In this document: positions 1 through 64,000 of the stretch, one piece after another
How the letters are laid out: each line of letters starts with the position of its first letter
How positions within the stretch are numbered: position 1 is the stretch's first letter
DNA from: Oscillospiraceae bacterium
GTDB lineage: Bacteria > Bacillota > Clostridia > Oscillospirales > Acutalibacteraceae
Assembly: GCA_015065965.1 (NCBI GenBank)
Contig: SVPH01000014.1
Span: 1-64,000, forward strand
Direction: 5' to 3'
Length of the DNA stretch: 64,000 bases
Made by a program: the position numbers and the translations under genes
The notes under the pieces: model-generated
Database searches by the model: none
What the model was told of the DNA's origin: nothing
Seen by the model: only the letters and a program-made list of their open reading frames with translations

Positions 1-27
1 CGGTGAAATAATTACGGAGATTTAATA

Positions 28-2658
28 ATGAAAGAATTTATAAAAGGAATGGACTTGTGTGAAGGCTTTTTCAATGAATATGCAAAAACGATTATTGAAG
101 AGCACTTCCCAAATTTAAAATATTCAGCCGGGTTAATTGGCTATGGTTCTGATGTATTAGGTTATGATGACCCAGTTTCCACAGACCATATGTGGGGACC
201 TCGCTTTTATTTGTTTTTGAGTGAGACTGACATTTCTAAGAAGAATGCTATCTTAAATGCACTATCCAAAAACTTACCCTATACATACAAAGGTTACAGC
301 GTTAATTTTACAGATCCTGACCCGAATGATTGCGGTGTTCAGCACCCTAAATTTATAACTGAAGGTAAAGTTAATCCTTTGGTGTTTATTCACACTTTTG
401 ATGAGTACCTGAACGAGCAACTTGGTACGGCAGATTTGGATAACATCACACCTATTCAATGGCTTGTTTTTTCTGAACACAGACTTTTATCGTTAGTATC
501 AGGTAAGTTCTTTGTCGACAGTCTTAACTGCACAGAAAAAATTGAAAAGATTAAATATTATCCTAACGAAGTTAAACTGTATATGATTGCTTCTAATTGG
601 GAGATAATTGCGTCGGAACAGGCTTTTGTAAAGCGTTGTGGTGAATGTGGTGACGAAATAGGCTCACAACTCGTATGTGCAAGAATTGCAGAACGCTTAA
701 TGAGATTATGTTTCTTGTATAAAGACACCTATGCACCTTACAGTAAGTGGTTCGGAACTGCATTTAATCATCTCGACATTGATGATAGTATTGAACAAAC
801 GATTCAGTCTGCTCTTTCAGCTGATAGTTTAACCGAACGTGAAGATAACATTGTTAAGGCACAGGCTATGGTTGCTGATATGCACAACGTAAGCGGTTTG
901 ACAGATGTTGTTGACTACGAAATTGAAAGTTATTTCGGCAGGGATATTAAAGTAATATTTGCAGATAAATTCGCCGAAGCAACAGCCGAAAAATTAAAAG
1001 GTACAGCTTTAGAAAATGTTCCGCTTATAGGTACATTAAGTCAGTTTGGCGGACTTTCTTCATATGCTCAAGAGAAAGGTTTTGAAAATACTAAGTTCTA
1101 TGTTGATGACGGTTTTACAGGCACAAACTTCAATAGACCCGATTTCAAAAGAATGATGGAAGATGTTGAAGCGGGATATATCTCAACCATTATTGTTAAG
1201 GATATGTCACGATTCGGAAGAAACTATGTTGAGGTTGGTCTATACACCGAATCATACTTTCCCGAAAACAACATACGCTTTATAGCCATTACAGATTTGG
1301 TTGACAGTGCTGACGGTGAAAATGAAATAATCCCGTTCAAAAATGTTATGAACGAGATGTATGCAAGAGATATTTCAAAGAAGGTACGCTCTGCAAAAAG
1401 AATCAGAGGTAATATGGGTGAGCCGCTTTCTCAACCGCCTTACGGATATATGAAAAGCCCTGAAAATCCTAAAAGATGGATAATAGAACCGGGTGCCGCA
1501 GCAGTTGTCAAAGAAATCTTCAGGCTTTATCTTGAAGGCTACGGTCAGGACAAAATTGCAAGGACTCTGCAGGACAGAGAAATTAAAAACTGTACCGCAT
1601 ATTGGAAAGACAGAGGTATCGGCAGAGGCGGTAAAAAGGTACAGCCTAATCCGTACAAATGGAAAAGCTCAACTATCGGTCAGATTTTATCCCGTCAAGA
1701 ATACTGCGGAGATGTAATCAATTTCAAAACATACTCAAAATCTTTCAAGAATAAAACAAGACACTTGAATCCTGAGGAGAACTGGAAGATTTTCAAAGAT
1801 GTTCACGAGCCGATAATTGACCGTGAGACCTTTGAGAGAGTACAGCAGCTTGTGAAGAAATGCAAACGAAGAGACCCTAAACCTGAGAACGGTGATAAAA
1901 ACATATTTTGCGATTTCCTGCGGTGTGCTGATTGCGGTAAAAAACTGTGGTTTCATGTGAACACACGAAACAAGGATATTCACTATTTCAGTTGTTCCAA
2001 CTATTACAAGGATTACAGAGGCAGCTGCAAGAGCAGGCATTATGTCAGAGCGGATGCGATTGAACAAATTGTAATCCTTGAACTTAAAAAGATGGTATCA
2101 TATCTGAAATATGACGAAGATGCATTTGCGGAAATACTGTCTCAGAAGACCAACAAGGATATTCTTACAGAGCAAAAGTATCTGAACACCGAACTGCAGA
2201 GATGTCTGTCAAGGCAGGAAAAGGTAGCAAGTCTGTACGAAAAGCTCTATGAGGATAATGCAAGCGGCAAGGTAACAGACGAATGGTTTATGCACATGTC
2301 ACGCAAATATGAGGTTGAGAGAGCTGAACTGAAAGTCAGAATTTCCAAACTCCGTGATGATATTATTCTTCTGAAAAACAAGGAGCAGGACAAAGAAACC
2401 TTCGTTTCGGCAATACGCAAATTTATGCGGATGGAAGCAATAACTGCACCGTTACTTCACGAACTCATTGACCATATTGATGTTTATGAAACAGAGGGAA
2501 CGGGCAAAAACAAAACGCAGAGAATTGTTATTTACTACCGCTTTGTGGGTTATATTGAACTGCCGATACAGGAAGAAGAACTGTTTAGTAATGATACCCG
2601 TCAGGGAGTAGCGGTGACTTATATACCCAAAGCATTACCTGAAAGCATAACGACATAA
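28..2658 (+). CDS. Chimera: DUF4037 nucleotidyltransferase-like protein fused to N-truncated large serine recombinase
   Basis: The 876-residue frame joins two unrelated proteins. Residues 1 to about 340 look like a DUF4037 protein, a nucleotidyltransferase-like family of unknown substrate, with the GSDVLGYDDP and STDHMWGP stretches near the N-terminus. From about residue 346 the sequence is a large serine recombinase of the Tn4451/TnpX-like type: VDDGFTGTNF at 359-368, the active-site arginine motif DMSRFGRN at 392-399, the recombinase domain at about 470-590, a zinc ribbon with C633, C636, C656 and C667, a coiled coil and a DUF4368-like C-terminus. The YxRLSxxD segment that carries the nucleophilic serine is missing and is replaced by the DUF4037 part. 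The last ~20 residues expected of DUF4037 are also missing. Start ATG follows GGAG. The frame is intact, but the recombinase should be unable to cut DNA. An assembly join cannot be excluded. Confidence 0.85.
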   Translation: MKEFIKGMDLCEGFFNEYAKTIIEEHFPNLKYSAGLIGYGSDVLGYDDPVSTDHMWGPRFYLFLSETDISKKNAILNALSKNLPYTYKGYSVNFTDPDPNDCGVQHPKFITEGKVNPLVFIHTFDEYLNEQLGTADLDNITPIQWLVFSEHRLLSLVSGKFFVDSLNCTEKIEKIKYYPNEVKLYMIASNWEIIASEQAFVKRCGECGDEIGSQLVCARIAERLMRLCFLYKDTYAPYSKWFGTAFNHLDIDDSIEQTIQSALSADSLTEREDNIVKAQAMVADMHNVSGLTDVVDYEIESYFGRDIKVIFADKFAEATAEKLKGTALENVPLIGTLSQFGGLSSYAQEKGFENTKFYVDDGFTGTNFNRPDFKRMMEDVEAGYISTIIVKDMSRFGRNYVEVGLYTESYFPENNIRFIAITDLVDSADGENEIIPFKNVMNEMYARDISKKVRSAKRIRGNMGEPLSQPPYGYMKSPENPKRWIIEPGAAAVVKEIFRLYLEGYGQDKIARTLQDREIKNCTAYWKDRGIGRGGKKVQPNPYKWKSSTIGQILSRQEYCGDVINFKTYSKSFKNKTRHLNPEENWKIFKDVHEPIIDRETFERVQQLVKKCKRRDPKPENGDKNIFCDFLRCADCGKKLWFHVNTRNKDIHYFSCSNYYKDYRGSCKSRHYVRADAIEQIVILELKKMVSYLKYDEDAFAEILSQKTNKDILTEQKYLNTELQRCLSRQEKVASLYEKLYEDNASGKVTDEWFMHMSRKYEVERAELKVRISKLRDDIILLKNKEQDKETFVSAIRKFMRMEAITAPLLHELIDHIDVYETEGTGKNKTQRIVIYYRFVGYIELPIQEEELFSNDTRQGVAVTYIPKALPESITT

Positions 2659-2669
2659 AACATAAAAAA

Positions 2670-2696
2670 GGTCGCAGACCTCAACAGTCTGCGACC
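2670..2696 (+). terminator. Hairpin terminator after recombinase chimera
   Basis: A perfect 10-bp stem (GGTCGCAGAC with GTCTGCGACC) and a 7-nt loop lie 11 bases after the stop codon, flanked by A-rich runs on both sides. The T-run is weak on the plus strand and better on the minus strand, so it may work in both directions. Confidence 0.6.
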
Positions 2697-2727
2697 AATA
2701 AAAAATATGATTTTCAGCAAAGAAAAA

Positions 2728-2761
2728 GAGTGTTCACAACTTGAATCCGTTATGAACACTC
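2728..2761 (-). terminator. Terminator of the tRNA-Thr/tRNA-Tyr transcript
   Basis: On the minus strand a 9-bp stem (GAGTGTTCA with TGAACACTC) sits four bases past the tRNA-Tyr CCA end and is followed by a T-rich run (CTTTTTCTTT). This fits an intrinsic terminator for the tandem tRNA transcript. Confidence 0.75.
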
Positions 2762-2765
2762 GAAA

Positions 2766-2850
<85 letters not shown>

Positions 2851-2859
2851 ATATAAAAT

Positions 2860-2935
2860 TGGAGCTGGTGGACGGACTCGAACCCCCGACCTGCTGATTA
2901 CAAATCAGCTGCTCTACCAACTGAGCTACACCAGC
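2860..2935 (-). tRNA. tRNA-Thr (TGT)
   Basis: The reverse complement is a 76-nt tRNA with encoded CCA. The acceptor stem is GCTGGTG/CACCAGC, the D-arm has AGCTCAGTTGGTAGAGC, the anticodon loop TTTGTAA holds TGT, and the T-arm has GGTTCGAGTCC. It is the first gene of the two-tRNA minus-strand transcript. Confidence 0.96.
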
Positions 2936-3081
2936 CTATGTGCTGTTCCGCAGAACGCTCGATTAATATATCACAAAAATTCACGTTAGTCAAGTCTTTT
3001 TTGTAAAATTTTTAAAATATTTTTTTCTTCGTCTTTTTAGTTCTTTTATCAATAAATATGCCGTTCATTTAGCGGAAAATC

Positions 3082-3111
3082 TTGACTAATTCTATATCCT
3101 TATGATATTAT
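3082..3111 (+). promoter_or_regulatory. Sigma-A-type promoter for the DUF5058 operon
   Basis: TTGACT at 3082-3087 and TATTAT at 3106-3111 are separated by 18 bp. The predicted start lies about 26 bases upstream of the first coding region. Confidence 0.6.
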
Positions 3112-3143
3112 TAATACATTATGAATAAATGGGAGTGATATCT

Positions 3144-3908
3144 TTGGACTTCAAAGAAAGTACCTTTATGTATGCTATAGCGCTCGGCGTTGTTGCATTC
3201 GTAACCCTTCAGTCTGTTTTCTTTATTGTTAAATCATGGAAACATGCAAAAGAACTCGGAATTGAAAAAGAAAAACTTAAAAACACAGTTGTTTCAAGTA
3301 TTCTTTTCACTGTTGCACCTGCAATTTCAATTCTTGCAACGGTTATTGTTCTTGCAAATGCCCTCGGTATAGTTCTTCCGTGGATAAGACTTACCGTTAT
3401 CGGCAACCTTGCTTATGAAACAACCGCAGCGCAGACCGCTGTTGAAGCAATGGGCGGTACACTCACAAGTTCGATTGCTGACCCACAGCAGTTTTCAACC
3501 GTTACATGGGCAATGACAATCGGCAGCATTGCACCGCTTCTGTTTCTTCCTTTTGTGTGCAAGAAACTTCAGAATAAAATCGGTAAAGCAGTTAACAAGA
3601 ATGAGAATGCGGCTAAACTCGGCGATGCTATTTCCGCTGCAGCATTCATAGGCATTATTTCTGCTTTCATTGCAAGAGCAATCGCTGGTACAACCGCTGA
3701 CGGAACAGGCAATGCAGGTTTTATGACAATCAGCGTTCTTATTGTTTCAATGCTTGCTATGGTTGTTCTTGAACTTATCTGCAAGAAGTTTAAACTTGAA
3801 AAACTCCGTCCGTTCACAATGCCTATTGCAATGTTTATCGGTATGGGATCGGCTATGCTGTTTGAGGCGGTTCTTCCTGCTGACATTGTTAATTTTGTTT
3901 GGAGATAA
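3144..3908 (+). CDS. DUF5058 family integral membrane protein
   Basis: A 254-residue hydrophobic protein with about six predicted membrane segments, matching my memory of the DUF5058 family, whose function is unknown. The TTG at 3144 is chosen because GGGAG at 3131-3135 is spaced correctly for it. An upstream ATG at 3129 overlaps that ribosome binding site and has none of its own. A polar loop at about residues 85-115 (TTAAQTAVEAMGG, then IADPQQFSTVTW) may face a substrate pathway. The next gene, 20 bases downstream, is another small polytopic membrane protein, so the two may form a heteromeric transporter or channel. The following NifU-like and GGGtGRT genes suggest a shared process, but the substrate is unknown. 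An intracellular enzymatic role is unlikely given the hydrophobicity. Confidence 0.85.
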   Translation: MDFKESTFMYAIALGVVAFVTLQSVFFIVKSWKHAKELGIEKEKLKNTVVSSILFTVAPAISILATVIVLANALGIVLPWIRLTVIGNLAYETTAAQTAVEAMGGTLTSSIADPQQFSTVTWAMTIGSIAPLLFLPFVCKKLQNKIGKAVNKNENAAKLGDAISAAAFIGIISAFIARAIAGTTADGTGNAGFMTISVLIVSMLAMVVLELICKKFKLEKLRPFTMPIAMFIGMGSAMLFEAVLPADIVNFVWR

Positions 3909-3928
3909 GGGAAAGGAGGAAATGAATT

Positions 3929-4585
3929 ATGCAGAAAAATTATTTTGATAAAGTTCATAGATGGGGTATTCTCTGGAATATCGGCGCATTGCTCATGCTC
4001 CTTTCAATCCCCGTTGCAATTTCAACATATCTCGGCGCTTGGCCCGAACTTAAAGTTCTCGGTACAGTTCTGAGCAAACTCATGCTTCTTTATTGGGTAA
4101 CGGCAGTTATTGAGGTTATCACATATGTTCCTATGCTTGGCGCAGGCGGCACGTATCTCAGTTTCGTTACCGGTAACATCACTAATCTTAAACTTCCCTG
4201 CGGTCTTTCCGCTATGGAAAACGCAAATGTAAGAGCAAACACAGAGGAAGGCGAGGTTATTTCAACTATCGCAATCGGTGTTTCTTCAATTACAACAACG
4301 GTTATTATTGCTGTAGGCGTTCTCGCTTTCTCACCTGTTCTTCCTTATATCACCGCAGAAGGTTCAGCGTTCAAACCCGCATTTGAGCAGGTTCTTCCTG
4401 CATTGTTCGGTGCGCTTGCCGCAAGTTATTTCGCAAAGCATTGGAAACTTGTTCCTCTGCCCGTTATCGTCGGCGTTATAGTGCTTATCTTCTCACCCAC
4501 AATGGGCGTTGGCACTCTTATGTTTGTAACAATTGTTGCTGCAGTTGCAGGCGTAGGTGTTTTATATAAGTTGAAATGGTTATAA
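3929..4585 (+). CDS. Polytopic membrane protein, partner of the DUF5058 protein
   Basis: A 218-residue protein with about six hydrophobic segments; it starts at an ATG behind a strong GGAAAGGAGG site. A conserved-looking cytosolic or re-entrant stretch (LPCGLSAMENANVRANTEEG) lies at about residues 90-109 and contains a cysteine and several polar residues. Its size and topology resemble the DUF5058 protein just upstream, as expected of two subunits of one membrane complex. I do not recognise a named family. A transport role is an inference from topology and pairing only. Confidence 0.7.
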   Translation: MQKNYFDKVHRWGILWNIGALLMLLSIPVAISTYLGAWPELKVLGTVLSKLMLLYWVTAVIEVITYVPMLGAGGTYLSFVTGNITNLKLPCGLSAMENANVRANTEEGEVISTIAIGVSSITTTVIIAVGVLAFSPVLPYITAEGSAFKPAFEQVLPALFGALAASYFAKHWKLVPLPVIVGVIVLIFSPTMGVGTLMFVTIVAAVAGVGVLYKLKWL

Positions 4586-4624
4586 TAAAAGCAGTATTTG
4601 AAAAAATGTTGTGCAAATTCACAC

Positions 4625-4653
4625 TTGATATTAGGCAAAATTTGGTTTAATAT
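4625..4653 (+). promoter_or_regulatory. Possible internal promoter before the NifU-like gene
   Basis: TTGATA at 4625-4630 and TAATAT at 4648-4653 are 17 bp apart, 45 bases upstream of the ATG. No terminator is visible between the membrane genes and this site, so the soluble genes could be read both from the operon and from here. Confidence 0.5.
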
Positions 4654-4697
4654 ATTAAACGATAATTTTATCACCCTTTTTGAAAGGAGAAAGACAA

Positions 4698-5393
4698 ATG
4701 ATTAATTATTCTCGCGAAGTGCAGGAAATGTGCTGCGTAGCCAAGGGTCCCAACCACGGTCCCGCACCCATCCCCGAAGAAGGCAAGTGGGTTAAGGCAT
4801 ACGAAATAAAGGATATTTCTGCTTTCACACACGGTGTTGGTTGGTGTGCTCCCCAGCAGGGCGCTTGCAAACTTTCACTCAACGTTAAGAACGGTATCAT
4901 CGAAGAGGCTCTTGTTGAAACAATCGGTTGCTCCGGTATGACTCACTCGGCTGCTATGGCTGCTGAAATTCTTCCCGGCAAGACAATCCTTGAGGCTCTC
5001 AACACAGACCTTGTATGCGATGCTATCAACACAGCAATGCGTGAACTTTTCCTTCAGATTGTTTACGGCCGCTCACAGTCTGCTTTCTCAGACGACGGTC
5101 TTTCAGTCGGCGCAGGTCTTGAAGACCTTGGTAAGGGCCTCCGTTCACAGGTTGGTACAATGTACGGCACAAAGGTTAAGGGCGTTCGTTATCTTGAAAT
5201 GGCTGAAGGCTATGTTACAAGACTTGCTCTTGATGAAGACAATCAGGTTATCGGCTATGAATTCGTTTCACTCGGCAAGATGACTGATTTCATCAAGAAG
5301 GGCGATACACCCAACGATGCATATAATAAGGCAATCGGCACTTACGGCAGATTTGCAGATGCCGCTAAGTACATCGACCCCAGAAAAGAATAA
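4698..5393 (+). CDS. NifU/IscU-like iron-sulfur scaffold family protein
   Basis: A 231-residue protein of the NifU N-terminal/IscU-like family. The start is the ATG at 4698, eight bases after AAAGGAG. Cysteines are C12 and C13 (a vicinal pair), C50 and C57 (WCAPQQGAC) and C78 in TIGCSGMTHS, which resembles the scaffold motif of IscU. Canonical scaffolds assemble Fe-S clusters with a cysteine desulfurase. No desulfurase or other suf/isc gene is nearby, so a specialised cluster- or metal-binding role is as likely as general assembly. Codon use (CCC for Pro, AAG for Lys, AAC, TTC) is like that of the PEPCK gene in this window and suggests strong expression. It sits 21 bases from the GGGtGRT gene and is surely cotranscribed with it. 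Confidence 0.85.
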   Translation: MINYSREVQEMCCVAKGPNHGPAPIPEEGKWVKAYEIKDISAFTHGVGWCAPQQGACKLSLNVKNGIIEEALVETIGCSGMTHSAAMAAEILPGKTILEALNTDLVCDAINTAMRELFLQIVYGRSQSAFSDDGLSVGAGLEDLGKGLRSQVGTMYGTKVKGVRYLEMAEGYVTRLALDEDNQVIGYEFVSLGKMTDFIKKGDTPNDAYNKAIGTYGRFADAAKYIDPRKE

Positions 5394-5414
5394 TTGCAGG
5401 AGGAGGAAATTATA

Positions 5415-6413
5415 ATGGCATTATTTGAAAGTTATGAAAGACGTATTGACCAGATCAATGCTTGTCTTAAAGAATATGGCATTTCTTCAATTGAAGAATG
5501 TAAGGAAATCACTCTTGCAAAGGGCGTTGATTGCGACAAAATAGTAAGAGAAACTCAGCCTATTTGCTTTGAAAACGCTGTTTGGGCTTACACTGTAGGC
5601 TGCGCTATCGCTATCAAAACAGGCTGCACAAAGGCTGCTGACGCTGCTGCTGCTATCGGTATCGGTCTTCAGTCATTCTGCATCCCCGGTTCAGTTGCTG
5701 ATAACAGAAAAGTTGGTATCGGTCACGGTAATCTCGGCAAGATGCTTCTTTCAGAGGAAACAGAATGCTTCTGCTTCCTTGCAGGTCACGAATCATTCGC
5801 TGCTGCTGAAGGCGCTATCAAAATCGCTCTTAACGCAAACAAGGTAAGAGTTAAGCCTCTTCGCGTTATCCTCAACGGTCTCGGTAAGGACGCTGCTATG
5901 ATTATTTCAAGAATCAACGGCTTCACATATTGCAAGACTGAGTTTGATCCCTATGCTGAAACCGTTACAGTTGTTGAAGAAAAAGCATATTCAACAGGTG
6001 ACAGAGCAAAGGTTAAGTGCTACGGTGCAGATAACGTTCCCGAAGGCGTTGCTATCATGAAACTTGAAAATGTTGGCGTTTCCATCACAGGTAACTCAAC
6101 CAACCCCACAAGATTCCAGCATCCCGTTGCAGGCACATACAAGAAGTGGTGCAATGAAAACGGCGTTAACTACTTCTCAGTTGCATCGGGCGGCGGCACA
6201 GGCCGTACTCTTCATCCCGATAACATGGCAGCAGGTCCTGCTTCCTACGGTATGACAGATACAATGGGTCGTATGCACTCAGACGCACAGTTTGCAGGTT
6301 CATCATCAGTTCCCGCTCACGTTGAAATGATGGGTCTCATCGGTGCAGGTAACAACCCCATGGTTGGTATGACCGTTGCTTGCGCTGTTGCTGTTGAAGA
6401 GGCAATGAAATAA
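5415..6413 (+). CDS. GGGtGRT family protein
   Basis: A 332-residue protein of the GGGtGRT family, named for the motif seen here at residues 259-265 (GGGTGRT, within SVASGGGTGRTLHPDN). I know of no established biochemical function. The start is the ATG at 5415 behind AGGAGG; an upstream TTG frame start covers that site and is rejected. The protein has 13 cysteines, including CFC and a TGC in an alanine-rich helix, and no signal peptide, so it is probably cytosolic and could bind a metal or Fe-S cluster. The NifU-like gene just upstream supports that idea without proving it. Codon use is strongly biased as in highly expressed genes. A terminator follows 50 bases after the stop. Confidence 0.9.
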   Translation: MALFESYERRIDQINACLKEYGISSIEECKEITLAKGVDCDKIVRETQPICFENAVWAYTVGCAIAIKTGCTKAADAAAAIGIGLQSFCIPGSVADNRKVGIGHGNLGKMLLSEETECFCFLAGHESFAAAEGAIKIALNANKVRVKPLRVILNGLGKDAAMIISRINGFTYCKTEFDPYAETVTVVEEKAYSTGDRAKVKCYGADNVPEGVAIMKLENVGVSITGNSTNPTRFQHPVAGTYKKWCNENGVNYFSVASGGGTGRTLHPDNMAAGPASYGMTDTMGRMHSDAQFAGSSSVPAHVEMMGLIGAGNNPMVGMTVACAVAVEEAMK

Positions 6414-6463
6414 GAACCTCAGGTTCACTAAGGCTCATAATGAGCAATTTTAATTGAAATATA

Positions 6464-6502
6464 AAGGACTTGGATGAAAACTTCCAAGTCCTTGACATTT
6501 TT
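6464..6502 (+). terminator. Terminator of the GGGtGRT operon
   Basis: An 11-bp stem (AAGGACTTGGA with TCCAAGTCCTT) and an 8-nt loop are followed by GACATTTTTAT. The descending arm overlaps the -35 box of the antitoxin promoter. Confidence 0.85.
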
Positions 6503-6519
6503 ATATATTTTGATATAAT
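6492..6519 (+). promoter_or_regulatory. Consensus promoter of antisense antitoxin RNA
   Basis: TTGACA at 6492-6497 and TATAAT at 6514-6519, 16 bp apart, are both perfect consensus hexamers. No coding region follows on this strand. The transcript would run into the 3' end of the minus-strand toxin gene. Confidence 0.8.
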
Positions 6520-6525
6520 ATAAAT

Positions 6526-6610
6526 GAAATAAGGCAAACCGATAGACGGTTTGTCCAAAGGTTTAGTTAGAAATAACCGCTGCTTTGGCGAGGGCGGTTA
6601 TTTCTTTTTT
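6526..6610 (+). ncRNA. Predicted antitoxin RNA of a type I toxin-antitoxin module
   Basis: A short RNA of about 85 nt is expected between the consensus promoter at 6492-6519 and an intrinsic terminator at 6571-6610. It holds a first hairpin (CAAACCG with CGGTTTG, about 6536-6555) and the terminator stem. The 3' end overlaps the last codons of the toxin gene on the other strand, the convergent arrangement known from TxpA/RatA and BsrG/SR4. The exact start is inferred. Confidence 0.65.
6571..6610 (+). terminator. Terminator of the antitoxin RNA
   Basis: A 10-bp perfect stem (AAATAACCGC with GCGGTTATTT) is followed by CTTTTTT. The same sequence encodes the C-terminal lysines and stop of the toxin on the minus strand. 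Confidence 0.85.
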
Positions 6611-6684
6611 GTTATATCAATAACAAGTGCAATTATGGAAACTATCAGAGTGAGCAATAAAAACAGTTCACTGTATGTAATCAT
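6598..6684 (-). CDS. Small hydrophobic type I toxin (holin-like peptide)
   Basis: The minus strand encodes a 28-residue peptide: a short polar N-terminus (MITYSE), about 17 hydrophobic residues (LFLLLTLIVSIIALVID) and a basic tail (ITKKK). This is the layout of the 'putative holin-like toxin' peptides of Firmicutes, which insert in the membrane. A ribosome binding site (AAAGGGGG) precedes the ATG but is buried in a GC-rich hairpin at 6691-6710. The promoter is at 6776-6804. An antisense RNA promoter faces it from the other end. It is too short for usual gene finders. Toxicity is inferred from the family pattern. Confidence 0.75.
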   Translation of the reverse strand: MITYSELFLLLTLIVSIIALVIDITKKK

Positions 6685-6690
6685 AAGCAC

Positions 6691-6722
6691 CGCCCCCTTT
6701 CAAGAGGGCGAAAAGTGCCCTC
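6691..6722 (-). promoter_or_regulatory. Toxin mRNA leader with two competing hairpins
   Basis: In the toxin mRNA the Shine-Dalgarno sequence AAAGGGGG pairs with CGCCCTCTT just upstream (6691-6710). An alternative hairpin, GAGGGC with GCCCTC (6704-6722), uses the same CGCCCTC strand and would free the site. The two cannot form together. Confidence 0.6.
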
Positions 6723-6775
6723 AAAATAAAAGAGGACAACCGCCTACCGTTTTAGGTTTACCTTATCTCACAGTA

Positions 6776-6804
6776 ATTATATCATAATATCTAGATTTTA
6801 TCAA
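6776..6804 (-). promoter_or_regulatory. Promoter of the toxin gene
   Basis: On the minus strand TTGATA (6799-6804) and TATAAT (6776-6781) are 17 bp apart. The predicted leader is about 85 nt. The -35 box directly follows the T-run of the XRE gene's terminator. Confidence 0.75.
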
Positions 6805-6812
6805 TAAAAAAT

Positions 6813-6839
6813 CCGCTGATTGTCGAAAAACAACAGCGG
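6813..6839 (-). terminator. Terminator of the XRE regulator gene
   Basis: On the minus strand the stem CCGCTGTTGT with ACAATCAGCGG starts directly after the stop codon and is followed by ATTTTTTATT. Confidence 0.85.
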
Positions 6840-7139
6840 TTATTTTTTAATCGATTTATGAAATTCAGAGATTATTCGGTGTATGGTTTCTATTTGACTA
6901 TCAGTGAGTGAGGATACATCTATCGTTTTGCCTTTTGATACTCCAAGAAGATAATCAGTTGTAACTCCAAAGTAATCTGCAATATGAATAAGAACATCAA
7001 AAGAAGGATATCCCATACCGTTCTCATATTTGCTGACAACAGCCTTAGACAATCCAACTTTTATTCCCAACTCTTTTTGTGTTAAATTATGACTTTTACG
7101 TAATTGTTTTAAAACTGTTCCAAAATCACATGAGTTCAA
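6840..7139 (-). CDS. XRE family transcriptional regulator
   Basis: A 99-residue protein. Residues 5-65 form a Cro/CI-type helix-turn-helix with LTQKELGIKVGLSKAVVSKYENG as its core (positions about 18-40), followed by the usual YPSFDVLIHIADYFGVTTDYLLG segment. A short C-terminal helix (residues 75-99) may mediate dimerisation. The TTG at 7139 is chosen because AAAGGTGG sits seven bases before it; a longer upstream reading has no ribosome site. It lies between the type I toxin and a small lipoprotein group transcribed away from it. Its target is unknown, and nothing shows that it controls the toxin. Confidence 0.9.
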   Translation of the reverse strand: MNSCDFGTVLKQLRKSHNLTQKELGIKVGLSKAVVSKYENGMGYPSFDVLIHIADYFGVTTDYLLGVSKGKTIDVSSLTDSQIETIHRIISEFHKSIKK

Positions 7140-7264
7140 TATTTCACCACCTTTAATTTTATTATATCCCACATGCGGTACACACTTCATAGATTTTTGT
7201 CAACAATATATTGATTTATTGAAAACAATGTGATATAATTTTTAAAAATTAGAGGAGGATATTT

Positions 7265-7498
7265 ATGGCGTTGATTAAATGTTCGGAGTGTGGCAGAGAA
7301 GTCAGCAGTAATGCTGCAAAATGTCCCAACTGTGGAAACCCAATTGATACTGCTGTTCATTGCCCAAAATGTGGAAGTAAAAACACAAAGGTTATCACGG
7401 GTGCAAGTAAAGTGGCTTCCGTTGCAATGTGGGGCGTTTTTGCTGCAAATAAGGTAATGAGCAAATATGTTTGTAATGATTGCAAACATAAATTTTAA
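7265..7498 (+). CDS. Small double zinc-ribbon protein
   Basis: A 77-residue protein with three CxxC pairs: CSECG and CPNCG near the N-terminus, CPKCG at about 33-37, plus a final CNDC at about 71-74. Between them is a hydrophobic stretch (VASVAMWGVFAANKVMS) that could be a single membrane segment. Such proteins resemble the zinc-ribbon domain found at the N-terminus of many Clostridia membrane proteins. The start is an ATG after GAGGAGG. It is followed 19 bases later by a lipoprotein gene. Function unknown. Confidence 0.8.
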   Translation: MALIKCSECGREVSSNAAKCPNCGNPIDTAVHCPKCGSKNTKVITGASKVASVAMWGVFAANKVMSKYVCNDCKHKF

Positions 7499-7517
7499 TA
7501 AGGAGAGTTGATAGAAG

Positions 7518-7715
7518 TTGAAAATAGTAAAAAGAATTCTGTTCTTTATATTTACCCTTATTATGTTGCTCTGTTTTGTTAGTTGTGGAGGCAGCAATAA
7601 ATGTAAAGTTTGCAATGGAAGTGGTTATTATCAAAAGAAAACTTGCGTATTCTGTTCTGGTTCTGGAAAATCAGACTATGATCCGTATGAGCATTATAGA
7701 AATATAGGAGTGTAA
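7518..7715 (+). CDS. Small lipoprotein with DnaJ-type CxxCxGxG repeats
   Basis: A 65-residue protein. Residues 1-22 form a lipoprotein signal peptide with the lipobox FVSC (C23 region). The mature part carries CKVCNGSG and CVFCSGSG, two copies of the CxxCxGxG motif of DnaJ zinc centres, which could bind one zinc ion. It starts at a TTG with AAGGAG upstream. Only six bases separate it from the next lipoprotein gene. Function unknown; the motif suggests a metal-structured or thiol-active surface protein. Confidence 0.75.
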   Translation: MKIVKRILFFIFTLIMLLCFVSCGGSNKCKVCNGSGYYQKKTCVFCSGSGKSDYDPYEHYRNIGV

Positions 7716-7720
7716 ACAGA

Positions 7721-7903
7721 ATGAAAAAATTAATTTTAATGGTTTTTATTTTTGCATTTTCTATGTTATGTATTTCAGGTTGTGGAAATGAATACACCGC
7801 TCAAGATTTAAGAGATGCACAAGAACGTTACTTCAATGGCAATGCTTCTCGTGAAGATGAAATAATGGTTGAAGGATTCTATGAGTGGAAAGCAAAGCAG
7901 TAA
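7721..7903 (+). CDS. Small lipoprotein
   Basis: A 60-residue protein with a lipoprotein signal peptide ending in the lipobox ISGC at about residue 21. The mature part is about 40 charged residues (TAQDLRDAQERYFNGNASR) with no family I recognise. It is last in the three-gene run that starts with the zinc-ribbon protein, and a terminator follows. Function unknown. Confidence 0.7.
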   Translation: MKKLILMVFIFAFSMLCISGCGNEYTAQDLRDAQERYFNGNASREDEIMVEGFYEWKAKQ

Positions 7904-7916
7904 TTAGCAATCACTC

Positions 7917-7950
7917 AAAGCCTTGTTCTCATTTGAGAGCAGGGCTTTTT
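7917..7950 (+). terminator. Terminator after the lipoprotein genes
   Basis: AAAGCC...GAGAGCAGGGCTTTTTC: an interrupted stem of about 12 bp (TTCTC with GAGAG inside AAAGCC with GGCTTT) followed by TTTTTCTTTT. Confidence 0.85.
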
Positions 7951-8018
7951 CTTTTATCCGCATTGATTTTTTGTTTGTATTATGTTATCTTTTATTTATA
8001 AGAACAGGAGTGATTACT

Positions 8019-9143
8019 GTGGGTAAAATTATGAAATCTTTTATGGCCGGGCTTATGCTGCCTTGCCTTGGAGCGATGGGAACACCGCATAAATTCAAAT
8101 CCGCAAAGTTTGAAAGGGAAGAACCTGCTCCGCTGAAGTTCGGTGATGACGGTAAATTCAGAATTCTTCATCTGACGGATATCCATGATGTTGAGCCTGA
8201 AATGGATGACGACGAGAACAGAGAAATCCCCGAAAGTTGCGATAAGGAAACAATAAATGTTATTGAAAAACTGGTTGAAAAAACCAATCCTGACCTTGTT
8301 GTTTTCGGCGGCGATAACATAAGCGGCTATTGGGAAGAATTTACATATGACCTTGTTAAGAGCACAATTCAGAAGATTACTGCACCTATAAGGGAGCGGA
8401 ATATTCCTCTTTGCGTTGTTTTCGGTAACCACGATGGCGAAGAGGGCTTCCATACCGAGTTTCAGATGATGCAGTATATGGAATATCCGAATTGCCGTTC
8501 AAACCTCAACGATGCTGATGTTTACGGCTGCGGTAACTGCTGTGTTACCGTCAAGAGCAGTGACGGCAGCAAGGATGCCTTTGCGATTTGGCTGATAGAT
8601 TCAAACGATTATCAGCGCAATTCAAAAGGCGGTCTGAGTTATGACTGCGTTCACGATGACCAGATTGAATGGTATGAAAAAAGAGCAGCGGAGTTAAAGA
8701 AAGCCAACGGCGGAGAACCTCTGCCCTCAATTCTTTTTCAGCATATGCCCGTTCAGCAGAGCCTTGACGGCTTTGAAGAGGTAACTGCCGATGATGAATA
8801 TACATTTGAGCGTGACGGGAAATATTTCAAATTCGGTCATGAAATAATTGAGGGCAGAATCAGGGAGTGTCCCTGTCCGCCCAACACTGAAAAGGAATAC
8901 AGAAACCAGTTTGAAAGTTGGAAAAAGACAGGCGGAATGGTTGCTGCGTTTTTTGGTCACGACCATGTGAATGATTTCCATATAAACATTGACGGAATCA
9001 ATATTTATCAGACTCTCGGCGCAGGATACTTTACCTATGGCAAGGAAAGAGGCGGCAGACTTATCGTTATTGATGAGAACGACCCATATAATATTTACAG
9101 TGAATCGCTTGAGGTTGAAAGAATTACGGATACCGAATTATAA
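8019..9143 (+). CDS. Metallophosphoesterase (calcineurin-like, Dcr2-type)
   Basis: A 374-residue protein with the dimetal phosphoesterase motifs in order: LTDIHD (D-x-H), FGGDN, FGNHDGE and FFGHDHVND. These bind two metal ions and place it in the calcineurin-like superfamily, nearest the purple-acid-phosphatase/Dcr2-type group by layout. The start is the GTG at 8019, eight bases after AGGAG; an ATG four codons later is possible. The N-terminus is mildly hydrophobic without a clear signal peptide. The substrate cannot be told from sequence. The next gene, a serine hydrolase, follows 57 bases later on the same strand. Confidence 0.9.
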   Translation: MGKIMKSFMAGLMLPCLGAMGTPHKFKSAKFEREEPAPLKFGDDGKFRILHLTDIHDVEPEMDDDENREIPESCDKETINVIEKLVEKTNPDLVVFGGDNISGYWEEFTYDLVKSTIQKITAPIRERNIPLCVVFGNHDGEEGFHTEFQMMQYMEYPNCRSNLNDADVYGCGNCCVTVKSSDGSKDAFAIWLIDSNDYQRNSKGGLSYDCVHDDQIEWYEKRAAELKKANGGEPLPSILFQHMPVQQSLDGFEEVTADDEYTFERDGKYFKFGHEIIEGRIRECPCPPNTEKEYRNQFESWKKTGGMVAAFFGHDHVNDFHINIDGINIYQTLGAGYFTYGKERGGRLIVIDENDPYNIYSESLEVERITDTEL

Positions 9144-9200
9144 TTCCGAGTGCGTTGGATATAACGGTATGCTTTTTAACTTTTTTAGGGAAGTGAGAAA

Positions 9201-10724
9201 ATGGAAACAAAGATGAAACTTTCTTCCGAATGGATATATAAATTTTATAAAGAACTTGAGCAGAACAGAGTTGAAAACCACGGACTTATAATTATGCAAA
9301 ACGGCGAAACTGTTTTTGAGGAATATGCTGCACCGTATTCAAAGAATATGCCGCACACGCTTTTCTCTGTTACCAAATCAGTTGTTTCAACTGCGGTTGG
9401 CTTTGCCGTAGCGGAGGGGCTGTTTTCACTTGATTCAAAAATCCTGCCTATGTTTCCTGAATACAAGCATTGCGAGAGTGATGAGTGGGAAAAATTAACC
9501 GTTCGCTCGCTTCTGACAATGCAGAGCAATAAGGCATTCAGTTTCACTCAAGATATGACGGGCAACTATGTTGAAATGTTTATGAAAGCGCCGTTCAGGA
9601 AAAATAAAGGTTTTCTTTACAGCAATAACGATGTTCATGTGCTTTCAGCGCTTATTCAAAAGTTGTCGGGTCAGTCGGTAGTTGACTATCTTATGCCGAG
9701 GCTGTTTGAACCGCTCGGAATTGAAAAACCTTTTTGGGAAACAAACTTAATCGGCGAATGTGTTGGCGGAACGGGTGCATATCTGAAACTCTCTGACCTT
9801 GCAAGGATTTGCAAGTGTTATGCCGATGGCGGTAAATATAACGGCAAGCAGGTTATCCCTGAGGAATGGACTCGTGAGGCAACAAAAATGCATGTGAAAT
9901 TCGGCAACAGAGATTATTATGACGGTTACGGATATCTGTTCTGGATAAAAGATGGTGCGTTCAGCATGACGGGAATGTTCGGTCAAATTATTACATATTA
10001 TCCGAAATATGATGCGGTTGTGGCGAGTTTTAACTGCACTCTCAATGAAGGCGGTAACGAAAGAATAATAAACGAGGTTCTGACCAAAGCGTTTAACGGA
10101 GCATCGGATGATGAGTGGGATAAACGCTTAGCGGATTATCTTCAAAGCAGGGGAGAAAAACCGATTATCGGCGAATCACTGCCCGATGTTCCTGCAGGAA
10201 AGACATATTATATTGCGCCTGTTTCAAATATTATAAGCGGTCTAATGTTCCCTGCAAGCATAATACCGAGATCAATTACTTCAAGTTTTGCAATTCGTCC
10301 CAAAAAGAATTTGAACCGTGTTTTGTTTGAACAAAGCAAAGATGTTTTTACCGTTAAATGGTACGAGGAAGAGGATGAGGTCGTTATCAACTGCGGCCTT
10401 GACGGAAAACCGAGAATGACGGAATGTAAAATCAAAGGATATCCTTATAAAATATGGGCATACGCCTACTGCGAAAACGGCGTTATAAAAGCGGTTGTTA
10501 AGCCTTTGAACACTCTTTCAACGCAGTATATTACATTTGATTTTTCAGATAAAACGGTTAAAATTCAGATGAAGAGCACGCCGAGATTTTTGGAGTTTAT
10601 TGAGAAGAATGCAGGCGAAAGTTCAATAGTAAGAAGTCTTGCAAAACTCAGACCTGTTGTAATGAAGGTCCTGAGGGCTGTTTTACTGACAACGGAATTG
10701 CCGATTAAGTTTAAACAGAAATAA
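9201..10724 (+). CDS. Beta-lactamase-like serine hydrolase (class C/penicillin-binding fold)
   Basis: A 507-residue protein. The N-terminal 290 residues match the class C beta-lactamase/esterase fold, with the S-x-x-K motif SVTK at 56-59 and the Y-x-N motif YSN at 140-142. The C-terminal 200 residues are an extra domain of the type attached to such serine hydrolases. No signal peptide is seen, so a cytosolic esterase or peptidase role is likelier than drug resistance. The start is an ATG after GGGAAG. The gene ends convergently with the GPH symporter across a shared terminator. Confidence 0.88.
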   Translation: METKMKLSSEWIYKFYKELEQNRVENHGLIIMQNGETVFEEYAAPYSKNMPHTLFSVTKSVVSTAVGFAVAEGLFSLDSKILPMFPEYKHCESDEWEKLTVRSLLTMQSNKAFSFTQDMTGNYVEMFMKAPFRKNKGFLYSNNDVHVLSALIQKLSGQSVVDYLMPRLFEPLGIEKPFWETNLIGECVGGTGAYLKLSDLARICKCYADGGKYNGKQVIPEEWTREATKMHVKFGNRDYYDGYGYLFWIKDGAFSMTGMFGQIITYYPKYDAVVASFNCTLNEGGNERIINEVLTKAFNGASDDEWDKRLADYLQSRGEKPIIGESLPDVPAGKTYYIAPVSNIISGLMFPASIIPRSITSSFAIRPKKNLNRVLFEQSKDVFTVKWYEEEDEVVINCGLDGKPRMTECKIKGYPYKIWAYAYCENGVIKAVVKPLNTLSTQYITFDFSDKTVKIQMKSTPRFLEFIEKNAGESSIVRSLAKLRPVVMKVLRAVLLTTELPIKFKQK

Positions 10725-10728
10725 AATC

Positions 10729-10763
10729 AGCCTTGTTCCCGAATTAAGGAACAAGGCTTTTTT
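10729..10763. terminator. Bidirectional terminator between serine hydrolase and symporter genes
   Basis: An 11-bp perfect stem (AGCCTTGTTCC with GGAACAAGGCT) is followed by TTTTTTC on the plus strand. On the minus strand it follows the symporter stop and is trailed by GATTTTATTTC. Confidence 0.85.
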
Positions 10764-10768
10764 CATAA

Positions 10769-12205
10769 TCAATATTTTCTGCTGAGCATTCCTTCCGCTT
10801 CTTCGCGGCTGATTTTACCTGTGTTGCAGTCGGTCATAATCTGAACATCCTTATCGTTGAGTTTGTAGAATTTCCAGATTATATAGGCAATAAAGCAGCC
10901 GATTGCAGGAATCATAACGTAACTGAACCACAGAACATCAAGAGCATGTTCACTTTGCTGAATTCCGAGAGCCTGCAATTCTTCAAAACTCTGAACCTCA
11001 ACGGTAATCCAGCCCGTTGACTTAAGTCCGAGAAGGAACATGCCCATTGCGCCCGAAATTGCGGCAGTGAGTTTAACCATGAATGTCTGAATTGCAAAGG
11101 TAATACCTTTTGCTTCGATGCCTGTTTTGTATTTGCCGTATTCGGCGCAGTCAGGCGTGAATATAAACATGATAACGCCGATGATGGCAAGGGGAACGGA
11201 GCGGATAACATAAAGAACAATGTGAAGAATGAGGTTATCATAGCCTACAAGCCACATAATAAGGCTGAGAACAACCATAAGCACTGCGCAAAGGCGGTAG
11301 AGTTTCATTTTATCCATCTTTTTGAGCATTGAAGGAACAAGCAGTGAGAATATGAGAGATGGAACCGTTCCGCATGCGCCTACAACAAGCGAGAATAAGG
11401 TGTCATTGAAAAGATAATATGAAACGAACAGATTAAGCGCACCGCTTATGTTTGCTGCTGAATAGAAGAAATATCCGAAATAGTAGATGAGCAGATATTT
11501 GTTTTGAAAAAGGTAACTGAACATTCTGCGCAGCGTAAAACTTTCTTCTTTTTCAGGAACATGGCGTTCTTTGAGAGTTTTCAGAACAGGCAGCATAGTA
11601 ACAAAAGCAAAAACAGCAGTTACTGCACCGACTACTGTATAACTTGCGCCTACATGTTCGCTGACAAGTACCGTTCCTGCAAGGGTTATGAACGCAATGC
11701 CGACACCTGCCCAGATGCTTTTGTATGAGAGCATTGAACTTCTTTCTTCAAGGTTGCGTGTCATGGCGGTGATTGAACCGTAAATCGGCACGTCGCAAAG
11801 TGTGTATGCGGTGTCCCAAATAATATATGCAACCGCAAACCAGAGCAATTTTGTTGTTTCTCCGGAACTTGCAGGGATGCAGAAAAGAAGCAGCGTTGCA
11901 AGCGGAGTGAGTATGGTTGAAATTTTAAGCCAGGGCAAATATTTTTTGCCGCTTTTGAATTTTACCGAGTCAAAAATAACACCGAAAAGAGCATCGTTTA
12001 TTGCATCCCAAACCTTGACTGCAAGCATAACCGCAGCCGATTTTGCGGGATTGATGCCAAGGAACATAAGATATGTTGTGAGATAGTTTGCCAAAAGAAA
12101 GTAAATTGCATTCTGACCTGCAAAATAGAGATAATAACTTTTTCTCTCGGCAGGTTTGGTTTCCCATCCTTCGGGGGTAGACTTCAGTTTTTGAAGAAGG
12201 CTCAT
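10769..12205 (-). CDS. GPH family (MelB-like) cation:glycoside symporter
   Basis: A 478-residue protein with about 12 membrane segments. The N-terminal stretch (VKVWDAINDALFGVIFD) carries the acidic residues typical of the glycoside-pentoside-hexuronide:cation family near helix 2 and following loop. It is expected to import a glycoside or oligosaccharide with Na+ or H+. Start ATG is preceded by AAAGG and a consensus promoter lies at 12239-12267. The divergent neighbour at 12339 is a glycosidase-like protein without a signal peptide, so the pair probably imports and cleaves one sugar inside the cell. The substrate is not evident. Confidence 0.92.
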   Translation of the reverse strand: MSLLQKLKSTPEGWETKPAERKSYYLYFAGQNAIYFLLANYLTTYLMFLGINPAKSAAVMLAVKVWDAINDALFGVIFDSVKFKSGKKYLPWLKISTILTPLATLLLFCIPASSGETTKLLWFAVAYIIWDTAYTLCDVPIYGSITAMTRNLEERSSMLSYKSIWAGVGIAFITLAGTVLVSEHVGASYTVVGAVTAVFAFVTMLPVLKTLKERHVPEKEESFTLRRMFSYLFQNKYLLIYYFGYFFYSAANISGALNLFVSYYLFNDTLFSLVVGACGTVPSLIFSLLVPSMLKKMDKMKLYRLCAVLMVVLSLIMWLVGYDNLILHIVLYVIRSVPLAIIGVIMFIFTPDCAEYGKYKTGIEAKGITFAIQTFMVKLTAAISGAMGMFLLGLKSTGWITVEVQSFEELQALGIQQSEHALDVLWFSYVMIPAIGCFIAYIIWKFYKLNDKDVQIMTDCNTGKISREEAEGMLSRKY

Positions 12206-12238
12206 GTCATCAAACCTTTCTTGATTTATTATAAACAG

Positions 12239-12267
12239 ATTATATAATAGCGGCGGCTAAAAGTCAA
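12239..12267 (-). promoter_or_regulatory. Promoter of the GPH symporter
   Basis: On the minus strand TTGACT (12262-12267) and TATAAT (12239-12244) are 17 bp apart, in the intergenic region shared with the divergent glycosidase-like gene. Confidence 0.75.
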
Positions 12268-12338
12268 TCAAATCAAATATTGAAAAAACGGGTATTTGTG
12301 TGATATATTAGAGTTATCAAGCAAAAGGAGTAATATGT

Positions 12339-14672
12339 ATGAACAAAACTGCTTTGAATGCAGGTGCAGATGAACGCACGCCGTCTGTACCTCAGTATTT
12401 TTCATGGATAAACAATACAAATGAGGGGTCTACCGAAAAGCAAACGCTTATCAACCTTGACTTTTTCAAATATCTTAAAGATACATACGGAATGCAGATA
12501 AAAATTTATGCATGGGATGCAGGTAACTTTGACGGCGCAAGTGAGGGCTACGGCAATCTTAACGGCGAGAAGTTCCGCAGCCAGTATCCCGACGAATATA
12601 AAAACGTTGTTGCTGAGGCTGAAAAACTCGGCATCAGATTCGGCTTGTGGGGCAGTCCTGACGGATACGGCGATACGCCCGAGAGTGAAAAAGAGCGTTT
12701 TGATTTCTTTGTTCACCTTTGCCGTGACCATAATTTTGCACTTTTTAAACTTGACGGTGTCTGCGGCAGATTAAGACCTGAAAAGGCAGGCGTTTTCGGT
12801 GAGATGCTCAAGGAATGCAGAAAATATTCCCCTGACCTTATTGTGCTCAATCACCGCCTTGAATTCTATGAGGCGGAGAAATACATAACAACATATCTTT
12901 GGAACGGCGACGAAACTTATGTTGATGTAAGCACCTGCAATAAGCAGACTGCCATGCATAACAGAGCATTTATGTTTACAAGAGGTCATACGGATAACCT
13001 TGAACGCCTTGCGGAGGATCACGGTGTATGTATTTCTTCGTCAATTGACTATTTCGAGGATGAACTCATTTATCAGGCATTTAACCGTTCACTGATTCTT
13101 GCGCCGGAGATTTACGGTAATCCGTGGCTTATGCGTGACGATGAGTTGCCGAAACTGGCAAGGGTTTATAATCTGCATGCACGTAATTCGGAAATTCTTG
13201 TTGACGGACTTGTATTGCCCGAATCCTACGGCATTAATGCTGTATCAAGGGGCAACGCTGCAAAACGATTCATCTCAACAGGCAACAATACATGGGAAAC
13301 AAAGACAATTGTTTTAAAAATAGGCAGTGAAACAGGTGTATATACAGACGGCACTGTTGCCGTAAATATTCATCATCCTTATGAAAAGCATATGGGTATT
13401 TACAAGGTCTGTGATACGGTGGAGATTGAACTCATGCCGTTCAGGGCAACGCTGATTGAAATAGCGGATGTTAATGAAGCCGAGCCGATGCTCAGGAATT
13501 GTGAGTATGAAATAATCAGAGAAACTGAAGAGGGAGTTCCCGTTGAAGTTAAATTCTTAAAAACAGACGGCGGCGAAATTACACTGCTGAACAAAGGAGA
13601 AGAAACCTTCTTTGCAAATGCACAGGCAGCGGATATAAAAGAAAAAGCGCCCGTATATATCGGAACGCTTGATAATGAGGAAAAGAATCCGTCAAACGGA
13701 GAGTTTCTCTATGAATCGGCAATGTATGCAATCAACAATGATTCGCTTGAAATCAGAAGTCTGCGCCGCTCCGGCGAAACAAAAATTCCGCAGGTTAAAG
13801 CGGCGAGGGACGCGTTTTTTGCTCAGGAGTATTACGCGCTCAGAGGCTGTGAGGCGAAAAATATGTTTGACGGCAATTCCGATACATTCTATGATTCGCA
13901 GAGTAAAACTTACTGCGATATGAATTTGCGTGTTTGCGGCGGATGCCTGCGCGTTGATTTCGGCAAAGAGATTGAATGCGACAGTGTTGAGATTGAGTTC
14001 TTCTCGGCAGATTATGCCACAAGAGAAGTTGAAATTCAGAAGTTACCGCTCGTTGCCGAGTATTCAACAAATCTTAAAGATTGGAAAAACTCAGGCTTTG
14101 TTAATCTCAGCGTAAGTGATGACGATTTTACGGCAAAAATCATAAAGTTTACCGCGCATACTCTTTATGACCTTCACGGTAAAAAGATAGTTTCCGAATA
14201 TGCTGTAAATGATAAAATCAGGTATCTGAGAATTGAGAATCCTGTTGACCGTATTTATGCCGTAAGGCTCATAAAAGACGGAAAGATTGTTGATATTTCA
14301 ACTGCCAAGGCGAATAATATGCAGGCGCACTACCGCTTTAAAAAGACTGCTGTTGCAAAATGGCGGGAGATTACTTTGCCCGATTATAAAGACGGCGCAA
14401 AGATTGCCGTTGCCATTGAAGGCGTTCACGGCGAAGAATGCGTTTACTGCGTAGCCGAGATAAACGGTGAAGTTATCGGCTTTCCGCACAGAGCACCTGA
14501 TTACAAAGCAAACCAATGGGAACACGCAGTTTGCGGCTCGGATAAAAATAATACTTTCTTCCTTGAACTTCCGAAAGGTCTGAGCGGAGAAAAAATAAAA
14601 ATTACGGCAGTGTTTTCCGACAGGCGAAAAGCAGATGTTGTTTGTAATCTTTATGTTTGTGATAAACATTGA
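12339..14672 (+). CDS. Putative intracellular glycoside hydrolase, TIM barrel with discoidin-like C-terminus
   Basis: A 777-residue protein. Residues about 20-310 read as a TIM-barrel of the alpha-galactosidase-like (clan GH-D) type: GIRFGLWGSPDGY, then LFKLDGVCGR with D139 at the place of a barrel nucleophile, and a later SSSIDYFEDELIYQ stretch. Residues about 310-380 form a beta domain. Residues about 490-640 contain AKNMFDGNSDTFYDS, typical of an F5/8-type (discoidin) carbohydrate-binding domain. No signal peptide is present. The start ATG lies nine bases after AAAGGAG. It faces the GPH symporter gene. I do not recognise an exact GH family, so the specificity is unknown. Confidence 0.7.
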   Translation: MNKTALNAGADERTPSVPQYFSWINNTNEGSTEKQTLINLDFFKYLKDTYGMQIKIYAWDAGNFDGASEGYGNLNGEKFRSQYPDEYKNVVAEAEKLGIRFGLWGSPDGYGDTPESEKERFDFFVHLCRDHNFALFKLDGVCGRLRPEKAGVFGEMLKECRKYSPDLIVLNHRLEFYEAEKYITTYLWNGDETYVDVSTCNKQTAMHNRAFMFTRGHTDNLERLAEDHGVCISSSIDYFEDELIYQAFNRSLILAPEIYGNPWLMRDDELPKLARVYNLHARNSEILVDGLVLPESYGINAVSRGNAAKRFISTGNNTWETKTIVLKIGSETGVYTDGTVAVNIHHPYEKHMGIYKVCDTVEIELMPFRATLIEIADVNEAEPMLRNCEYEIIRETEEGVPVEVKFLKTDGGEITLLNKGEETFFANAQAADIKEKAPVYIGTLDNEEKNPSNGEFLYESAMYAINNDSLEIRSLRRSGETKIPQVKAARDAFFAQEYYALRGCEAKNMFDGNSDTFYDSQSKTYCDMNLRVCGGCLRVDFGKEIECDSVEIEFFSADYATREVEIQKLPLVAEYSTNLKDWKNSGFVNLSVSDDDFTAKIIKFTAHTLYDLHGKKIVSEYAVNDKIRYLRIENPVDRIYAVRLIKDGKIVDISTAKANNMQAHYRFKKTAVAKWREITLPDYKDGAKIAVAIEGVHGEECVYCVAEINGEVIGFPHRAPDYKANQWEHAVCGSDKNNTFFLELPKGLSGEKIKITAVFSDRRKADVVCNLYVCDKH

Positions 14673-14675
14673 AAG

Positions 14676-14704
14676 AATCCCCGAATGCAGTGCATTCGGG
14701 GATT
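14676..14704. terminator. Bidirectional terminator between glycosidase-like and SulP genes
   Basis: A 14-bp perfect stem (AATCCCCGAATGCA with TGCATTCGGGGATT) and a single-base loop lie between two convergent stop codons. Confidence 0.8.
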
Positions 14705-14711
14705 TAGCGTT

Positions 14712-16352
14712 TTACTGAAGTTTTTCTGCATATATAAGGGCTTCATCTATGTTGGGAAGGAAGTTTTCTTCGCCGACTTTATCATAAAAGCCCGATTTTT
14801 TCATAACGGAAAGGGGCTGCTCGTTTGTATGCGAAAGGATAAGCGTGAGGTTGGATTTTTTACAGATTGAATAAACCTCAAACAGCGCACGCATTGCCGT
14901 TTCATCAAGAGCAGGAACATTTCTCATTCTGAGAATAACTGTGGTGACGCCGTCTTTTATGGGTATGCGGCTGAATTTTTCTGCCGATGCAAAGAACATA
15001 GGTCCTTCAAACTCAATTACTTCTGTGTGTGCAGGGATTGCTTTAAGGCGTTCACTGTCTGCTGCAGGTTCGTCTTTCGGGTCGCTCCATGTTCTTACAT
15101 TTGTAACGTCTGCCATGCGTTTCATAAAGAGAACAACGGCAATAATCATACCGGCACCGATTGCAACAACAAGATCGAACACAACCGTCAGAACAAAGGT
15201 TACAACAAGCACGAGGATATCGCTTTTGGGAGCGGTTTTGCAGATTTTAACGAATGATCTCCATTCACACATATTATAGGCAACCATAAAGAGGATAGCC
15301 GCGATTATAGGCATGGGAATCCATGCGGCATAGGGCATAAGGACAACAAGAATAAGAAGGAGTATAGCCGCATGAACAATGCCGGATACGGGTGTTCTGC
15401 CGCCGTTTTTAACATTTGCGGCTGTTCGTGCGATTGCACCCGTTGCAGGGATACCGCCGAAAAGACCTGAGCAGATATTGCCTACACCCTGAGCGATAAG
15501 TTCAGTGTTGGAATTATGGCGGTCATTAATCATGCCATCTGAAACAACGCAGGAAAGCAACGATTCGATTGCGGCAAGAATTGCAATTGTGAATGCATTC
15601 GGCAGCAACTGCCTTACGGTTGAAAAACTGAGTTCGGGAACTTCAAAAGAGGGAAGATCCCTTGAAATTGTATAAAGGTCGCCTACTGTGTTAACGTTTA
15701 AATCAAGTGCTTTAACAAGGATAACTCCTGCAACAACAGCAATGAGCGAGCCGGGAATTTTTTTGCTTATTTTAGGCCACACAATCAGTATAGCCATACC
15801 TACCAGACCAACAACAAGAGCCTGCCAGTTGAAAGTGCCGATTGACTTTGCGATTGCAGCAACTTTTTCTGCAGTTTCAACAGTAGGCAGTGACGGATCA
15901 AAGGTCAGCCCGAGAAAATCTTTTACCTGACCGATAACAATGGTCAGCGCTATTCCCGATGTAAAGCCCGTGGTTATTGTGTGCGGTATGTATTTGATGA
16001 GCGTGCCGAAACGCAAAACACCCATCAGTATAAGGATAATACCTGCCATGATGGTTGCGATAATCAGTCCGCTTGTGCCGAATTGGGCAACTATGCCTGC
16101 AACTATTGTTGCAAATGCGGCGGTAGGCCCTGAGATATTAACATTGCTGCCGCCGAGAAAAGCGATAACAAAGCCTGCGATTATCGCAGTGTAAAGACCT
16201 TTTTCAGGAGAAACGCCTGATGCAATCGCAAGTGCAATTGAAAGCGGAAGCGCAATGATAGCAACGATAACGCCTGCTACAAGGTCGTTGATAAACTGCT
16301 TTTTACTGTAGTTTTTCATTGAAACAAAAAGTTTCGGCTGAAAGATTTTCAT
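14712..16352 (-). CDS. SulP family anion transporter with STAS domain
   Basis: A 546-residue SulP/SLC26-type transporter. About 12-14 membrane segments span residues 20-420, with the family stretch ISGPTAAFATIVAGI near residue 75-90. A cytosolic STAS domain occupies about 440-546. SulP proteins carry sulfate, bicarbonate or other anions; no neighbouring sulfate-assimilation or carbonic anhydrase gene helps to choose. The ATG start is the first in frame. The gene is transcribed alone, divergently from the DUF4965 gene. Confidence 0.93.
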   Translation of the reverse strand: MKIFQPKLFVSMKNYSKKQFINDLVAGVIVAIIALPLSIALAIASGVSPEKGLYTAIIAGFVIAFLGGSNVNISGPTAAFATIVAGIVAQFGTSGLIIATIMAGIILILMGVLRFGTLIKYIPHTITTGFTSGIALTIVIGQVKDFLGLTFDPSLPTVETAEKVAAIAKSIGTFNWQALVVGLVGMAILIVWPKISKKIPGSLIAVVAGVILVKALDLNVNTVGDLYTISRDLPSFEVPELSFSTVRQLLPNAFTIAILAAIESLLSCVVSDGMINDRHNSNTELIAQGVGNICSGLFGGIPATGAIARTAANVKNGGRTPVSGIVHAAILLLILVVLMPYAAWIPMPIIAAILFMVAYNMCEWRSFVKICKTAPKSDILVLVVTFVLTVVFDLVVAIGAGMIIAVVLFMKRMADVTNVRTWSDPKDEPAADSERLKAIPAHTEVIEFEGPMFFASAEKFSRIPIKDGVTTVILRMRNVPALDETAMRALFEVYSICKKSNLTLILSHTNEQPLSVMKKSGFYDKVGEENFLPNIDEALIYAEKLQ

Positions 16353-16575
16353 AAGTCCGGTACCCCATAAATAATATATTTTCCGAAAAACTATTATACA
16401 ACTTTTTTTGATGTTTACAAGGCAAATCCGACGGATTTTTAATTTTCGGAAATTTGCACTGTGAATTTTAAAAAATGCTGTTTTTTATAGGCAAAAATCA
16501 CTTATAGTTGTTGAAACATAATGAATCGTGTGATAAACTGTATTCATTCAGATTTGCTTTGTGAGGTAGATAATA

Positions 16576-18471
16576 ATGAAATTAAGAGTCCCGTCAGTAC
16601 CGCTTATAACAATAGACCCGTATTTTTCGGTTTGGTCGCCCGATACACAAATCAATGTTACCGAAACCGAGCATTGGACAGGTAAAAGCAATTCCATAAT
16701 CGGAACAGTTAATATTGACGGCGATGAATTTTTGTTTCTCGGATATCACAGAGATATCCATAAAATAAATCAAGTTTCTCTTGATATTGATGCACTTTCA
16801 ACCACGGCGGTTTTTGAAAATGATAAAATAAGGCTTAATGCGGTTTTTACTTCACCGCTTATTGCCGATGATTACCGCTTGCTGACAAGACCCGTTACAT
16901 ATCTTGAACTCAGTTGGGAATCTTGTGACGGCAAGGAACATGATGTTAATATCAATATTGCTGCAAGTGAGCAACTTTGCCTTAATGAACCGTGGCAGAA
17001 TGATGTAACCGTTGAACCTGTCAGTGAGCAGAATGTCAAAGGCATGCGTATGGGCAATGTTGAGCAGAAGCCGCTCAACAAAAGCGGCGACGATGTCAGA
17101 ATTGACTGGGGCTATTTTTACCTTATGACCGATGCCGAAAATGCTGAAATAAAAGAAACTGAGATATGGAGCCAGAGTTATATAAATGCTGCTTATTCAC
17201 CTGCAGAAAACGAAAAATTCATGTGCTATTTTGCGTATGATGATATCGAAAGCATTGAGTATTTCGGCAAACATCTGCGTTCATATTGGAACCGTGACGG
17301 GCAGACAATAACTCAGGCGATAGCAGAAGCAGCAGGGGAATATGATTCCGTAATGAACAGATGTAAGGCGTTTTCAGAAAAACTTTATGCCGATGCTTTT
17401 GATGCAGGCGGTGAAAAATACGCGGAACTCCTTTCGCTTGCTTACCGCCAGGTAATTGCGGCGCACAAACTTGTTATTGACGAAAACGGTGAAATACTCT
17501 TTATTTCAAAAGAGTGCAATTCAAACGGTTGCGCTGCAACGGTTGATGTTTCATATCCGTCAATTCCTATGTTTCTGCTTTATAATCCCGAACTTGTAAA
17601 GGGCATGATACGTCCTGTTATACGCTATGCCCGCAGTGATGCGTGGATTTTTGATTTTGCGCCTCATGATGTTGGTCAGTATCCGCTTGTTAACGGTCAG
17701 GTTTACGGCGAAAACGCCCTTAAATATCAGATGCCTGTTGAAGAATGCGGTAATATGCTTGTTATGGATGCGTGCGTTGCGATTGCAACCGGCAGTGCGG
17801 ATTTCGCAAAGGAACATTTTGATCTGCTTGAGCGTTGGTGCAGTTATCTTATAAAATACGGTGCTGACCCTGCAGACCAACTCTGCACAGACGATTTTGC
17901 AGGGCATCTTGCACATAACTGCAATCTTTCTCTTAAGGCTGTTATGGGACTTCAGGGAATGTCAATTATCTGCGATATGCTGAGCGACAGCCAAAAATCA
18001 GAGTTTTACCGTAAAGAGGCAGAAAAAATGGCGCAGAATTGGATGGCAACCGCACTCAATGCCGACGGCACATCAAACCTTGCCTTTGACAGACCGAATA
18101 CATTCTCAATGAAATACAATATGGTTTGGGACAGAGTGTGGAAAACCGGACTGTTCACTCAGGAGTTTATGGATAATGAAATTGCAGATAATATGAAGCA
18201 TTTCAACGAATACGGTATGCCTCTTGACAGCCGTGCAGACTATACCAAGTCAGATTGGATTGTATGGACTGCATCAATGGCATCAAGTGATAAAGCGTTT
18301 GCTGATTATATAGCACCTTTGTGGAAAGCATATGATGAAACGGCAACAAGAGTTCCGATGTCAGATTGGTATGATACGGTAAGCGCAAGATGGGTTTCTT
18401 TCCGCCACCGCTCGGTGCAGGGCGGATTGTTCATGCGTGTTTTGATGAACAAGTGGCGTAAAAACAAATAA
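16576..18471 (+). CDS. DUF4965/DUF5127 glutaminase-A-like protein
   Basis: A 631-residue protein matching the layout of the fungal glutaminase A-like family: a beta-rich N-terminal domain (about 1-240, opening PLITIDPYFSVWSP) followed by an (alpha/alpha)-type domain (about 250-630) with WIFDFAPHDVGQYPLVNGQV and DDFAGHLAHNCNLSLKA. Bacterial members are widespread in gut species and are often found beside glycoside hydrolases. A glycan-related role is as likely as glutamine hydrolysis. There is no signal peptide. The start ATG follows TGAGGTAG. A strong terminator follows the stop. Confidence 0.85.
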   Translation: MKLRVPSVPLITIDPYFSVWSPDTQINVTETEHWTGKSNSIIGTVNIDGDEFLFLGYHRDIHKINQVSLDIDALSTTAVFENDKIRLNAVFTSPLIADDYRLLTRPVTYLELSWESCDGKEHDVNINIAASEQLCLNEPWQNDVTVEPVSEQNVKGMRMGNVEQKPLNKSGDDVRIDWGYFYLMTDAENAEIKETEIWSQSYINAAYSPAENEKFMCYFAYDDIESIEYFGKHLRSYWNRDGQTITQAIAEAAGEYDSVMNRCKAFSEKLYADAFDAGGEKYAELLSLAYRQVIAAHKLVIDENGEILFISKECNSNGCAATVDVSYPSIPMFLLYNPELVKGMIRPVIRYARSDAWIFDFAPHDVGQYPLVNGQVYGENALKYQMPVEECGNMLVMDACVAIATGSADFAKEHFDLLERWCSYLIKYGADPADQLCTDDFAGHLAHNCNLSLKAVMGLQGMSIICDMLSDSQKSEFYRKEAEKMAQNWMATALNADGTSNLAFDRPNTFSMKYNMVWDRVWKTGLFTQEFMDNEIADNMKHFNEYGMPLDSRADYTKSDWIVWTASMASSDKAFADYIAPLWKAYDETATRVPMSDWYDTVSARWVSFRHRSVQGGLFMRVLMNKWRKNK

Positions 18472-18486
18472 ATTCAATGTAAAGAG

Positions 18487-18530
18487 AACAGGCTTGTATA
18501 GGTTTATTTCCTATACAAGCCTGTTTTGTT
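18487..18530 (+). terminator. Terminator after the DUF4965 gene
   Basis: A 16-bp perfect stem (AACAGGCTTGTATAGG with CCTATACAAGCCTGTT) is followed by TTGTT. The arm resembles the stem at 34072-34104. Confidence 0.85.
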
Positions 18531-18593
18531 AAGCGTTGTTTAAATTGTATTGATAAAAGTATCCGTTCGTTCAAAAATCATCATTTTCAGCAA

Positions 18594-19532
18594 CTATTTG
18601 ACTGAGTCTCTGTATTTTTTAGGGGATAGACCGTAAGTTTTATTGAAAAGGCGGTGAAAATAACTTATGTTTTCATATCCAACCTTTTCGGATATTTCTG
18701 CAATGCCTAAGTTTGTGTTTTTTAGCAGGAAACAAGCCTGAGAAAGGCGTTTTTCCTGAACAAGGTCTGTATAGTTTTTGCCTGTTTGCTTTTTTATTTG
18801 CTTCGAGAGAGTATTAAAATCATAATACATAAGCCTTGCAAGGTCGGTAAGGCTGCCGTTGGCATAATGGTTGTCAATATAAGCAAGAACTTTCAGAATG
18901 ACATTGCTTTCGTCACGGCTGTACTCAACTTCATTTGCATTGTTAAGGAGTTGTGTGAACAGCAGTGCCATTGTTGCTTCATTGATTTTTCTTTGGTTGG
19001 GAATATCGTTAATCAGGTTCCATATAAGGTTTTCTGCAAGATTCTGGAGCGGAAGAATTCCCGAAACACGAAAATGAAGATAGTTTGCTCTGCTCTCATC
19101 ACCTTGAAGACATTGAATTATGAATCTGTGCAGCAGTGTTTCTTCAAAACTCATCATATTAAGCATGTTTTCAAAAAACATGGGGTGAACAATGAAGTTG
19201 ACCGCAATGTCATTATCTGTTGACGGAAGATTTTCCTGCCTGCATTTTTGGTTGAGAAAAAGGAATTCGCCTTCTTTAAGCAAAACCTTTTCGCCGTTTA
19301 TGATATGTTCTGTCTGCCCTTGATACATGTATACTATTTCAACATAATCATGTGTATGTTCGGGAAAATATTCCGTGCTTGTGTCAGACCTTACGGCAAT
19401 CAATTTATCATCTTTTAAAAGTTTTTCACCCTCAACAATCGCTTTCCTTTTTCCGTTGTTGATATCTTCAAGGAAATATGACGGTGTTTCGTATGTTGCC
19501 TGAATCAGTGCATCAAGAAGTTCTCGGTTCAT
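18594..19532 (-). CDS. AraC family transcriptional regulator
   Basis: A 312-residue regulator. Residues about 40-130 form a cupin-like sensor domain (EYFPEHTHDYVEIVYMYQG) of the kind that binds sugars. Residues about 205-312 carry two helix-turn-helix motifs, ending with ISYFHRLFNKTYGLSPKKYR. The ATG follows AAGGATG. It is 25 bases downstream of the DUF2804 gene and likely cotranscribed. Neighbouring carbohydrate genes suggest a sugar-responsive activator. The effector is unknown. Confidence 0.93.
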   Translation of the reverse strand: MNRELLDALIQATYETPSYFLEDINNGKRKAIVEGEKLLKDDKLIAVRSDTSTEYFPEHTHDYVEIVYMYQGQTEHIINGEKVLLKEGEFLFLNQKCRQENLPSTDNDIAVNFIVHPMFFENMLNMMSFEETLLHRFIIQCLQGDESRANYLHFRVSGILPLQNLAENLIWNLINDIPNQRKINEATMALLFTQLLNNANEVEYSRDESNVILKVLAYIDNHYANGSLTDLARLMYYDFNTLSKQIKKQTGKNYTDLVQEKRLSQACFLLKNTNLGIAEISEKVGYENISYFHRLFNKTYGLSPKKYRDSVK

Positions 19533-19557
19533 AAAACTTCATCCTTAACTGCAATTT

Positions 19558-20655
19558 TTACCATCTGTTTTCTACATATTCGCAGAAAACATTCATATCC
19601 TTAACCTCAAGTTTTGTTCCGTCATCAAGGATAACATTGCCGCTGCAAATTCCGCATACCTGATGGCAATGCATTCTCATAACCAGTGCATTTATATCTG
19701 TGTGGTGGTCAAAAACAGGGATCATGGTCAGGTTGAATCGGTTATCCTCGGATATGAATTTCCACGGTTTCATGTATTTATCCGGTTTCGGAAAAACTTC
19801 AAGGTCAACTGCACCGACTTTGTGAACCTTGCCGTCATAAAAAACGCATGTTTCGGTAGCGTTGCTTTCGTCACCGATTGCCCATGTTGCTTCGATTCCG
19901 AAAATGTGTTTTTCACCGTTTTCGTCTGTTATGTATTGTGTGCCGTTGCACCAATACCAAACCATGCTGTAAGGCGTGTTTACTCTTCCCCAGTCAAGAA
20001 TACAGAAGGAGTCTTCTTTTGAAAAATCATAAACATCATCACCGAAAGCGAATGTGCCGTTGCACGGCATACAGTTTTGCTTTGTTGTCATGAAGTATCT
20101 TGTAGGCATATCTTTGAAAGGCAGAACTGTTGTTATGTTTTCAAGACCCGGCATTATATCCATTGAAAAATTGCATTCAACGGGTTTGCCTTTATAAATA
20201 CCCTTGAAATATAGCGTTCGGCTTGTTTCTTTTGTGTCAAACTCAAACTCAGCATTGCCGAAAGCGTATTTGATGTTATTGGGAACATCACCTTTGGGCG
20301 GCAGAGTATATCTGTTTTTGCCGCCTATGAAAATTGCCATGGCATCAACGATTATTTCGCCGTTGCGCCAATCAACAAGTTTTGCGCCAACGTAGCCGCC
20401 GAGTGAGATGTTTGCAAAACTAATCTGAGCAAGGTATCTGTCATTTACAATCTGATAGAAATCCCATTCTTTTTTTCTCATTGAAGGTTTTGATAGGTTT
20501 CTGTCGTATGAAAAATAATTGTGCCTTGCCCAGCCTTTTGCAAGAAGGTTGCCGTTCTTGTCAAGAAGCGGAGTTTCGGCAGTGTATTCGGTTTGCTTTG
20601 ATTTCTCTTTCCATTCGGTAAAACTTGCGTATGTTCTTTTTGTTTCTTTTCTCAT
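19558..20655 (-). CDS. DUF2804 domain-containing protein
   Basis: A 365-residue protein of the DUF2804 family, a beta-rich family related to lipocalin-like AttH/tocopherol-cyclase folds; its function is unproven. Recognisable stretches are GWARHNYFSYDR and DFSKEDSFCILDWGR. The ATG at 20655 sits correctly after AGGATGTG, whereas a TTG one codon earlier does not. It is the first gene of a two-gene unit with the AraC regulator. No membrane segment or signal peptide is seen. Confidence 0.85.
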   Translation of the reverse strand: MRKETKRTYASFTEWKEKSKQTEYTAETPLLDKNGNLLAKGWARHNYFSYDRNLSKPSMRKKEWDFYQIVNDRYLAQISFANISLGGYVGAKLVDWRNGEIIVDAMAIFIGGKNRYTLPPKGDVPNNIKYAFGNAEFEFDTKETSRTLYFKGIYKGKPVECNFSMDIMPGLENITTVLPFKDMPTRYFMTTKQNCMPCNGTFAFGDDVYDFSKEDSFCILDWGRVNTPYSMVWYWCNGTQYITDENGEKHIFGIEATWAIGDESNATETCVFYDGKVHKVGAVDLEVFPKPDKYMKPWKFISEDNRFNLTMIPVFDHHTDINALVMRMHCHQVCGICSGNVILDDGTKLEVKDMNVFCEYVENRW

Positions 20656-20818
20656 CAAATCACATCCTGACTTTAACTGTTGAATTTATTTTAGCAGAAA
20701 TTATCGCTGTTTTCAACATCTGATTAATTATGTGAATGATATTAATGATAATTTTATATAGAAATTAATCGCTTTTTATGATAGAATAGTATGCATAAAG
20801 GATTTGAGAGGAAATTAA

Positions 20819-21409
20819 ATGGATAAATTAGACAGAAAAACGCTGAAATATTATGCTCGCATGGCTGCGGAAAGTTATGCTGATGATCCTGTGCATGTTT
20901 ACGCAACAAAATCGGAAGAGCGAAGAAAAAAGTTTGTGTATCATTTTATGCTTGAAAGGCTTTCAACATCAAACGGTGAGGACATTATATATACTGATGA
21001 ACAGGGCAGAGGTATCTGTGTATGGCGCGATGCCCATAATCCTTATACCGTGTTTGATTTTTTGGCATGCCCTAATTGGGTGTTTTTGGTTTACTATTTG
21101 TTCAATACCGTTAAAACGCTTAAGGCTTACAGCCACCTTGACGCAAATGTGTTTGAGAAAAACACATTGCTGATTTCACCCGTATTCGTTGATGTGAAGC
21201 ATCAGGGGCAGGGCATTGCAACGCAATTTATAAAAAGAGGAATAAGAGAACTTGTTCCGCAAGGATATAAACTGGGCCTTGAAACGCAGAATCCAGATAA
21301 TGTGGGATTTTATGAAAAACTTGGTTTCAGAACCGTAAAGTATCAATATTTTAAAAGTGAAAAAATTCATAACTACTATATGGTTTATGACCCAAACAGC
21401 GAAAAATAA
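20819..21409 (+). CDS. GNAT family N-acetyltransferase
   Basis: A 196-residue acetyltransferase. The acetyl-CoA binding motif appears as VKHQGQGIATQFIKRG at about residues 125-140, followed by LGLETQNPDNVGFYEKLGF. The substrate is unknown. The start ATG follows GAGAGG. It converges on an XRE regulator gene, and its terminator overlaps that gene's 3' end. Confidence 0.9.
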   Translation: MDKLDRKTLKYYARMAAESYADDPVHVYATKSEERRKKFVYHFMLERLSTSNGEDIIYTDEQGRGICVWRDAHNPYTVFDFLACPNWVFLVYYLFNTVKTLKAYSHLDANVFEKNTLLISPVFVDVKHQGQGIATQFIKRGIRELVPQGYKLGLETQNPDNVGFYEKLGFRTVKYQYFKSEKIHNYYMVYDPNSEK

Positions 21410-21411
21410 CC

Positions 21412-21450
21412 AAAACCGCAGCCGATACATCAGTATCAGTTGCGGTTTTT
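21412..21450 (+). terminator. Terminator of the GNAT gene, overlapping the XRE gene end
   Basis: AAAACCGCA with TGCGGTTTT, plus an inner stem CGATAC with GTATC, followed by a T-run. The descending arm lies within the last codons of the convergent XRE gene. Confidence 0.75.
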
Positions 21451-21789
21451 CTGTGCTTCGCGTGCCTCAACATATTTTGCAAAGTTAACAACTTCCTGCC
21501 ACATTTCATCGGTAACATCTCCGCTGCCGCCGAAAAGGGCTAATTTTGCCGTTTCAATCATCGCCTTTTCTTCGGATTTTGTTGCAGGTTCATCCCAACC
21601 CATCAGTGCAGAGGGATTGATTTTTAAAATTTCCGCAAGTTGAGTAACGCGGCCTTGCCTTAAAGATTTAATGTTTCCGCTTTCCCATCGCTGAACGGTT
21701 GCTTCCGAAACACCCATCTTTTCTGCAATTTCAAGCAGAGTGTATCCGAGTTCTGCGCGTCTTTTCTTTAATACATCTGAAAGCGACAT
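21436..21789 (-). CDS. XRE family repressor, phage type
   Basis: A 117-residue protein with a Cro/CI helix-turn-helix at residues 4-62 (YTLLEIAEKMGVSEATVQRW as core) and the INPSALMGWDEP linker common in repressors of Clostridia prophages. The C-terminal 45 residues are acidic and may oligomerise. There is no protease-type C-terminal domain, so it is not a self-cleaving repressor. It is divergent from the baseplate-like genes, and four copies of a CGAAAGT repeat lie between them, which I infer to be its operators. Confidence 0.9.
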   Translation of the reverse strand: MSLSDVLKKRRAELGYTLLEIAEKMGVSEATVQRWESGNIKSLRQGRVTQLAEILKINPSALMGWDEPATKSEEKAMIETAKLALFGGSGDVTDEMWQEVVNFAKYVEAREAQKNRN

Positions 21790-21818
21790 ATTATCACCTC
21801 TGTATTACAATACCACAG

Positions 21819-21984
21819 ACTTTCGCAAAAAGCAAGAATATTTTAAAAACTTTCGTGTAACGTATTGACAAACGGTAAATCTGATGCTATCATCTACTTA
21901 CGTAAAACGAAAGTCTTGCAAATATATTCATAAAGGATGGCTTTGGTTTTATTTTTTACTTGAAAACTTACGCAAAACGAAAGT
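21819..21984. promoter_or_regulatory. Four operator-like CGAAAGT repeats
   Basis: CGAAAGT occurs on the minus strand at 21819-21825 and 21849-21855 (30 bp apart) and on the plus strand at 21908-21914 and 21978-21984 (70 bp apart). Three copies extend to CGnnAnACGAAAGT. They flank a promoter at 21865-21893 and lie between the XRE gene and the baseplate-like genes. Inverted orientation on the two sides and near-helical spacing fit a cooperative repressor. Confidence 0.75.
21865..21893 (+). promoter_or_regulatory. Promoter of the baseplate-like genes
   Basis: TTGACA at 21865-21870 and TATCAT at 21888-21893 are 17 bp apart. Two repeats lie upstream and two downstream, so bound repressor would block it. 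The predicted 5' leader to the first small frame is about 115 nt. Confidence 0.75.
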
Positions 21985-22015
21985 TTAACTATTTATCGTA
22001 TAAGGAGGTTTTTGT

Positions 22016-22096
22016 TTGAAGAAAAACTTGTTTGCACTTTTTGTGCGGAAACAAAAGAATAAGGAGGTGAAGAGAAATGAGAAAACTGAGGATTGA
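22016..22096 (+). CDS. Possible 26-residue leader peptide
   Basis: A TTG seven bases after a perfect AAGGAGG (22002-22008) opens a 26-codon frame rich in lysine and arginine, ending 20 bases inside the next gene. Within it lies a hairpin (TTGTTT...AAACAA with GCAC and GTGC). It may be translated to couple or regulate the downstream gene, or it may be chance. No family recognised. Confidence 0.35.
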   Translation: MKKNLFALFVRKQKNKEVKRNEKTED

Positions 22097-23183
22097 TTTT
22101 TCGTCCGAAAATATATTGCCTGACGGCTGTTTTGCAGGCCGTATGGGTGAACATAATGCAACGGAGGTAACGGTTATCCCGAGCGCAGAAATGGCTGATG
22201 CGGAAAATATTTCGGGCTACTGTGTTACTTTTTCAACGGGGCTGCATATAATTCGTTCAAAGGTTGTGCCGAAAGGGGAAGAACTGACATTTCCGCTATG
22301 GCATCAACTTACTCGAGGGCACAGTCTTGCTGTTCAACTTGAGGCTTATGACGGAGAAGGTGAACTTATCGTAAAATCTCCCGTTACAACGCTGAAACTG
22401 CATTCATCGCTTTGCGGTGAAGAAGCGCATGCGGATACGGATAACCCTGATTTAGGCGCTCAGGTTGCAAGGAATTCTGAAAAACTCAGCAAATTCAGCG
22501 AGGATGCTGTCGGTCATCTGCTTTATAACGGCGAGGGATTAGGCAACACCGGCGGAATATATGTCGGTGCAGGGCTTATGCCTGACGGTTTCAACGTTCA
22601 GATTGATACCGACGGTGAGGCTGACCCGATTCTTTTGTATACGGAGCAAATTCTTACTGCGGAAGAACAACTGCAGGCAAGGAAAAATCTCGGTCTTGAT
22701 AAGGAGTTTGAACTTATTGATACCTTTACTCTGAAAGTAGATGCCCTTTCAATCACAAAACACATAGATACAGACAACAATGATTTTGATTTTGAAGAAC
22801 TTATAATTTACGGTTCAAATGTTGCCGTTACAAAAGGAAAAACCGCTTTTGCAGTACGCACGGCTAAGAATTGGGACTGTCTTTATGCAAGCGGTAAAAT
22901 TGAGGCAGACGTAAAGAATTCCGTTCTTATATCGTTCAAAAAAATTAACGGAATGTGGGACGCGAGTTTTGTGTCAAGTCCGGAGTCTGCCGTTCCTGTG
23001 TGCGGTCAGGTTTACAAAGCGCCTGTAAGCCCTGGTGATGTCAGAAGCGGTGCAGGCACAAACAGAATTAATTACATTGAAATAACTCAGCCTGACGGCG
23101 TAAGCATTCAGGCCGGCGCAGTGTTTGAAATATGGGCGGTCAAGAGTAACGGTGTAATTCATGCCGTGCATGAAAACGAGTGA
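22077..23183 (+). CDS. Phage baseplate/tail-fibre-like protein
   Basis: A 368-residue protein. The N-terminal 110 residues are beta-rich and resemble the N-terminus of phage baseplate upper proteins (BppU-like). The centre contains LTAEEQLQARKNLGL (about residues 197-211), a linker very common in phage tail fibres. The C-terminal 150 residues are beta-rich without a family I know. The ATG is preceded by AAGGAGG. It sits 25 bases before a second fibre-like gene that ends in an esterase. No capsid, portal, terminase or tail-tape gene is in the window, so this is either a remnant or a captured fibre module. Confidence 0.65.
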   Translation: MRKLRIDFSSENILPDGCFAGRMGEHNATEVTVIPSAEMADAENISGYCVTFSTGLHIIRSKVVPKGEELTFPLWHQLTRGHSLAVQLEAYDGEGELIVKSPVTTLKLHSSLCGEEAHADTDNPDLGAQVARNSEKLSKFSEDAVGHLLYNGEGLGNTGGIYVGAGLMPDGFNVQIDTDGEADPILLYTEQILTAEEQLQARKNLGLDKEFELIDTFTLKVDALSITKHIDTDNNDFDFEELIIYGSNVAVTKGKTAFAVRTAKNWDCLYASGKIEADVKNSVLISFKKINGMWDASFVSSPESAVPVCGQVYKAPVSPGDVRSGAGTNRINYIEITQPDGVSIQAGAVFEIWAVKSNGVIHAVHENE

Positions 23184-23208
23184 TTTGAAAAAAGGAGGAT
23201 GGTGAAAT

Positions 23209-24669
23209 TTGGCAGTATTAAAACTCAGAGATAAAAAGGGAAATGTGGTTGCCGTTCCGTCAATAACGGGTCAGTCCGCTTATCAGGTCTGGCTTGATTC
23301 GGGCAATACAGGCACGGAAGAAGATTTTTTCAGAACTCTTGTAGGCAGAACACCCATAAAGGGAATTGATTACTGGACGGAAGAAGACAAAGCAGAACTT
23401 CTCAGTGCGCTTAATACATATATCGACCTTGAACTTGCTTCGCTGACAAGTCTTAAACCGGAGTTTGCTAATGACATAACCGAGTGTAAAGATACCTCAA
23501 AACTCTATGTTCTCCCTGACGGATATATCTATGCCTACATGTATGCGCAGGAAACAAAGGGTATCACAATCGAGAAAAAGTCAGGCGGATTCTGGCAGTA
23601 TATTTCGGGCGAGATGCTGTGGCAGACAAGCGCAAGTTATACAGGTTGGCGGACGAATATGATTTCAGTTACCGAGGGCGATTCGTTTACATATATCGGT
23701 TACAGTGATGATTATGTGCCCGGCGCAGTCTGGCTTGATTCTTCACAGAGCATAATTGATACCGCTCACAGCACAAGTGAGATTGTTTTTACCGCACCAG
23801 CAGGGGCGGCATACGCCCGATTCTATTCATACAATGCAAACTCTGAAAAAGAATTTAGTGTAACATATATATCGGAGAAAAAGGTTAAACAGTGGTCAAA
23901 TACGGGCTGTGCTTTTATTCCTGCGGATTACGGTGACAGAGTTTCTGCGCTTGAATCGAAAACGGAGGAACTTGATAATGATGTTCTGAAAGGGAAGAAA
24001 ATTGTTTATGACGGCGACAGTATCTGTGAAAGCAGGTTGAGCGGAGCAGAATCCAACGGCGGCGCATATGCAAAAATAATTGCAGATATGACAGGCGGAA
24101 GTTATTCAAATCACGCAGTAGGCGGCGGCAGGATAGCCTCTTTGCTTGACGGATATTCGTATCACTCAATAGTAGATAATCTTGAAAATCTGCCAACTGA
24201 CGGCGATTTATACTGTTTTGAGGGCGGAATCAACGATTATTGGACACCCGAAATAAAACTCGGCTCGTTTGACTATACAAATTTTGACGGTGCACTCGAT
24301 ACCACAACTTTCTGCGGTGCGCTTGAAAGAATTTTTCGTTATGCTTTGAACAATTTTATCGGCAAACCGATTTGTTTTGTTATAACTCATAAAATACAGT
24401 CATCGGCATATGTGAAAAACAACAACGGCAATACGTTCAAAGAATACCGTGATGCCATTGTCGGCATATGCGAAAAATATTCCATACCCTATTATGATGC
24501 TTTTTCGGAAAGCGGATTGAACGGCTGGAATGTTATACACAACCATTTTTATTTGACAAGTAACTCCGAGGGTAAGGCAGACGGCTGCCACCCGAATGCA
24601 GAGGGGTATAAGCGTTATTATGTGCCTCAACTTCTTGAAATGTTCAGAAGAATAATGCCTAATATATAA
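23209..24669 (+). CDS. Tail-fibre-like protein with C-terminal SGNH hydrolase domain
   Basis: A 486-residue protein. Residues about 22-45 (SAYQVWLDSGNTGTEEDF) match the SAYEIAVxNGFxGTEEEWL repeat of Gram-positive phage fibres. Residues about 85-235 form a beta-rich region. Residues about 262-486 are an SGNH/GDSL hydrolase, with GDS at 269-271 (nucleophile S271), GGGRI, FEGGINDY and D458-x-x-H461 in DGCHPN. Such domains deacetylate or de-esterify cell-surface glycans. It starts at TTG, ten bases after AGGAGG. A terminator follows. With the preceding gene it forms a two-gene unit under an XRE repressor. Confidence 0.8.
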   Translation: MAVLKLRDKKGNVVAVPSITGQSAYQVWLDSGNTGTEEDFFRTLVGRTPIKGIDYWTEEDKAELLSALNTYIDLELASLTSLKPEFANDITECKDTSKLYVLPDGYIYAYMYAQETKGITIEKKSGGFWQYISGEMLWQTSASYTGWRTNMISVTEGDSFTYIGYSDDYVPGAVWLDSSQSIIDTAHSTSEIVFTAPAGAAYARFYSYNANSEKEFSVTYISEKKVKQWSNTGCAFIPADYGDRVSALESKTEELDNDVLKGKKIVYDGDSICESRLSGAESNGGAYAKIIADMTGGSYSNHAVGGGRIASLLDGYSYHSIVDNLENLPTDGDLYCFEGGINDYWTPEIKLGSFDYTNFDGALDTTTFCGALERIFRYALNNFIGKPICFVITHKIQSSAYVKNNNGNTFKEYRDAIVGICEKYSIPYYDAFSESGLNGWNVIHNHFYLTSNSEGKADGCHPNAEGYKRYYVPQLLEMFRRIMPNI

Positions 24670-24676
24670 ATAAAAC

Positions 24677-24704
24677 AGGCTGCCTCACCGTAGTGGGGCA
24701 GCCT
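24677..24704. terminator. Terminator between the SGNH gene and the TetM-like gene
   Basis: A 12-bp stem (AGGCTGCCTCAC with GTGGGGCAGCCT, one G-T pair) with a four-base loop lies between convergent stops. Confidence 0.8.
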
Positions 24705-24709
24705 TAAGT

Positions 24710-26731
24710 TTAATCAACCTGATATGCACCGCGCGCATAGAGAATCCATTTTGAGCGGTCGAGCGGATTTACTCCGCGCCTTGGATTTATGTGTTCCAAT
24801 CCGTCACGGCATTCTCTGTATCCGTAAAACGATTGGTTCAGAACTGCTTTGCCCGACGATAAAACCGCAAGCCTTGTTGGAAAATCCATTGAGGTTGCAA
24901 CAGGAACAATTGCTTCAAGTGTAACCATCTGCGAATGCATGACGGGCGAATCATATTCACCGCCCATTTTAACAATTTCAGAAAGAATTTTGCCCGAAAG
25001 TTCGGCTGGTGCAGTAACTCTGATTTTAAGGAGCGGTTCAAGGATTGTTGAACCGAGTTGCGAAAGTCCGTTCATAAATGCCATTGGCGTGCAAACAAAA
25101 AAGTCAAGCGGATGAGTGTGGATTGTGTGGTGTTCACCGCCCACAAGAGTGCATTTGAAATCGGTAACTTCCCAGCCGTAAAGCCCTTGTTCAAGGCAAG
25201 AGTTGAAAGAAGTTCGGATGTGTGACTGATATCTGTAATAGCATTGGTTTGACGGTAATTTTCCGTGGTAGGAAACACCGTATCCGCGCGGCATGGGTTC
25301 AAACTTGAATTCAACCACAGCCCAGCACGGCTTTGGCATTGTGTACCTTGCGCATGCGTATCCTGCGGCGGAAGGAGTTTCTTTGTAAATGACTGTCGGA
25401 GGAGAAAAATGCGCTGAAAGACCGTAACGGTCCTTAAGCAGGGTGTCAATAACTTCAAGTTGAATTTTGCCTGTTGTGCTTATTGTGATTTCCTTTTGCC
25501 CGTTTTCCCATCTTGCATCTATATACGGTTCTTCGTCGGAGAGTTCGCCGAGAGCGGCTGCAAGAGCAGGCAGTTTCAGTTGGTCTGAATCAGCGGGAGT
25601 AACTCTGACACGCAGGAACGGATTAACGAGTTTTGCGCCTTCGCTTACGGCAAGCGAGCCGATAAAATGACCCGTTTTTGCGGATGGCAAGCCGCATACG
25701 GCGGCAATGTTACCGCCTTCAACGCTTCCCGAATCGCTGTAGCGTGCGCCGCTGAATTTTTTTATTTGAGAAACCTTTTCTTTTACGGGAGGTTTCTTTT
25801 CTGTTTCAACCGCAGAGTTTTCATCGTCAAAAGTTATGTCAATTTCGGCAGGGGAAATAATTTCAACTTCATCACGGTTTGAAATCTCACCGCCGAAAAG
25901 TCTGATATGGGAAATTTTGCCTAAGGTTTTGTCGTGTTCTATCTTGAAAATGATACCGCAGAGATTATCTGTTGCTCTTCTTTCTGCCGACGGCATGTAC
26001 TCTACAAGAGCATCTGCCAGATCTTTAACTCCTATCGAAAACTTGGCACTGCCGCACAGAACGGGCGTTAATCGGCAGTCGGAAATTTCTTTTCGTACAA
26101 GTTCTGCCGCGCGTTCGGGTGAAAGCATTGTTTCGCTGAGAAATGCATCTGCTGCTTCGTCGCATATATCGGCAAGTGCTTCGGTAGCGGCACTTGCAAA
26201 CTTTTTGCTTTCAATTTTTTTGACATACGGATTTTCAAAACCTTCGTTTTCTGTTTCGGAGAGCATGAGGTATGATTGAGATGAAATCTGACGCAGATCA
26301 TTCATAACGGCGGAAATATCAGAGCCTGCTCTGTCGATTTTGTTTATAAAAACCGCTCTCGGCAGGTTGGCTGCGTCAAGGCATTTCAATATGTTTTCAG
26401 TATGTGCTCTTACGCCCTCAACCGCCGAAACGATTACAACGGCATAGTCAAGCGCTGTCAGCGCGCGCTCAACTTCGCCCGCAAAATCAACATGCCCCGG
26501 TGTGTCAATTATGTTTATTGTTGTTCCTTGCCATTCGGCAGATGCCGTTGCCGTGCGCACGGAAATGCCGCGTTGTTTTTCAATGGCAAGGCTGTCCGTT
26601 GCGGCTGTGCCTGCATCAACGCTGCCTGCCTGACGGATTACTCCCGCAAGGTAAAGCAATTGCTCTGTAAGCGTTGTTTTACCCGAGTCAACATGGGCAA
26701 GAATACCTATGTTATGGATTTTTTTCAGCAT
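24710..26731 (-). CDS. TetM-like translation-factor GTPase
   Basis: A 673-residue EF-G-like GTPase of the ribosomal-protection group. G1 is AHVDSGKTT, G3 DTPGH, G4 NKID; EF-G domains II-V follow, ending with a CxxR-type segment (YRECRDGLEHINPRRG). TetM/TetO proteins are about 639 residues, so this one is slightly longer because of an insert before domain II. The domain IV tip that in TetM reads SPV (508-510) reads TIH here (536-538) in an ungapped hand alignment, so classical tetracycline displacement is doubtful. It is chromosomal, between housekeeping genes, and codon use is not foreign. It may be a house version acting on stalled ribosomes. Confidence 0.85.
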   Translation of the reverse strand: MLKKIHNIGILAHVDSGKTTLTEQLLYLAGVIRQAGSVDAGTAATDSLAIEKQRGISVRTATASAEWQGTTINIIDTPGHVDFAGEVERALTALDYAVVIVSAVEGVRAHTENILKCLDAANLPRAVFINKIDRAGSDISAVMNDLRQISSQSYLMLSETENEGFENPYVKKIESKKFASAATEALADICDEAADAFLSETMLSPERAAELVRKEISDCRLTPVLCGSAKFSIGVKDLADALVEYMPSAERRATDNLCGIIFKIEHDKTLGKISHIRLFGGEISNRDEVEIISPAEIDITFDDENSAVETEKKPPVKEKVSQIKKFSGARYSDSGSVEGGNIAAVCGLPSAKTGHFIGSLAVSEGAKLVNPFLRVRVTPADSDQLKLPALAAALGELSDEEPYIDARWENGQKEITISTTGKIQLEVIDTLLKDRYGLSAHFSPPTVIYKETPSAAGYACARYTMPKPCWAVVEFKFEPMPRGYGVSYHGKLPSNQCYYRYQSHIRTSFNSCLEQGLYGWEVTDFKCTLVGGEHHTIHTHPLDFFVCTPMAFMNGLSQLGSTILEPLLKIRVTAPAELSGKILSEIVKMGGEYDSPVMHSQMVTLEAIVPVATSMDFPTRLAVLSSGKAVLNQSFYGYRECRDGLEHINPRRGVNPLDRSKWILYARGAYQVD

Positions 26732-26876
26732 GACACACCTTCTTTCAAGTTTTAGTTTAATTATAATACTACCATTTCATTAAATTATTTTCAATAATTT
26801 TCATAAAAATGCTGAAATTTACAAATTATATGTTATAATATAATCTGAGTCAAAATGCAAATTGAGGTGATTTGGA

Positions 26877-29450
26877 ATGAAACTTTTAGCCCTTGACGGC
26901 AACAGCATTCTTAACCGTGCTTTTTACGGCATAAAACTTCTTACTACTAAAGATGGCAGTAAATTCACAAACGGAATATACGGCTTTTTAAATATTCTTT
27001 TAAGGCTTAAGGAAGAGGTTTCTCCCGATGCCGTGGCAATCGCTTTTGATGTTAAAGCACCTACCTTCCGCCATGAAATGTATTCTGGCTACAAGGCTAA
27101 CAGAAAAGGTATGCCTCCTGAACTTGCACAGCAGATGCAGCCGCTTAAAGATTTGCTTGCGGCTATGGGTTATAAAATTCTTGAAGCACCCGGCTGGGAA
27201 GCGGATGATATTCTCGGCACTCTTGCCGCAAACTGCGGAAAAGACGATTTTTGTTACATTGCAACAGGTGACCGCGATTCGCTTCAACTTGTGCGTGACA
27301 ATGTAAATGTTCTGCTTGCTTCAACAAAAATGGGCAGGCCGCAGAGTGTTTGCTATGACAGAGAAAAAATAAAAGAAGAATATCTTGTAACACCCGAGCA
27401 GATGATTGATATTAAAGCGCTTATGGGTGACAGTTCGGACTGTATTCCCGGCGTTGCAGGTATCGGTCAGAAAACGGCACAGGATTTAATCAGCCGTTTC
27501 GGCTCGATTGATGAAATATACGCAAAACTTGAAACTATTGATATAAAAAAGGGTGTTCACGATAAACTTGCCGCCGATAAAGATATGGCATATTTGAGCC
27601 GTGAACTCGGCACAATCAAAACCGATGCACCTGTCAGTGGAGAATACGCAAGTTATATTCCTGCGCCTGCAGACGCATTTAAGGTAACCAATATTCTTGC
27701 AGACCTTGAAATGTATAAGATGATTGAGCGTCTTGAACTCAAAGCACCCGAAAAGTCAGCCGATGAACAGGTTGAGAAAGTAAACACATCTTGCTACATT
27801 CAGGAAGATTTGAAACTGCTTTTCAATATGCTCAAAAAAGCAGGGGAAGCATATTTTACATTTGACAGTGGAATTTTTCTTTTCAAAACCGATAACGGTG
27901 TTGCCGAGGTTAACCCCGAAAACAGCGGTTATGCGGCTTTCTGCTCAGACTTCCTTTTTGAACCTGAAATAAAAAAATACACATACAATTCAAAGCAACT
28001 TTATGCTTTTTTCTATGATTACAGCAATGATATAGAGGTCAATAATATTTGCGGAGATGCCATGCTGTCGGCATATCTTATCAACCCGTCATCGGGTGCA
28101 TATGACCTCAAGCGTATTATTGCGGAATATGCAAATGCTGAACAGCCTGAAGCGGAAAATGAATCTGCTTTTTATACTGCTTATCTTCAGCCGGCTTTTG
28201 AAAAAATGAATACGCTTATTGAAGAGCATAATCAGAAACGCCTGCTTGATGAAATTGAACTTCCTCTTGCAAGAGTTCTTGCTTCAATGGAAAGGGAAGG
28301 CTTCCTTGTTGATGCTGACGGCATTGAAAAGTTCGGTACTGAACTTCACGGAAGAATACAGACTCTTGTTGCAGAGATTTATGAGAGCGTCGGTTATGAA
28401 TTTAACCTCAATTCGCCCAAACAACTTGGCGAAGCACTGTTTGTTAAAATGGGTCTGCCTGCAAAGAAAAAGACAAAGAGCGGATATTCCACAAATGCAG
28501 AGGTGCTTGAAGGTCTTGCAGCGGATTACCCTGTTGTTGCAAAGATTCTTGAATACAGAACGCTCGCAAAACTTAAATCCACCTACTGCGACGGTTTGCT
28601 TAAAGTTATCGGCAATGACGGCAGAATTCATTCAAGCCTCAATCAGACCGAAACAAGAACGGGCAGAATTTCTTCAACAGAACCTAATTTGCAGAATATT
28701 CCCGTGCGTTCCGAACTCGGCAGAGAGATGAGAAAGTTCTTCAAAGCCAATGAAGGCTGCGTGCTTGTTGATGCGGACTATTCGCAGATTGAACTGCGTG
28801 TGCTTGCTCATATGGCGAATGATAAGAATATGATAAACGCCTTCAATGACGGCGACGATATACACGCAATAACCGCTTCGCAGGTGTTCAACATGCCGCT
28901 CATGATGGTAACGCCTCTTATGAGAAGCCGTGCAAAGGCGGTTAACTTCGGTATAGTTTACGGCATCGGTGCTTTTTCGCTCGCAAAGGATATCGGAGTT
29001 ACCAGAGCGGAGGCGGACAGTTACATCAAGGGTTATCTTGAGCATTTCAGCGGCGTTCGTGAATATATGAAAAACGTTGTTGAAACCGCAAAAGAAAAAG
29101 GTTATGTAGAAACCGTTTTTGCACGCCGCAGGTATCTTCCCGAACTCACATCTTCCAATGCGATGATGCGCGCATTCGGCGAAAGGGTTGCACTGAACAT
29201 GCCTATTCAGGGGACAGCGGCGGATATCATCAAAATCGCCATGATAAGAGTTTGGAAAGCACTCAAAGAGCAGTGCCTTAGTGCAAGGCTTATTATGCAG
29301 GTGCACGATGAACTGATAGTTGAAGCCCCTGAAAATGAAGCAAAAATTGTTGCAGGCATTGTAAAAAAAGAAATGGAAAATGCGGTTAAAATGCGTGTTG
29401 CCATGCAGGCTGATGTCGGTATAGGCAAAACATGGTATGAGTCAAAGTAG
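26877..29450 (+). CDS. polA: DNA polymerase I
   Basis: An 857-residue family A polymerase. Residues 1-290 are the 5' nuclease (ATGDRDSLQL, IPGVAGIGQKTA). Residues about 300-460 hold a degenerate 3'-5' exonuclease domain without the DxE motif, as in other Firmicutes, so it should lack proofreading. Residues about 470-857 are the polymerase, with DYSQIELRVLAH (motif A), RAKAVNFGIVYGIG (motif B) and MQVHDEL (motif C). It fills gaps in Okazaki maturation and repair. It heads an operon with the phosphatase, rimI and tsaD genes, with 9 bases to the next start. Confidence 0.98.
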   Translation: MKLLALDGNSILNRAFYGIKLLTTKDGSKFTNGIYGFLNILLRLKEEVSPDAVAIAFDVKAPTFRHEMYSGYKANRKGMPPELAQQMQPLKDLLAAMGYKILEAPGWEADDILGTLAANCGKDDFCYIATGDRDSLQLVRDNVNVLLASTKMGRPQSVCYDREKIKEEYLVTPEQMIDIKALMGDSSDCIPGVAGIGQKTAQDLISRFGSIDEIYAKLETIDIKKGVHDKLAADKDMAYLSRELGTIKTDAPVSGEYASYIPAPADAFKVTNILADLEMYKMIERLELKAPEKSADEQVEKVNTSCYIQEDLKLLFNMLKKAGEAYFTFDSGIFLFKTDNGVAEVNPENSGYAAFCSDFLFEPEIKKYTYNSKQLYAFFYDYSNDIEVNNICGDAMLSAYLINPSSGAYDLKRIIAEYANAEQPEAENESAFYTAYLQPAFEKMNTLIEEHNQKRLLDEIELPLARVLASMEREGFLVDADGIEKFGTELHGRIQTLVAEIYESVGYEFNLNSPKQLGEALFVKMGLPAKKKTKSGYSTNAEVLEGLAADYPVVAKILEYRTLAKLKSTYCDGLLKVIGNDGRIHSSLNQTETRTGRISSTEPNLQNIPVRSELGREMRKFFKANEGCVLVDADYSQIELRVLAHMANDKNMINAFNDGDDIHAITASQVFNMPLMMVTPLMRSRAKAVNFGIVYGIGAFSLAKDIGVTRAEADSYIKGYLEHFSGVREYMKNVVETAKEKGYVETVFARRRYLPELTSSNAMMRAFGERVALNMPIQGTAADIIKIAMIRVWKALKEQCLSARLIMQVHDELIVEAPENEAKIVAGIVKKEMENAVKMRVAMQADVGIGKTWYESK

Positions 29451-29459
29451 GATTAGATT

Positions 29460-29894
29460 ATGAATATACTTTTTGTGTGTACGGGTAATACCTGCCGCAG
29501 CCCCATGGCAGAGGGGCTGTTCAAAAAAATTCTTGCCGATAAAGATATAAAAAATATTTCTTGCTCCAGCGCAGGGCTTTTTGCTATGACGGGCGATGAA
29601 GTATCGCAAAATTCCGTTAAAGCCTGCGAGCGGTTTGCGGTTGATATATCCGATCACAGAGCAAGGCGGATAACATCATATATCCTTGACGAAACGGATA
29701 AATTTGTATGCATGACAAACGAGCATGCGGCAAGTCTTTCGCTTTATGTTCCGAGCGAAAAAATTATTGTTCTCGGCGGCGGAATTGCCGATCCGTACGG
29801 CGGTGACCTTGAAACTTATATAATATGCGCAAATTTAATCAGAACAGCGCTCAACGAGCAGTTTGACGAAATAACGGCGGAGGAATCGGAATGA
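29460..29894 (+). CDS. Low-molecular-weight protein tyrosine/arginine phosphatase
   Basis: A 144-residue phosphatase with the P-loop VCTGNTCRSP near the N-terminus (C7, R13) and a C-terminal DPYGG, which carries the general acid aspartate. Members either remove phosphate from tyrosine or, in YwlE types, from arginine. The threonine in CTGNTCRS is the feature that in YwlE favours phosphoarginine, so an arginine phosphatase is plausible, though no McsB kinase is in view. It overlaps rimI by four bases. Confidence 0.9.
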   Translation: MNILFVCTGNTCRSPMAEGLFKKILADKDIKNISCSSAGLFAMTGDEVSQNSVKACERFAVDISDHRARRITSYILDETDKFVCMTNEHAASLSLYVPSEKIIVLGGGIADPYGGDLETYIICANLIRTALNEQFDEITAEESE

Positions 29895-30331
29895 ACTTTA
29901 CCGTTGAGAAAATGACTGCAGGGCACATACCGCAGATTGCTCTGCTTGAAAAAGAGTGTTTTTCTCAGCCATGGAGCGAGTCTGCCCTTTCAGAAGAACT
30001 TGTAAATGAAAACTCATATTTCCTTGTTGCTGTTTCTGATGTGGTACTGGGTTATATCGGTGTGCAGGAAATATGCGGCGAGGCATACATAACGAATGTT
30101 GCGGTTTTTGAAAATTGCCGCAAATCGGGTGTCGGCAGAGCCTTGCTCAGAACCGCATGTGACGGAGCGGAAAGCAGAAACTGCGAGTTTATTACTCTTG
30201 AAGTAAGGGAAAGCAATGCTCCTGCAATTGCTCTTTATGAATCAGAGGGCTTTGAAAAAGCAGGAATCAGAAAAAATTTTTACTCTTCTCCGACTGAAAA
30301 CGGAGTTATCTACACAAAATATTTCAAGTGA
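29891..30331 (+). CDS. rimI: Ribosomal protein S18-alanine N-acetyltransferase
   Basis: A 146-residue GNAT enzyme of the RimI type: CFSQPWSE near the N-terminus, the acetyl-CoA loop CRKSGVGRALL at about 77-87 and the terminal EVRESNAPAIALYESEGF. It acetylates the N-terminus of a ribosomal protein. Its start overlaps the phosphatase stop (ATGA) and tsaD follows 9 bases later. The rimI-tsaD pairing is widespread in Firmicutes and supports the name. Confidence 0.94.
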   Translation: MNFTVEKMTAGHIPQIALLEKECFSQPWSESALSEELVNENSYFLVAVSDVVLGYIGVQEICGEAYITNVAVFENCRKSGVGRALLRTACDGAESRNCEFITLEVRESNAPAIALYESEGFEKAGIRKNFYSSPTENGVIYTKYFK

Positions 30332-30340
30332 GGTAGTGAA

Positions 30341-31348
30341 ATGAAAATCCTTGCAATAGAATCATCATGCGATGAAACGGCGGCAGCCGTTGTTGAAAAC
30401 GGCAGAAAGGTTCTTTCGAGCGTTATCGCTTCTCAGGTAAGCGAGCATATAGTATATGGCGGTGTTGTGCCCGAGATTGCATCAAGAATGCATGCGCAGG
30501 CAATAAGCGGAGTTGTTTCAAAAGCGATGAGCGATGCAGGTGTCGGCTATTCCGATATTGATGCAATCGCTGTTACCTATGCACCGGGTCTTATAGGTGC
30601 TTTGCTGGTTGGTGTGAATTTTGCGAAAGGTCTTGCCTATTCAACAGGCTTGCCTCTTGTGCCTGTTCATCATCTGCGCTCGCATATTGCCGCAAACTAT
30701 ATTTCCCATGCGGAACTTGAACCGCCTTTTCTCTGCCTTGTTGTATCAGGCGGTCACAGCCATATTGTTGCCGTTAAAGATTACACTGACTTTTCAATAA
30801 TAGGCAGAACAAGGGATGATGCTGCGGGCGAATGCATGGATAAAGCAGCAAGGGCAATGGGCCTGCCGTATCCCGGCGGAGTAAACCTTGACAGAATCAG
30901 TGCTGACGGCGATTCTTCTGTTTATAAACTCCCTCATCCCCATGTTGACGGCAGCGAATATGATTTCAGTTTTTCGGGTCTGAAAACTGCAGTTGTAAAT
31001 ATAATCCATAATTCAAAGCAGAAGGGGATTGAGGTCAGTGTACCCGACCTCGGCGCAAGTTGTATTGAAACCGTTGCTGATTGCCTTGTAAAAAACACGG
31101 TTAAGGCTGCGGAAAACTATGGCTTTGATAAAATTGTTCTTGCCGGCGGTGTATCAGCAAATTCAAGGCTGAGGAAGAGAATGGCTGCGGTTTGTGAGGA
31201 AAGGAATTGGCAACTTTACATGCCCGAACTCTCTCTTTGCGGTGATAATGCCGCTATGGTGGGAGCACAGGCATATTATGAATTCCAAAAAGGCAATGTT
31301 GCAGGATTGGAACTCAATGCCTTCGCAACTATGCCGATTGATGAATAA
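30341..31348 (+). CDS. tsaD: tRNA N6-threonylcarbamoyladenosine synthase subunit TsaD
   Basis: A 335-residue Kae1/TsaD protein of the ASKHA fold. It starts ILAIESSCDETAAAVV, carries the metal-binding HHLRSH motif at about residues 108-113, and has SGGHSH and the LAGGVSANSRLR stretch. It transfers threonylcarbamoyl to A37 of tRNAs reading ANN codons, with TsaB and TsaE. Those partners are not adjacent in this window. It is the last gene of the polA operon. Confidence 0.97.
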   Translation: MKILAIESSCDETAAAVVENGRKVLSSVIASQVSEHIVYGGVVPEIASRMHAQAISGVVSKAMSDAGVGYSDIDAIAVTYAPGLIGALLVGVNFAKGLAYSTGLPLVPVHHLRSHIAANYISHAELEPPFLCLVVSGGHSHIVAVKDYTDFSIIGRTRDDAAGECMDKAARAMGLPYPGGVNLDRISADGDSSVYKLPHPHVDGSEYDFSFSGLKTAVVNIIHNSKQKGIEVSVPDLGASCIETVADCLVKNTVKAAENYGFDKIVLAGGVSANSRLRKRMAAVCEERNWQLYMPELSLCGDNAAMVGAQAYYEFQKGNVAGLELNAFATMPIDE

Positions 31349-31414
31349 AAATTAATAAATGTTAAATGCAAATGAATTATCGGTAACATTTTAATTCAAA
31401 ATGCACGGATATTG

Positions 31415-31442
31415 TTGACTTTACAAAAAACTATGATATAAT
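31415..31442 (+). promoter_or_regulatory. Promoter of the PEPCK gene
   Basis: TTGACT at 31415-31420 and TATAAT at 31437-31442 are 16 bp apart. The start is expected near 31449, giving a leader of about 115 nt. Confidence 0.8.
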
Positions 31443-31448
31443 TAACAT

Positions 31449-31564
31449 GGGCAAGGTTAGGAAGGCTGTTTAGCGGTGCTGTCAAGTGTCACAAAACAGG
31501 CTGATTTAACCTCGTAAATTTGTTTAATTTTAGTGGCTTTTCTGCACGCGAAAGGAGAAAAACT
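31449..31564 (+). promoter_or_regulatory. Structured 5' leader of the PEPCK mRNA
   Basis: The leader can fold into an extended hairpin: AGGTTA (31454-31459) with TAACCT (31507-31512), CTGTTT (31466-31471) with AAACAG (31494-31499), and an inner GTG with CAC. The ribosome binding site AAAGGAG follows after a 40-nt single-stranded stretch. No known riboswitch signature was recognised and no terminator is seen before the ATG. Confidence 0.45.
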
Positions 31565-33340
31565 ATGGAAAATATTACCAACAAGAGCGTTCTTGCTTGG
31601 ATTAACGAAAAAGTTGAACTCGTTAAGCCTGACAAGATTGTTCTCATCGACGGCAGTGAGGAGCAGATAGAGGCTCTCCGCGCCGAAGCATGCTCAACAG
31701 GCGAAATGATTAAACTTAATCAGGATCTTCTTCCCGATTGCTACCTTCACCGCACAGCAGTTAATGACGTTGCACGTGTTGAAGGCAGAACTTTCATCTG
31801 CGCTCCCACAAAGGAAGAAGCAGGTCCCACAAACAACTGGATGGATCCTGCAGAAGCATATGAAATGCTTTATTCAATTGCTAAGGATAGTTACAAGGGC
31901 AGAACCATGTATATTATTCCTTATTCAATGGGCCCTGTTGGCTCGAAGTTCTCAAAAATCGGTATTGAACTTACCGATTCAATCTATGTTGTTCTCAACA
32001 TGGTTATCATGACAAGAGTTGGTCTTGATGTTCTTAAGGCTCTCGGTGACAGCGATGATTGGGTTCGCGGTCTTCACTGCAGATGTGACATTGATGAAGA
32101 AAAGAGATATATCTGCCAGTTCCCTCAGGACAACACAATTATTTCAGTTAACTCAGGTTACGGCGGAAACGTTCTTCTCGGTAAAAAGTGCTTTGCTCTC
32201 CGTATTGCATCATATCAGGGCAAGAACGAAGGCTGGCAGGCTGAGCATATGCTCATTCTCGGTCTTCAGAAACCCGACGGTGAAATCAGATACATCTGTG
32301 CTGCTTTCCCCTCAGCATGCGGTAAAACAAACCTTGCTATGCTTATTCCTCCCGAAGGATATTATAAGAACGGCTACCGTGTATGGTGCGTAGGCGACGA
32401 TATTTCATGGATTCGTAAGGGTGAAGACGGCAGACTTTATGCTATCAACCCCGAAAACGGCTTCTTCGGCGTTGCTCCCGGCACAAACGAAAAGTCAAAC
32501 CCCAATGCTCTTGCTTCAACAATGAAGGGCACAATTTTCACAAACGTTGCTCATAACCTTGACAACAATACAGTTTGGTGGGAAGGTCTTGATAAGAATC
32601 CTCCTGCAAACGCAATCGAGTGGAAGGGCAACCCCTGGAACGGTCAGGAAAGCGACGAAAAGGGTGCACATCCCAACAGCCGTTTCACCGCTCCCGCAAA
32701 GAACTGCCCCTGTATCAGTTCAGAGTTTGAGAACCCCAACGGTGTTCCCATCTCAGCAATCGTATTCGGCGGCAGACGTGCAAAACTTGCTCCCCTTGTT
32801 TATCAGTCAAGAGACTGGAACCACGGTGTATTTGTTGGTTCAATCATGGCTTCTGAAACAACAGCCGCTGCTGCTGGTGCAGTAGGTGTTGTTCGCCGTG
32901 ATCCCATGGCAATGCTTCCCTTCTGCGGCTACAACATGGCTGATTACTGGCAGCATTGGATTAACATCGGTGCAGGTCTTGACGCTGATAAGGCTCCCAA
33001 GATTTTCAACGTTAACTGGTTCCGTAAGGATGACGAAGGCAACTTCCTCTGGCCCGGTTTCGGCGATAACCTCCGCGTTCTTGACTGGATTATCGACCGT
33101 TGCGAAGGCAAGGTTGATGCTGTTGAAACTTCAATCGGTTATGTTCCCAAGGCTGAAGATATCAACCTTGAAGGCATTGAAGATGAAGTAAGCGATGCTC
33201 AACTTAAGGAAATCCTCAGCGTTGACAATGCTCTTTGGGCAGAAGAAATTGCAGGCATTGAGGAATTCTACTCTAAGTTTGACAGACTTCCTGCAACTCT
33301 TAAGGCAGAACTTGAAACTCTCAAAGCAAACGTTAAATAA
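31565..33340 (+). CDS. pckG: Phosphoenolpyruvate carboxykinase (GTP)
   Basis: A 591-residue GTP-type PEPCK, which interconverts oxaloacetate and PEP with GTP/GDP. The kinase-1a P-loop with its reactive cysteine is AFPSACGKTN at 247-256 (C252). Other family stretches are YIIPYSMGPVGS, WVRGLHCR and WFRKDDEG. In gut anaerobes it usually works in the PEP-carboxylating direction to feed succinate or amino acid synthesis. The start is the ATG at 31565 after AAAGGAG; a longer upstream reading covers that site. Strongly biased codon use implies a very abundant protein. Confidence 0.97.
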   Translation: MENITNKSVLAWINEKVELVKPDKIVLIDGSEEQIEALRAEACSTGEMIKLNQDLLPDCYLHRTAVNDVARVEGRTFICAPTKEEAGPTNNWMDPAEAYEMLYSIAKDSYKGRTMYIIPYSMGPVGSKFSKIGIELTDSIYVVLNMVIMTRVGLDVLKALGDSDDWVRGLHCRCDIDEEKRYICQFPQDNTIISVNSGYGGNVLLGKKCFALRIASYQGKNEGWQAEHMLILGLQKPDGEIRYICAAFPSACGKTNLAMLIPPEGYYKNGYRVWCVGDDISWIRKGEDGRLYAINPENGFFGVAPGTNEKSNPNALASTMKGTIFTNVAHNLDNNTVWWEGLDKNPPANAIEWKGNPWNGQESDEKGAHPNSRFTAPAKNCPCISSEFENPNGVPISAIVFGGRRAKLAPLVYQSRDWNHGVFVGSIMASETTAAAAGAVGVVRRDPMAMLPFCGYNMADYWQHWINIGAGLDADKAPKIFNVNWFRKDDEGNFLWPGFGDNLRVLDWIIDRCEGKVDAVETSIGYVPKAEDINLEGIEDEVSDAQLKEILSVDNALWAEEIAGIEEFYSKFDRLPATLKAELETLKANVK

Positions 33341-33346
33341 TTATGT

Positions 33347-33372
33347 GGGCGGCCTTGTGCCGCCCTTTTTTT
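33347..33372 (+). terminator. Terminator of the PEPCK gene
   Basis: GGGCGGC with GCCGCCC, a five-base loop and seven T. The T-run runs directly into the ribosome binding site of the next gene. Confidence 0.9.
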
Positions 33373-33382
33373 GGAGGATAGC

Positions 33383-34036
33383 GTGAAAATTTACGATGTT
33401 GTTCTTTTTGACCTTGACGGAACATTGACCGACCCAGCAATCGGCATCACAAATTCCGTTATGCATTCGCTCGCGAAATACGGCATTGAGGTTGCGGACA
33501 GAGCGGAACTTTATAAGTTTATCGGTCCGCCTCTGCATGAATCTTATGAAAAGTTTTACGGCTTTTCAGCCGACGAAGCGCTGCAGGCGGTTGAGCATTA
33601 CAGAGAATATTATCGAGTAAAAGGTATTTACGAGAATTTGGTTTATGATGGAATTGAAGAATTGCTCATAAAACTGAATGAGAGCGGCAAAAAAGTGATT
33701 CTTGCTACCTCAAAACCTGAGATTTTTGCAAGAGAGATTCTTCGTTACTTCGGGCTTGATAAATATTTTTATTATGCCGCAGGCGCAAATCTTGACGGTT
33801 CAAGAACCGATAAAGCGGAAGTGATTGCATACGCCCTTGAAGCAGGCGGTGTCAGCGACAAATCATCCGTTGTTATGGTAGGGGACAGGGAACACGATAT
33901 AATCGGCGCAAACAAAAACGGCATAGATTCAATCGGTGTTCTTTTTGGTTACGGAAACCGTGAGGAACTTGAAAATGCAGGCGCAACATACATAGCGAAA
34001 ACGGTCTGTGATATTGAAAAACTGATTTTGAGATAG
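33383..34036 (+). CDS. HAD family phosphatase (phosphoglycolate phosphatase/Gph-like)
   Basis: A 217-residue HAD hydrolase with motif I FDLDGTLTD, motif II LATSKPE, and motif IV MVGDREHDI; the cap is helical. Enzymes of this subfamily act on phosphoglycolate, pyrophosphate or nucleoside monophosphates, so the substrate is open. The start is the GTG at 33383 eight bases after GGAGG; a TTG at 33371 overlaps the terminator and the ribosome binding site. With a terminator between, it is read through from PEPCK or has a promoter I do not see. Confidence 0.9.
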   Translation: MKIYDVVLFDLDGTLTDPAIGITNSVMHSLAKYGIEVADRAELYKFIGPPLHESYEKFYGFSADEALQAVEHYREYYRVKGIYENLVYDGIEELLIKLNESGKKVILATSKPEIFAREILRYFGLDKYFYYAAGANLDGSRTDKAEVIAYALEAGGVSDKSSVVMVGDREHDIIGANKNGIDSIGVLFGYGNREELENAGATYIAKTVCDIEKLILR

Positions 34037-34071
34037 AGCCATTTCGCTAAGCAAAAAATCCGAATAAAATA

Positions 34072-34110
34072 AGGCTTGTATGGGCAATAAACCCATACAA
34101 GCCTCATTTT
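34072..34110 (+). terminator. Terminator of the HAD gene
   Basis: A 13-bp perfect stem (AGGCTTGTATGGG with CCCATACAAGCCT), a seven-base loop and CATTTTG. It resembles the stem at 18487-18525. Confidence 0.8.
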
Positions 34111-34138
34111 GTTATATGGAAAGTTCGTTGACAGTTTG

Positions 34139-34156
34139 CCTCCCTTTCAAGGGAGG
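34139..34156. repeat. Short palindromic repeat remnant
   Basis: CCTCCCTT-TC-AAGGGAGG is a near-continuous palindrome in TTTGCCTCCC...GGGAGGTGG context. Such palindromes mark a dispersed, non-coding repeat seen in many gut Clostridia genomes. Only one copy is in the window, so the assignment rests on memory. Confidence 0.4.
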
Positions 34157-34218
34157 TGGATTTTGTGAAGCAAAAGACGGAGATTAGAAGTTACAAGTTC
34201 TATTTTGTTTGATTTCTG

Positions 34219-34590
34219 TCAATCACAGAACCGACCACTGATTGATTTGGTTTCGTGTTTTGATACCACCTTAAACACATAAGAAAATGAAACAATAATA
34301 TCTAATATTAAAACAAGGATTATAACAACAAAAAAAGAAATAATATCAGTTACTCCTCTTGAATTTATTCCAATTAATTCCACAAGATAATCTTTTAATT
34401 CAACCTTGTTAAAAATAAACATAAGTGTTATAGGACAAACAGCAACTATAATAAAAGATATCTTTTTTAATTTTGGTATTAAAAAACCATATTCTTCAAA
34501 CAAACAGGATTTTCGCAAAAAAGCCTCCAGTTTATCTCCATGTATTATATAAAGAAAAACCATTTTCAAAGATAAAATAACATTGTTCAT
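34219..34590 (-). CDS. Small membrane protein of unknown function
   Basis: A 123-residue protein with two strong hydrophobic stretches (about 44-62 and 80-108) and a basic N-terminal half. No family recognised. Its final codons lie inside the 26-base repeat at 34221-34246, so the C-terminus may have been reshaped by that insertion. A ribosome site GGGGGAG lies rather far (13 bases) before the ATG. Base composition is more A+T rich than in the neighbouring housekeeping genes. It may be a recent or decaying gene. Confidence 0.5.
   Translation of the reverse strand: MNNVILSLKMVFLYIIHGDKLEAFLRKSCLFEEYGFLIPKLKKISFIIVAVCPITLMFIFNKVELKDYLVELIGINSRGVTDIISFFVVIILVLILDIIVSFSYVFKVVSKHETKSISGRFCD
34221..34246. 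repeat. 26-base repeat, copy 1
   Basis: Matches the copy at 34681-34706 in 23 of 26 positions. AATCA and TGATT at its ends are complementary around CAGAACCGACCAC. It forms the 3' end of the gene at 34219-34590. Confidence 0.6.
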
Positions 34591-34680
34591 TGTTAAAAAT
34601 CATCTCCCCCATAATTAATTTTACATTTCTAAAAAATTGCACAAAAATTTATATGGCAAAAAGTTTCATCTAACATAACC

Positions 34681-34706
34681 AATCAGAGAACCGTCCCCTG
34701 ATTGAT
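34681..34706. repeat. 26-base repeat, copy 2
   Basis: Second copy, with AATCAG and CTGATT as inverted ends around AGAACCGTCCC. It lies 17 bases past the stop of the DUF5104 gene, in the spacer before the membrane-protein gene. Confidence 0.6.
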
Positions 34707-34722
34707 GCTCTAAAAGTAGTTT

Positions 34723-35214
34723 TTAATTGATTAATGCTAACTGCTTATGTCCTTCAGAAGTAATAATCTCTGAATCCATCAATTTTAAACTACTTAATCC
34801 GACATTTTGAGGTTCGAGTGTATCGACAATTGTCCAACCAGCAAATAAAATATATTTATTTGTTGTGGTTACGATCTCAAATTTCCAACTACACAGTTTT
34901 TCTACATAACCCATACCGGACTTTGAACTTTCGGAACCATCTCCTAAAATATGATCCACATTAATGATTTCCCCCTCAATTTGATTAAACATATTTTGGA
35001 GTTCAGCGGAAAGCTGTTCGGTATTTTTCTTTTTACTATCCGAAAACATTTCCTCAAAAGAATCAATATCCTCGAATTTAACAGCATCAATTATATTGGA
35101 TATTATTACGTCATCGCCGGGAAAGGTTAGGTTTTGATATGCAGCTTGTAAAGTTCCGCTAAATGGGAAAAAAATCAAAAGAACTGAAAGAATGCTGATA
35201 AGTATTTTAGTCAT
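34723..35214 (-). CDS. Exported DUF5104 domain protein
   Basis: A 163-residue protein with a Sec signal peptide (hydrophobic residues 4-18, cleavage near TLQAA). The mature part resembles the DUF5104 family, with IIDAVKFEDIDSFEEMFS, then KYILFAGWTIVDTLEPQNVGLSSLKL near the C-terminus. This family is secreted or lipoprotein-like and of unknown function. The start ATG follows AAAAGGGG, and a promoter lies at 35261-35289. Confidence 0.75.
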   Translation of the reverse strand: MTKILISILSVLLIFFPFSGTLQAAYQNLTFPGDDVIISNIIDAVKFEDIDSFEEMFSDSKKKNTEQLSAELQNMFNQIEGEIINVDHILGDGSESSKSGMGYVEKLCSWKFEIVTTTNKYILFAGWTIVDTLEPQNVGLSSLKLMDSEIITSEGHKQLALIN

Positions 35215-35260
35215 AAATGCAACCCCTTTTAAATATAAACCAATAGTTTATGATAACTGT

Positions 35261-35289
35261 ATCATAGCATACTTATTGTGATTTTTCAA
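35261..35289 (-). promoter_or_regulatory. Promoter of the DUF5104 gene
   Basis: On the minus strand TTGAAA (35284-35289) and TATGAT (35261-35266) are 17 bp apart. Confidence 0.6.
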
Positions 35290-35424
35290 GCAAGTTGAGT
35301 TTACATCATAAGAGTTTATTTGGATTATTAAAACAAAAAGTTCTTTTTTATCCTATCGTAATGTATCTGTGTTTTAAATTTTTATTGAAACAGCCTTTTT
35401 TAAAAAATTATCTGCAAAATGCTA

Positions 35425-35453
35425 TTGACAAATGCCGAACAATGTTGTATTAT
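35425..35453 (+). promoter_or_regulatory. Promoter of the symporter/ligase unit
   Basis: TTGACA at 35425-35430 and TATTAT at 35448-35453 are 17 bp apart; the leader to the ATG is about 55 nt. Confidence 0.75.
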
Positions 35454-35513
35454 AGCATCACGCTTTAACGCATAAAAGTTTTAAAGCATCAACACTTAAA
35501 AGGGATGAATTGA

Positions 35514-37058
35514 ATGGACAAATTGGCAATCTGGTTAACGATAGGCGTTTACATAGTGCTTATGGCGGTTATCGGTATCACTCAGGGTAAAAAAGCCAAG
35601 AGCATTGCTGACCTTACTGTCGGTGGCAGAAATGCAGGTGCATGGCTCTCTGCGCTTTCTTACGGAACAGCGTATTTCTCGGCGGTTATGTTTGTCGGTT
35701 ATGCAGGCGGTACAGGTAAATCCTATGCTCTTTGGGGTATTCTTGCAGGTATAGGCAACGCTGTTTTCGGTTCATGGCTTGCGTGGAAAGTCCTTGCAAG
35801 AAGAACAAGAGATGCTTCGGCACGTCTTAAAATAAAAACAATGCCTCAGTTTCTTGATGCACGCTACACCAGTGAAAAAATGAAACTTTTTGCTTGCCTT
35901 GTTATATTTGTTTTCCTTATTCCGTATTCGGCATCTGTTTATAAGGGACTTGCTTCAGTGGCGGAGGTTCTTCTCGGAATCAATGTTGAAATCTGTATGA
36001 TTATTATTGCTGTTGTTGCGGCGCTGCTGCTTGTTTTCGGCGGATATCTTGTTCAGGCAAGGGCAGATTTTATGCAGGGCATCGTTATGATGTTCGGTGT
36101 TACGCTTCTTATTGTATGCGTTATTCGCTGTGATGCAGTCGGCGGATTCAGCGGCCTTGCGGAGTATGCAAAAAATCTCGGCGCACAACCGAGTGCGGAA
36201 AACGGTTTGCCGACTCTTACGGCATCTCAGTGGATATCACTCTGGGCAACAGTTCTTATGACAAGTTTCGGCACATGGGGTCTGCCTCAGATGGTTACAA
36301 AGTATTTCGGCATCAAAGATGACAAACAGGCAAAGAAAGGTATTTCCATTTCAACCTTCTTTGCATTCCTTGTAGCAGGCGGCGGATACTTTATCGGTTC
36401 ACTTTGCTACAGATACTTCACATATGCTCAACTCAATGACCCTGCAGCGGAAGGCTATATTGCACAGGACTATATAGTTCCCAATATGCTTGCTGAATCA
36501 AACCTTCCTTCGGTTCTCCTCGGCATTGTGCTTGTACTTCTTATTGCGGCTTCGGTTTCAACTCTTTGTTCCGTTACGCTTACCGCAAGTTCAACTCTTA
36601 CAATCGACTTTATCAAGCACTTCAAAAAGGATATGGGTGAGAAAAAATCATCATTTACAATTAAAGTATTATGTGTTATATTTATTGTATGTTCGTACAT
36701 TATCGCAAACACAGATACCGCTATCCTTGATATGATGAGTTATTCGTGGGGTATCATTTCAGGTTCATTCCTTGCGCCTTATGTTCTTTCACTCTATTGG
36801 AAGAAAATTAATACCAAAGGTGCTTGGGCTGCAATACTCGGCGGATTTGCGATTGCTGTTGTTCCCGCTGCAGCAAAAATCATCAGCGGATTTGCTGCAA
36901 ATGATACCGTTACCATGCTTGCAGGCAAAGGTCCGGTGTTTGCATGTATAGCAATGATTGCTTCGCTTGTGCTTTGCGTTGTTGTAAGTGCAGCAACAAA
37001 ATCAACCAATGAGAAGGAAACAGAGTTCTTCTATAACGGCGAGGTTGCGGCTGAATAA
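35514..37058 (+). CDS. Sodium:solute symporter family protein
   Basis: A 514-residue SSS-family transporter with about 13 membrane segments. The N-terminal ADLTVGGRNAGAWLSALSYG is the family's TM1-TM2 signature, and GTWGLPQMVTKYF lies near TM6-7. SSS members carry monocarboxylates, amino acids, sugars or choline with Na+. The next gene is an acyl-CoA ligase, followed by the ior/paaK genes, so import of an aromatic or branched carboxylate is a reasonable inference. The start ATG follows AAAAGGGATG. Confidence 0.9.
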   Translation: MDKLAIWLTIGVYIVLMAVIGITQGKKAKSIADLTVGGRNAGAWLSALSYGTAYFSAVMFVGYAGGTGKSYALWGILAGIGNAVFGSWLAWKVLARRTRDASARLKIKTMPQFLDARYTSEKMKLFACLVIFVFLIPYSASVYKGLASVAEVLLGINVEICMIIIAVVAALLLVFGGYLVQARADFMQGIVMMFGVTLLIVCVIRCDAVGGFSGLAEYAKNLGAQPSAENGLPTLTASQWISLWATVLMTSFGTWGLPQMVTKYFGIKDDKQAKKGISISTFFAFLVAGGGYFIGSLCYRYFTYAQLNDPAAEGYIAQDYIVPNMLAESNLPSVLLGIVLVLLIAASVSTLCSVTLTASSTLTIDFIKHFKKDMGEKKSSFTIKVLCVIFIVCSYIIANTDTAILDMMSYSWGIISGSFLAPYVLSLYWKKINTKGAWAAILGGFAIAVVPAAAKIISGFAANDTVTMLAGKGPVFACIAMIASLVLCVVVSAATKSTNEKETEFFYNGEVAAE

Positions 37059-37072
37059 AATTGAACTTATAT

Positions 37073-37109
37073 CTGTAAACGGATTGTCCGGAGGACTGTC
37101 CGTTTACAG
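37073..37109 (+). promoter_or_regulatory. Intercistronic hairpin between symporter and ligase genes
   Basis: CTGTAAACGGA pairs with TCCGTTTACAG (11 bp), with a GTCC/GGAC inner extension. There is no T-run, so it is more likely an RNA-processing or attenuation element than a terminator. Confidence 0.5.
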
Positions 37110-37143
37110 TTGTTTAAAAGAAAAAATAAAAAGGATTGAAGAC

Positions 37144-38790
37144 ATGCCCATTACAAAATTTCTCGAAAGAAACGCACAACTTTACAAGGACGATATAAGC
37201 CTTGTTGAAATCAACCCCGAACTTCAGGAAAAAAGCCGTGTTACATGGCGCGAATATTCGCTCATTGAGCAGGGTGCAAACGGCGACGGCAGAAGTGAAA
37301 TCACATGGGAAGAGTTTGATAAAAAAGCCAATCGCTTTGCAAACCTTCTTCTCTCAAGAGGTATTAAGAAGGGCGATCGAGTTGCCATTCTCCTTATGAA
37401 CTGTATTGAATATCTTCCTATTTACTTTGGTATTCTTAAAACAGGTGCTCTTGTTGTGCCTCTTAACTATCGTTATACGGCTGACGAAATAAAATACTGC
37501 CTTAAACTTTCCGAAAGCGATGCTATTGTTTTCGGCCCTGAGTTTGTAGGCAGAATGGAGCAGATTTGTGACCGTATTCCCGATGTAAGGCTTCGTTTTT
37601 ACCTCGGCGGTGACTGTCCCACATTTGCGGAAAGTTACAATAAACTTGTTACATACTGCACATCAAGAAGCCCTGAAATTGAAATTTCCGATGATGACCA
37701 TGCGGCAATCTATTTTTCATCGGGCACAACAGGCTTCCCCAAGGCGATTCTGCACGCTCATAAGGCGCTTGTTCATTCATGCGAATGTGAACAGAATCAC
37801 CACTCGCAGACCAAGGACGATGTTTTTCTTTGCATTCCTCCTCTTTACCATACAGGCGCAAAAATGCACTGGTTCGGCAGCCTTCTCACAGGCGGCAAAG
37901 CAGTTCTTCTCAAAGGTGCAAAGCCTGAGTGGATTATAAAAGCGGTATCTGAAGAAAAGTGTACAATCGTATGGCTTCTTGTGCCTTGGGCACAAGATGT
38001 TCTTGATGCGATTGAGAGGGGAGATATCGACCTTGACCGCTATTCTCTCGGTCAGTGGCGTCTTATGCACGCAGGTGCGCAGCCTGTTCCTCCCAGCCTT
38101 ATCAAGAGATGGCTTAAAATTTTTCCTCATCACGAGTATGATACAAACTACGGCTTGAGCGAATCAATCGGCCCCGGCTGTGTTCACCTCGGTGTAGAAA
38201 ATGTTCATAAAGTTGGTGCAATCGGCAAGGCAGGTTACGGTTGGGAAACCAAAATTGTTGACGAAAACGGCAAAACAGTTGCCAAAGGTGATGTCGGTGA
38301 ACTTGCAGTCAAAGGCCCCGGTGTTATGCTTTGCTATTTCAATGATGAAAAGGCAACAAATGAAGTTCTCCATGACGGTTGGCTTCATACAGGCGATATG
38401 GCTCAGGAAGATGAAGACGGATTTATCTATCTTGTTGACCGTAAGAAGGATGTTATCATTTCAGGCGGTGAAAATCTTTATCCTGTTCAGATTGAGGATT
38501 TCCTGCGTAAGCATGAAGCAATAAAGGATGTTGCGGTTATCGGTCTGCCCGATTCAAGGCTTGGTGAAATTGCAGCGGCAATTATTGAAATCAAAGAGGG
38601 CTTCAAAGCAGATGAAGATGATATCAAGGATTTCTGCCGCGACCTTCCGAGATACAAGAGACCCCACAAACTTATTTTTGCCGATGTTCCCCGTAATCCG
38701 ACAGGCAAAATTGAAAAGCCGAAACTGCGTAAAATTTATTGCGGTGAAAGCCTTGTTGCTACTCAGGTGGAAATGAAAATCAAAAAATAA
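37144..38790 (+). CDS. AMP-dependent acyl-CoA ligase
   Basis: A 548-residue class I adenylate-forming enzyme. The P-loop motif is YFSSGTTGFPKA, followed by YGLSE, GWLHTGD, RKKDVIISGGENLYP and the catalytic-lysine stretch NPTGKIEK. It makes an acyl-adenylate and then an acyl-CoA. The substrate is unproven; an aryl or medium-chain acid fits the neighbourhood. The ATG at 37144 is used because AAAGGA is spaced correctly; a longer upstream reading overlaps the symporter gene and the hairpin. A terminator follows before iorA. Confidence 0.92.
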   Translation: MPITKFLERNAQLYKDDISLVEINPELQEKSRVTWREYSLIEQGANGDGRSEITWEEFDKKANRFANLLLSRGIKKGDRVAILLMNCIEYLPIYFGILKTGALVVPLNYRYTADEIKYCLKLSESDAIVFGPEFVGRMEQICDRIPDVRLRFYLGGDCPTFAESYNKLVTYCTSRSPEIEISDDDHAAIYFSSGTTGFPKAILHAHKALVHSCECEQNHHSQTKDDVFLCIPPLYHTGAKMHWFGSLLTGGKAVLLKGAKPEWIIKAVSEEKCTIVWLLVPWAQDVLDAIERGDIDLDRYSLGQWRLMHAGAQPVPPSLIKRWLKIFPHHEYDTNYGLSESIGPGCVHLGVENVHKVGAIGKAGYGWETKIVDENGKTVAKGDVGELAVKGPGVMLCYFNDEKATNEVLHDGWLHTGDMAQEDEDGFIYLVDRKKDVIISGGENLYPVQIEDFLRKHEAIKDVAVIGLPDSRLGEIAAAIIEIKEGFKADEDDIKDFCRDLPRYKRPHKLIFADVPRNPTGKIEKPKLRKIYCGESLVATQVEMKIKK

Positions 38791-38796
38791 AAATGA

Positions 38797-38823
38797 CAAA
38801 GGGTGTGCGTATGTGCGCCCTTG
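38797..38823 (+). terminator. Terminator after the acyl-CoA ligase gene
   Basis: CAAAGGGTGTGC with GCGCCCTTG, a stem of about 10 bp with a G-T pair, followed by TCTTATT. Confidence 0.6.
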
Positions 38824-38872
38824 TCTTATTGCATAAATTTTGTATAATTTTTGTTAATTTAGCGAAAAAAAC

Positions 38873-38901
38873 TTGTTTTTCCATTATAAAAATATTATAA
38901 T
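38873..38901 (+). promoter_or_regulatory. Promoter of the iorAB-paaK-ACT operon
   Basis: TTGTTT at 38873-38878 and TATAAT at 38896-38901 are 17 bp apart, 36 bases upstream of the iorA start. Confidence 0.65.
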
Positions 38902-38937
38902 ATTTGCATATTAATTTACAGATTAGGAGGAAATCAG

Positions 38938-40665
38938 TTGAAAAAACTGTTTTTAGGTAACGAAGCGGTTGCAAGAGGTCTTTATGAAGCGGGCTGCCGA
39001 GTCGTTTCAAGTTATCCCGGCACTCCCAGCACAGAAGTTACTGAGTTTGCCGCTACATATGATGAAATTTTTTCGGAATGGGCACCCAATGAAAAGGTTG
39101 CAATGGAAGTTGCATTCGGTGCGAGCGTTGCAGGCGCACGTTCATTCTGCGCAATGAAACATGTTGGCCTCAATGTTGCGGCTGACCCTCTTTTCACTGC
39201 TTCTTATACAGGTGTTAATGCAGGCATGGTTATTCTTGTTGCTGATGATCCCGGAATGCACTCGTCACAGAATGAGCAGGATTCAAGGCACTATGCAATG
39301 GGTTCAAAAACCATGATGCTTGAGCCTTCGGATTCCGCAGAATGTCTTGAATTCACAAAGAAGGCATTTGAACTTTCAGAAAAATTTGATACTCCCGTTA
39401 TTATCAGGCTCACAACAAGAGTTGCACACTCAAGAAGCGTTGCTCCCGTTGCGGACAGAGTCGATAACGGTCTCAAAGAATATGTAAAAAATCCTCAGAA
39501 GTACGTTATGGTTCCCGCAAACGCCAAAGGCAAGCATGTTGTTGTTGAGCAGCGTGTTATTGACCAGATTGCATATTGCGAAACAGGTGCTGACGGACTC
39601 AACAAGGTTGAATATAACAGCAAAAAAATCGGCGTTATCGCATCGGGTATCTGCTATGAATATGCCAAGGAAGCACTTGGCGAAAATGCATCCTATCTCA
39701 AACTCGGCTGCGTTTATCCGCTGCCCGTTCAGATGATTAAGGATTTTGCCGCAGAATGCGAAACCGTATATGTTCTTGAAGAACTTGATGATTATATCGA
39801 AACACATTGCCGCAAGAACGGAATCAACGTTATCGGCAAGGAAGCATTTACTCTTCAGGGTGAATATTCACAGAGCCTTATCGCAAAGGTTATTCTCGGC
39901 AAAGAAGTTCAGAGCATGAAGGCCGATTTGAATATTGTTCCCAGACCTCCCGTGCTTTGCGCAGGCTGCCCCCACAGAGGTCTGTTCTATGCTCTTAAGC
40001 AACTCAATGTTACTGTAAGCGGCGATATCGGTTGCTATACCCTCGGTTTTGCTCAGCCTCTCGGCATGATCGATACAGTTCTCTGCATGGGTGCATCAGT
40101 TTCAGCCCTCCACGGCAGAAACGCTGCTGACCCTGCAAACGCAAAGAAGAGCGTTGCAGTTATCGGTGACTCAACATTTATCCATTCGGGTGTAACGGGT
40201 CTTATTAATATTGCTTACAATGCAACCGATTCGGTTGTTATAATTCTCGATAACTCCATTACAGGTATGACAGGTCACCAGCAGAACCCCACAACAGGTA
40301 AGAATATCAAAGGCGAGCCTGCAAATGCAGTCAGCCTTGAAGCGCTTGCAAAAGCAGTGGGCATTCAGAATGTTATTGTTGTTGACCCCTATAACCTTGC
40401 CGAAACAAAAGAAGGCATCAAGCAGGCTCTTGAGGCAGACGGTCCTGCAGTTGTTATTTCAAGAAGGCCCTGCGCTCTTCTCAAAACCGTTAAACATAAT
40501 CCGCCTCTTAAAGTTAATGCGGACAAGTGTAAATCTTGCAAAATGTGCATGAAGATAGGCTGCCCTGCTATCAGCATGAAAGACGGCAAGGCTCAGATTG
40601 ACTTTACACAGTGCCTTGGATGTAATGTCTGCAGCCAACTTTGCAAGTTCGGTGCAATTGAATAA
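38938..40665 (+). CDS. iorA: Indolepyruvate:ferredoxin oxidoreductase, alpha subunit
   Basis: A 575-residue subunit. The N-terminal half is the pyrimidine-binding domain of a 2-oxoacid oxidoreductase (SSYPGTPSTEVTEFAA). The second half holds the thiamine diphosphate site with GDSTFIHSG at 410-418. The C-terminus is a two-cluster ferredoxin domain with C531, C534, C537, C542 and C559, C562, C565, C569. It converts arylpyruvates and CoA to aryl-acetyl-CoA and CO2 with ferredoxin, reversibly. The TTG start has AGGAGG upstream. iorB follows 18 bases later. Confidence 0.97.
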   Translation: MKKLFLGNEAVARGLYEAGCRVVSSYPGTPSTEVTEFAATYDEIFSEWAPNEKVAMEVAFGASVAGARSFCAMKHVGLNVAADPLFTASYTGVNAGMVILVADDPGMHSSQNEQDSRHYAMGSKTMMLEPSDSAECLEFTKKAFELSEKFDTPVIIRLTTRVAHSRSVAPVADRVDNGLKEYVKNPQKYVMVPANAKGKHVVVEQRVIDQIAYCETGADGLNKVEYNSKKIGVIASGICYEYAKEALGENASYLKLGCVYPLPVQMIKDFAAECETVYVLEELDDYIETHCRKNGINVIGKEAFTLQGEYSQSLIAKVILGKEVQSMKADLNIVPRPPVLCAGCPHRGLFYALKQLNVTVSGDIGCYTLGFAQPLGMIDTVLCMGASVSALHGRNAADPANAKKSVAVIGDSTFIHSGVTGLINIAYNATDSVVIILDNSITGMTGHQQNPTTGKNIKGEPANAVSLEALAKAVGIQNVIVVDPYNLAETKEGIKQALEADGPAVVISRRPCALLKTVKHNPPLKVNADKCKSCKMCMKIGCPAISMKDGKAQIDFTQCLGCNVCSQLCKFGAIE

Positions 40666-40683
40666 GAGGGGAGGCAGTTGAAT

Positions 40684-41256
40684 ATGAATAAATCAATAAT
40701 GATAGTCGGTGTCGGCGGTCAGGGAACATTGCTTGCAAGCCGCATTCTCGGTGCAGCACTTCTTGACTGCGGATATGATGTTAAAGTTTCAGAGGTTCAC
40801 GGTATGAGCCAAAGAGGCGGTTCTGTTGTTACATATGTCCGCTTTGGCGATAAAGTATCTTCTCCTATAATTGAAAAAGGTGAAGCAGATATCATACTTG
40901 CTTTTGAGCAACTTGAAGCCGCAAGATGGCTTGAATATCTTAAGGCGGACGGTAAGATTATTGTTAATACTCAGCAGATGGACCCCATGCCTGTTGTTAT
41001 GGGTGCTGCCGAGTATCCAGAAGGCATCATTGATGCAATCAGGGCAGCAGGAGCGGATGTTGAAACAGTTGATGCTCTTCCTATGGCTGTTGAAGCAGGC
41101 ACCTCAAAAGCGGTAAACGTTGTCCTTATTGGTGCAATGGCAAAGAATATGACCGCTGTTGATAAAGAAACATGGATTAAAGCGCTCAAGGAGAGCGTTC
41201 CCCCGAAATTCCTTGAACTCAACCTCAAGGCGTTTGAAATGGGATATAACATCTGA
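40684..41256 (+). CDS. iorB: Indolepyruvate:ferredoxin oxidoreductase, beta subunit
   Basis: A 190-residue gamma-type subunit of the 2-oxoacid oxidoreductase. It begins SIMIVGVGGQGTLLASRIL, typical of the CoA/interface domain, and has EVHGMSQRGGSVVTYVRFG. The ATG at 40684 is preferred over a TTG two codons upstream, because only the ATG is correctly spaced from AGGGGAGG. It forms the enzyme with IorA. Confidence 0.96.
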   Translation: MNKSIMIVGVGGQGTLLASRILGAALLDCGYDVKVSEVHGMSQRGGSVVTYVRFGDKVSSPIIEKGEADIILAFEQLEAARWLEYLKADGKIIVNTQQMDPMPVVMGAAEYPEGIIDAIRAAGADVETVDALPMAVEAGTSKAVNVVLIGAMAKNMTAVDKETWIKALKESVPPKFLELNLKAFEMGYNI

Positions 41257-41278
41257 AAATAAAAAAGGAGTGTTACCA

Positions 41279-42586
41279 ATGAGCAAATACTATCAGCCTG
41301 AAATCGAAACCGCATCGGTTGAAGATATAAAGGCGCTGCAAAGTGAAAAACTTGTTAAGCAGGTAAAGCACGTTTATGAAAACGTTGAGTATTACCGCAA
41401 TCTTATGGACGAAAAAGGTGTTAAACCTGACGATATTAAGTCGATTGATGACCTTTATAAGTTGCCTTTTCTTACAAAAGCAGATCTTCGTGATGCTTAT
41501 CCTTACGGTCTTCTCGGCACAGACCTTAAAAATTGCGTAAGAATTCAGTCGACCAGCGGCACAACAGGCCGCAGAGTTGTTGCTTTCTATACTCAGAAAG
41601 ATGTTGAACTTTGGGAAGAATGTTGCGCACGTGCAATCGTTGCTGCAGGCGGAACAAATGAGGACGTTTGTCAGGTTGCTTACGGTTACGGTCTTTTCAC
41701 AGGCGGTCCCGGTCTTAACGGCGGTTCGCACAAAGTTGGTTGTCTTACACTGCCCATGTCATCGGGTAACACAGAGCGTCAGATTCAGTTTATGCAGGAT
41801 CTTCACTCAACAATCCTTTGCTGCACACCTTCATACGCAGCATATATCGGCGAAACTCTTAAGGAAATGGGTCTTACTCCCGATGATATCGACCTTAAGG
41901 CGGGTATCTTCGGTGCAGAACCCTGGACAGAAGAAATGCGCCGTGATATTGAAAAGTCACTCGGCATAAAGGCATATGACATCTACGGACTTACAGAAAC
42001 CAGCGGTCCGGGTGTATCGTTTGAATGCGAAGAACAGACAGGTATGCATATTAACGAAGACCACTTCCTTGCTGAAATCATTGACCCTGAAACAGGTGAA
42101 GTTCTTCCGGAAGGCTCAAAGGGTGAACTTGTTTTCACAAGCCTTGATAAAGAAGCATTTCCTCTTCTCAGATACCGCACAAGAGATATTTGCGTTCTTT
42201 CAAGAAAGAAGTGTTCATGCGGCAGAACTCTTATTAAAATGACAAAGCCCATGGGCAGAAGCGATGATATGCTTATTATCCGCGGTGTTAACGTATTCCC
42301 CTCACAGATTGAAACCGTTCTTCTTAAGGAAGGTTATTCCGCAAACTACCTTATTGAGGTTGACAGAGCAAACAACACCGATACACTTGATGTTTCGGTT
42401 GAACTTACTCCCGAACAGTTCTCTGATACCGTTAAAGACCTTGCTGCTAAGGAAAAGGTTCTTGCAAATGCTATCAAGACAATGCTCGGCATCAATCCCA
42501 AGGTACACCTTGTTGCTCCCAAGACTATTACAAGAAGTGAGGGCAAGGCAGTAAGAGTTATTGATAAGAGAAAACTTCACGATTAA
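41279..42586 (+). CDS. paaK: Phenylacetate-CoA ligase
   Basis: A 435-residue PaaK-type ligase, of the usual length. The P-loop is STSGTTGRRV, followed by GAEPWTEEMR, YGLTETSGPG, and a cysteine-containing loop (LSRKKCSCGRTL). It activates phenylacetate or other arylacetates to CoA esters with ATP. The start is the ATG at 41279 after AAGGAG; longer readings overlap iorB. Linkage to iorAB and a tandem-ACT protein is a recurring set in anaerobes. Confidence 0.96.
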   Translation: MSKYYQPEIETASVEDIKALQSEKLVKQVKHVYENVEYYRNLMDEKGVKPDDIKSIDDLYKLPFLTKADLRDAYPYGLLGTDLKNCVRIQSTSGTTGRRVVAFYTQKDVELWEECCARAIVAAGGTNEDVCQVAYGYGLFTGGPGLNGGSHKVGCLTLPMSSGNTERQIQFMQDLHSTILCCTPSYAAYIGETLKEMGLTPDDIDLKAGIFGAEPWTEEMRRDIEKSLGIKAYDIYGLTETSGPGVSFECEEQTGMHINEDHFLAEIIDPETGEVLPEGSKGELVFTSLDKEAFPLLRYRTRDICVLSRKKCSCGRTLIKMTKPMGRSDDMLIIRGVNVFPSQIETVLLKEGYSANYLIEVDRANNTDTLDVSVELTPEQFSDTVKDLAAKEKVLANAIKTMLGINPKVHLVAPKTITRSEGKAVRVIDKRKLHD

Positions 42587-42606
42587 TACAGGAAGGAGTC
42601 ACAGAC

Positions 42607-43029
42607 ATGAGCGTAAAACAGATTTCAGTTTTCATTGAAAACAAAAAAGGTAAACTCGCAGAGGCTACAAGATATATTGCAGACCATCAGATAAACCTCA
42701 GAGCGCTTTCAATTGCAGATACACAGGATTTCGGTATTCTCCGTATTATCTGCGATGACCCCAAAATGGCTGATGCAGCACTCAAAGACGGCGGTTATAT
42801 CACAACCGTAACTGATGTTCTTGCTGCTGCAATTTCAGATACTCCGGGCAGCCTTGCTGCAATTCTTGAAGTTCTTTCGGATGCAAACGTTGTTGTTGAA
42901 TATACATATGCATTCAACTCTTCAAAGTCAGGCGCATACATGATTTTCCGTGTTGACGATAATCAGGTTGCTGCCGCTGCTCTTGCAGGTGCAGGAATCA
43001 AAACAGCAAATCAGGAAGATTTGTTTTAA
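42607..43029 (+). CDS. Tandem ACT domain protein
   Basis: A 140-residue protein made of two ACT domains (about 3-65 and 72-138), recognisable by SVFIENKKGKLAEATRYIAD and SDTPGSLAAILEVLSDANV. ACT domains bind amino acids and regulate metabolic enzymes. It is the last gene of the ior/paaK operon, so it likely senses an aromatic amino acid and controls one of these enzymes. No catalytic domain is attached. Confidence 0.92.
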   Translation: MSVKQISVFIENKKGKLAEATRYIADHQINLRALSIADTQDFGILRIICDDPKMADAALKDGGYITTVTDVLAAAISDTPGSLAAILEVLSDANVVVEYTYAFNSSKSGAYMIFRVDDNQVAAAALAGAGIKTANQEDLF

Positions 43030-43047
43030 TTGAATCTGATATAACAA

Positions 43048-43075
43048 AACCCCCGAACAATCAAGTTCGGGGGTT
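43048..43075. terminator. Bidirectional terminator between the ACT gene and gdhA
   Basis: An 11-bp perfect stem (AACCCCCGAAC with GTTCGGGGGTT) with a six-base loop; on the minus strand it is followed by TTGTTATATC. Confidence 0.8.
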
Positions 43076-43097
43076 AATTGCATTTGTATCAAAATTT

Positions 43098-44441
43098 TTA
43101 GATAAGACCCTGAGCCATCATTGCGTCAGCAACCTTGATGAAGCCTGCAATGTTTGCGCCTGCAACGAGGTCATAACCAAGACCGTATTTTTCTGAAGCG
43201 GCAGCAGAATTGTCATGAATATCCTTCATAATCTGCTTGAGTTTGCTGTCAACTTCTTCTGCAGTCCAACTGTATCTCATTGAGTTCTGGCTCATTTCCA
43301 GTGCGGATACTGCAACGCCGCCGGCATTAACTGCCTTTGAAGGAGCAACAGCCTTGCAGTTTTCTTTAAGGTATGCAAGAGCATCGTTTGTTGTGGGCAT
43401 GTTAGCAACTTCAATGTAATAGGGAACGCCGTTTGCAACAAGTTTCTCAGCCTGTGCCATGTCAATTTCGTTCTGAGTTGCACAAGGCATTGCAACGTCA
43501 ACTTTAACTCCCCAGGGCTTTTCGCCTGCGTGGAATTCAACACCGAATTTATCTGCATAATCCTGAACCTTGTCGCGTCCTGATGCTCTCATTTCAAGCA
43601 TATAAGCGATTTTTTCGGGAGTGTTGATACCGTCTGCATCGTAAACATAGCCGTCGGGACCTGAGATTGTAACAACCTTGCCGCCGAGTTCTGTAATCTT
43701 TTCAACAGCACCCCATGCAACATTGCCGAAACCTGAAATTGCAAATGTTTTGCCTTTGATTTCTTCACCGAAGTGCTTGAGCATTTCAGCAGCATAATAT
43801 GTAGCACCGTAACCTGTTGCTTCGGGTCTGATGAGTGAACCGCCGTATGAGATACCCTTACCTGTGAGAACGCCGTTTTCAAATGCACCTCTGATGCGTC
43901 TGTACTGACCGTAAAGGTAACCGATTTCTCTGCCGCCTACGCCAATATCGCCTGCAGGCACGTCAACATCGGGTCCGATATGTCTGTAAAGTTCTGTCAT
44001 GAAAGCCTGACAGAAACGGAGAATTTCTGCGTCGCTCTTTCCTCTGGGGTCAAAGTCGGAACCGCCCTTTGCGCCGCCGATGGGAAGACCTGTGAGGCTG
44101 TTTTTGAATGTCTGCTCAAAAGCAAGGAACTTCATAATGCCGATGTATACAGAGGGATGGAAACGAAGACCGCCCTTGTAAGGACCGATTGCTCCGTTAA
44201 ACTGAACTCTGTAGCCTGTGTTTACCTGAACGTTGCCGTTATCGTCAACCCAGGTAACGCGGAATGAAATCTGTCTTTCAGGTTCAGCCATTCTCTCAAG
44301 CAGTGCACATTTTTCGTATTCGGGATGCTGCTCAATAACGGGTGCGAGTGACTCATAAACTTCTGTTACGGTCTGAACAAACTCGGGCTCGTTAGCATGT
44401 TTCTTTGCAACTGCATCAATGGTGCGTTTAATGTAATCCAT
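43098..44441 (-). CDS. gdhA: Glutamate dehydrogenase, NADP-specific type
   Basis: A 447-residue hexameric-type glutamate dehydrogenase, of standard length. It has QFNGAIGPYKGGLRFHP, the catalytic-lysine segment GGAKGGSDFDPRGK, PAGDIGVGGREIGYLYG and the Rossmann stretch FAISGFGNVAWG. It makes glutamate from 2-oxoglutarate and ammonia. The ATG at 44441 is chosen over a GTG three codons upstream because AAGGAG is properly spaced only from the ATG. A TTGCAT-N17-TAAAAT promoter can be drawn upstream on the minus strand. Confidence 0.97.
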   Translation of the reverse strand: MDYIKRTIDAVAKKHANEPEFVQTVTEVYESLAPVIEQHPEYEKCALLERMAEPERQISFRVTWVDDNGNVQVNTGYRVQFNGAIGPYKGGLRFHPSVYIGIMKFLAFEQTFKNSLTGLPIGGAKGGSDFDPRGKSDAEILRFCQAFMTELYRHIGPDVDVPAGDIGVGGREIGYLYGQYRRIRGAFENGVLTGKGISYGGSLIRPEATGYGATYYAAEMLKHFGEEIKGKTFAISGFGNVAWGAVEKITELGGKVVTISGPDGYVYDADGINTPEKIAYMLEMRASGRDKVQDYADKFGVEFHAGEKPWGVKVDVAMPCATQNEIDMAQAEKLVANGVPYYIEVANMPTTNDALAYLKENCKAVAPSKAVNAGGVAVSALEMSQNSMRYSWTAEEVDSKLKQIMKDIHDNSAAASEKYGLGYDLVAGANIAGFIKVADAMMAQGLI

Positions 44442-44524
44442 GTTTGACACTCCTTCTGAATTGCCGGGGATCAGTCAGCAATTACGAATAGAATACGGAA
44501 AAAATCCGTTTATTAACTGTTTAA

Positions 44525-44552
44525 TGCATTATTATGCAATGTATGTGCATTA
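44525..44552. promoter_or_regulatory. Inverted GCAT repeats near the gdhA transcription start
   Basis: TGCATTATTATGCA followed by ATGTATGTGCAT gives two overlapping inverted repeats placed at the likely gdhA start. They may be an operator. The rest of the 376-bp gap holds only A+T-rich sequence and the DUF1846 promoter. Confidence 0.35.
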
Positions 44553-44734
44553 TTTTATACCAAGAAAACAAAAAATGCAATAAAAATTTGCGAACTTTCA
44601 TAATTTTGTGAAAATTGTTGAAAAGAAGAACAATAAAGGCTCGGATTTGCAACATTTGACAAGAAAACTTTCATAAGACTGCTGAATTACAGAAAAAATT
44701 TGTGAAAATTGCAAACAAAAATTCATCTTTACAC

Positions 44735-44763
44735 TTGATTTGGTTCAAACTGTGTTATATAAT
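44735..44763 (+). promoter_or_regulatory. Promoter of the DUF1846 gene
   Basis: TTGATT at 44735-44740 and TATAAT at 44758-44763 are 17 bp apart, leaving a leader of about 48 nt. Confidence 0.7.
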
Positions 44764-44817
44764 GATATAGTTAGTTTTAGGTGATGCCTTTAATAAGGGC
44801 GAAAGGGTGTAATTGAG

Positions 44818-46305
44818 TTGAAAAGAATTGGATTTGACAATGCTGTGTATATCAGCCGTCAATCGGAGGAAATCAGAAAACGTATCAACGAATTCGGCGG
44901 CAAACTTTATCTTGAATTTGGCGGTAAACTCTTTGATGACTATCACGCATCAAGAGTACTTCCGGGTTTTGCACCTGACAGTAAGTTGCAGATGCTTAAG
45001 AGCCTTGCCGATAAGGTTGAGGTGGTTATTGTTATCAGTTCCGCTGATATTGAAAACAATAAAATCCGCCGTGACCTCGGTATAACATATGATGCGGATG
45101 TTCTTCGCCTTATTGATGCTTACAGAGATGCAGGTCTTTTTGTAGGCAGTGTTGTTCTCTCTCAGTTCAAGGGTCATCCTGCCGTTATTGCATTTAAAAC
45201 GAAACTTGAACAACTCGGTATTAAAGTTTTCACTCATTACACAATTGAAGGATATCCTTATAATGTATCCCATATCGTAAGCGATAATGGCTTTGGTAAA
45301 AATGAGTTTATCGAAACCACAAGACCGCTTGTTGTTATAACCGCACCCGGTCCGGGCAGCGGTAAAATGGCTACATGTCTTTCACAACTTTACCATGAAA
45401 ATCAGAGAGGCAACAAAGCGGGTTATGCAAAATTTGAAACTTTCCCCGTATGGAATCTTCCTTTGAAGCACCCTGTTAACCTTGCTTATGAGGCTGCTAC
45501 GGCAGATCTTAACGATGTCAACATGATTGACCCTTATCACCTTGAAGCATATGGCAAAACAACCGTAAACTACAACAGAGATGTTGAAGTTTTCCCTGTT
45601 CTGAACGCTATTTTTGAAAAGATAGAAGGCGTTAGCCCCTATAAGTCACCTACGGATATGGGCGTTAACATGGCGGGTTATGCAATTTGCGATGATGAAG
45701 CGGTAAAAGAGGCTTCAAAGCAGGAAATTATACGCCGATATTTCAACGCAATGTGCGATTTCAGGATGGGCAGAGGCAAGCAGGAGGCAATAGATAAAAT
45801 TGTAAGTCTTATGAATCAGGCAGGTGTAAGTATTGATGACAGAAAAGTTATCAATGCCGCGCTTGAAAGAAGTGAGAAAACGGAAGGTCAGCCTGCTGTT
45901 GCTATTGAATTGCCTGACGGAAGAATTGTTACGGGCAAAACATCAAATCTGCTGGGAGCGTCAAGTGCGGCACTTCTCAATGCAGCAAAAGCGGTTGCCG
46001 GTCTTCCTGAAGATTTGCTTATGATAGATCCTGCCATTATTGAACCTATTCAGGAACTCAAAACAGGTATTCTTAAAGGCCACAATCCACGTTTACATTC
46101 GGACGAAACGCTTATTGCACTTTCAATGAGTGCAAATACCAACCCTGTTGCAAAGAAAGCGCTGGATGCTATAGAATTGCTGAAAAACTGTGAGGCGCAT
46201 TCAACTGTTATTCTTTCTCAGGTTGATTCGGATGTTTACAGAAAAATCGGCATGAATCTCACTTGTGAACCGAGATATCAAACTAAAAAACTCTACCATA
46301 AATAA
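44818..46305 (+). CDS. DUF1846 domain-containing protein
   Basis: A 495-residue protein matching the full-length DUF1846 family: RIGFDNAVYISRQSEEIRKR at the N-terminus, TAPGPGSGKMATCLSQLYHE in the P-loop-like nucleotide site (about residues 178-197) and DPYHLEAYGKTTVNYNRDVE in the middle. A crystal structure shows an ATP-binding-like fold; the reaction is not established. It starts at TTG after AAAGGGTG. It is monocistronic, with a promoter and terminator of its own. Confidence 0.92.
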   Translation: MKRIGFDNAVYISRQSEEIRKRINEFGGKLYLEFGGKLFDDYHASRVLPGFAPDSKLQMLKSLADKVEVVIVISSADIENNKIRRDLGITYDADVLRLIDAYRDAGLFVGSVVLSQFKGHPAVIAFKTKLEQLGIKVFTHYTIEGYPYNVSHIVSDNGFGKNEFIETTRPLVVITAPGPGSGKMATCLSQLYHENQRGNKAGYAKFETFPVWNLPLKHPVNLAYEAATADLNDVNMIDPYHLEAYGKTTVNYNRDVEVFPVLNAIFEKIEGVSPYKSPTDMGVNMAGYAICDDEAVKEASKQEIIRRYFNAMCDFRMGRGKQEAIDKIVSLMNQAGVSIDDRKVINAALERSEKTEGQPAVAIELPDGRIVTGKTSNLLGASSAALLNAAKAVAGLPEDLLMIDPAIIEPIQELKTGILKGHNPRLHSDETLIALSMSANTNPVAKKALDAIELLKNCEAHSTVILSQVDSDVYRKIGMNLTCEPRYQTKKLYHK

Positions 46306-46311
46306 TATATG

Positions 46312-46341
46312 TACCGCACTTTAATCGGTGCGGTATTTTTG
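46312..46341 (+). terminator. Terminator of the DUF1846 gene
   Basis: TACCGCAC with GTGCGGTA and an eight-base loop, followed by TTTTTG. Confidence 0.85.
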
Positions 46342-46436
46342 TTTGTTTCAATATGAGGTTTTTTGTTACACCAATCCATATTGATATTATTTTTTAAATA
46401 TGATATAATAAATCCAATAAATTCGGGAGGATGGAT

Positions 46437-47756
46437 ATGGGTAAAAAGATAATTGTTGCAGGGCTTGGTCATGGCGGTATTTCTGCTGCGGCACTTCTTG
46501 CCAAAGCAGGCTTTGACGTAACTGTTTACGAAAAAAAGAAAGAGGGCACTCTGGGCTATGATTGGACAGATATTTTTGCACCTGCCGCTCTTGAAATAGC
46601 GGAAATCGGAATGCCCGATGAAGATAAATATGAGTATAAAGAGGATATGACTTTCTGTGCTCCCACAAGCACAAAAACGCTCCGACAGCATGTCCCCAAA
46701 GAGCAACTTGAAATCAAAATGGAACGCAAGGATATTTATGAACATCTCATAAATCATGCTCTTGAATGCGGCGTTAAAATCGTCTATAAATGTGAGGTTG
46801 AAGGACCTATTGTGCTTGGTAACAGAGTTGTCGGCATCAAGACCGAAAAAGGCGATGTGTACGGTGACCTTGTTATAGATGCTTGCGGTATTAATTCGCC
46901 TGTCCGCCGCAATCTTCCTGAGAGTTTCTGCATAGAAAAAGATGTTGCAAGGAATGAGAAAATTTCAATTTTCAGAGCGTTCTATGATGTCGCAAGCGAG
47001 GAAGAGGTTGAGGCTAAGTTTAAGGTTATGGTCTTTAAAGGCGGAGTAAGAGGTATCAGTTGGGTTGCATCCGAAGATGAACATACAGACCTTCTTATGG
47101 GCAGATTTGAAGATTTTGATATGGAAGATGTTGAAGAGTTTGCGGAATATCTGCGCAAAGATAACCCAAGACTGGGCAGGAAGATTGTCAGAGGCGGTCA
47201 GTTTGTGGAAATCCCTGTGCGTCAGCCGCTTTCAATTATGGTTGCGGACGGATATGCCGCAATCGGCGACAGCGCATTTATGACCGTTCCTCTTATCGGT
47301 TCAGGTATTGCCAACAGCCTTAAGGCTTCAAAAATACTTGCAAACACAATTATAAACGATAAAAACGGCTCGTTCAGTGCCGAAACGCTCTGGAATTATC
47401 AAACGGCATATTACAAAGCACTCGGCGCAGGACTTGCACCATTTGCTTGTGTTAAACTTCTTTTACTTTCGCTTACTCCGGAAGAGGTTGATTATCTGTT
47501 TGAAAAAGATGTTCTTACGGATGATACCATAACTATGGGAGCGGATTTTACAGGTCTTTCAAGCGTTAAGATTGACCCCAAGGCAATGGTTAATCAAGCA
47601 AAGCAGGTTTGCAGCGATACGGAATTGCTTAAAAAGATTATTGCCTGCGGTGTTCGTATGGGTAAGGTTACGGCAGCATGCACAATGATGCCCAAAAAGT
47701 GGAATGCACGCAGAGTGCAATCATGGGCAAAGGTTTACGAATATTCATTCAAATAA
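46437..47756 (+). CDS. FAD-dependent oxidoreductase
   Basis: A 439-residue flavoprotein. The N-terminal dinucleotide fold is VAGLGHGGISAAALLAKAGF followed by VYEKK, and the second FAD motif is GYAAIGDSAFMTVPLIGSGI. The layout resembles geranylgeranyl-reductase-like and related monooxygenase-fold enzymes. Substrate unknown. The ATG at 46437 is preferred to the ATG at 46431, because the latter directly abuts GGGAGG. It is followed by a terminator and the convergent alpha-mannosidase gene. Confidence 0.85.
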   Translation: MGKKIIVAGLGHGGISAAALLAKAGFDVTVYEKKKEGTLGYDWTDIFAPAALEIAEIGMPDEDKYEYKEDMTFCAPTSTKTLRQHVPKEQLEIKMERKDIYEHLINHALECGVKIVYKCEVEGPIVLGNRVVGIKTEKGDVYGDLVIDACGINSPVRRNLPESFCIEKDVARNEKISIFRAFYDVASEEEVEAKFKVMVFKGGVRGISWVASEDEHTDLLMGRFEDFDMEDVEEFAEYLRKDNPRLGRKIVRGGQFVEIPVRQPLSIMVADGYAAIGDSAFMTVPLIGSGIANSLKASKILANTIINDKNGSFSAETLWNYQTAYYKALGAGLAPFACVKLLLLSLTPEEVDYLFEKDVLTDDTITMGADFTGLSSVKIDPKAMVNQAKQVCSDTELLKKIIACGVRMGKVTAACTMMPKKWNARRVQSWAKVYEYSFK

Positions 47757-47760
47757 AAAT

Positions 47761-47792
47761 GCAGCAGCACTGAAAAGTGCTGCTGCTCTTGT
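47761..47792. terminator. Bidirectional terminator between oxidoreductase and alpha-mannosidase
   Basis: An 11-bp perfect stem (GCAGCAGCACT with AGTGCTGCTGC) with a four-base loop, followed by TCTTGTTTT. Confidence 0.85.
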
Positions 47793-47793
47793 T

Positions 47794-50700
47794 TTATATG
47801 ATTCTGAAAGTTTTAACCTCAAACGGCTTGATTGTGAATTCAAATTCGCTGCCGTTTTCTGCAATTTCTGCCTTGTCTTCTTCAATCATATTGCATTCGA
47901 TAACTTTTTCAAAACCGAATGACCAGCCGAGAGTGATATTACCTCTTTTTTGTTCCTGCTCAACAACACGGACAATATAGCCTCTGCCATCCTGAGCCTT
48001 TTTGATTGCGTCAATAAGCACATTCTTTTCGCTCAACGAAACAACGGAATCCGCAATTTCAAGCAAACCGCCCGTTGCCTCAGCGTTATAAAGCGCAACA
48101 GGGGGAACGTTGAAGGCATGAGCCATCTGAACCGTATCGTTTCTCCAGTCATCGGCATGAGGATGGAAAGCATATTTAAATGTGTTGATGCCGTGGTCAC
48201 CTGTTCTGTCAGGGCAGGTGGGTGCACGCATAAGGGTTATTCTCATGTGGCTGTTATGGATATCGTAGCCGTATTTACAGTCGTTTATAATGCTGCAGCC
48301 GTAACCGCCTTCAGAAAGGTCTGCCCATTTATGAGCGGCAACTTCAAAGCGTGTTTTGTCAAAACTTGTGTTCCAGTGTGTGGGTCGCTTGATTGCGCCG
48401 TGAGCGATTTCGTATGTTGCATCGGTATCAATAACAGCAACGTCAAAGCCTGCTTTGAGAACTTTGTCGCTTTCGTGCCAGTCAACAGTTGTGTCAAAGA
48501 CAACGCTTTCACCGTTCTGATAGAGAGTTATGTCCTGAGTTATCGTTGATTTGTTGAAACTGTAAACCGCTCTGATTACACCTCTGACAGCGTTTTGCTC
48601 AACAACTTCTATGCTGTCCGCTTTGAGTTCCCACTTTTTTTTCTGATAGTTGAGCTCGAGATTCCATGCAGTTTCATGGATGCATTTGTCGAGTGATACG
48701 GTAAGAATATTGCCTCTGCCGTCAATACTTTCACGCTCGTTGAGTTTATCATATATGCTTGTAATGTTTCCAATTTCGTCAAGTTCAACTCTGAGAACGG
48801 CATTTTCAAGCAGGTTTGTTTCCGCTTCAACAGGTGAATAGATGCATTCGCCCTCGTTAAGTTTGAAAATTTTGCAACTCATCGGTTCAAGTTCATCCGG
48901 CAGGAACATGAAGTTGCCGTCAATATATGCGCAGGGGAGAGAGAGTCCGTCTGATGTTGAAATATACATTCCTTCGGGAACTCCTTCAACCTCAATCGGC
49001 TCATAACTGTATGCGCTTGTAAGGTTCCATACGGTTACGGTATTTTTATCTGCTGCAACAGCGCTGCCGAGAGATTTGAGCGCACCGTTATATATATCCT
49101 CGCCGATTTTATTCATAACGGCGTAGTCCTTGCGGCAATCTTCAAAAACTTCGTGGATTGACGAGCCGGGAAGAATATCATGGAACTGGTTAGTCATGAG
49201 GATTCTCCAGCCCTTTTCAAGTTCATCCTTGGGATATTCTTTGCCGAGAAGTTTTTCTGCAAAAACGCTGAGCATCTCTGCTCTTGTGAAGAGGAATTCA
49301 CCTTTTCTGTTGTTCTTTTTAACAAAAGCCTGGCTTGTGAATGTGCCTCTGTGATTTTCATAATACATTTCGCTGTTCCATACAGGCAGTTCATCTTCTT
49401 TGCCATGGTATGTTTTAAAGAAATCGTCAACATGACCGATTTCTGTTTTAGGCAGACCGGGGAAATTCTGAAGGCGTCTGCCTCTTTCAAGCATTGTGCG
49501 GGTCGGTCCGCCGCCTCCGTCACCGTGGCCGTACATGCTCATGGAAACATTGAGGTCACCTTTGTTGTTGCATTCATTGTCAGCGGTCATGATTTCCTCA
49601 ACATTGAAATGACAGTTATATGACGGGCGCATGAGGTGAGCATAAATTCTGTCACCGTTGTTACCCTGCCACATGAACATGTTATACGGGAATTTATTTG
49701 TGTCGTTATAACTGAGTTTTGAGGTTATGAAATTCTCCATGCCGCAGCCCTTGATAATCTGAGGCAGCGCCCATGTAAATCCGAAACAATCAGGTAACCA
49801 ATATGTTTTTGAAACTTTACCGAATTCTTTTTTGAAAAATTCTGTACCGTAAAGTACCTGTCTGATAAGTGCTTCGCCCGATGCGATGTTTGTATCAGCC
49901 TCAACCCATACATTGCCGCAGATATCCCACTGACCGTTAGCAACCTTTTCCTTAATCTTTTCATAGATTTCGGGATAGTGATCTTTCATCATCTGATAAA
50001 GCACTGCCTGACTCTGACCGAATGTCATTTCGGGGAATACATCCATAAGCGAGGTCACGTTCATAAATGTTCGTGCGCTTTTTCTGATGCTTTCCTGAAT
50101 TCTCCAAAGCCATGCAACGTCAATATGGCTGTGACCTGTGAGCATAACTTTGCTCTGTGCAGACCAGTTGATTGCCGCAATTCTTTCAAGGTAGAGTTTC
50201 CTTGCCTCGGCAATTGATTTTCTTACTTCAGCCTCGCTGAAATCGTAGTCAACAATATGCATGCTGTCATCAACAGCAGCATAAACCTTTGCTTTTATAT
50301 GTTCGTCTTTTATGAAATTAAGTGCGTCAAAAGCAACCTCAATATCAAGATAATAACCTTCGCATTCAGCGTCGGCAACGTAAATGTATGTATCGCCAAA
50401 GCGGCATTCCTGATATTTTGCTCCGTCCATTGCAGCGTCACAGAAATCCATTGAGTCAACGGTTGCTTCAACCTCAAAGGTCAGCACTTCGCCTGCTTTG
50501 TGAACACCGAGTGCAACTTCGGTTCTGTCGGGAATGGTGAATCTTGAAGTACAACCTGAGATATATTTGCCGTTGCACTTAACAAGTGCTTCTCCGCCAA
50601 CCTCAAATTTTGCTCTGATTTCTTTGCCGTCCATTTCTTCGGGAACGGTGATGCTTGCTTTGAAAAAGTGAGCGGAATCATATGCGGCATGCCAAAAATC

Positions 50701-50862
50701 GCCTGCTTTTATTTCTCCTTTGAAATCCTCCATTTCATATGTATCGCCAAGGAACATTCCTCTTGTGTATTCCCATACGCCAATGTCTTTTTTGAAAAGG
50801 ATGGCATATTTTTTCAGTTGCTTGTGCATATCTTTGAGAACGCCGGGTTTTACAGTGTGCAT
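47794..50862 (-). CDS. Alpha-mannosidase, GH38
   Basis: A 1022-residue GH38 enzyme. An N-terminal beta domain (about 1-220) precedes the catalytic barrel, with GHSHIDVAWLWR at 243-254 (zinc-ligand His/Asp) and YWLPDCFGFTWALPQ. The helical and C-terminal beta domains follow. It cleaves terminal alpha-mannose, probably inside the cell since no signal peptide is present. Length agrees with bacterial GH38 proteins. It has its own terminator and a likely promoter in the A+T-rich gap upstream. Confidence 0.96.
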   Translation of the reverse strand: MHTVKPGVLKDMHKQLKKYAILFKKDIGVWEYTRGMFLGDTYEMEDFKGEIKAGDFWHAAYDSAHFFKASITVPEEMDGKEIRAKFEVGGEALVKCNGKYISGCTSRFTIPDRTEVALGVHKAGEVLTFEVEATVDSMDFCDAAMDGAKYQECRFGDTYIYVADAECEGYYLDIEVAFDALNFIKDEHIKAKVYAAVDDSMHIVDYDFSEAEVRKSIAEARKLYLERIAAINWSAQSKVMLTGHSHIDVAWLWRIQESIRKSARTFMNVTSLMDVFPEMTFGQSQAVLYQMMKDHYPEIYEKIKEKVANGQWDICGNVWVEADTNIASGEALIRQVLYGTEFFKKEFGKVSKTYWLPDCFGFTWALPQIIKGCGMENFITSKLSYNDTNKFPYNMFMWQGNNGDRIYAHLMRPSYNCHFNVEEIMTADNECNNKGDLNVSMSMYGHGDGGGGPTRTMLERGRRLQNFPGLPKTEIGHVDDFFKTYHGKEDELPVWNSEMYYENHRGTFTSQAFVKKNNRKGEFLFTRAEMLSVFAEKLLGKEYPKDELEKGWRILMTNQFHDILPGSSIHEVFEDCRKDYAVMNKIGEDIYNGALKSLGSAVAADKNTVTVWNLTSAYSYEPIEVEGVPEGMYISTSDGLSLPCAYIDGNFMFLPDELEPMSCKIFKLNEGECIYSPVEAETNLLENAVLRVELDEIGNITSIYDKLNERESIDGRGNILTVSLDKCIHETAWNLELNYQKKKWELKADSIEVVEQNAVRGVIRAVYSFNKSTITQDITLYQNGESVVFDTTVDWHESDKVLKAGFDVAVIDTDATYEIAHGAIKRPTHWNTSFDKTRFEVAAHKWADLSEGGYGCSIINDCKYGYDIHNSHMRITLMRAPTCPDRTGDHGINTFKYAFHPHADDWRNDTVQMAHAFNVPPVALYNAEATGGLLEIADSVVSLSEKNVLIDAIKKAQDGRGYIVRVVEQEQKRGNITLGWSFGFEKVIECNMIEEDKAEIAENGSEFEFTIKPFEVKTFRII

Positions 50863-50936
50863 AGATACACCCCTTCCGTAAATGTTGATTTTATAATAGC
50901 AAATTATATATTAGAATGCAATAATTAAGAATAAAA

Positions 50937-50961
50937 AAAGCACCGTTAAAACGATGCTTTT
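50937..50961 (-). terminator. Terminator of the DUF6054 gene
   Basis: On the minus strand AAAGCATCGTT with AACGGTGCTTT, one G-T pair, followed by TTTT. Confidence 0.75.
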
Positions 50962-50967
50962 TACTCG

Positions 50968-51306
50968 TTAAATTCTGTATCTGTTAAGTGTTGAAGTAAC
51001 CAAATCAAGGAATGAACTCTCGCCCAGCGTGTTTATTTTGAAAAACATTGCCTGGCTGCCGCCCGAAGTGATAACCGTAACAAAAATTCTGCCGTCACAT
51101 TCAAGCAGAGTAATGTTCATGCTTACTCTGTTGCCGCCCGAATAACTGTAACGCTCATAAACACGAACGGCGCACAATGCATTGCTTGTTTTGAAATCAC
51201 TTTTATCCTCAAGCGTTGCAGATGAACTCTGACCGATTATTGCTTCGTTTATTGAATCAAGAATCTCGTAAAAATTACCTTTGAGTTCGGCTTCATACTT
51301 TGCCAT
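50968..51306 (-). CDS. DUF6054 family protein
   Basis: A 112-residue soluble protein resembling the DUF6054 family of Clostridia, with SSSATLEDKSDF, CAVRVYERYSYSGGNRVSM and TSGGSQAMFFKINTLGE. Function unknown. The start is the ATG at 51306 after AAAGGAGATG; a longer upstream reading would cover that site. It is 61 bases downstream of the DUF2238-like gene. Confidence 0.75.
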   Translation of the reverse strand: MAKYEAELKGNFYEILDSINEAIIGQSSSATLEDKSDFKTSNALCAVRVYERYSYSGGNRVSMNITLLECDGRIFVTVITSGGSQAMFFKINTLGESSFLDLVTSTLNRYRI

Positions 51307-51367
51307 TTTATCATCTCCTTTTACACTAAATATATATGTTTTTGACTGTTTTGTAAAGAGGTGATTG

Positions 51368-52078
51368 TTATTTTTTGGATGCTTTATGTTCTGCTGTTTC
51401 AAGAACCATCCTCATTATCAAGCCTGTTATAACCGCACCTGTAAGGCCTGCAAGTGCATCGGTCATTGTATCAAAAAGGGGATAACGCAGCGGATCAGTG
51501 GGATATTTTTCAATAAATGCGGTGTCGGGTGTTTCTCCCCAGCCCTGAGTTGAAGCACCTGCAATCCAGTCAAATATGTATTCATAACATTCCCAGACAA
51601 GGGAAGCAAAGCATGAAAGACCGAATCCCGCAACTGTTTTGGCGAGCGGAGAGTGTATCTCGCCTTCTTTTGAAAACGCAAGCAAAAGGTAGTATCCTAC
51701 CGGTACGCACACAACACCTGCGATAAAGTGTATGAAAGTATCGTAGTTTTTCCAAACGCTGTAAAGGTCAATATAATTTCCCAAAAAACTTGTAGTTATT
51801 ACCATAAGGCAGACTATTGTTTGTACCCTGTGGTGAAGCCTTGCAAAGAAGAAAATTTTTCTCGGCAAAATATGAAGAACAGGTAAAATGAAAAGGAAAA
51901 TTGCGTTTGCACGCATTTGCAGGTTGAAATGACCGCTGCTCTCTTGTATGTATGTTGTTATTACAACGTATATCATTATGCCTCTGCACAGCCACCAGAA
52001 TATGTATTCGGGCAGAGTAATTTCTTCTTTGAAAATATAAAATTCTCTTTTAAATTTATTTGTAAGTTTTTCAACCAT
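51368..52078 (-). CDS. DUF2238/YjdF-like membrane protein
   Basis: A 236-residue protein with about six membrane segments. The stretches DTFIHFIAGVVCVPVGY and FASLVWECYEYIFDW, with a conserved histidine and glutamate, and a last DTMTDALAGLTGAVI resemble DUF2238/VanZ-like membrane proteins. Function unknown. The ATG follows GGAGTG. The neighbour upstream is an M28 peptidase gene on the same strand, with a terminator between. Confidence 0.7.
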   Translation of the reverse strand: MVEKLTNKFKREFYIFKEEITLPEYIFWWLCRGIMIYVVITTYIQESSGHFNLQMRANAIFLFILPVLHILPRKIFFFARLHHRVQTIVCLMVITTSFLGNYIDLYSVWKNYDTFIHFIAGVVCVPVGYYLLLAFSKEGEIHSPLAKTVAGFGLSCFASLVWECYEYIFDWIAGASTQGWGETPDTAFIEKYPTDPLRYPLFDTMTDALAGLTGAVITGLIMRMVLETAEHKASKK

Positions 52079-52157
52079 TTGCCATCACTCCTTGTTCCAA
52101 TTGTATAACGCATGAGAACCAAAAATGTGACAAAAAAATTAAATTTCTTCAACAAAA

Positions 52158-52183
52158 AACGAGCCGGAATAATCCGACTCGTT
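52158..52183 (-). terminator. Terminator of the M28 peptidase gene
   Basis: On the minus strand AACGAGTCGGA with TCCGGCTCGTT, followed by TTTTTG. Confidence 0.85.
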
Positions 52184-52188
52184 AAAAA

Positions 52189-53445
52189 TCATTTTTCTGA
52201 GGGTAAACCCTCTTTGTCATACATGCAAACTGTTTCGAGCATTATTTCTATGCCGGCAGCGATTGCATCTTCACGGAGCATATCAACATTGTCAAGCCTT
52301 GTATGATAGTAGCGGGGAGGAGTGGGGTCCATTGCGGCAAAACCTGTTGCAGGAATACCTTTTTGAGTGAAAGCGGCAGCATCGCATGCGCCAAGGTAGA
52401 TTGACTCAAATTTAAGATCATACCCACAGTTTTTACCTGCATTCTGAACAAGGTGTTTTGCTCCCCAATGATGCTTAACAGTGCCGCTGAGGTCTCTGTC
52501 ATAAACAGCCATTGTTTCAAGGTCGCGGAAGGTATCAAGACCGATAACGCAGGTATCAACTTCCTTAAGTTCTTTTTCATGGGCTTTTGCATATGCCTTT
52601 GCGCCTCTGAGACCTGCTTCTTCGGAGCCTGAACATATAACAACAAGTTCGGTATTTTCAAATCTTGTATCTGTTTCTTCCATTGCTTTTGCAATTGCCA
52701 TGCCTACATAGCAGCCTGTAAGGTTGTCATTTGCACCGGGAACGGACTTGAACGGATTTTGGAAAAGAAGGAATGCAAGTTGGAAGGGGATGAAGATACA
52801 TCCGATAACAAAGCCGAGAATCATCAGCCAGCGTGGTTCAGCCGCTTCAAGCGCGCCGCCGTTACCTGCACAGATAATGCCGATAACTGCGATTATGCCG
52901 TCTGCAACAAGACCTACAACGGCAGGAATAAGCACAAGTTTCATGCCTACGCCGCCAAGCCAGTAGTTAAGAGTCCATTCAAACTGGCTGTCCGCATGGC
53001 CGACAAGAATTATACGCTTTTTAATATCACCCTTGGGTGCTCTTTTCGCAATAACATTGTGGCTGGGATGAGCCTTGAAAAGAGGGTCGATAAACTGCTT
53101 ATACATAAGGAACTCCAGGATAAGGGGTATTGTTCCGAGTATAACGAGAATAAGTGCGATAACAGGGGATGCGAAAGCATATGTAAAAACACTGGCAATT
53201 GCACAGGCAACCGTAAATGGGATGAATCCCATGAATGCCTGACGGTGAACCTTAAAATCTTCAATCGTTACTTCATCGCAAGATTTCTGAAGTTCTTTTG
53301 CCATAAGTTGCTGTGCTTTGAGTTCCTCCGGTGAACCGGGCTTACGCGGACCGATTTCATTGCATATTCTTGTAATACCTTTAACGGCAAAACGAGAAAG
53401 TTTTTTAATGTCGAAATTATTGCTGTATTCGAGTGCGGTTTTCAT
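52189..53445 (-). CDS. Membrane-anchored M28 family peptidase
   Basis: A 418-residue metallopeptidase. M28 zinc-ligand stretches appear as VGHADSQFEW, PGANDNLTG, CSGSEEAGLRG and GLDTF, with a late YYHTRLDNVD that gives the last histidine. Three to four hydrophobic segments between about 75-120 and 175-240 insert into the peptidase fold, so it is membrane-bound. It probably removes N-terminal residues from peptides. The ATG at 53445 follows GGAGG; an earlier start lacks a site. Confidence 0.9.
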   Translation of the reverse strand: MKTALEYSNNFDIKKLSRFAVKGITRICNEIGPRKPGSPEELKAQQLMAKELQKSCDEVTIEDFKVHRQAFMGFIPFTVACAIASVFTYAFASPVIALILVILGTIPLILEFLMYKQFIDPLFKAHPSHNVIAKRAPKGDIKKRIILVGHADSQFEWTLNYWLGGVGMKLVLIPAVVGLVADGIIAVIGIICAGNGGALEAAEPRWLMILGFVIGCIFIPFQLAFLLFQNPFKSVPGANDNLTGCYVGMAIAKAMEETDTRFENTELVVICSGSEEAGLRGAKAYAKAHEKELKEVDTCVIGLDTFRDLETMAVYDRDLSGTVKHHWGAKHLVQNAGKNCGYDLKFESIYLGACDAAAFTQKGIPATGFAAMDPTPPRYYHTRLDNVDMLREDAIAAGIEIMLETVCMYDKEGLPSEK

Positions 53446-53545
53446 ATGATGCCTCCGATTTAAAAATATGAACAAATTTTAACATATTCTATACAAAAAA
53501 TCAACACACTATTGTTAATTTTTGATGAATTAGACCGTGATTTAC

Positions 53546-53574
53546 TTGACAAAGAAATATATTCGTGATAGATT
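53546..53574 (+). promoter_or_regulatory. Promoter placing the DUF2752 start at the ATG
   Basis: TTGACA at 53546-53551 and TAGATT at 53569-53574 are 17 bp apart. The transcription start would fall at or within a base or two of the ATG at 53581. Confidence 0.6.
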
Positions 53575-53580
53575 CTCATT

Positions 53581-53994
53581 ATGAAACATTTTGTTTGTGC
53601 CAAAAACAAAGTTAAACATTATATCCCACTTATATTGCTTTTGTGTGCAGTTGCGGCATTTTATCTTACCTTTGGCTGTCCTTTGAGATGGCTGTTCGGC
53701 ATTTGCTGCCCGTCATGCGGGATGAGCAGGGCGGTTGAAGCATTGCTGAGGTTTGATTTTTTGCTTGCATTTCAGATGCATCCGCTGGTGTTTATTCTGC
53801 CTTTTGCGGTAATTATCTATATGTTTCGCAAAAAACTGCCCCGAAAAGTGATAGTGTTTTTGAGTATCGCGGCGCTGATACTAATGCTTGCAGTGTATTT
53901 TTACAGGCTTGCAAACGGCAGCGATATTGTTTATGCGGATTTTGAAAGAGGCGTGTTATACAAGATGTTGCAGAATTTTACAGTGGAGGGTTAA
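53581..53994 (+). CDS. DUF2752 membrane protein
   Basis: A 137-residue protein with three to four membrane segments and the DUF2752 signature CPLRWLFGICCPSCGMSRA, whose cysteines may bind metal. Function unknown. No ribosome binding site precedes the ATG, and the promoter sits so close that the mRNA would be leaderless. The next gene begins five bases after its stop. Confidence 0.85.
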   Translation: MKHFVCAKNKVKHYIPLILLLCAVAAFYLTFGCPLRWLFGICCPSCGMSRAVEALLRFDFLLAFQMHPLVFILPFAVIIYMFRKKLPRKVIVFLSIAALILMLAVYFYRLANGSDIVYADFERGVLYKMLQNFTVEG

Positions 53995-53998
53995 TGTT

Positions 53999-54406
53999 AT
54001 GTCAACTCAAAAGATTTTTCAAATTAATCCCGGTGCGGACCTTTCGGCAATAGTAGATTTTGCAGCCAAGAGTCTTTCGGGTCAGGGATATGAAGTTCAG
54101 GTTCAGGTTATGAGTTCTACAAGCGCAACAATGGTTGTAAAAAAAGACCGTGAAGGTTTTAAAAATATTATCGGTCTCGGCCTTGAGTGCAGAGTTATTT
54201 TCAGCGTTCTTAACGGCAGCCAACTCACTGTTAATATTGACAGCGAGTGGATGAACAAGGTTTTGGCAATAGTAATAGGCTGGTTTTTCTGCATGATTCC
54301 GTTTATTACGGGTATTGTAGGCGGTGTCGGTCAGTTTGGCTTACCTGAAAAGATTTCAAGCGCTGTCGTTATGTCGATTTCGCAGTCCGATAACCCTATG
54401 GTATAA
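53999..54406 (+). CDS. Unknown protein with C-terminal membrane segment
   Basis: A 135-residue protein. The N-terminal 85 residues are soluble (alpha-beta) and are followed by a hydrophobic region (VLAIVIGWFFCMIPFITGI) and a short tail. The ATG at 53999 follows GGAGGG. It is cotranscribed with DUF2752. I do not recognise a family. It could be a membrane-associated sensor or assembly protein. Confidence 0.7.
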   Translation: MSTQKIFQINPGADLSAIVDFAAKSLSGQGYEVQVQVMSSTSATMVVKKDREGFKNIIGLGLECRVIFSVLNGSQLTVNIDSEWMNKVLAIVIGWFFCMIPFITGIVGGVGQFGLPEKISSAVVMSISQSDNPMV

Positions 54407-54426
54407 TTTAATTATGGAAAACAAGA

Positions 54427-54460
54427 AACCCATCGGAATTGCTCCGATGGGTTGATTTTT
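54427..54460. terminator. Bidirectional terminator after the DUF2752 unit
   Basis: An 11-bp perfect stem (AACCCATCGGA with TCCGATGGGTT) with a five-base loop, then GATTTTTA. Confidence 0.85.
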
Positions 54461-54464
54461 ATGC

Positions 54465-55136
54465 TTACAGGCTGTATACACCCGAACTCATAACCACATA
54501 TTCAACATCTTTAACCCTGAAATATTTGAAAACAGGCTCGTTGAAAATACAGTAATCGTTAACATTGTAGTCAGTCAGCCCAAGTGTTCTGATTTTATAG
54601 GAATATGCATTGCAAATGAACAGTTTATCATCATATATTGCAAGGTCAATCGGATGGCAGAACGCTTTTTCTTTTGGGCTGCCTATACGGAATTCGATGC
54701 GGTTATATTTGACAGAATAATTTATTATTGCATTTGCTTCCGGAACAACAAACCATAAATCCGCACCGTTTGCGGCAGGTGAGCGTGCGGCACAGTCGAG
54801 ATACTCAACTTTCTTTTCAGAAACAACTTCGCCCATATTGCCGAGAACTTTGAGCGTTCCGTCAGGATAGCAAACCGCTTTTGTGCTGGCAGTAATGTTA
54901 ACAACGTCACAGGTAACAAAGTCCCTGAGCGTTCTTGCTGTATCGGCACCGTTTTCTCCGAATTTCGCATTTATGTAAGACAGAACGGGAACTTTTTCAA
55001 ATATATCAATTTCCTGATTATAGTTGTAAAATGCAACTGCCTCTTTGCCGTTAGGCAGAGTTTCTCTGCAGGCATAAACAAAACCACGTTCAACGGGGAT
55101 AATATCAAGCAGGTCGGCATTGAATAGTTTTTGCAC
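54465..55136 (-). CDS. Unknown protein, possible beta-propeller-like
   Basis: A 223-residue protein with alternating short beta-type stretches (GFVYACRETLP, KAVCYPDGTLKVLG, ADLWFVVPEANAIINY, DDKLFICNAYSYKIRTLG), suggestive of a small beta-propeller or fragment. No family recognised and no signal peptide. The GTG at 55136 is used because GCGGAGG precedes it by nine bases; an earlier start runs into the 6S RNA. It lies directly downstream of the 6S RNA gene. Confidence 0.65.
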   Translation of the reverse strand: MQKLFNADLLDIIPVERGFVYACRETLPNGKEAVAFYNYNQEIDIFEKVPVLSYINAKFGENGADTARTLRDFVTCDVVNITASTKAVCYPDGTLKVLGNMGEVVSEKKVEYLDCAARSPAANGADLWFVVPEANAIINYSVKYNRIEFRIGSPKEKAFCHPIDLAIYDDKLFICNAYSYKIRTLGLTDYNVNDYCIFNEPVFKYFRVKDVEYVVMSSGVYSL

Positions 55137-55152
55137 TTCCGGTTTCCTCCGC

Positions 55153-55358
55153 AAAAATAACCCCGCCAAGCCGTATGCAGCCGATTGTAACCTGCTCGCT
55201 AAGCAGGTGGGTGCCGCCCGATGCTTTCACGCTCCCTTCGTCCAATCAGGCACAAGACCTGACCGGGAGGTCTGCAATCCGTCACCGGAGCAAAGGCTCC
55301 CTTATAGTGTGTGTTGGGTTACATATAGGCTGCAAGCATATCGCACAAGGCAGGGTTT
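55153..55358 (-). ncRNA. ssrS: 6S RNA (probable)
   Basis: On the minus strand about 206 nt fold as a long rod. The ends pair AACCCTGCC with GGCGGGGTT, then GCAGCC with GGCTGC and GTAACC with GGTTAC. A central open region is bounded by AGGGAGC and GAAGGGAGC, and a hairpin ACCTGCT with AGCAGGT lies near the 3' side, ahead of TTATTTTT. This is the 6S pattern, a sigma-A RNA polymerase regulator, and several stretches (GGTGACGGATTGCAGACC, GGGCGGCACCCACC) are as I remember in Clostridia 6S RNAs. It has no coding frame. Exact ends are inferred. Confidence 0.75.
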
Positions 55359-55385
55359 CAGACTAAAATTTATTTTGAGATATTT

Positions 55386-55688
55386 TTATTCGGCTTCTTC
55401 AAAATCAAACATTTCGGCAAGTCTTTCTTCAAATGCCATGCCGACTTCGTTGAATTCCGCATCGTCTTCGATGGGGCAAAGATAGGTTTCGCCGTTTTCT
55501 TCTTCAACTTTGAGAATGATGAGTTCATTGTCCTCATCGGTTATTTTATCGGGTGTTTCGGGCAGAGGAAGCAGAGCAACATATCTGCCGCTGTCTGTTT
55601 CAATTCTGTCGAGTTCCTCAAAAATATGTTCTTTACCTTCTTCATCAATTATGCTGACGATATCGGGTGTGTATTCTTCATTGCTCAT
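55386..55688 (-). CDS. DUF1292 domain protein (YrzB-like)
   Basis: A 100-residue, very acidic protein with the DUF1292 pattern (DIVSIIDEEGKEHIFEELD, YVALLPL, LIILKVEEENGE). Function unknown; B. subtilis YrzB belongs here. The ATG follows AGAGGAAGG. The 6S RNA gene begins 28 bases after its stop, so a shared transcript is possible. Confidence 0.93.
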   Translation of the reverse strand: MSNEEYTPDIVSIIDEEGKEHIFEELDRIETDSGRYVALLPLPETPDKITDEDNELIILKVEEENGETYLCPIEDDAEFNEVGMAFEERLAEMFDFEEAE

Positions 55689-55809
55689 GGGGATTTTACC
55701 TTCCTCTCTTGGTGTAATTATATTTTAACCGCAATCGCGGATTTAGTCAATAGAAAATAATGATAAGTGAAAAATATCCAAAAGTTTTTAACTTTTTCAT
55801 AAAAAACTA

Positions 55810-55838
55810 TTGACAAACGCTAAAAAGCGTGCTATATT
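55810..55838 (+). promoter_or_regulatory. Consensus promoter of the structured RNA
   Basis: TTGACA at 55810-55815 and TATATT at 55833-55838 are 17 bp apart. The spacer holds the palindrome ACGCTaaaaAGCGT. Confidence 0.8.
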
Positions 55839-55844
55839 ATAGTC

Positions 55845-56250
55845 GAGGAAAGGAACAAGGGTAAATAAAAACACCTTAAGAACTTTCAAGCAGTAAAAAC
55901 TTGATTAATCCAAAAGGTGATAAATCTCAAAAAGATTTTATTCATAATTCCCTTGCAATCCTCTTGACCATATATCATAAGCCACAGGTCAAAAAAACAA
56001 TTTGATAATTACGGAAAGGCGGCGATACCCGATGTACCTTGAAGCGCATCAGTTCGCAGCCGCAGAAATCAACCACAGATAATAAAGCGGAATTTAAAGG
56101 TGAAATCAGATTAATATTTCAATCTGCAAAGAGCCTGTTAAACCGCAATTCAAACAAATTGATTGTTTATTAGGTTGACAGGCGGCTGCGAGCAGAAAGA
56201 AAATTGAATATGAAATAGTAAGGGAACCATGCAAAAAGCATGGTTCTTTT
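55845..56250 (+). ncRNA. Large structured RNA of unknown family
   Basis: About 400 nt without a convincing coding frame, bounded by a consensus promoter and an intrinsic terminator. Possible stems: CACCTT (55872-55877) with AAGGTG (55914-55919) enclosing TCAAG/CTTGA; AAATCT (55922-55927) with AGATTT (55933-55938); TTGACC (55965-55970) with GGTCAA (55987-55992). A perfect 10-bp long-range stem TCGCAGCCGC (56054-56063) with GCGGCTGCGA (56182-56191) closes a multibranch domain. Inside lie CAGATT/AATCTG, CCTGTTAAACC (56134-56144) with GGTTGACAGG (56173-56182), and AAACAA/TTGTTT. It lacks the signatures I know for RNase P, tmRNA, SRP, 6S and T-box RNAs. recJ starts 110 bases past its end. Confidence 0.7.
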
Positions 56251-56251
56251 T
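56224..56251 (+). terminator. Terminator of the structured RNA
   Basis: GAACCATGC with GCATGGTTC, a five-A loop, followed by TTTTTG. Confidence 0.9.
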
Positions 56252-56359
56252 GTTTTTGCAGTCATTTGACTATGACATTATTAATAAATATATTTATTTT
56301 TCTTGAAATATTTATCTATAGGTGTTATACTTATAGGATATTGAAAGGAATGATTATTT

Positions 56360-58396
56360 TTGAGACGCAAGAAGTGGGTAGTAACAAAAGGTAATAAGGA
56401 CCTTGCAGCGCAGATTGCTCAGGAACTCAGCGTTGATCCTTTTGCTGCTTTGCTTGCTACTTCAAGAGGCTTTGACAATATAGACGAAATAGGCGATTTT
56501 TTTGACCCCGATGCACCGCTGCAACTTTCACCGCTGTCAATTGCGGATATGGGCAAAGCGGCGGAGAGAATCAACAGAGCAATAGATGAATTTGAGTTTA
56601 TCTGCGTTTTCGGTGATTATGATGCTGACGGTGTAACTGCAACCGCTCTTCTTTATTCATATCTTGAAACAAGGGGAGCAAACGTTATCCGCTATATTCC
56701 CGACAGACTTACCGAAGGCTACGGTCTTAATATCAGTGCGGTTGAAAAGTTGGCTGATATGGGTGTTAAACTCATTATAACCGTTGATAACGGTGTTTCC
56801 GCAATTGATGAGGCAATCCGTGCAAAAGAACTCGGTATCGACCTTGTTGTAACCGATCATCATAAAGTCGGAGAAGTTTTGCCTGATGCAGTTGCGGTTG
56901 TTGACCCTCATCGCAGCGATTGCCCAAGCAGTTTCAAAGAGATGTCAGGCGTAGGCGTGGCATTCAAACTTGTTTGTGCTCTTGAAGGTGATGACGGGGA
57001 TATTCTTATTGAAGAATACGGCGATCTTGTCGCACTCGGAACCATTGGCGATGTTGTTACTCTTACGGGGGAAAACAGGGTTATGGTTCGCAGAGGGCTC
57101 AGGCTTATAAATGAAAATCCCAGACCCGGTATAAATGCTCTTATGGAGATTGCAGGGGTAAGCGAAAAGTTCTTCTCTGCTTCAACAGCCGCCTTTACCG
57201 TCTGCCCGAGAATCAATGCGGCAGGCAGAATGGGTTCTGCTCATAAGGCACTTGATTTGCTGCTTTGTGAAGACGAAGAACTTGCAGAGCAACTTGCAGA
57301 AGAGATAAATCAGATGAATATTCAGCGCCAGCAGACTGAAACTTCGATTTTTGCGCAGGTGCAGTCAATGCTTTCTGCAGGTTCGGATATGCTCAATGAC
57401 AGAATAATCGTTGTTGATGGCGAAGGCTGGCATCAGGGCGTTATCGGTATTGTTGCGGCAAGAATAACTGAGAGATACGGCAGACCTTGTGTTGTTATTT
57501 CGCGTGACGGTGAAACTGCACGCGGTTCGTGCCGAAGCATAGAAGGGTTCTCTATATATGATGCCATTGAGGCAGTTTCGGATTGCGTTGACCATTTCGG
57601 CGGACATACTCTTGCTGCAGGTCTCGGTCTTGATTCATCACGCATTGAAGAGTTCCGCAGAAGGATTAATGAATATGCGGCAGATAAAGAAATGCCGTTT
57701 GCTCTCCAGAAGGTTGACTGCCGTTTGCTGCCAAGTTCAATAAGTCTCAATATTCTCTCTGCAATCGGTATGCTTGAACCTTTCGGCTCGGGGAATCCGC
57801 AGCCGTGTTTCGGACTTTTCGGTGTAAGAATAGATGAAATTGCCGGCGTTTCCGACGGAAAACATATCCGTATGGTTATATCGAAGAACGGCGCAAGAAC
57901 GGGCGTTGTGTATTTCGGTATGGCGGAGAGAAGATTCCCTTATGAAAAGGGCGATGTTGTTGACCTTGCCGTTAACCTTGACAGAAATGTTTATAACGGA
58001 GAAACAAGAGTTTCCGTTATTGTAAGAGGAATCAGACCTTCACTTACGGAAGAGGAAAAAGTGCTTTCCGCAATCAGTCTTTATGAGAAATTCTCAAGGC
58101 ATGAAAAACTGACAGCCGACGAAGCAACCTGTATTTTGCCTGACAGACAACTTCAGGTTGATGTTTTCAAGAGCATCAAGGCAAAACCGCTCAGGGACAG
58201 ATGTTATGAATCGCTCTGCATCAGATTGGGCGATAACGGTTCAAGTCTTGCTAAAATAAATGTAATTGTTGATATTATGCTTGAAATGGGCATTCTTGAG
58301 GCGGATATTGAGGATGTAATCCGCGTTCCGGATAATCCGCCTAAAGTAAATCTCGAAGATTCGGAGATAATGAAAAGGATCAGAAGTTTTCTTTGA
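56360..58396 (+). CDS. recJ: Single-stranded DNA 5'-3' exonuclease RecJ
   Basis: A 678-residue RecJ. DHH-type motifs are FGDYDADGVTAT (about 79-90), VTVDNG-like ITVDNG, TDHHKVGE with D166-H167-H168, and the DHHA1 motif FGGHTLAAGLG near 410-420. It degrades single-stranded DNA in recombination and mismatch repair. It starts at TTG with AAAGGA eleven bases upstream. It heads the recJ-rel-dtd-MBL-hemZ run. Many Firmicutes have apt between recJ and rel; it is absent here. Confidence 0.96.
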   Translation: MRRKKWVVTKGNKDLAAQIAQELSVDPFAALLATSRGFDNIDEIGDFFDPDAPLQLSPLSIADMGKAAERINRAIDEFEFICVFGDYDADGVTATALLYSYLETRGANVIRYIPDRLTEGYGLNISAVEKLADMGVKLIITVDNGVSAIDEAIRAKELGIDLVVTDHHKVGEVLPDAVAVVDPHRSDCPSSFKEMSGVGVAFKLVCALEGDDGDILIEEYGDLVALGTIGDVVTLTGENRVMVRRGLRLINENPRPGINALMEIAGVSEKFFSASTAAFTVCPRINAAGRMGSAHKALDLLLCEDEELAEQLAEEINQMNIQRQQTETSIFAQVQSMLSAGSDMLNDRIIVVDGEGWHQGVIGIVAARITERYGRPCVVISRDGETARGSCRSIEGFSIYDAIEAVSDCVDHFGGHTLAAGLGLDSSRIEEFRRRINEYAADKEMPFALQKVDCRLLPSSISLNILSAIGMLEPFGSGNPQPCFGLFGVRIDEIAGVSDGKHIRMVISKNGARTGVVYFGMAERRFPYEKGDVVDLAVNLDRNVYNGETRVSVIVRGIRPSLTEEEKVLSAISLYEKFSRHEKLTADEATCILPDRQLQVDVFKSIKAKPLRDRCYESLCIRLGDNGSSLAKINVIVDIMLEMGILEADIEDVIRVPDNPPKVNLEDSEIMKRIRSFL

Positions 58397-58415
58397 TTGA
58401 GCGAGGGGATACCAC

Positions 58416-60626
58416 ATGAAAGATTTCAAAAAGAAAAGCGTCTGCACAGGTTCATCGCCTGAGGAGTGCATGGAAATTCTTATCGGGCTTATCGGCGATA
58501 ACTGTACTGAAAGCGAATTGAATGATATAAAGAAGGCATACCAAATTGCGCGCGATGCCCATGAGGGTCAGGTGCGTCTTTCTGGCGAGCCATATATCAT
58601 GCATCCGCTCAGCGTTGCTGTTATTCTTGCAAGCCTCGGTATGGATGAAGCATCAATAATTGCGGCGATTCTGCACGATACGGTTGAGGATACATCGCTT
58701 ACTCACGATGAAGTCAAAAAAGAATTCGGCGAAACTATTGCCGATCTTGTTGACGGAGTCACAAAAATCGGTAAAGTTCCCCTTCAGACAAAGGAAGAGC
58801 AGCAGGCGGAGAATATCCGCAAAATGCTTATTGCCATGTCAAGGGATATCAGAGTTATAATTATTAAACTTGCCGACAGACTTCATAACATGAGAACTCT
58901 TATGTTTAAACCCGAGCAAAGACGCAGAGAGATTGCCCGCGAAACGAGCGAGATTTATGCACCTATTGCTCACAGACTCGGTATCCGTGCCATCAAAGAA
59001 GAACTTGAAGATCTTTCAATCAGTTATCTTGACCCTGTTGCATACCATGAAATTGAGGATTCGCTTGAAAAGCAGAGCAAATCGAGAAACGAGTTCCTTG
59101 CAGATATCAAAGATAGAATAAAAACAAGAATGGAAACGGTTGTTTCGGGCGCACATGTAAGCGGACGAATCAAATCTGTTCACGGCATATACAGAAAAAT
59201 GTATATGCAGAATAAGAATTTTGACCAGATTTATGATATATACGCAGTCAGAATAATTGTTGATACGGTTATTGACTGTTATAACTGCCTCGGTGTTATT
59301 CATGATATGTTTAAGCCGATTCCCGGCAGATTTAAAGACTATATTTCAACTCCCAAACCCAATATGTATCAGTCGCTTCACACAACCGTTCTGGGCAAAG
59401 AAGGCATTCCCTTTGAGGTTCAGATAAGGACATGGGAAATGCACCATACTGCCGAATACGGTATCGCGGCGCACTGGAAATATAAACTCGGCATCAACGG
59501 CACTGCAAAGTTTGAAGAACGCCTTACATGGATAAGGCAACTTCTTGAAAGCCAGAGCGATACAGAGGATGTTGAAGATATAGTTTCAACTATCAAAACC
59601 GACCTTGTGCCTGAAGAAGTTTTCGTATTTACACCAAAGGGCGATGTTTTCAGCCTTCCTTCAAGTGCAACTGTTGTTGACTTTGCTTATGCCATTCACT
59701 CTGCGGTAGGCAATAAGATGGTTGGTGCAAAGGTTGACGGCAGAATTGTTCCGCTCGATTATAATGTTAAAACGGGTGAAATCGTTGAGATTATGACATC
59801 TTCTCAGCAGGGCAAAGGGCCGAGCAGAGATTGGCTCAATATCGTAAAAACCAGCCAGGCGAGAAGCAAAATCAGGCAGTGGTTCAAAAAAGAGCGCAGA
59901 GAAGAGAATATTATTGAGGGTAAGGCACAGGTCGAGCGTGAATTCAAACGCAATTTCATTCGCCTTAGTGAAAGCGAGTTCAATGAGTTCATACTCAAAA
60001 TTGCCGAAAGACAGCGTTGCAAAGATGCGGACGAATTTTATGCGGCAATCGGCTATGGCGGAATTTCGCTTATGCGCCTTATGCCGAGAATTAAAGATGA
60101 CTATGCAAAACTCAACAAGGTTGAACAGCCTGTAATTGCAGTTACTCCGCAGAAAAGGCGCACCAAGAGCAAAGAAGGCGTTGTTGTTGAAGGTATTGAT
60201 AACTGCCTTATCAAGTTCTCGCGTTGCTGTAACCCTCTGCCCGGTGATGAAATAATCGGTTTTATTACAAGAGGTCACGGTGTTTCGATTCATACAAGAA
60301 AATGCACAAATGTGCCCGAAGATATCAGCAAAGCAGGCGAGCCTGACAGATGGATTACCGCATATTGGGATAATAACGTGCGTGAGGATTTCAAATGTAC
60401 TCTTCAACTTTTCTGCCTTAACAGAATCGGTTTGCTTGCAGATGTTTCAAGTCTGCTTGCAAATATGAGAATCATGATTAACGATATCAGCACCCGTAAT
60501 ACCAAAGACGGAAGAGCCATTATTATGGTTACCGTTTCAGTTAACGGAGTTGAGCATCTCAATTCATTGGTTTCAAAAATTGACAAAATTGACGGTGTCC
60601 TCTCAATCGAAAGGTCTGGTATATAA
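58416..60626 (+). CDS. relA: Bifunctional (p)ppGpp synthetase/hydrolase Rel
   Basis: A 736-residue Rel protein. The hydrolase domain (about 40-200) has [10 protein letters not shown] and RLHNMRTL. The synthetase domain (about 230-350) has [24 protein letters not shown] domain (about 395-455) and a C-terminal ACT domain (about 660-736) complete the standard layout. Both activities look intact, so it makes and removes (p)ppGpp in starvation. It starts 19 bases after recJ. Confidence 0.97.
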
Positions 60627-60628
60627 TT

Positions 60629-61087
60629 ATGAGAGCAGTTATTCAGCGTGTTAACAAATCATCCGTCAGCGTTGACGGCGAAATAAAAGGCAGCGTCGGC
60701 AAGGGTTTTAACATCCTTCTCGGCGTTATGGAAGGCGATACCGAGGCGCAGGCAGAGTTGCTTGCCGCAAAAGTTGCCAAACTCCGTGTTTTTGAGGATG
60801 AAAACGGAAAAATGAACAGAAGCGCAACCGATATAAACGGCGAAATTCTTGTTATTTCTCAATTCACTCTCTGCGCGGATATCAGAAAAGGCAACCGTCC
60901 GTCTTTCACCGATTCCGCTCCGCCTGACGAAGCAAACAGACTTTATGAATATTTCTGCTCAAAACTTCTTGAAAACGGCATTTCAAAAGTCGAAACGGGA
61001 GTTTTTGCAGCAGATATGAAAGTGGAAATTGAAAATGACGGCCCCGTAACTATTGTTATGGATACAGATATATGGGATAAGAGGTAA
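60629..61087 (+). CDS. dtd: D-aminoacyl-tRNA deacylase
   Basis: A 152-residue DTD, of the standard length. It begins [17 protein letters not shown], has the catalytic-site motif SQFTLCAD, and a near-C-terminal NDGPVTI, where most members have the NxGPVT motif. It removes D-amino acids and glycine from mischarged tRNA. It starts two bases after the rel stop. Confidence 0.97.
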
Positions 61088-61089
61088 AA

Positions 61090-61731
61090 ATGAAAATAAC
61101 TCAGATACAACTTGAACATGAGATTTTTGCAAATTGCTATCTTCTTGAAGATGAAAAATCGGGCGAAGCAGCAATTGTTGACCCCGGTTGGTACGGCGAT
61201 GCAATAAAGTCGGTTCTTGACAATAAAAATATTAATCTCAAATATGTTTTACTTACACACGGTCATTTTGACCATATTCTTGGTGTTTACGGTTTGCAGC
61301 ATGAAGAGGGAGCAAAGGTGGTTATTCACAAGAAGGATGCAGAGCATCTGCTTGACCCCAAAAAGAGCCTTTGTGAGGGTAATTTCCCCGAGCCTCAATA
61401 CCCCGTAAATGCCGATATAACCGTTAAAGATGGCGATGTCATCAAACTCGGCGATGAAGAAATAAAGGTTATGTCAACACCGGGTCACACGCACGGCAGT
61501 GTCTGCTATGTTCTTGAAAAAGACAGAGTTATTCTCAGCGGAGATACGCTTTTTTGCATGACTGCAGGCAGAACGGACTTTTTTGACGGCAGTGATGAGG
61601 AGATGATTTCTTCTCTCAAGCGTCTTATTGCTCTTGACGGTGATTACACCGTGCTGCCCGGTCATAACAGAGAAACAACTCTTGAGAGTGAAAGAAAACG
61701 TAATTGGTACATCAGAAGGATGGTAAAATAA
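61090..61731 (+). CDS. MBL fold metallo-hydrolase (glyoxalase II-like)
   Basis: A 213-residue metallo-beta-lactamase-fold hydrolase with the metal motif H57-x-H59-x-D61-H62 (THGHFDH), TPGHTHGSVCY, SGDTLF and LPGHNRETT near the C-terminus. It resembles the YcbL/glyoxalase II-type group, but its substrate is not proven. It starts two bases after dtd and abuts hemZ, so it is in the same operon. Confidence 0.94.
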   Translation: MKITQIQLEHEIFANCYLLEDEKSGEAAIVDPGWYGDAIKSVLDNKNINLKYVLLTHGHFDHILGVYGLQHEEGAKVVIHKKDAEHLLDPKKSLCEGNFPEPQYPVNADITVKDGDVIKLGDEEIKVMSTPGHTHGSVCYVLEKDRVILSGDTLFCMTAGRTDFFDGSDEEMISSLKRLIALDGDYTVLPGHNRETTLESERKRNWYIRRMVK

Positions 61732-63201
61732 GTGATATTAAGAATTTTCGGTCACGATTTTCACTATGAGTGTGAAAGTTTGTGCAGGGTGTATTTCCCA
61801 AACGAAAAAATTAATATAGTTTATGATGACAGCGGCGAGGACGAAAAAACCGTTGTAACACGCTGTATATCTAAAGACGGTTGCAATCTTATTCAGGTTG
61901 AAGCCGATATTTGCGGCGAAAAACGTGCGCTTGAAGCAACAGTGACGGCATCGGAAGATGAAATGTATGATAGGTGCGAACTTAAAACCGCACAACTTAT
62001 TTTTGAGGCACTTTCGGATATAACCGGTTACACTCCGCCGTGGGGTGTTCAGACGGGAGTGCGCCCTTCAAAACTTGTTCTTCGCCTTATTGAAGAATCG
62101 GGCGAGGAAGAAGCAAGGCGATACTTTACCGAGGAACTTCTTGTCAGTGAAGAAAAGGCGGATCTTGCGTTTGCGGTTGCCAAAGCGGAACAGAAAATAA
62201 TTGAACTGTCTGAAGATAAGTCATTCAGCCTTTATGTTTCAATCCCTTTTTGCCCTTCAAGATGCAGTTACTGCTCTTTTGTTTCTCATTCTATCGGCAA
62301 CGCAAATGCTAAAAGAATTCTGCCAGAATATCTTGATAAACTTGCCGAAGAGATTGAGATAACGGGTGAAATCGCAGCCGAACTCGGCTTGAAACTAGAG
62401 AGCGTTTATTTCGGCGGAGGAACGCCGGGAGTTCTGGAAGCACCTCAGATGGACAGACTTCTCGGTGCTATAGAGAGAAGTTTTGATTTGTCAACTGTTC
62501 GCGAATATACTGTTGAGGTTGGCAGACCCGATACGGTAACTCCCGAAAAACTCCGTATTCTCAGGTTACATAATGTCGGCAGAATAAGTATAAATCCTCA
62601 GACATTTAATCAAAAGACACTGGAACTTATCGGCAGAAATCATTCCGTTGAGCAATCCGTTAAATCGTATCAACTTGCAAAGGCATACGGTTTTGACAGC
62701 ATAAATATGGATTTGATTGCAGGCTTGCCCGATGAAAGTTTTGAGGATTTCTGCTCAAGCGTTGATACGGCAATTTCACTTGCACCTGAAAATATAACCG
62801 TACATACGCTTTCACTCAAGCGCTCGTCAAATCTCAATGCTTCCGGCGCTGAGGTTTCAGGCGGAAACACGGCAAAGAAAATGCTTGAATATGCTTCTTC
62901 ACGGCTCAGTGCAAGCGGATATTCCCCGTATTATATGTACCGCCAGAGTAAGTGCGTCGGTAATCTTGAAAATGTCGGCTGGTGCAAAACGGGGCATGAA
63001 TGTCTGTATAATGTTTTTATGATGGAAGAATGCCATACCGTGCTTGCCGTCGGTGCAGGAGCGGTTATAAAACTTTGTGAACCGAAGACACATAATGTCG
63101 AACGAATTTTCAACTACAAATATCCTTATGAATATATTTCCGGTTTTGACAAAATCAGTGAGCGTAAAAACGGAATAAAGAACTTTTATTTGTCATACTA
63201 A
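61732..63201 (+). CDS. hemZ: Coproporphyrinogen dehydrogenase HemZ (radical SAM)
   Basis: A 489-residue radical SAM protein. An N-terminal domain of about 150 residues precedes the cluster motif C174-x3-C178-x2-C181 (FCPSRCSYCSF), then YFGGGTPG and INPQTFNQKTL. HemZ/HemN-like proteins are assigned anaerobic coproporphyrinogen III oxidation, though several are haem chaperones or of unknown role. No other haem-synthesis gene is in the window. It starts with GTG directly after the MBL stop codon. Confidence 0.92.
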   Translation: MILRIFGHDFHYECESLCRVYFPNEKINIVYDDSGEDEKTVVTRCISKDGCNLIQVEADICGEKRALEATVTASEDEMYDRCELKTAQLIFEALSDITGYTPPWGVQTGVRPSKLVLRLIEESGEEEARRYFTEELLVSEEKADLAFAVAKAEQKIIELSEDKSFSLYVSIPFCPSRCSYCSFVSHSIGNANAKRILPEYLDKLAEEIEITGEIAAELGLKLESVYFGGGTPGVLEAPQMDRLLGAIERSFDLSTVREYTVEVGRPDTVTPEKLRILRLHNVGRISINPQTFNQKTLELIGRNHSVEQSVKSYQLAKAYGFDSINMDLIAGLPDESFEDFCSSVDTAISLAPENITVHTLSLKRSSNLNASGAEVSGGNTAKKMLEYASSRLSASGYSPYYMYRQSKCVGNLENVGWCKTGHECLYNVFMMEECHTVLAVGAGAVIKLCEPKTHNVERIFNYKYPYEYISGFDKISERKNGIKNFYLSY

Positions 63202-63220
63202 ATCTTATAGGTGATGAAGT

Positions 63221-64000
63221 ATGAATGATAATAAATACACTTATGCAAAAATCAATGAGTTTGCAGCAGATCCGATAGGGTTTTTGCGCGGCAGTTCGGC
63301 GGAATATCATAAAAAAGTTGACGCCGTTGCGGATACGATTTTCTCGGATGCAGGCAAAAAAATAGTTATGCTTGCAGGGCCGAGTTCATCGGGCAAAACA
63401 ACAACAGCATCAATTCTTTCTGAAGATATCCGCAAACTCGGCGGCAAGGCATATACGGTTTCGCTTGATGATTTTTATTTTCCGCACAGCGTAGGTTATC
63501 CGCTTGATGAAAACGGAAAACCCGATTATGAGTGCGTTGAGGCACTTGATATTGAACTGCTGCATGCAAAACTGGGCGAACTTGCCGAAAACGGTAAATC
63601 CGATTTGCCTGTATTCGATTTTAAAACAGGGGAGCGGATAAATAACGCAAAAACTATTGACCTTAAAGAAAATGATGTTATAATCGTTGAAGGTCTGCAT
63701 GCGCTTAATCCCGTCATAACAGACACGCTTGACAAAGAGAAACTTTACAAAATATATGTGAGCGTTTCTTCAAGAGTATATGATACTGACGGTGAGGTGC
63801 TGTTTTCAAAGCGTGATTTGCGGTTTGTGCGCCGTATGGTGCGTGACTACAGTTTCCGCTCAACATCTGTTGAAAGAACTTTTGAAATATGGCAGAGCGT
63901 TATGCGCGGAGAGGATAAATATCTTTTTCCGTTTGAATATCTTGCTGATGTTAAGATTGATTCATTTCATCCGTGCGAACCCTGCGTTTTTGCGGAAAGA
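63221..64000 (+). CDS. Uridine kinase-like nucleoside kinase (5' part, runs off the window)
   Basis: The first 260 codons of a gene that continues past the window. The ATG follows AGGTGATG. The P-loop is AGPSSSGKTTT at about residues 52-62, followed by VSLDDFYF and IIVEGLHALN, the pattern of phosphoribulokinase/uridine kinase-family enzymes. It likely phosphorylates a nucleoside. The C-terminal residues seen (RFVRRMVRDYSFR) agree with the Clostridia-type uridine kinase-like proteins of about 290-300 residues. It lies 19 bases after hemZ. Confidence 0.9.
   Translation, partial: MNDNKYTYAKINEFAADPIGFLRGSSAEYHKKVDAVADTIFSDAGKKIVMLAGPSSSGKTTTASILSEDIRKLGGKAYTVSLDDFYFPHSVGYPLDENGKPDYECVEALDIELLHAKLGELAENGKSDLPVFDFKTGERINNAKTIDLKENDVIIVEGLHALNPVITDTLDKEKLYKIYVSVSSRVYDTDGEVLFSKRDLRFVRRMVRDYSFRSTSVERTFEIWQSVMRGEDKYLFPFEYLADVKIDSFHPCEPCVFAER

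Follow-up and report, generated by a model that had tools for sequence, protein, structure and literature searches.

6S RNA controls RNA polymerase by acting as a promoter mimic. SgrS and RNAIII are dual-function RNAs with a short open reading frame (ORF), and in minigene toxicity the translation of very short ORFs leads to peptidyl-tRNA drop-off. VcdRP is described as a regulatory-type RNA with a short ORF. CsrB-like decoys are described as repeating a protein-binding motif (PMC8058203), the aprE and cry (STAB-SD) leaders as combining a strong Shine-Dalgarno (SD) sequence and a 5' stem-loop with stabilisation of the RNA by a bound 30S subunit (PMC7509114), and OLE RNA as mimicking the SD/anti-SD duplex and binding bS21 (PMC12054373).

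The RNA gene described here lies in a stretch of 64,000 nucleotides from an Oscillospiraceae bacterium (positions 1 to 64,000 of contig SVPH01000014.1), which we refer to as the window. The gene and its neighbours are as follows:

55810–55838, forward strand: promoter TTGACA-17-TATATT with TG before the -10 element, 11 of 12 consensus matches.
55845–56250, forward strand: predicted transcript from just past the promoter to the terminator stem, conserved in relatives.
56220–56250, forward strand: intrinsic terminator stem-loop, a 13-pair stem followed by T's.
55386–55688, reverse strand: DUF1292 gene, the divergent neighbour; this adjacency is shared by 17 of 18 group-1 genomes and by six other genera.
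55156–55359, reverse strand: 6S RNA gene, one gene off (RF00013, 55.1 bits).

The earlier note, made from the letters of the window, had proposed a stand-alone structured RNA with a consensus promoter and an intrinsic terminator. Both signals are present, and the fold and the covariation in homologues likewise bear out this description. The minimum free energy is -103.8 kcal/mol as compared with -74.0 ± 4.7 kcal/mol for 100 dinucleotide shuffles (z -6.3), none of which was as good. Going by the position of the -10 element, the 5' end of the RNA should fall near 55845. TTGACA is exact in all 37 tabulated homologues, including three (L163, L170 and L172) that had been selected using the promoter pattern, and TGn is found in 33 of the 37. 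A terminator hairpin plus T-run was read by eye in relatives of group 1, the 18-member group to which the RNA of the window belongs. As the earlier note had it, the terminator ends about 110 nt ahead of recJ (TTG at 56360), which has a promoter-like site of its own at 56303–56331.

A conserved sequence (approximately GAAAAACTATTGACA) at 55785–55815 reaches into the -35 element in the window and in relatives. Many relatives have AACTTTT or a palindrome further upstream. The conserved stretch is possibly an UP element or a regulator site.

The whole window was compared with all 4227 families of Rfam 15 by cmscan; the library includes models named for raiA, ROOL, OLE, GOLLD, RNase P, SRP and T-box. 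At the gathering threshold the window contained two tRNAs and 6S RNA (on the other strand), and nothing was found on the RNA itself, where matches at E ≤ 10 were far under their cut-offs (the best had 24.2 vs 60 bits). A comparison of 37 loci (relatives and look-alikes) with Rfam gave 23 matches, all to the neighbouring 6S RNA. A known RNA family was therefore rejected. The scan, which had been suggested as a check, agrees with the reported lack of RNase P, tmRNA, SRP, 6S and T-box signatures and places the RNA in no catalogued class; the guess that it might be of the raiA, ROOL or OLE kind found no match. An identity as tmRNA was dropped, as the RNA has no RF00023 match and its own genome has a tmRNA elsewhere (over cut-off at G000:C19:41265-41613). 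6S RNA was dropped too, RF00013 matching only at 55156–55359 on the opposite strand. In the full-text literature, with most subscription journals outside the scope, no paper was recognised as describing this RNA, and neither there nor in Rfam was a catalogued RNA found that mimics a start for initiating ribosomes. The main text of PMC8040213 contains none of the terms Oscillospir-, Ruminococc-, recJ, DUF1292 and 6S RNA. The RNA class is well supported; the function is one that we infer.

The RNA has one DNA match in its own genome; two weak matches of covariance model R2 elsewhere in it are ordinary gene starts. By blastn it was found in 16 of 60 genomes (its own included), all from a single genus. 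Model R1 (16 sequences) detected it in 28 of the 45 genomes of this genus with E ≤ 0.01. Model R2 was built on nine divergent members only and detected it in 31 of them (E ≤ 2e-8); these include every one of the 18 group-1 members, which had been absent from its training set. Nine regions with weaker R2 matches in the genus were read: G035 and G036 carry the RNA on inspection, G061 has a related mini-ORF RNA and six are not real; in G014 the RNA is cut by the contig end. Eleven of the 15 high-quality genus genomes have the RNA, which is missing or a remnant in G013, G016, G026 and G031, and it is therefore dispensable. The remnant in G026 (L069, upstream of DUF1292) keeps the promoter, a short hairpin and the terminator and has lost the ribosome-binding site (RBS) and ORF. 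Among named contigs, the group-1 pattern occurs in 17 metagenome-assembled Clostridia, 16 of them from herbivore gut or faeces.

R1 gave six matches at E ≤ 0.01 in 245 genomes of the order, one being the window and the other five judged not to be the RNA (L048, L049 and L052 were read, L050 and L051 judged by short partial matches only). In 250 genomes of the family, R2 gave 17 matches at E ≤ 0.01. Two came from the genus, L130 and L143 are real by inspection, and the remaining 13 were classed as ordinary gene starts or leader mini-ORFs (of the 15 loci from other genera, 12 were read; L132, L133 and L136 were judged by ORF list only). R2 also gave 15 matches at E ≤ 0.005 in 345 order genomes, none of the 14 besides the window being judged real. 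A crude pattern of promoter, RBS and short ORF is present in four of 28 DUF1292 loci of other genera, and two patterns had no match on viral contigs.

The claim that the region has no coding frame proved wrong, and a strictly non-coding RNA is not what we find, as translation start, short ORF and stop are conserved:

56013–56026, forward strand: extended SD sequence GGAAAGGCGGCGAT, forming a very strong duplex with the 16S tail.
56032–56082, forward strand: short ORF of 16 codons plus TAA (MYLEAHQFAAAEINHR), with counterparts in 37 homologues.

The median SD duplex energy is -17.3 kcal/mol in the 37 homologues vs -10.6 for 40 genes of the window and -4.4 for 500 random sites (p 8e-13 against the window genes), computed with a generic 16S tail and with the window-gene starts chosen for best SD. 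The ORF has 11–20 codons and starts with ATG in 35 homologues and TTG in two; because the 37 are the homologues with a readable start, finding it in each of them is partly a product of this choice. The strength of the SD sequence and the geometry do not follow from it. Outside this table stand G009 (5' end cut), G014 (contig end) and G026 (degenerate) as well as the array types G061, G307 (L171), G577 and G521. In all 18 group-1 members the ORF has 14–16 codons; its length differs by whole codons only, and TAA and TGA swap at the stop.

The encoded peptide is not conserved. For 14 of 17 group-1 ORFs with 15 codons (G001 omitted), pN/pS is 1.09 in codons 3–7, 0.39 in codons 8–11 and 1.50 in codons 12–15. 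Codons 8–11 belong to helix P3 (see below), whose pairing constrains the bases; outside P3, the three codon positions are similarly variable. The frame through P3 is shifted in G018, where it reads MFRSDILARSS and stops soon after P3, and the peptides of divergent members have little common ground. As far as the substitutions tell, the ORF is without selection for peptide sequence. A peptide gene was rejected on these grounds, the amino acids drifting outside P3, and the conserved peptide expected of a dual-function sRNA is not found in the 14 ORFs. A small mRNA, with the 15-residue peptide as its product and the RNA structure secondary, would account for the retained start and stop, the very strong RBS and the whole-codon length differences in group 1, but it is improbable in view of the pN/pS values, the similar variation of codon positions, the shifted frame in G018 and the dissimilar peptides of divergent members.

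Codon 2 of the main ORF has the form U-N-Y (U at +4, pyrimidine at +6) in 33 of 37 homologues, being UAC in 27; most mini-ORFs (see below) have this form as well. One gene of the own genome, pyrH by eye, has a partly similar RBS.

Accessibility of the RBS is modestly raised (0.51 vs 0.44 unpaired; the percentile averages 0.70, and seven of 37 RNAs are below 0.5), the figures for G004 and G290 coming from an overlong stretch, as these have no terminator within 800 nt. It decides little between the readings discussed below.

The conserved helices and one further element of the RNA are listed here:

55856–55861, forward strand: 5' strand of P1 (CAAGGG), pairing with 55950–55955.
55950–55955, forward strand: 3' strand of P1 (CCCTTG), pairing with 55856–55861.
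55964–55969, forward strand: 5' strand of P2 (TTGACC), pairing with 55987–55992.
55987–55992, forward strand: 3' strand of P2 (GGTCAA), pairing with 55964–55969.
56052–56063, forward strand: 5' strand of P3 (GTTCGCAGCCGC), from +21 of the ORF, pairing with 56182–56193.
56182–56193, forward strand: 3' strand of P3 (GCGGCTGCGAGC), pairing with 56052–56063.
56087–56097 (56087–56090 plus 56093–56097), forward strand: 5' strand of P4, pairing with 56138–56146.
56138–56146, forward strand: 3' strand of P4 (TTAAACCGC), pairing with 56087–56097.
56107–56112, forward strand: 5' strand of P5 (CAGATT), pairing with 56121–56126.
56121–56126, forward strand: 3' strand of P5 (AATCTG), pairing with 56107–56112.
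56200–56211, forward strand: conserved, unpaired-looking AAAATTGAATAT 3' of P3, with small changes across 23 sequences (alignment A3).

A perfect 10-bp stem between 56054–56063 (TCGCAGCCGC) and 56182–56191 (GCGGCTGCGA) had been pointed out in the earlier note. It is exact at these positions and lengthens to the 12 pairs of P3, one of which is G-U. Covariation in homologues, which the note had named as a further check, is present: in 23 sequences, 95.6% of the 273 cells of P3 are paired, double changes occur in eight of the 12 pairs, and none of 500 shuffles was as high, while slid partners pair in just 27–49%. The best P3-type helix, of 7–17 bp, outperforms shuffles (p ≤ 0.015) in 31 homologues of the 37 and is non-significant in six (G064, G021, G404, G380, G290 and G297). 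In G472, from another genus, the counterpart of P3 has 17 bp of unrelated sequence.

Two helices lie inside P3. P4 shows double changes in four of nine pairs (82.4% of cells paired) and P5 in five of six (82.8%). P2, with 96.9% of cells paired, lacks support from covariation because it is almost invariant. When P2, P4 and P5 were analysed for covariation, the count of further pair types, one of five measures used, did not exceed that of shuffles (211 of 500). P1 varies in sequence and stays complementary (Fisher p 1.7e-8 for 37 RNAs, 1.9e-6 for a subset of 19, significant individually in only nine of 37), the tests for the helices not being independent as the sequences are related. Except for P1, the 5' domain varies freely. 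Group 1 has a conserved hairpin, CTCTTGACCATA. A pseudoknot of CATATA (after P1) with AATAT (after P3) was considered by eye and given up.

P3 starts at +17 to +22 relative to the start codon in 32 of 37 homologues, within a search range of about +15 to +40, and the best helix is elsewhere in five; in 29 of 37 it both starts there and is better than shuffles. The mRNA footprint of an initiating ribosome reaches about +17 to +22. Because the footprint covers about that much mRNA, P3 would be located at the mouth of the initiating ribosome.

The comparison suggests that the tiny peptide is unimportant and that the RNA works by engaging ribosomes. Ribosomes, we infer, are meant to load on the RNA, and the peptide is not the point. 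In our best reading, to which we give a probability of roughly 0.4, the RNA acts in trans by capturing or sensing initiating ribosomes. Ribosomes would load very efficiently via the very strong SD sequence and be slowed by P3; P3 would then be unwound, and the ribosomes would stop and recycle. As a putative decoy, the RNA would occupy initiating 30S or 70S ribosomes and tune translation. Alternatively, the open or closed state of P3 may report the supply of initiating ribosomes.

The chief rival to ribosome capture is another kind of trans-acting regulatory RNA, which would pair with mRNA or hold a protein and use ribosome loading only for RNase resistance or refolding of P3, like the strong-SD aprE leaders. 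The RBS may then do no more than stabilise the RNA, whose actual function would be another one. This would explain why elements other than the RBS are conserved, namely P1, P4, P5, the group-1 hairpin and AAAATTGAATAT. The position of P1 at the 5' end is compatible with 5' protection, and 30S binding without translation can stabilise RNA in Bacillus according to PMC7509114. However, no unpaired seed apart from AAAATTGAATAT is conserved across groups, and such a role alone leaves the fixed distance between P3 and start codon and the tandem start-stop units of some relatives unexplained. We regard this explanation as possible, if doubtful.

In 17 of the 18 group-1 genomes, DUF1292 lies between 6S RNA and the RNA described here. 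Six other genera of the family, with DUF1292 and 6S RNA both confirmed, have an RNA-like locus at this spot, which contains a main ORF in L130, L143, L163, L170 and L172 and is an array in L171. In the 18th group-1 member (G001), the RNA is found on a 5-kb contig beside a reading frame that by eye resembles a tyrosine recombinase. Synteny breaks just upstream of the RNA promoter in this locus (L015, G001:C90), possibly an integration site. G033 and G036 keep the DUF1292 position among 14 tabulated divergent members; in the other 12 the RNA is elsewhere or there is no DUF1292 in the fetched stretch. Since the spot between DUF1292 and 6S RNA is shared across genera, it is probably the old position, from which the gene later moved.

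The downstream side has no fixed gene among relatives (partly by eye). recJ follows directly in some of them only; elsewhere there is a different gene, or recJ is some 1.2 kb away or not within the fetched stretch, and the next gene is sometimes on the opposite strand. The statement that the RNA is not a recJ leader thus stands. A leader in which translation controls terminator readthrough into the following gene (in the window, recJ) would have the classic layout found here, where a short ORF overlaps one side of a long-range helix and a terminator follows, and recJ is downstream in several relatives. Against such an attenuator are the differing or oppositely oriented next genes, the promoter-like site of recJ and a terminator hairpin that is separate from P3. 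We consider a leader-peptide attenuator highly unlikely, as a conserved regulated gene directly downstream was not found among the relatives, and a recJ leader was rejected.

Some relatives have further translation starts. Eight divergent RNAs carry 16 extra RBS-start units 3' of the main ORF, all of 3–7 codons. Shuffled downstream sequence gave such short units in one of 5000 cases by the sum and in none of 5000 by the maximum, and with one unit per RNA, a weaker result, in 57 and nine of 5000; these two tests are the ones cited, a Fisher combination of the single P values giving about 0.2 (by hand), and the motif was defined after several units had been seen by eye, unit length being outside the motif. 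The median SD energy of the mini-ORFs, -12.6, is stronger than at random sites and does not differ significantly from ordinary genes (p 0.08). By the mini-ORF regex, the RNA of the window has a single RBS and no extra unit, as do most group-1 RNAs.

At least two further units are present in four of the 37 tabulated RNAs (G018, G021, G035 and G064) and in L157, L160 and L171. In G035, five further units that have a start and one that lacks it were seen by eye; four are found by pattern. Three units occur in each of L157 and L160, which belong to another genus, and behind them come a further short ORF and a terminator. In yet another genus, the DUF1292 spot is occupied by an array (L171), and because of this shared position arrays and single-ORF RNA are taken as related. 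The kinship of L152, L157, L159 and L160 with the RNA is a likeness of design only. A two-unit pattern (one base C-to-ATG and at most 45 between units allowed) matched in three of 398 family genomes, one match being judged chance, and in none of the 45 genus genomes, where it misses the units of G018, G021, G035 and G064 because of its tight spacing limits. A CsrA sponge was set aside, as by eye GGA is missing from the stretch between RBS and start in most mini-ORF units.

In L157 and L160 (both G577) and L152 (G061), a promoter-like site is followed by between one and three start-stop mini-ORFs. This type, present in two copies in G577, ends with a conserved MLDIKSEQK-like short ORF and a terminator. 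In L131, L134, L139–L142, L150, L189–L192, L194 and L197, from several genera of at least two families, genes are likewise directly preceded by a strong RBS and a start-stop or short ORF. The genes behind these leader mini-ORFs look secreted or exported by eye.

The mini-ORFs recall minigenes. An RNA of this type would cause peptidyl-tRNA drop-off by means of very short ORFs and tie up particular tRNAs, as the lengths of 3–7 codons in eight RNAs and the bias at +4 and +6 of the main ORFs might indicate. The conserved unit, however, is the main ORF of 11–20 codons, and most group-1 RNAs, that of the window included, have no mini-ORF by regex. We therefore see very little chance that the RNA acts in this way.

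For ribosome capture, tandem units of RBS, start, a few codons and stop would raise the decoy capacity by repetition in some relatives. A more specific version, which we offer tentatively and think unlikely to hold in full, makes the RNA the translation counterpart of 6S RNA: a start mimic that would trap or count initiating ribosomes, with the helix as a brake and tandem units adding capacity. The design is compact and testable (very strong SD sequence, start, about 20 nt, helix, stop), and relatives provide a natural series from one ORF up to about five further tandem units. RNAs with a neutral peptide and a conserved start can evade both gene callers and catalogues of non-coding RNA.

As described in the papers cited above, none of CsrB, the aprE and cry leaders and OLE has a unit of RBS, start, helix and stop as its conserved core. 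The repeated motifs of the CsrB and RsmZ decoys are analogous to the tandem RBS units of some relatives; their motif is GGA, whereas here it is RBS-start-stop, present once in the RNA of the window, and the target would be ribosomes. The aprE and cry leaders share the strong SD sequence and the 5' stem-loop. They are leaders of messages, in contrast to an RNA that ends at its own terminator with no message before it and has a covarying long-range structure spanning the ORF. The dual-function RNAs (VcdRP, SgrS and RNAIII) are regulatory-type RNAs that also carry a short ORF, but the peptide encoded here is not conserved (pN/pS 1.09 and 1.50 in 14 ORFs). OLE is likewise a large structured RNA of Bacillota linked to translation initiation; it mimics the anti-SD, whereas here an SD sequence, start codon and ORF are found, and its Rfam model does not match. 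tmRNA (RF00023) is similar as a stable RNA in which structure encloses a short ORF, but the RNA described here has its own RBS and start codon. 6S RNA, for its part, is a stand-alone gene, lies one gene from the RNA and mimics the template of a central machine; the RNA itself has no RF00013 match, and its mimicry would be of a translation start.
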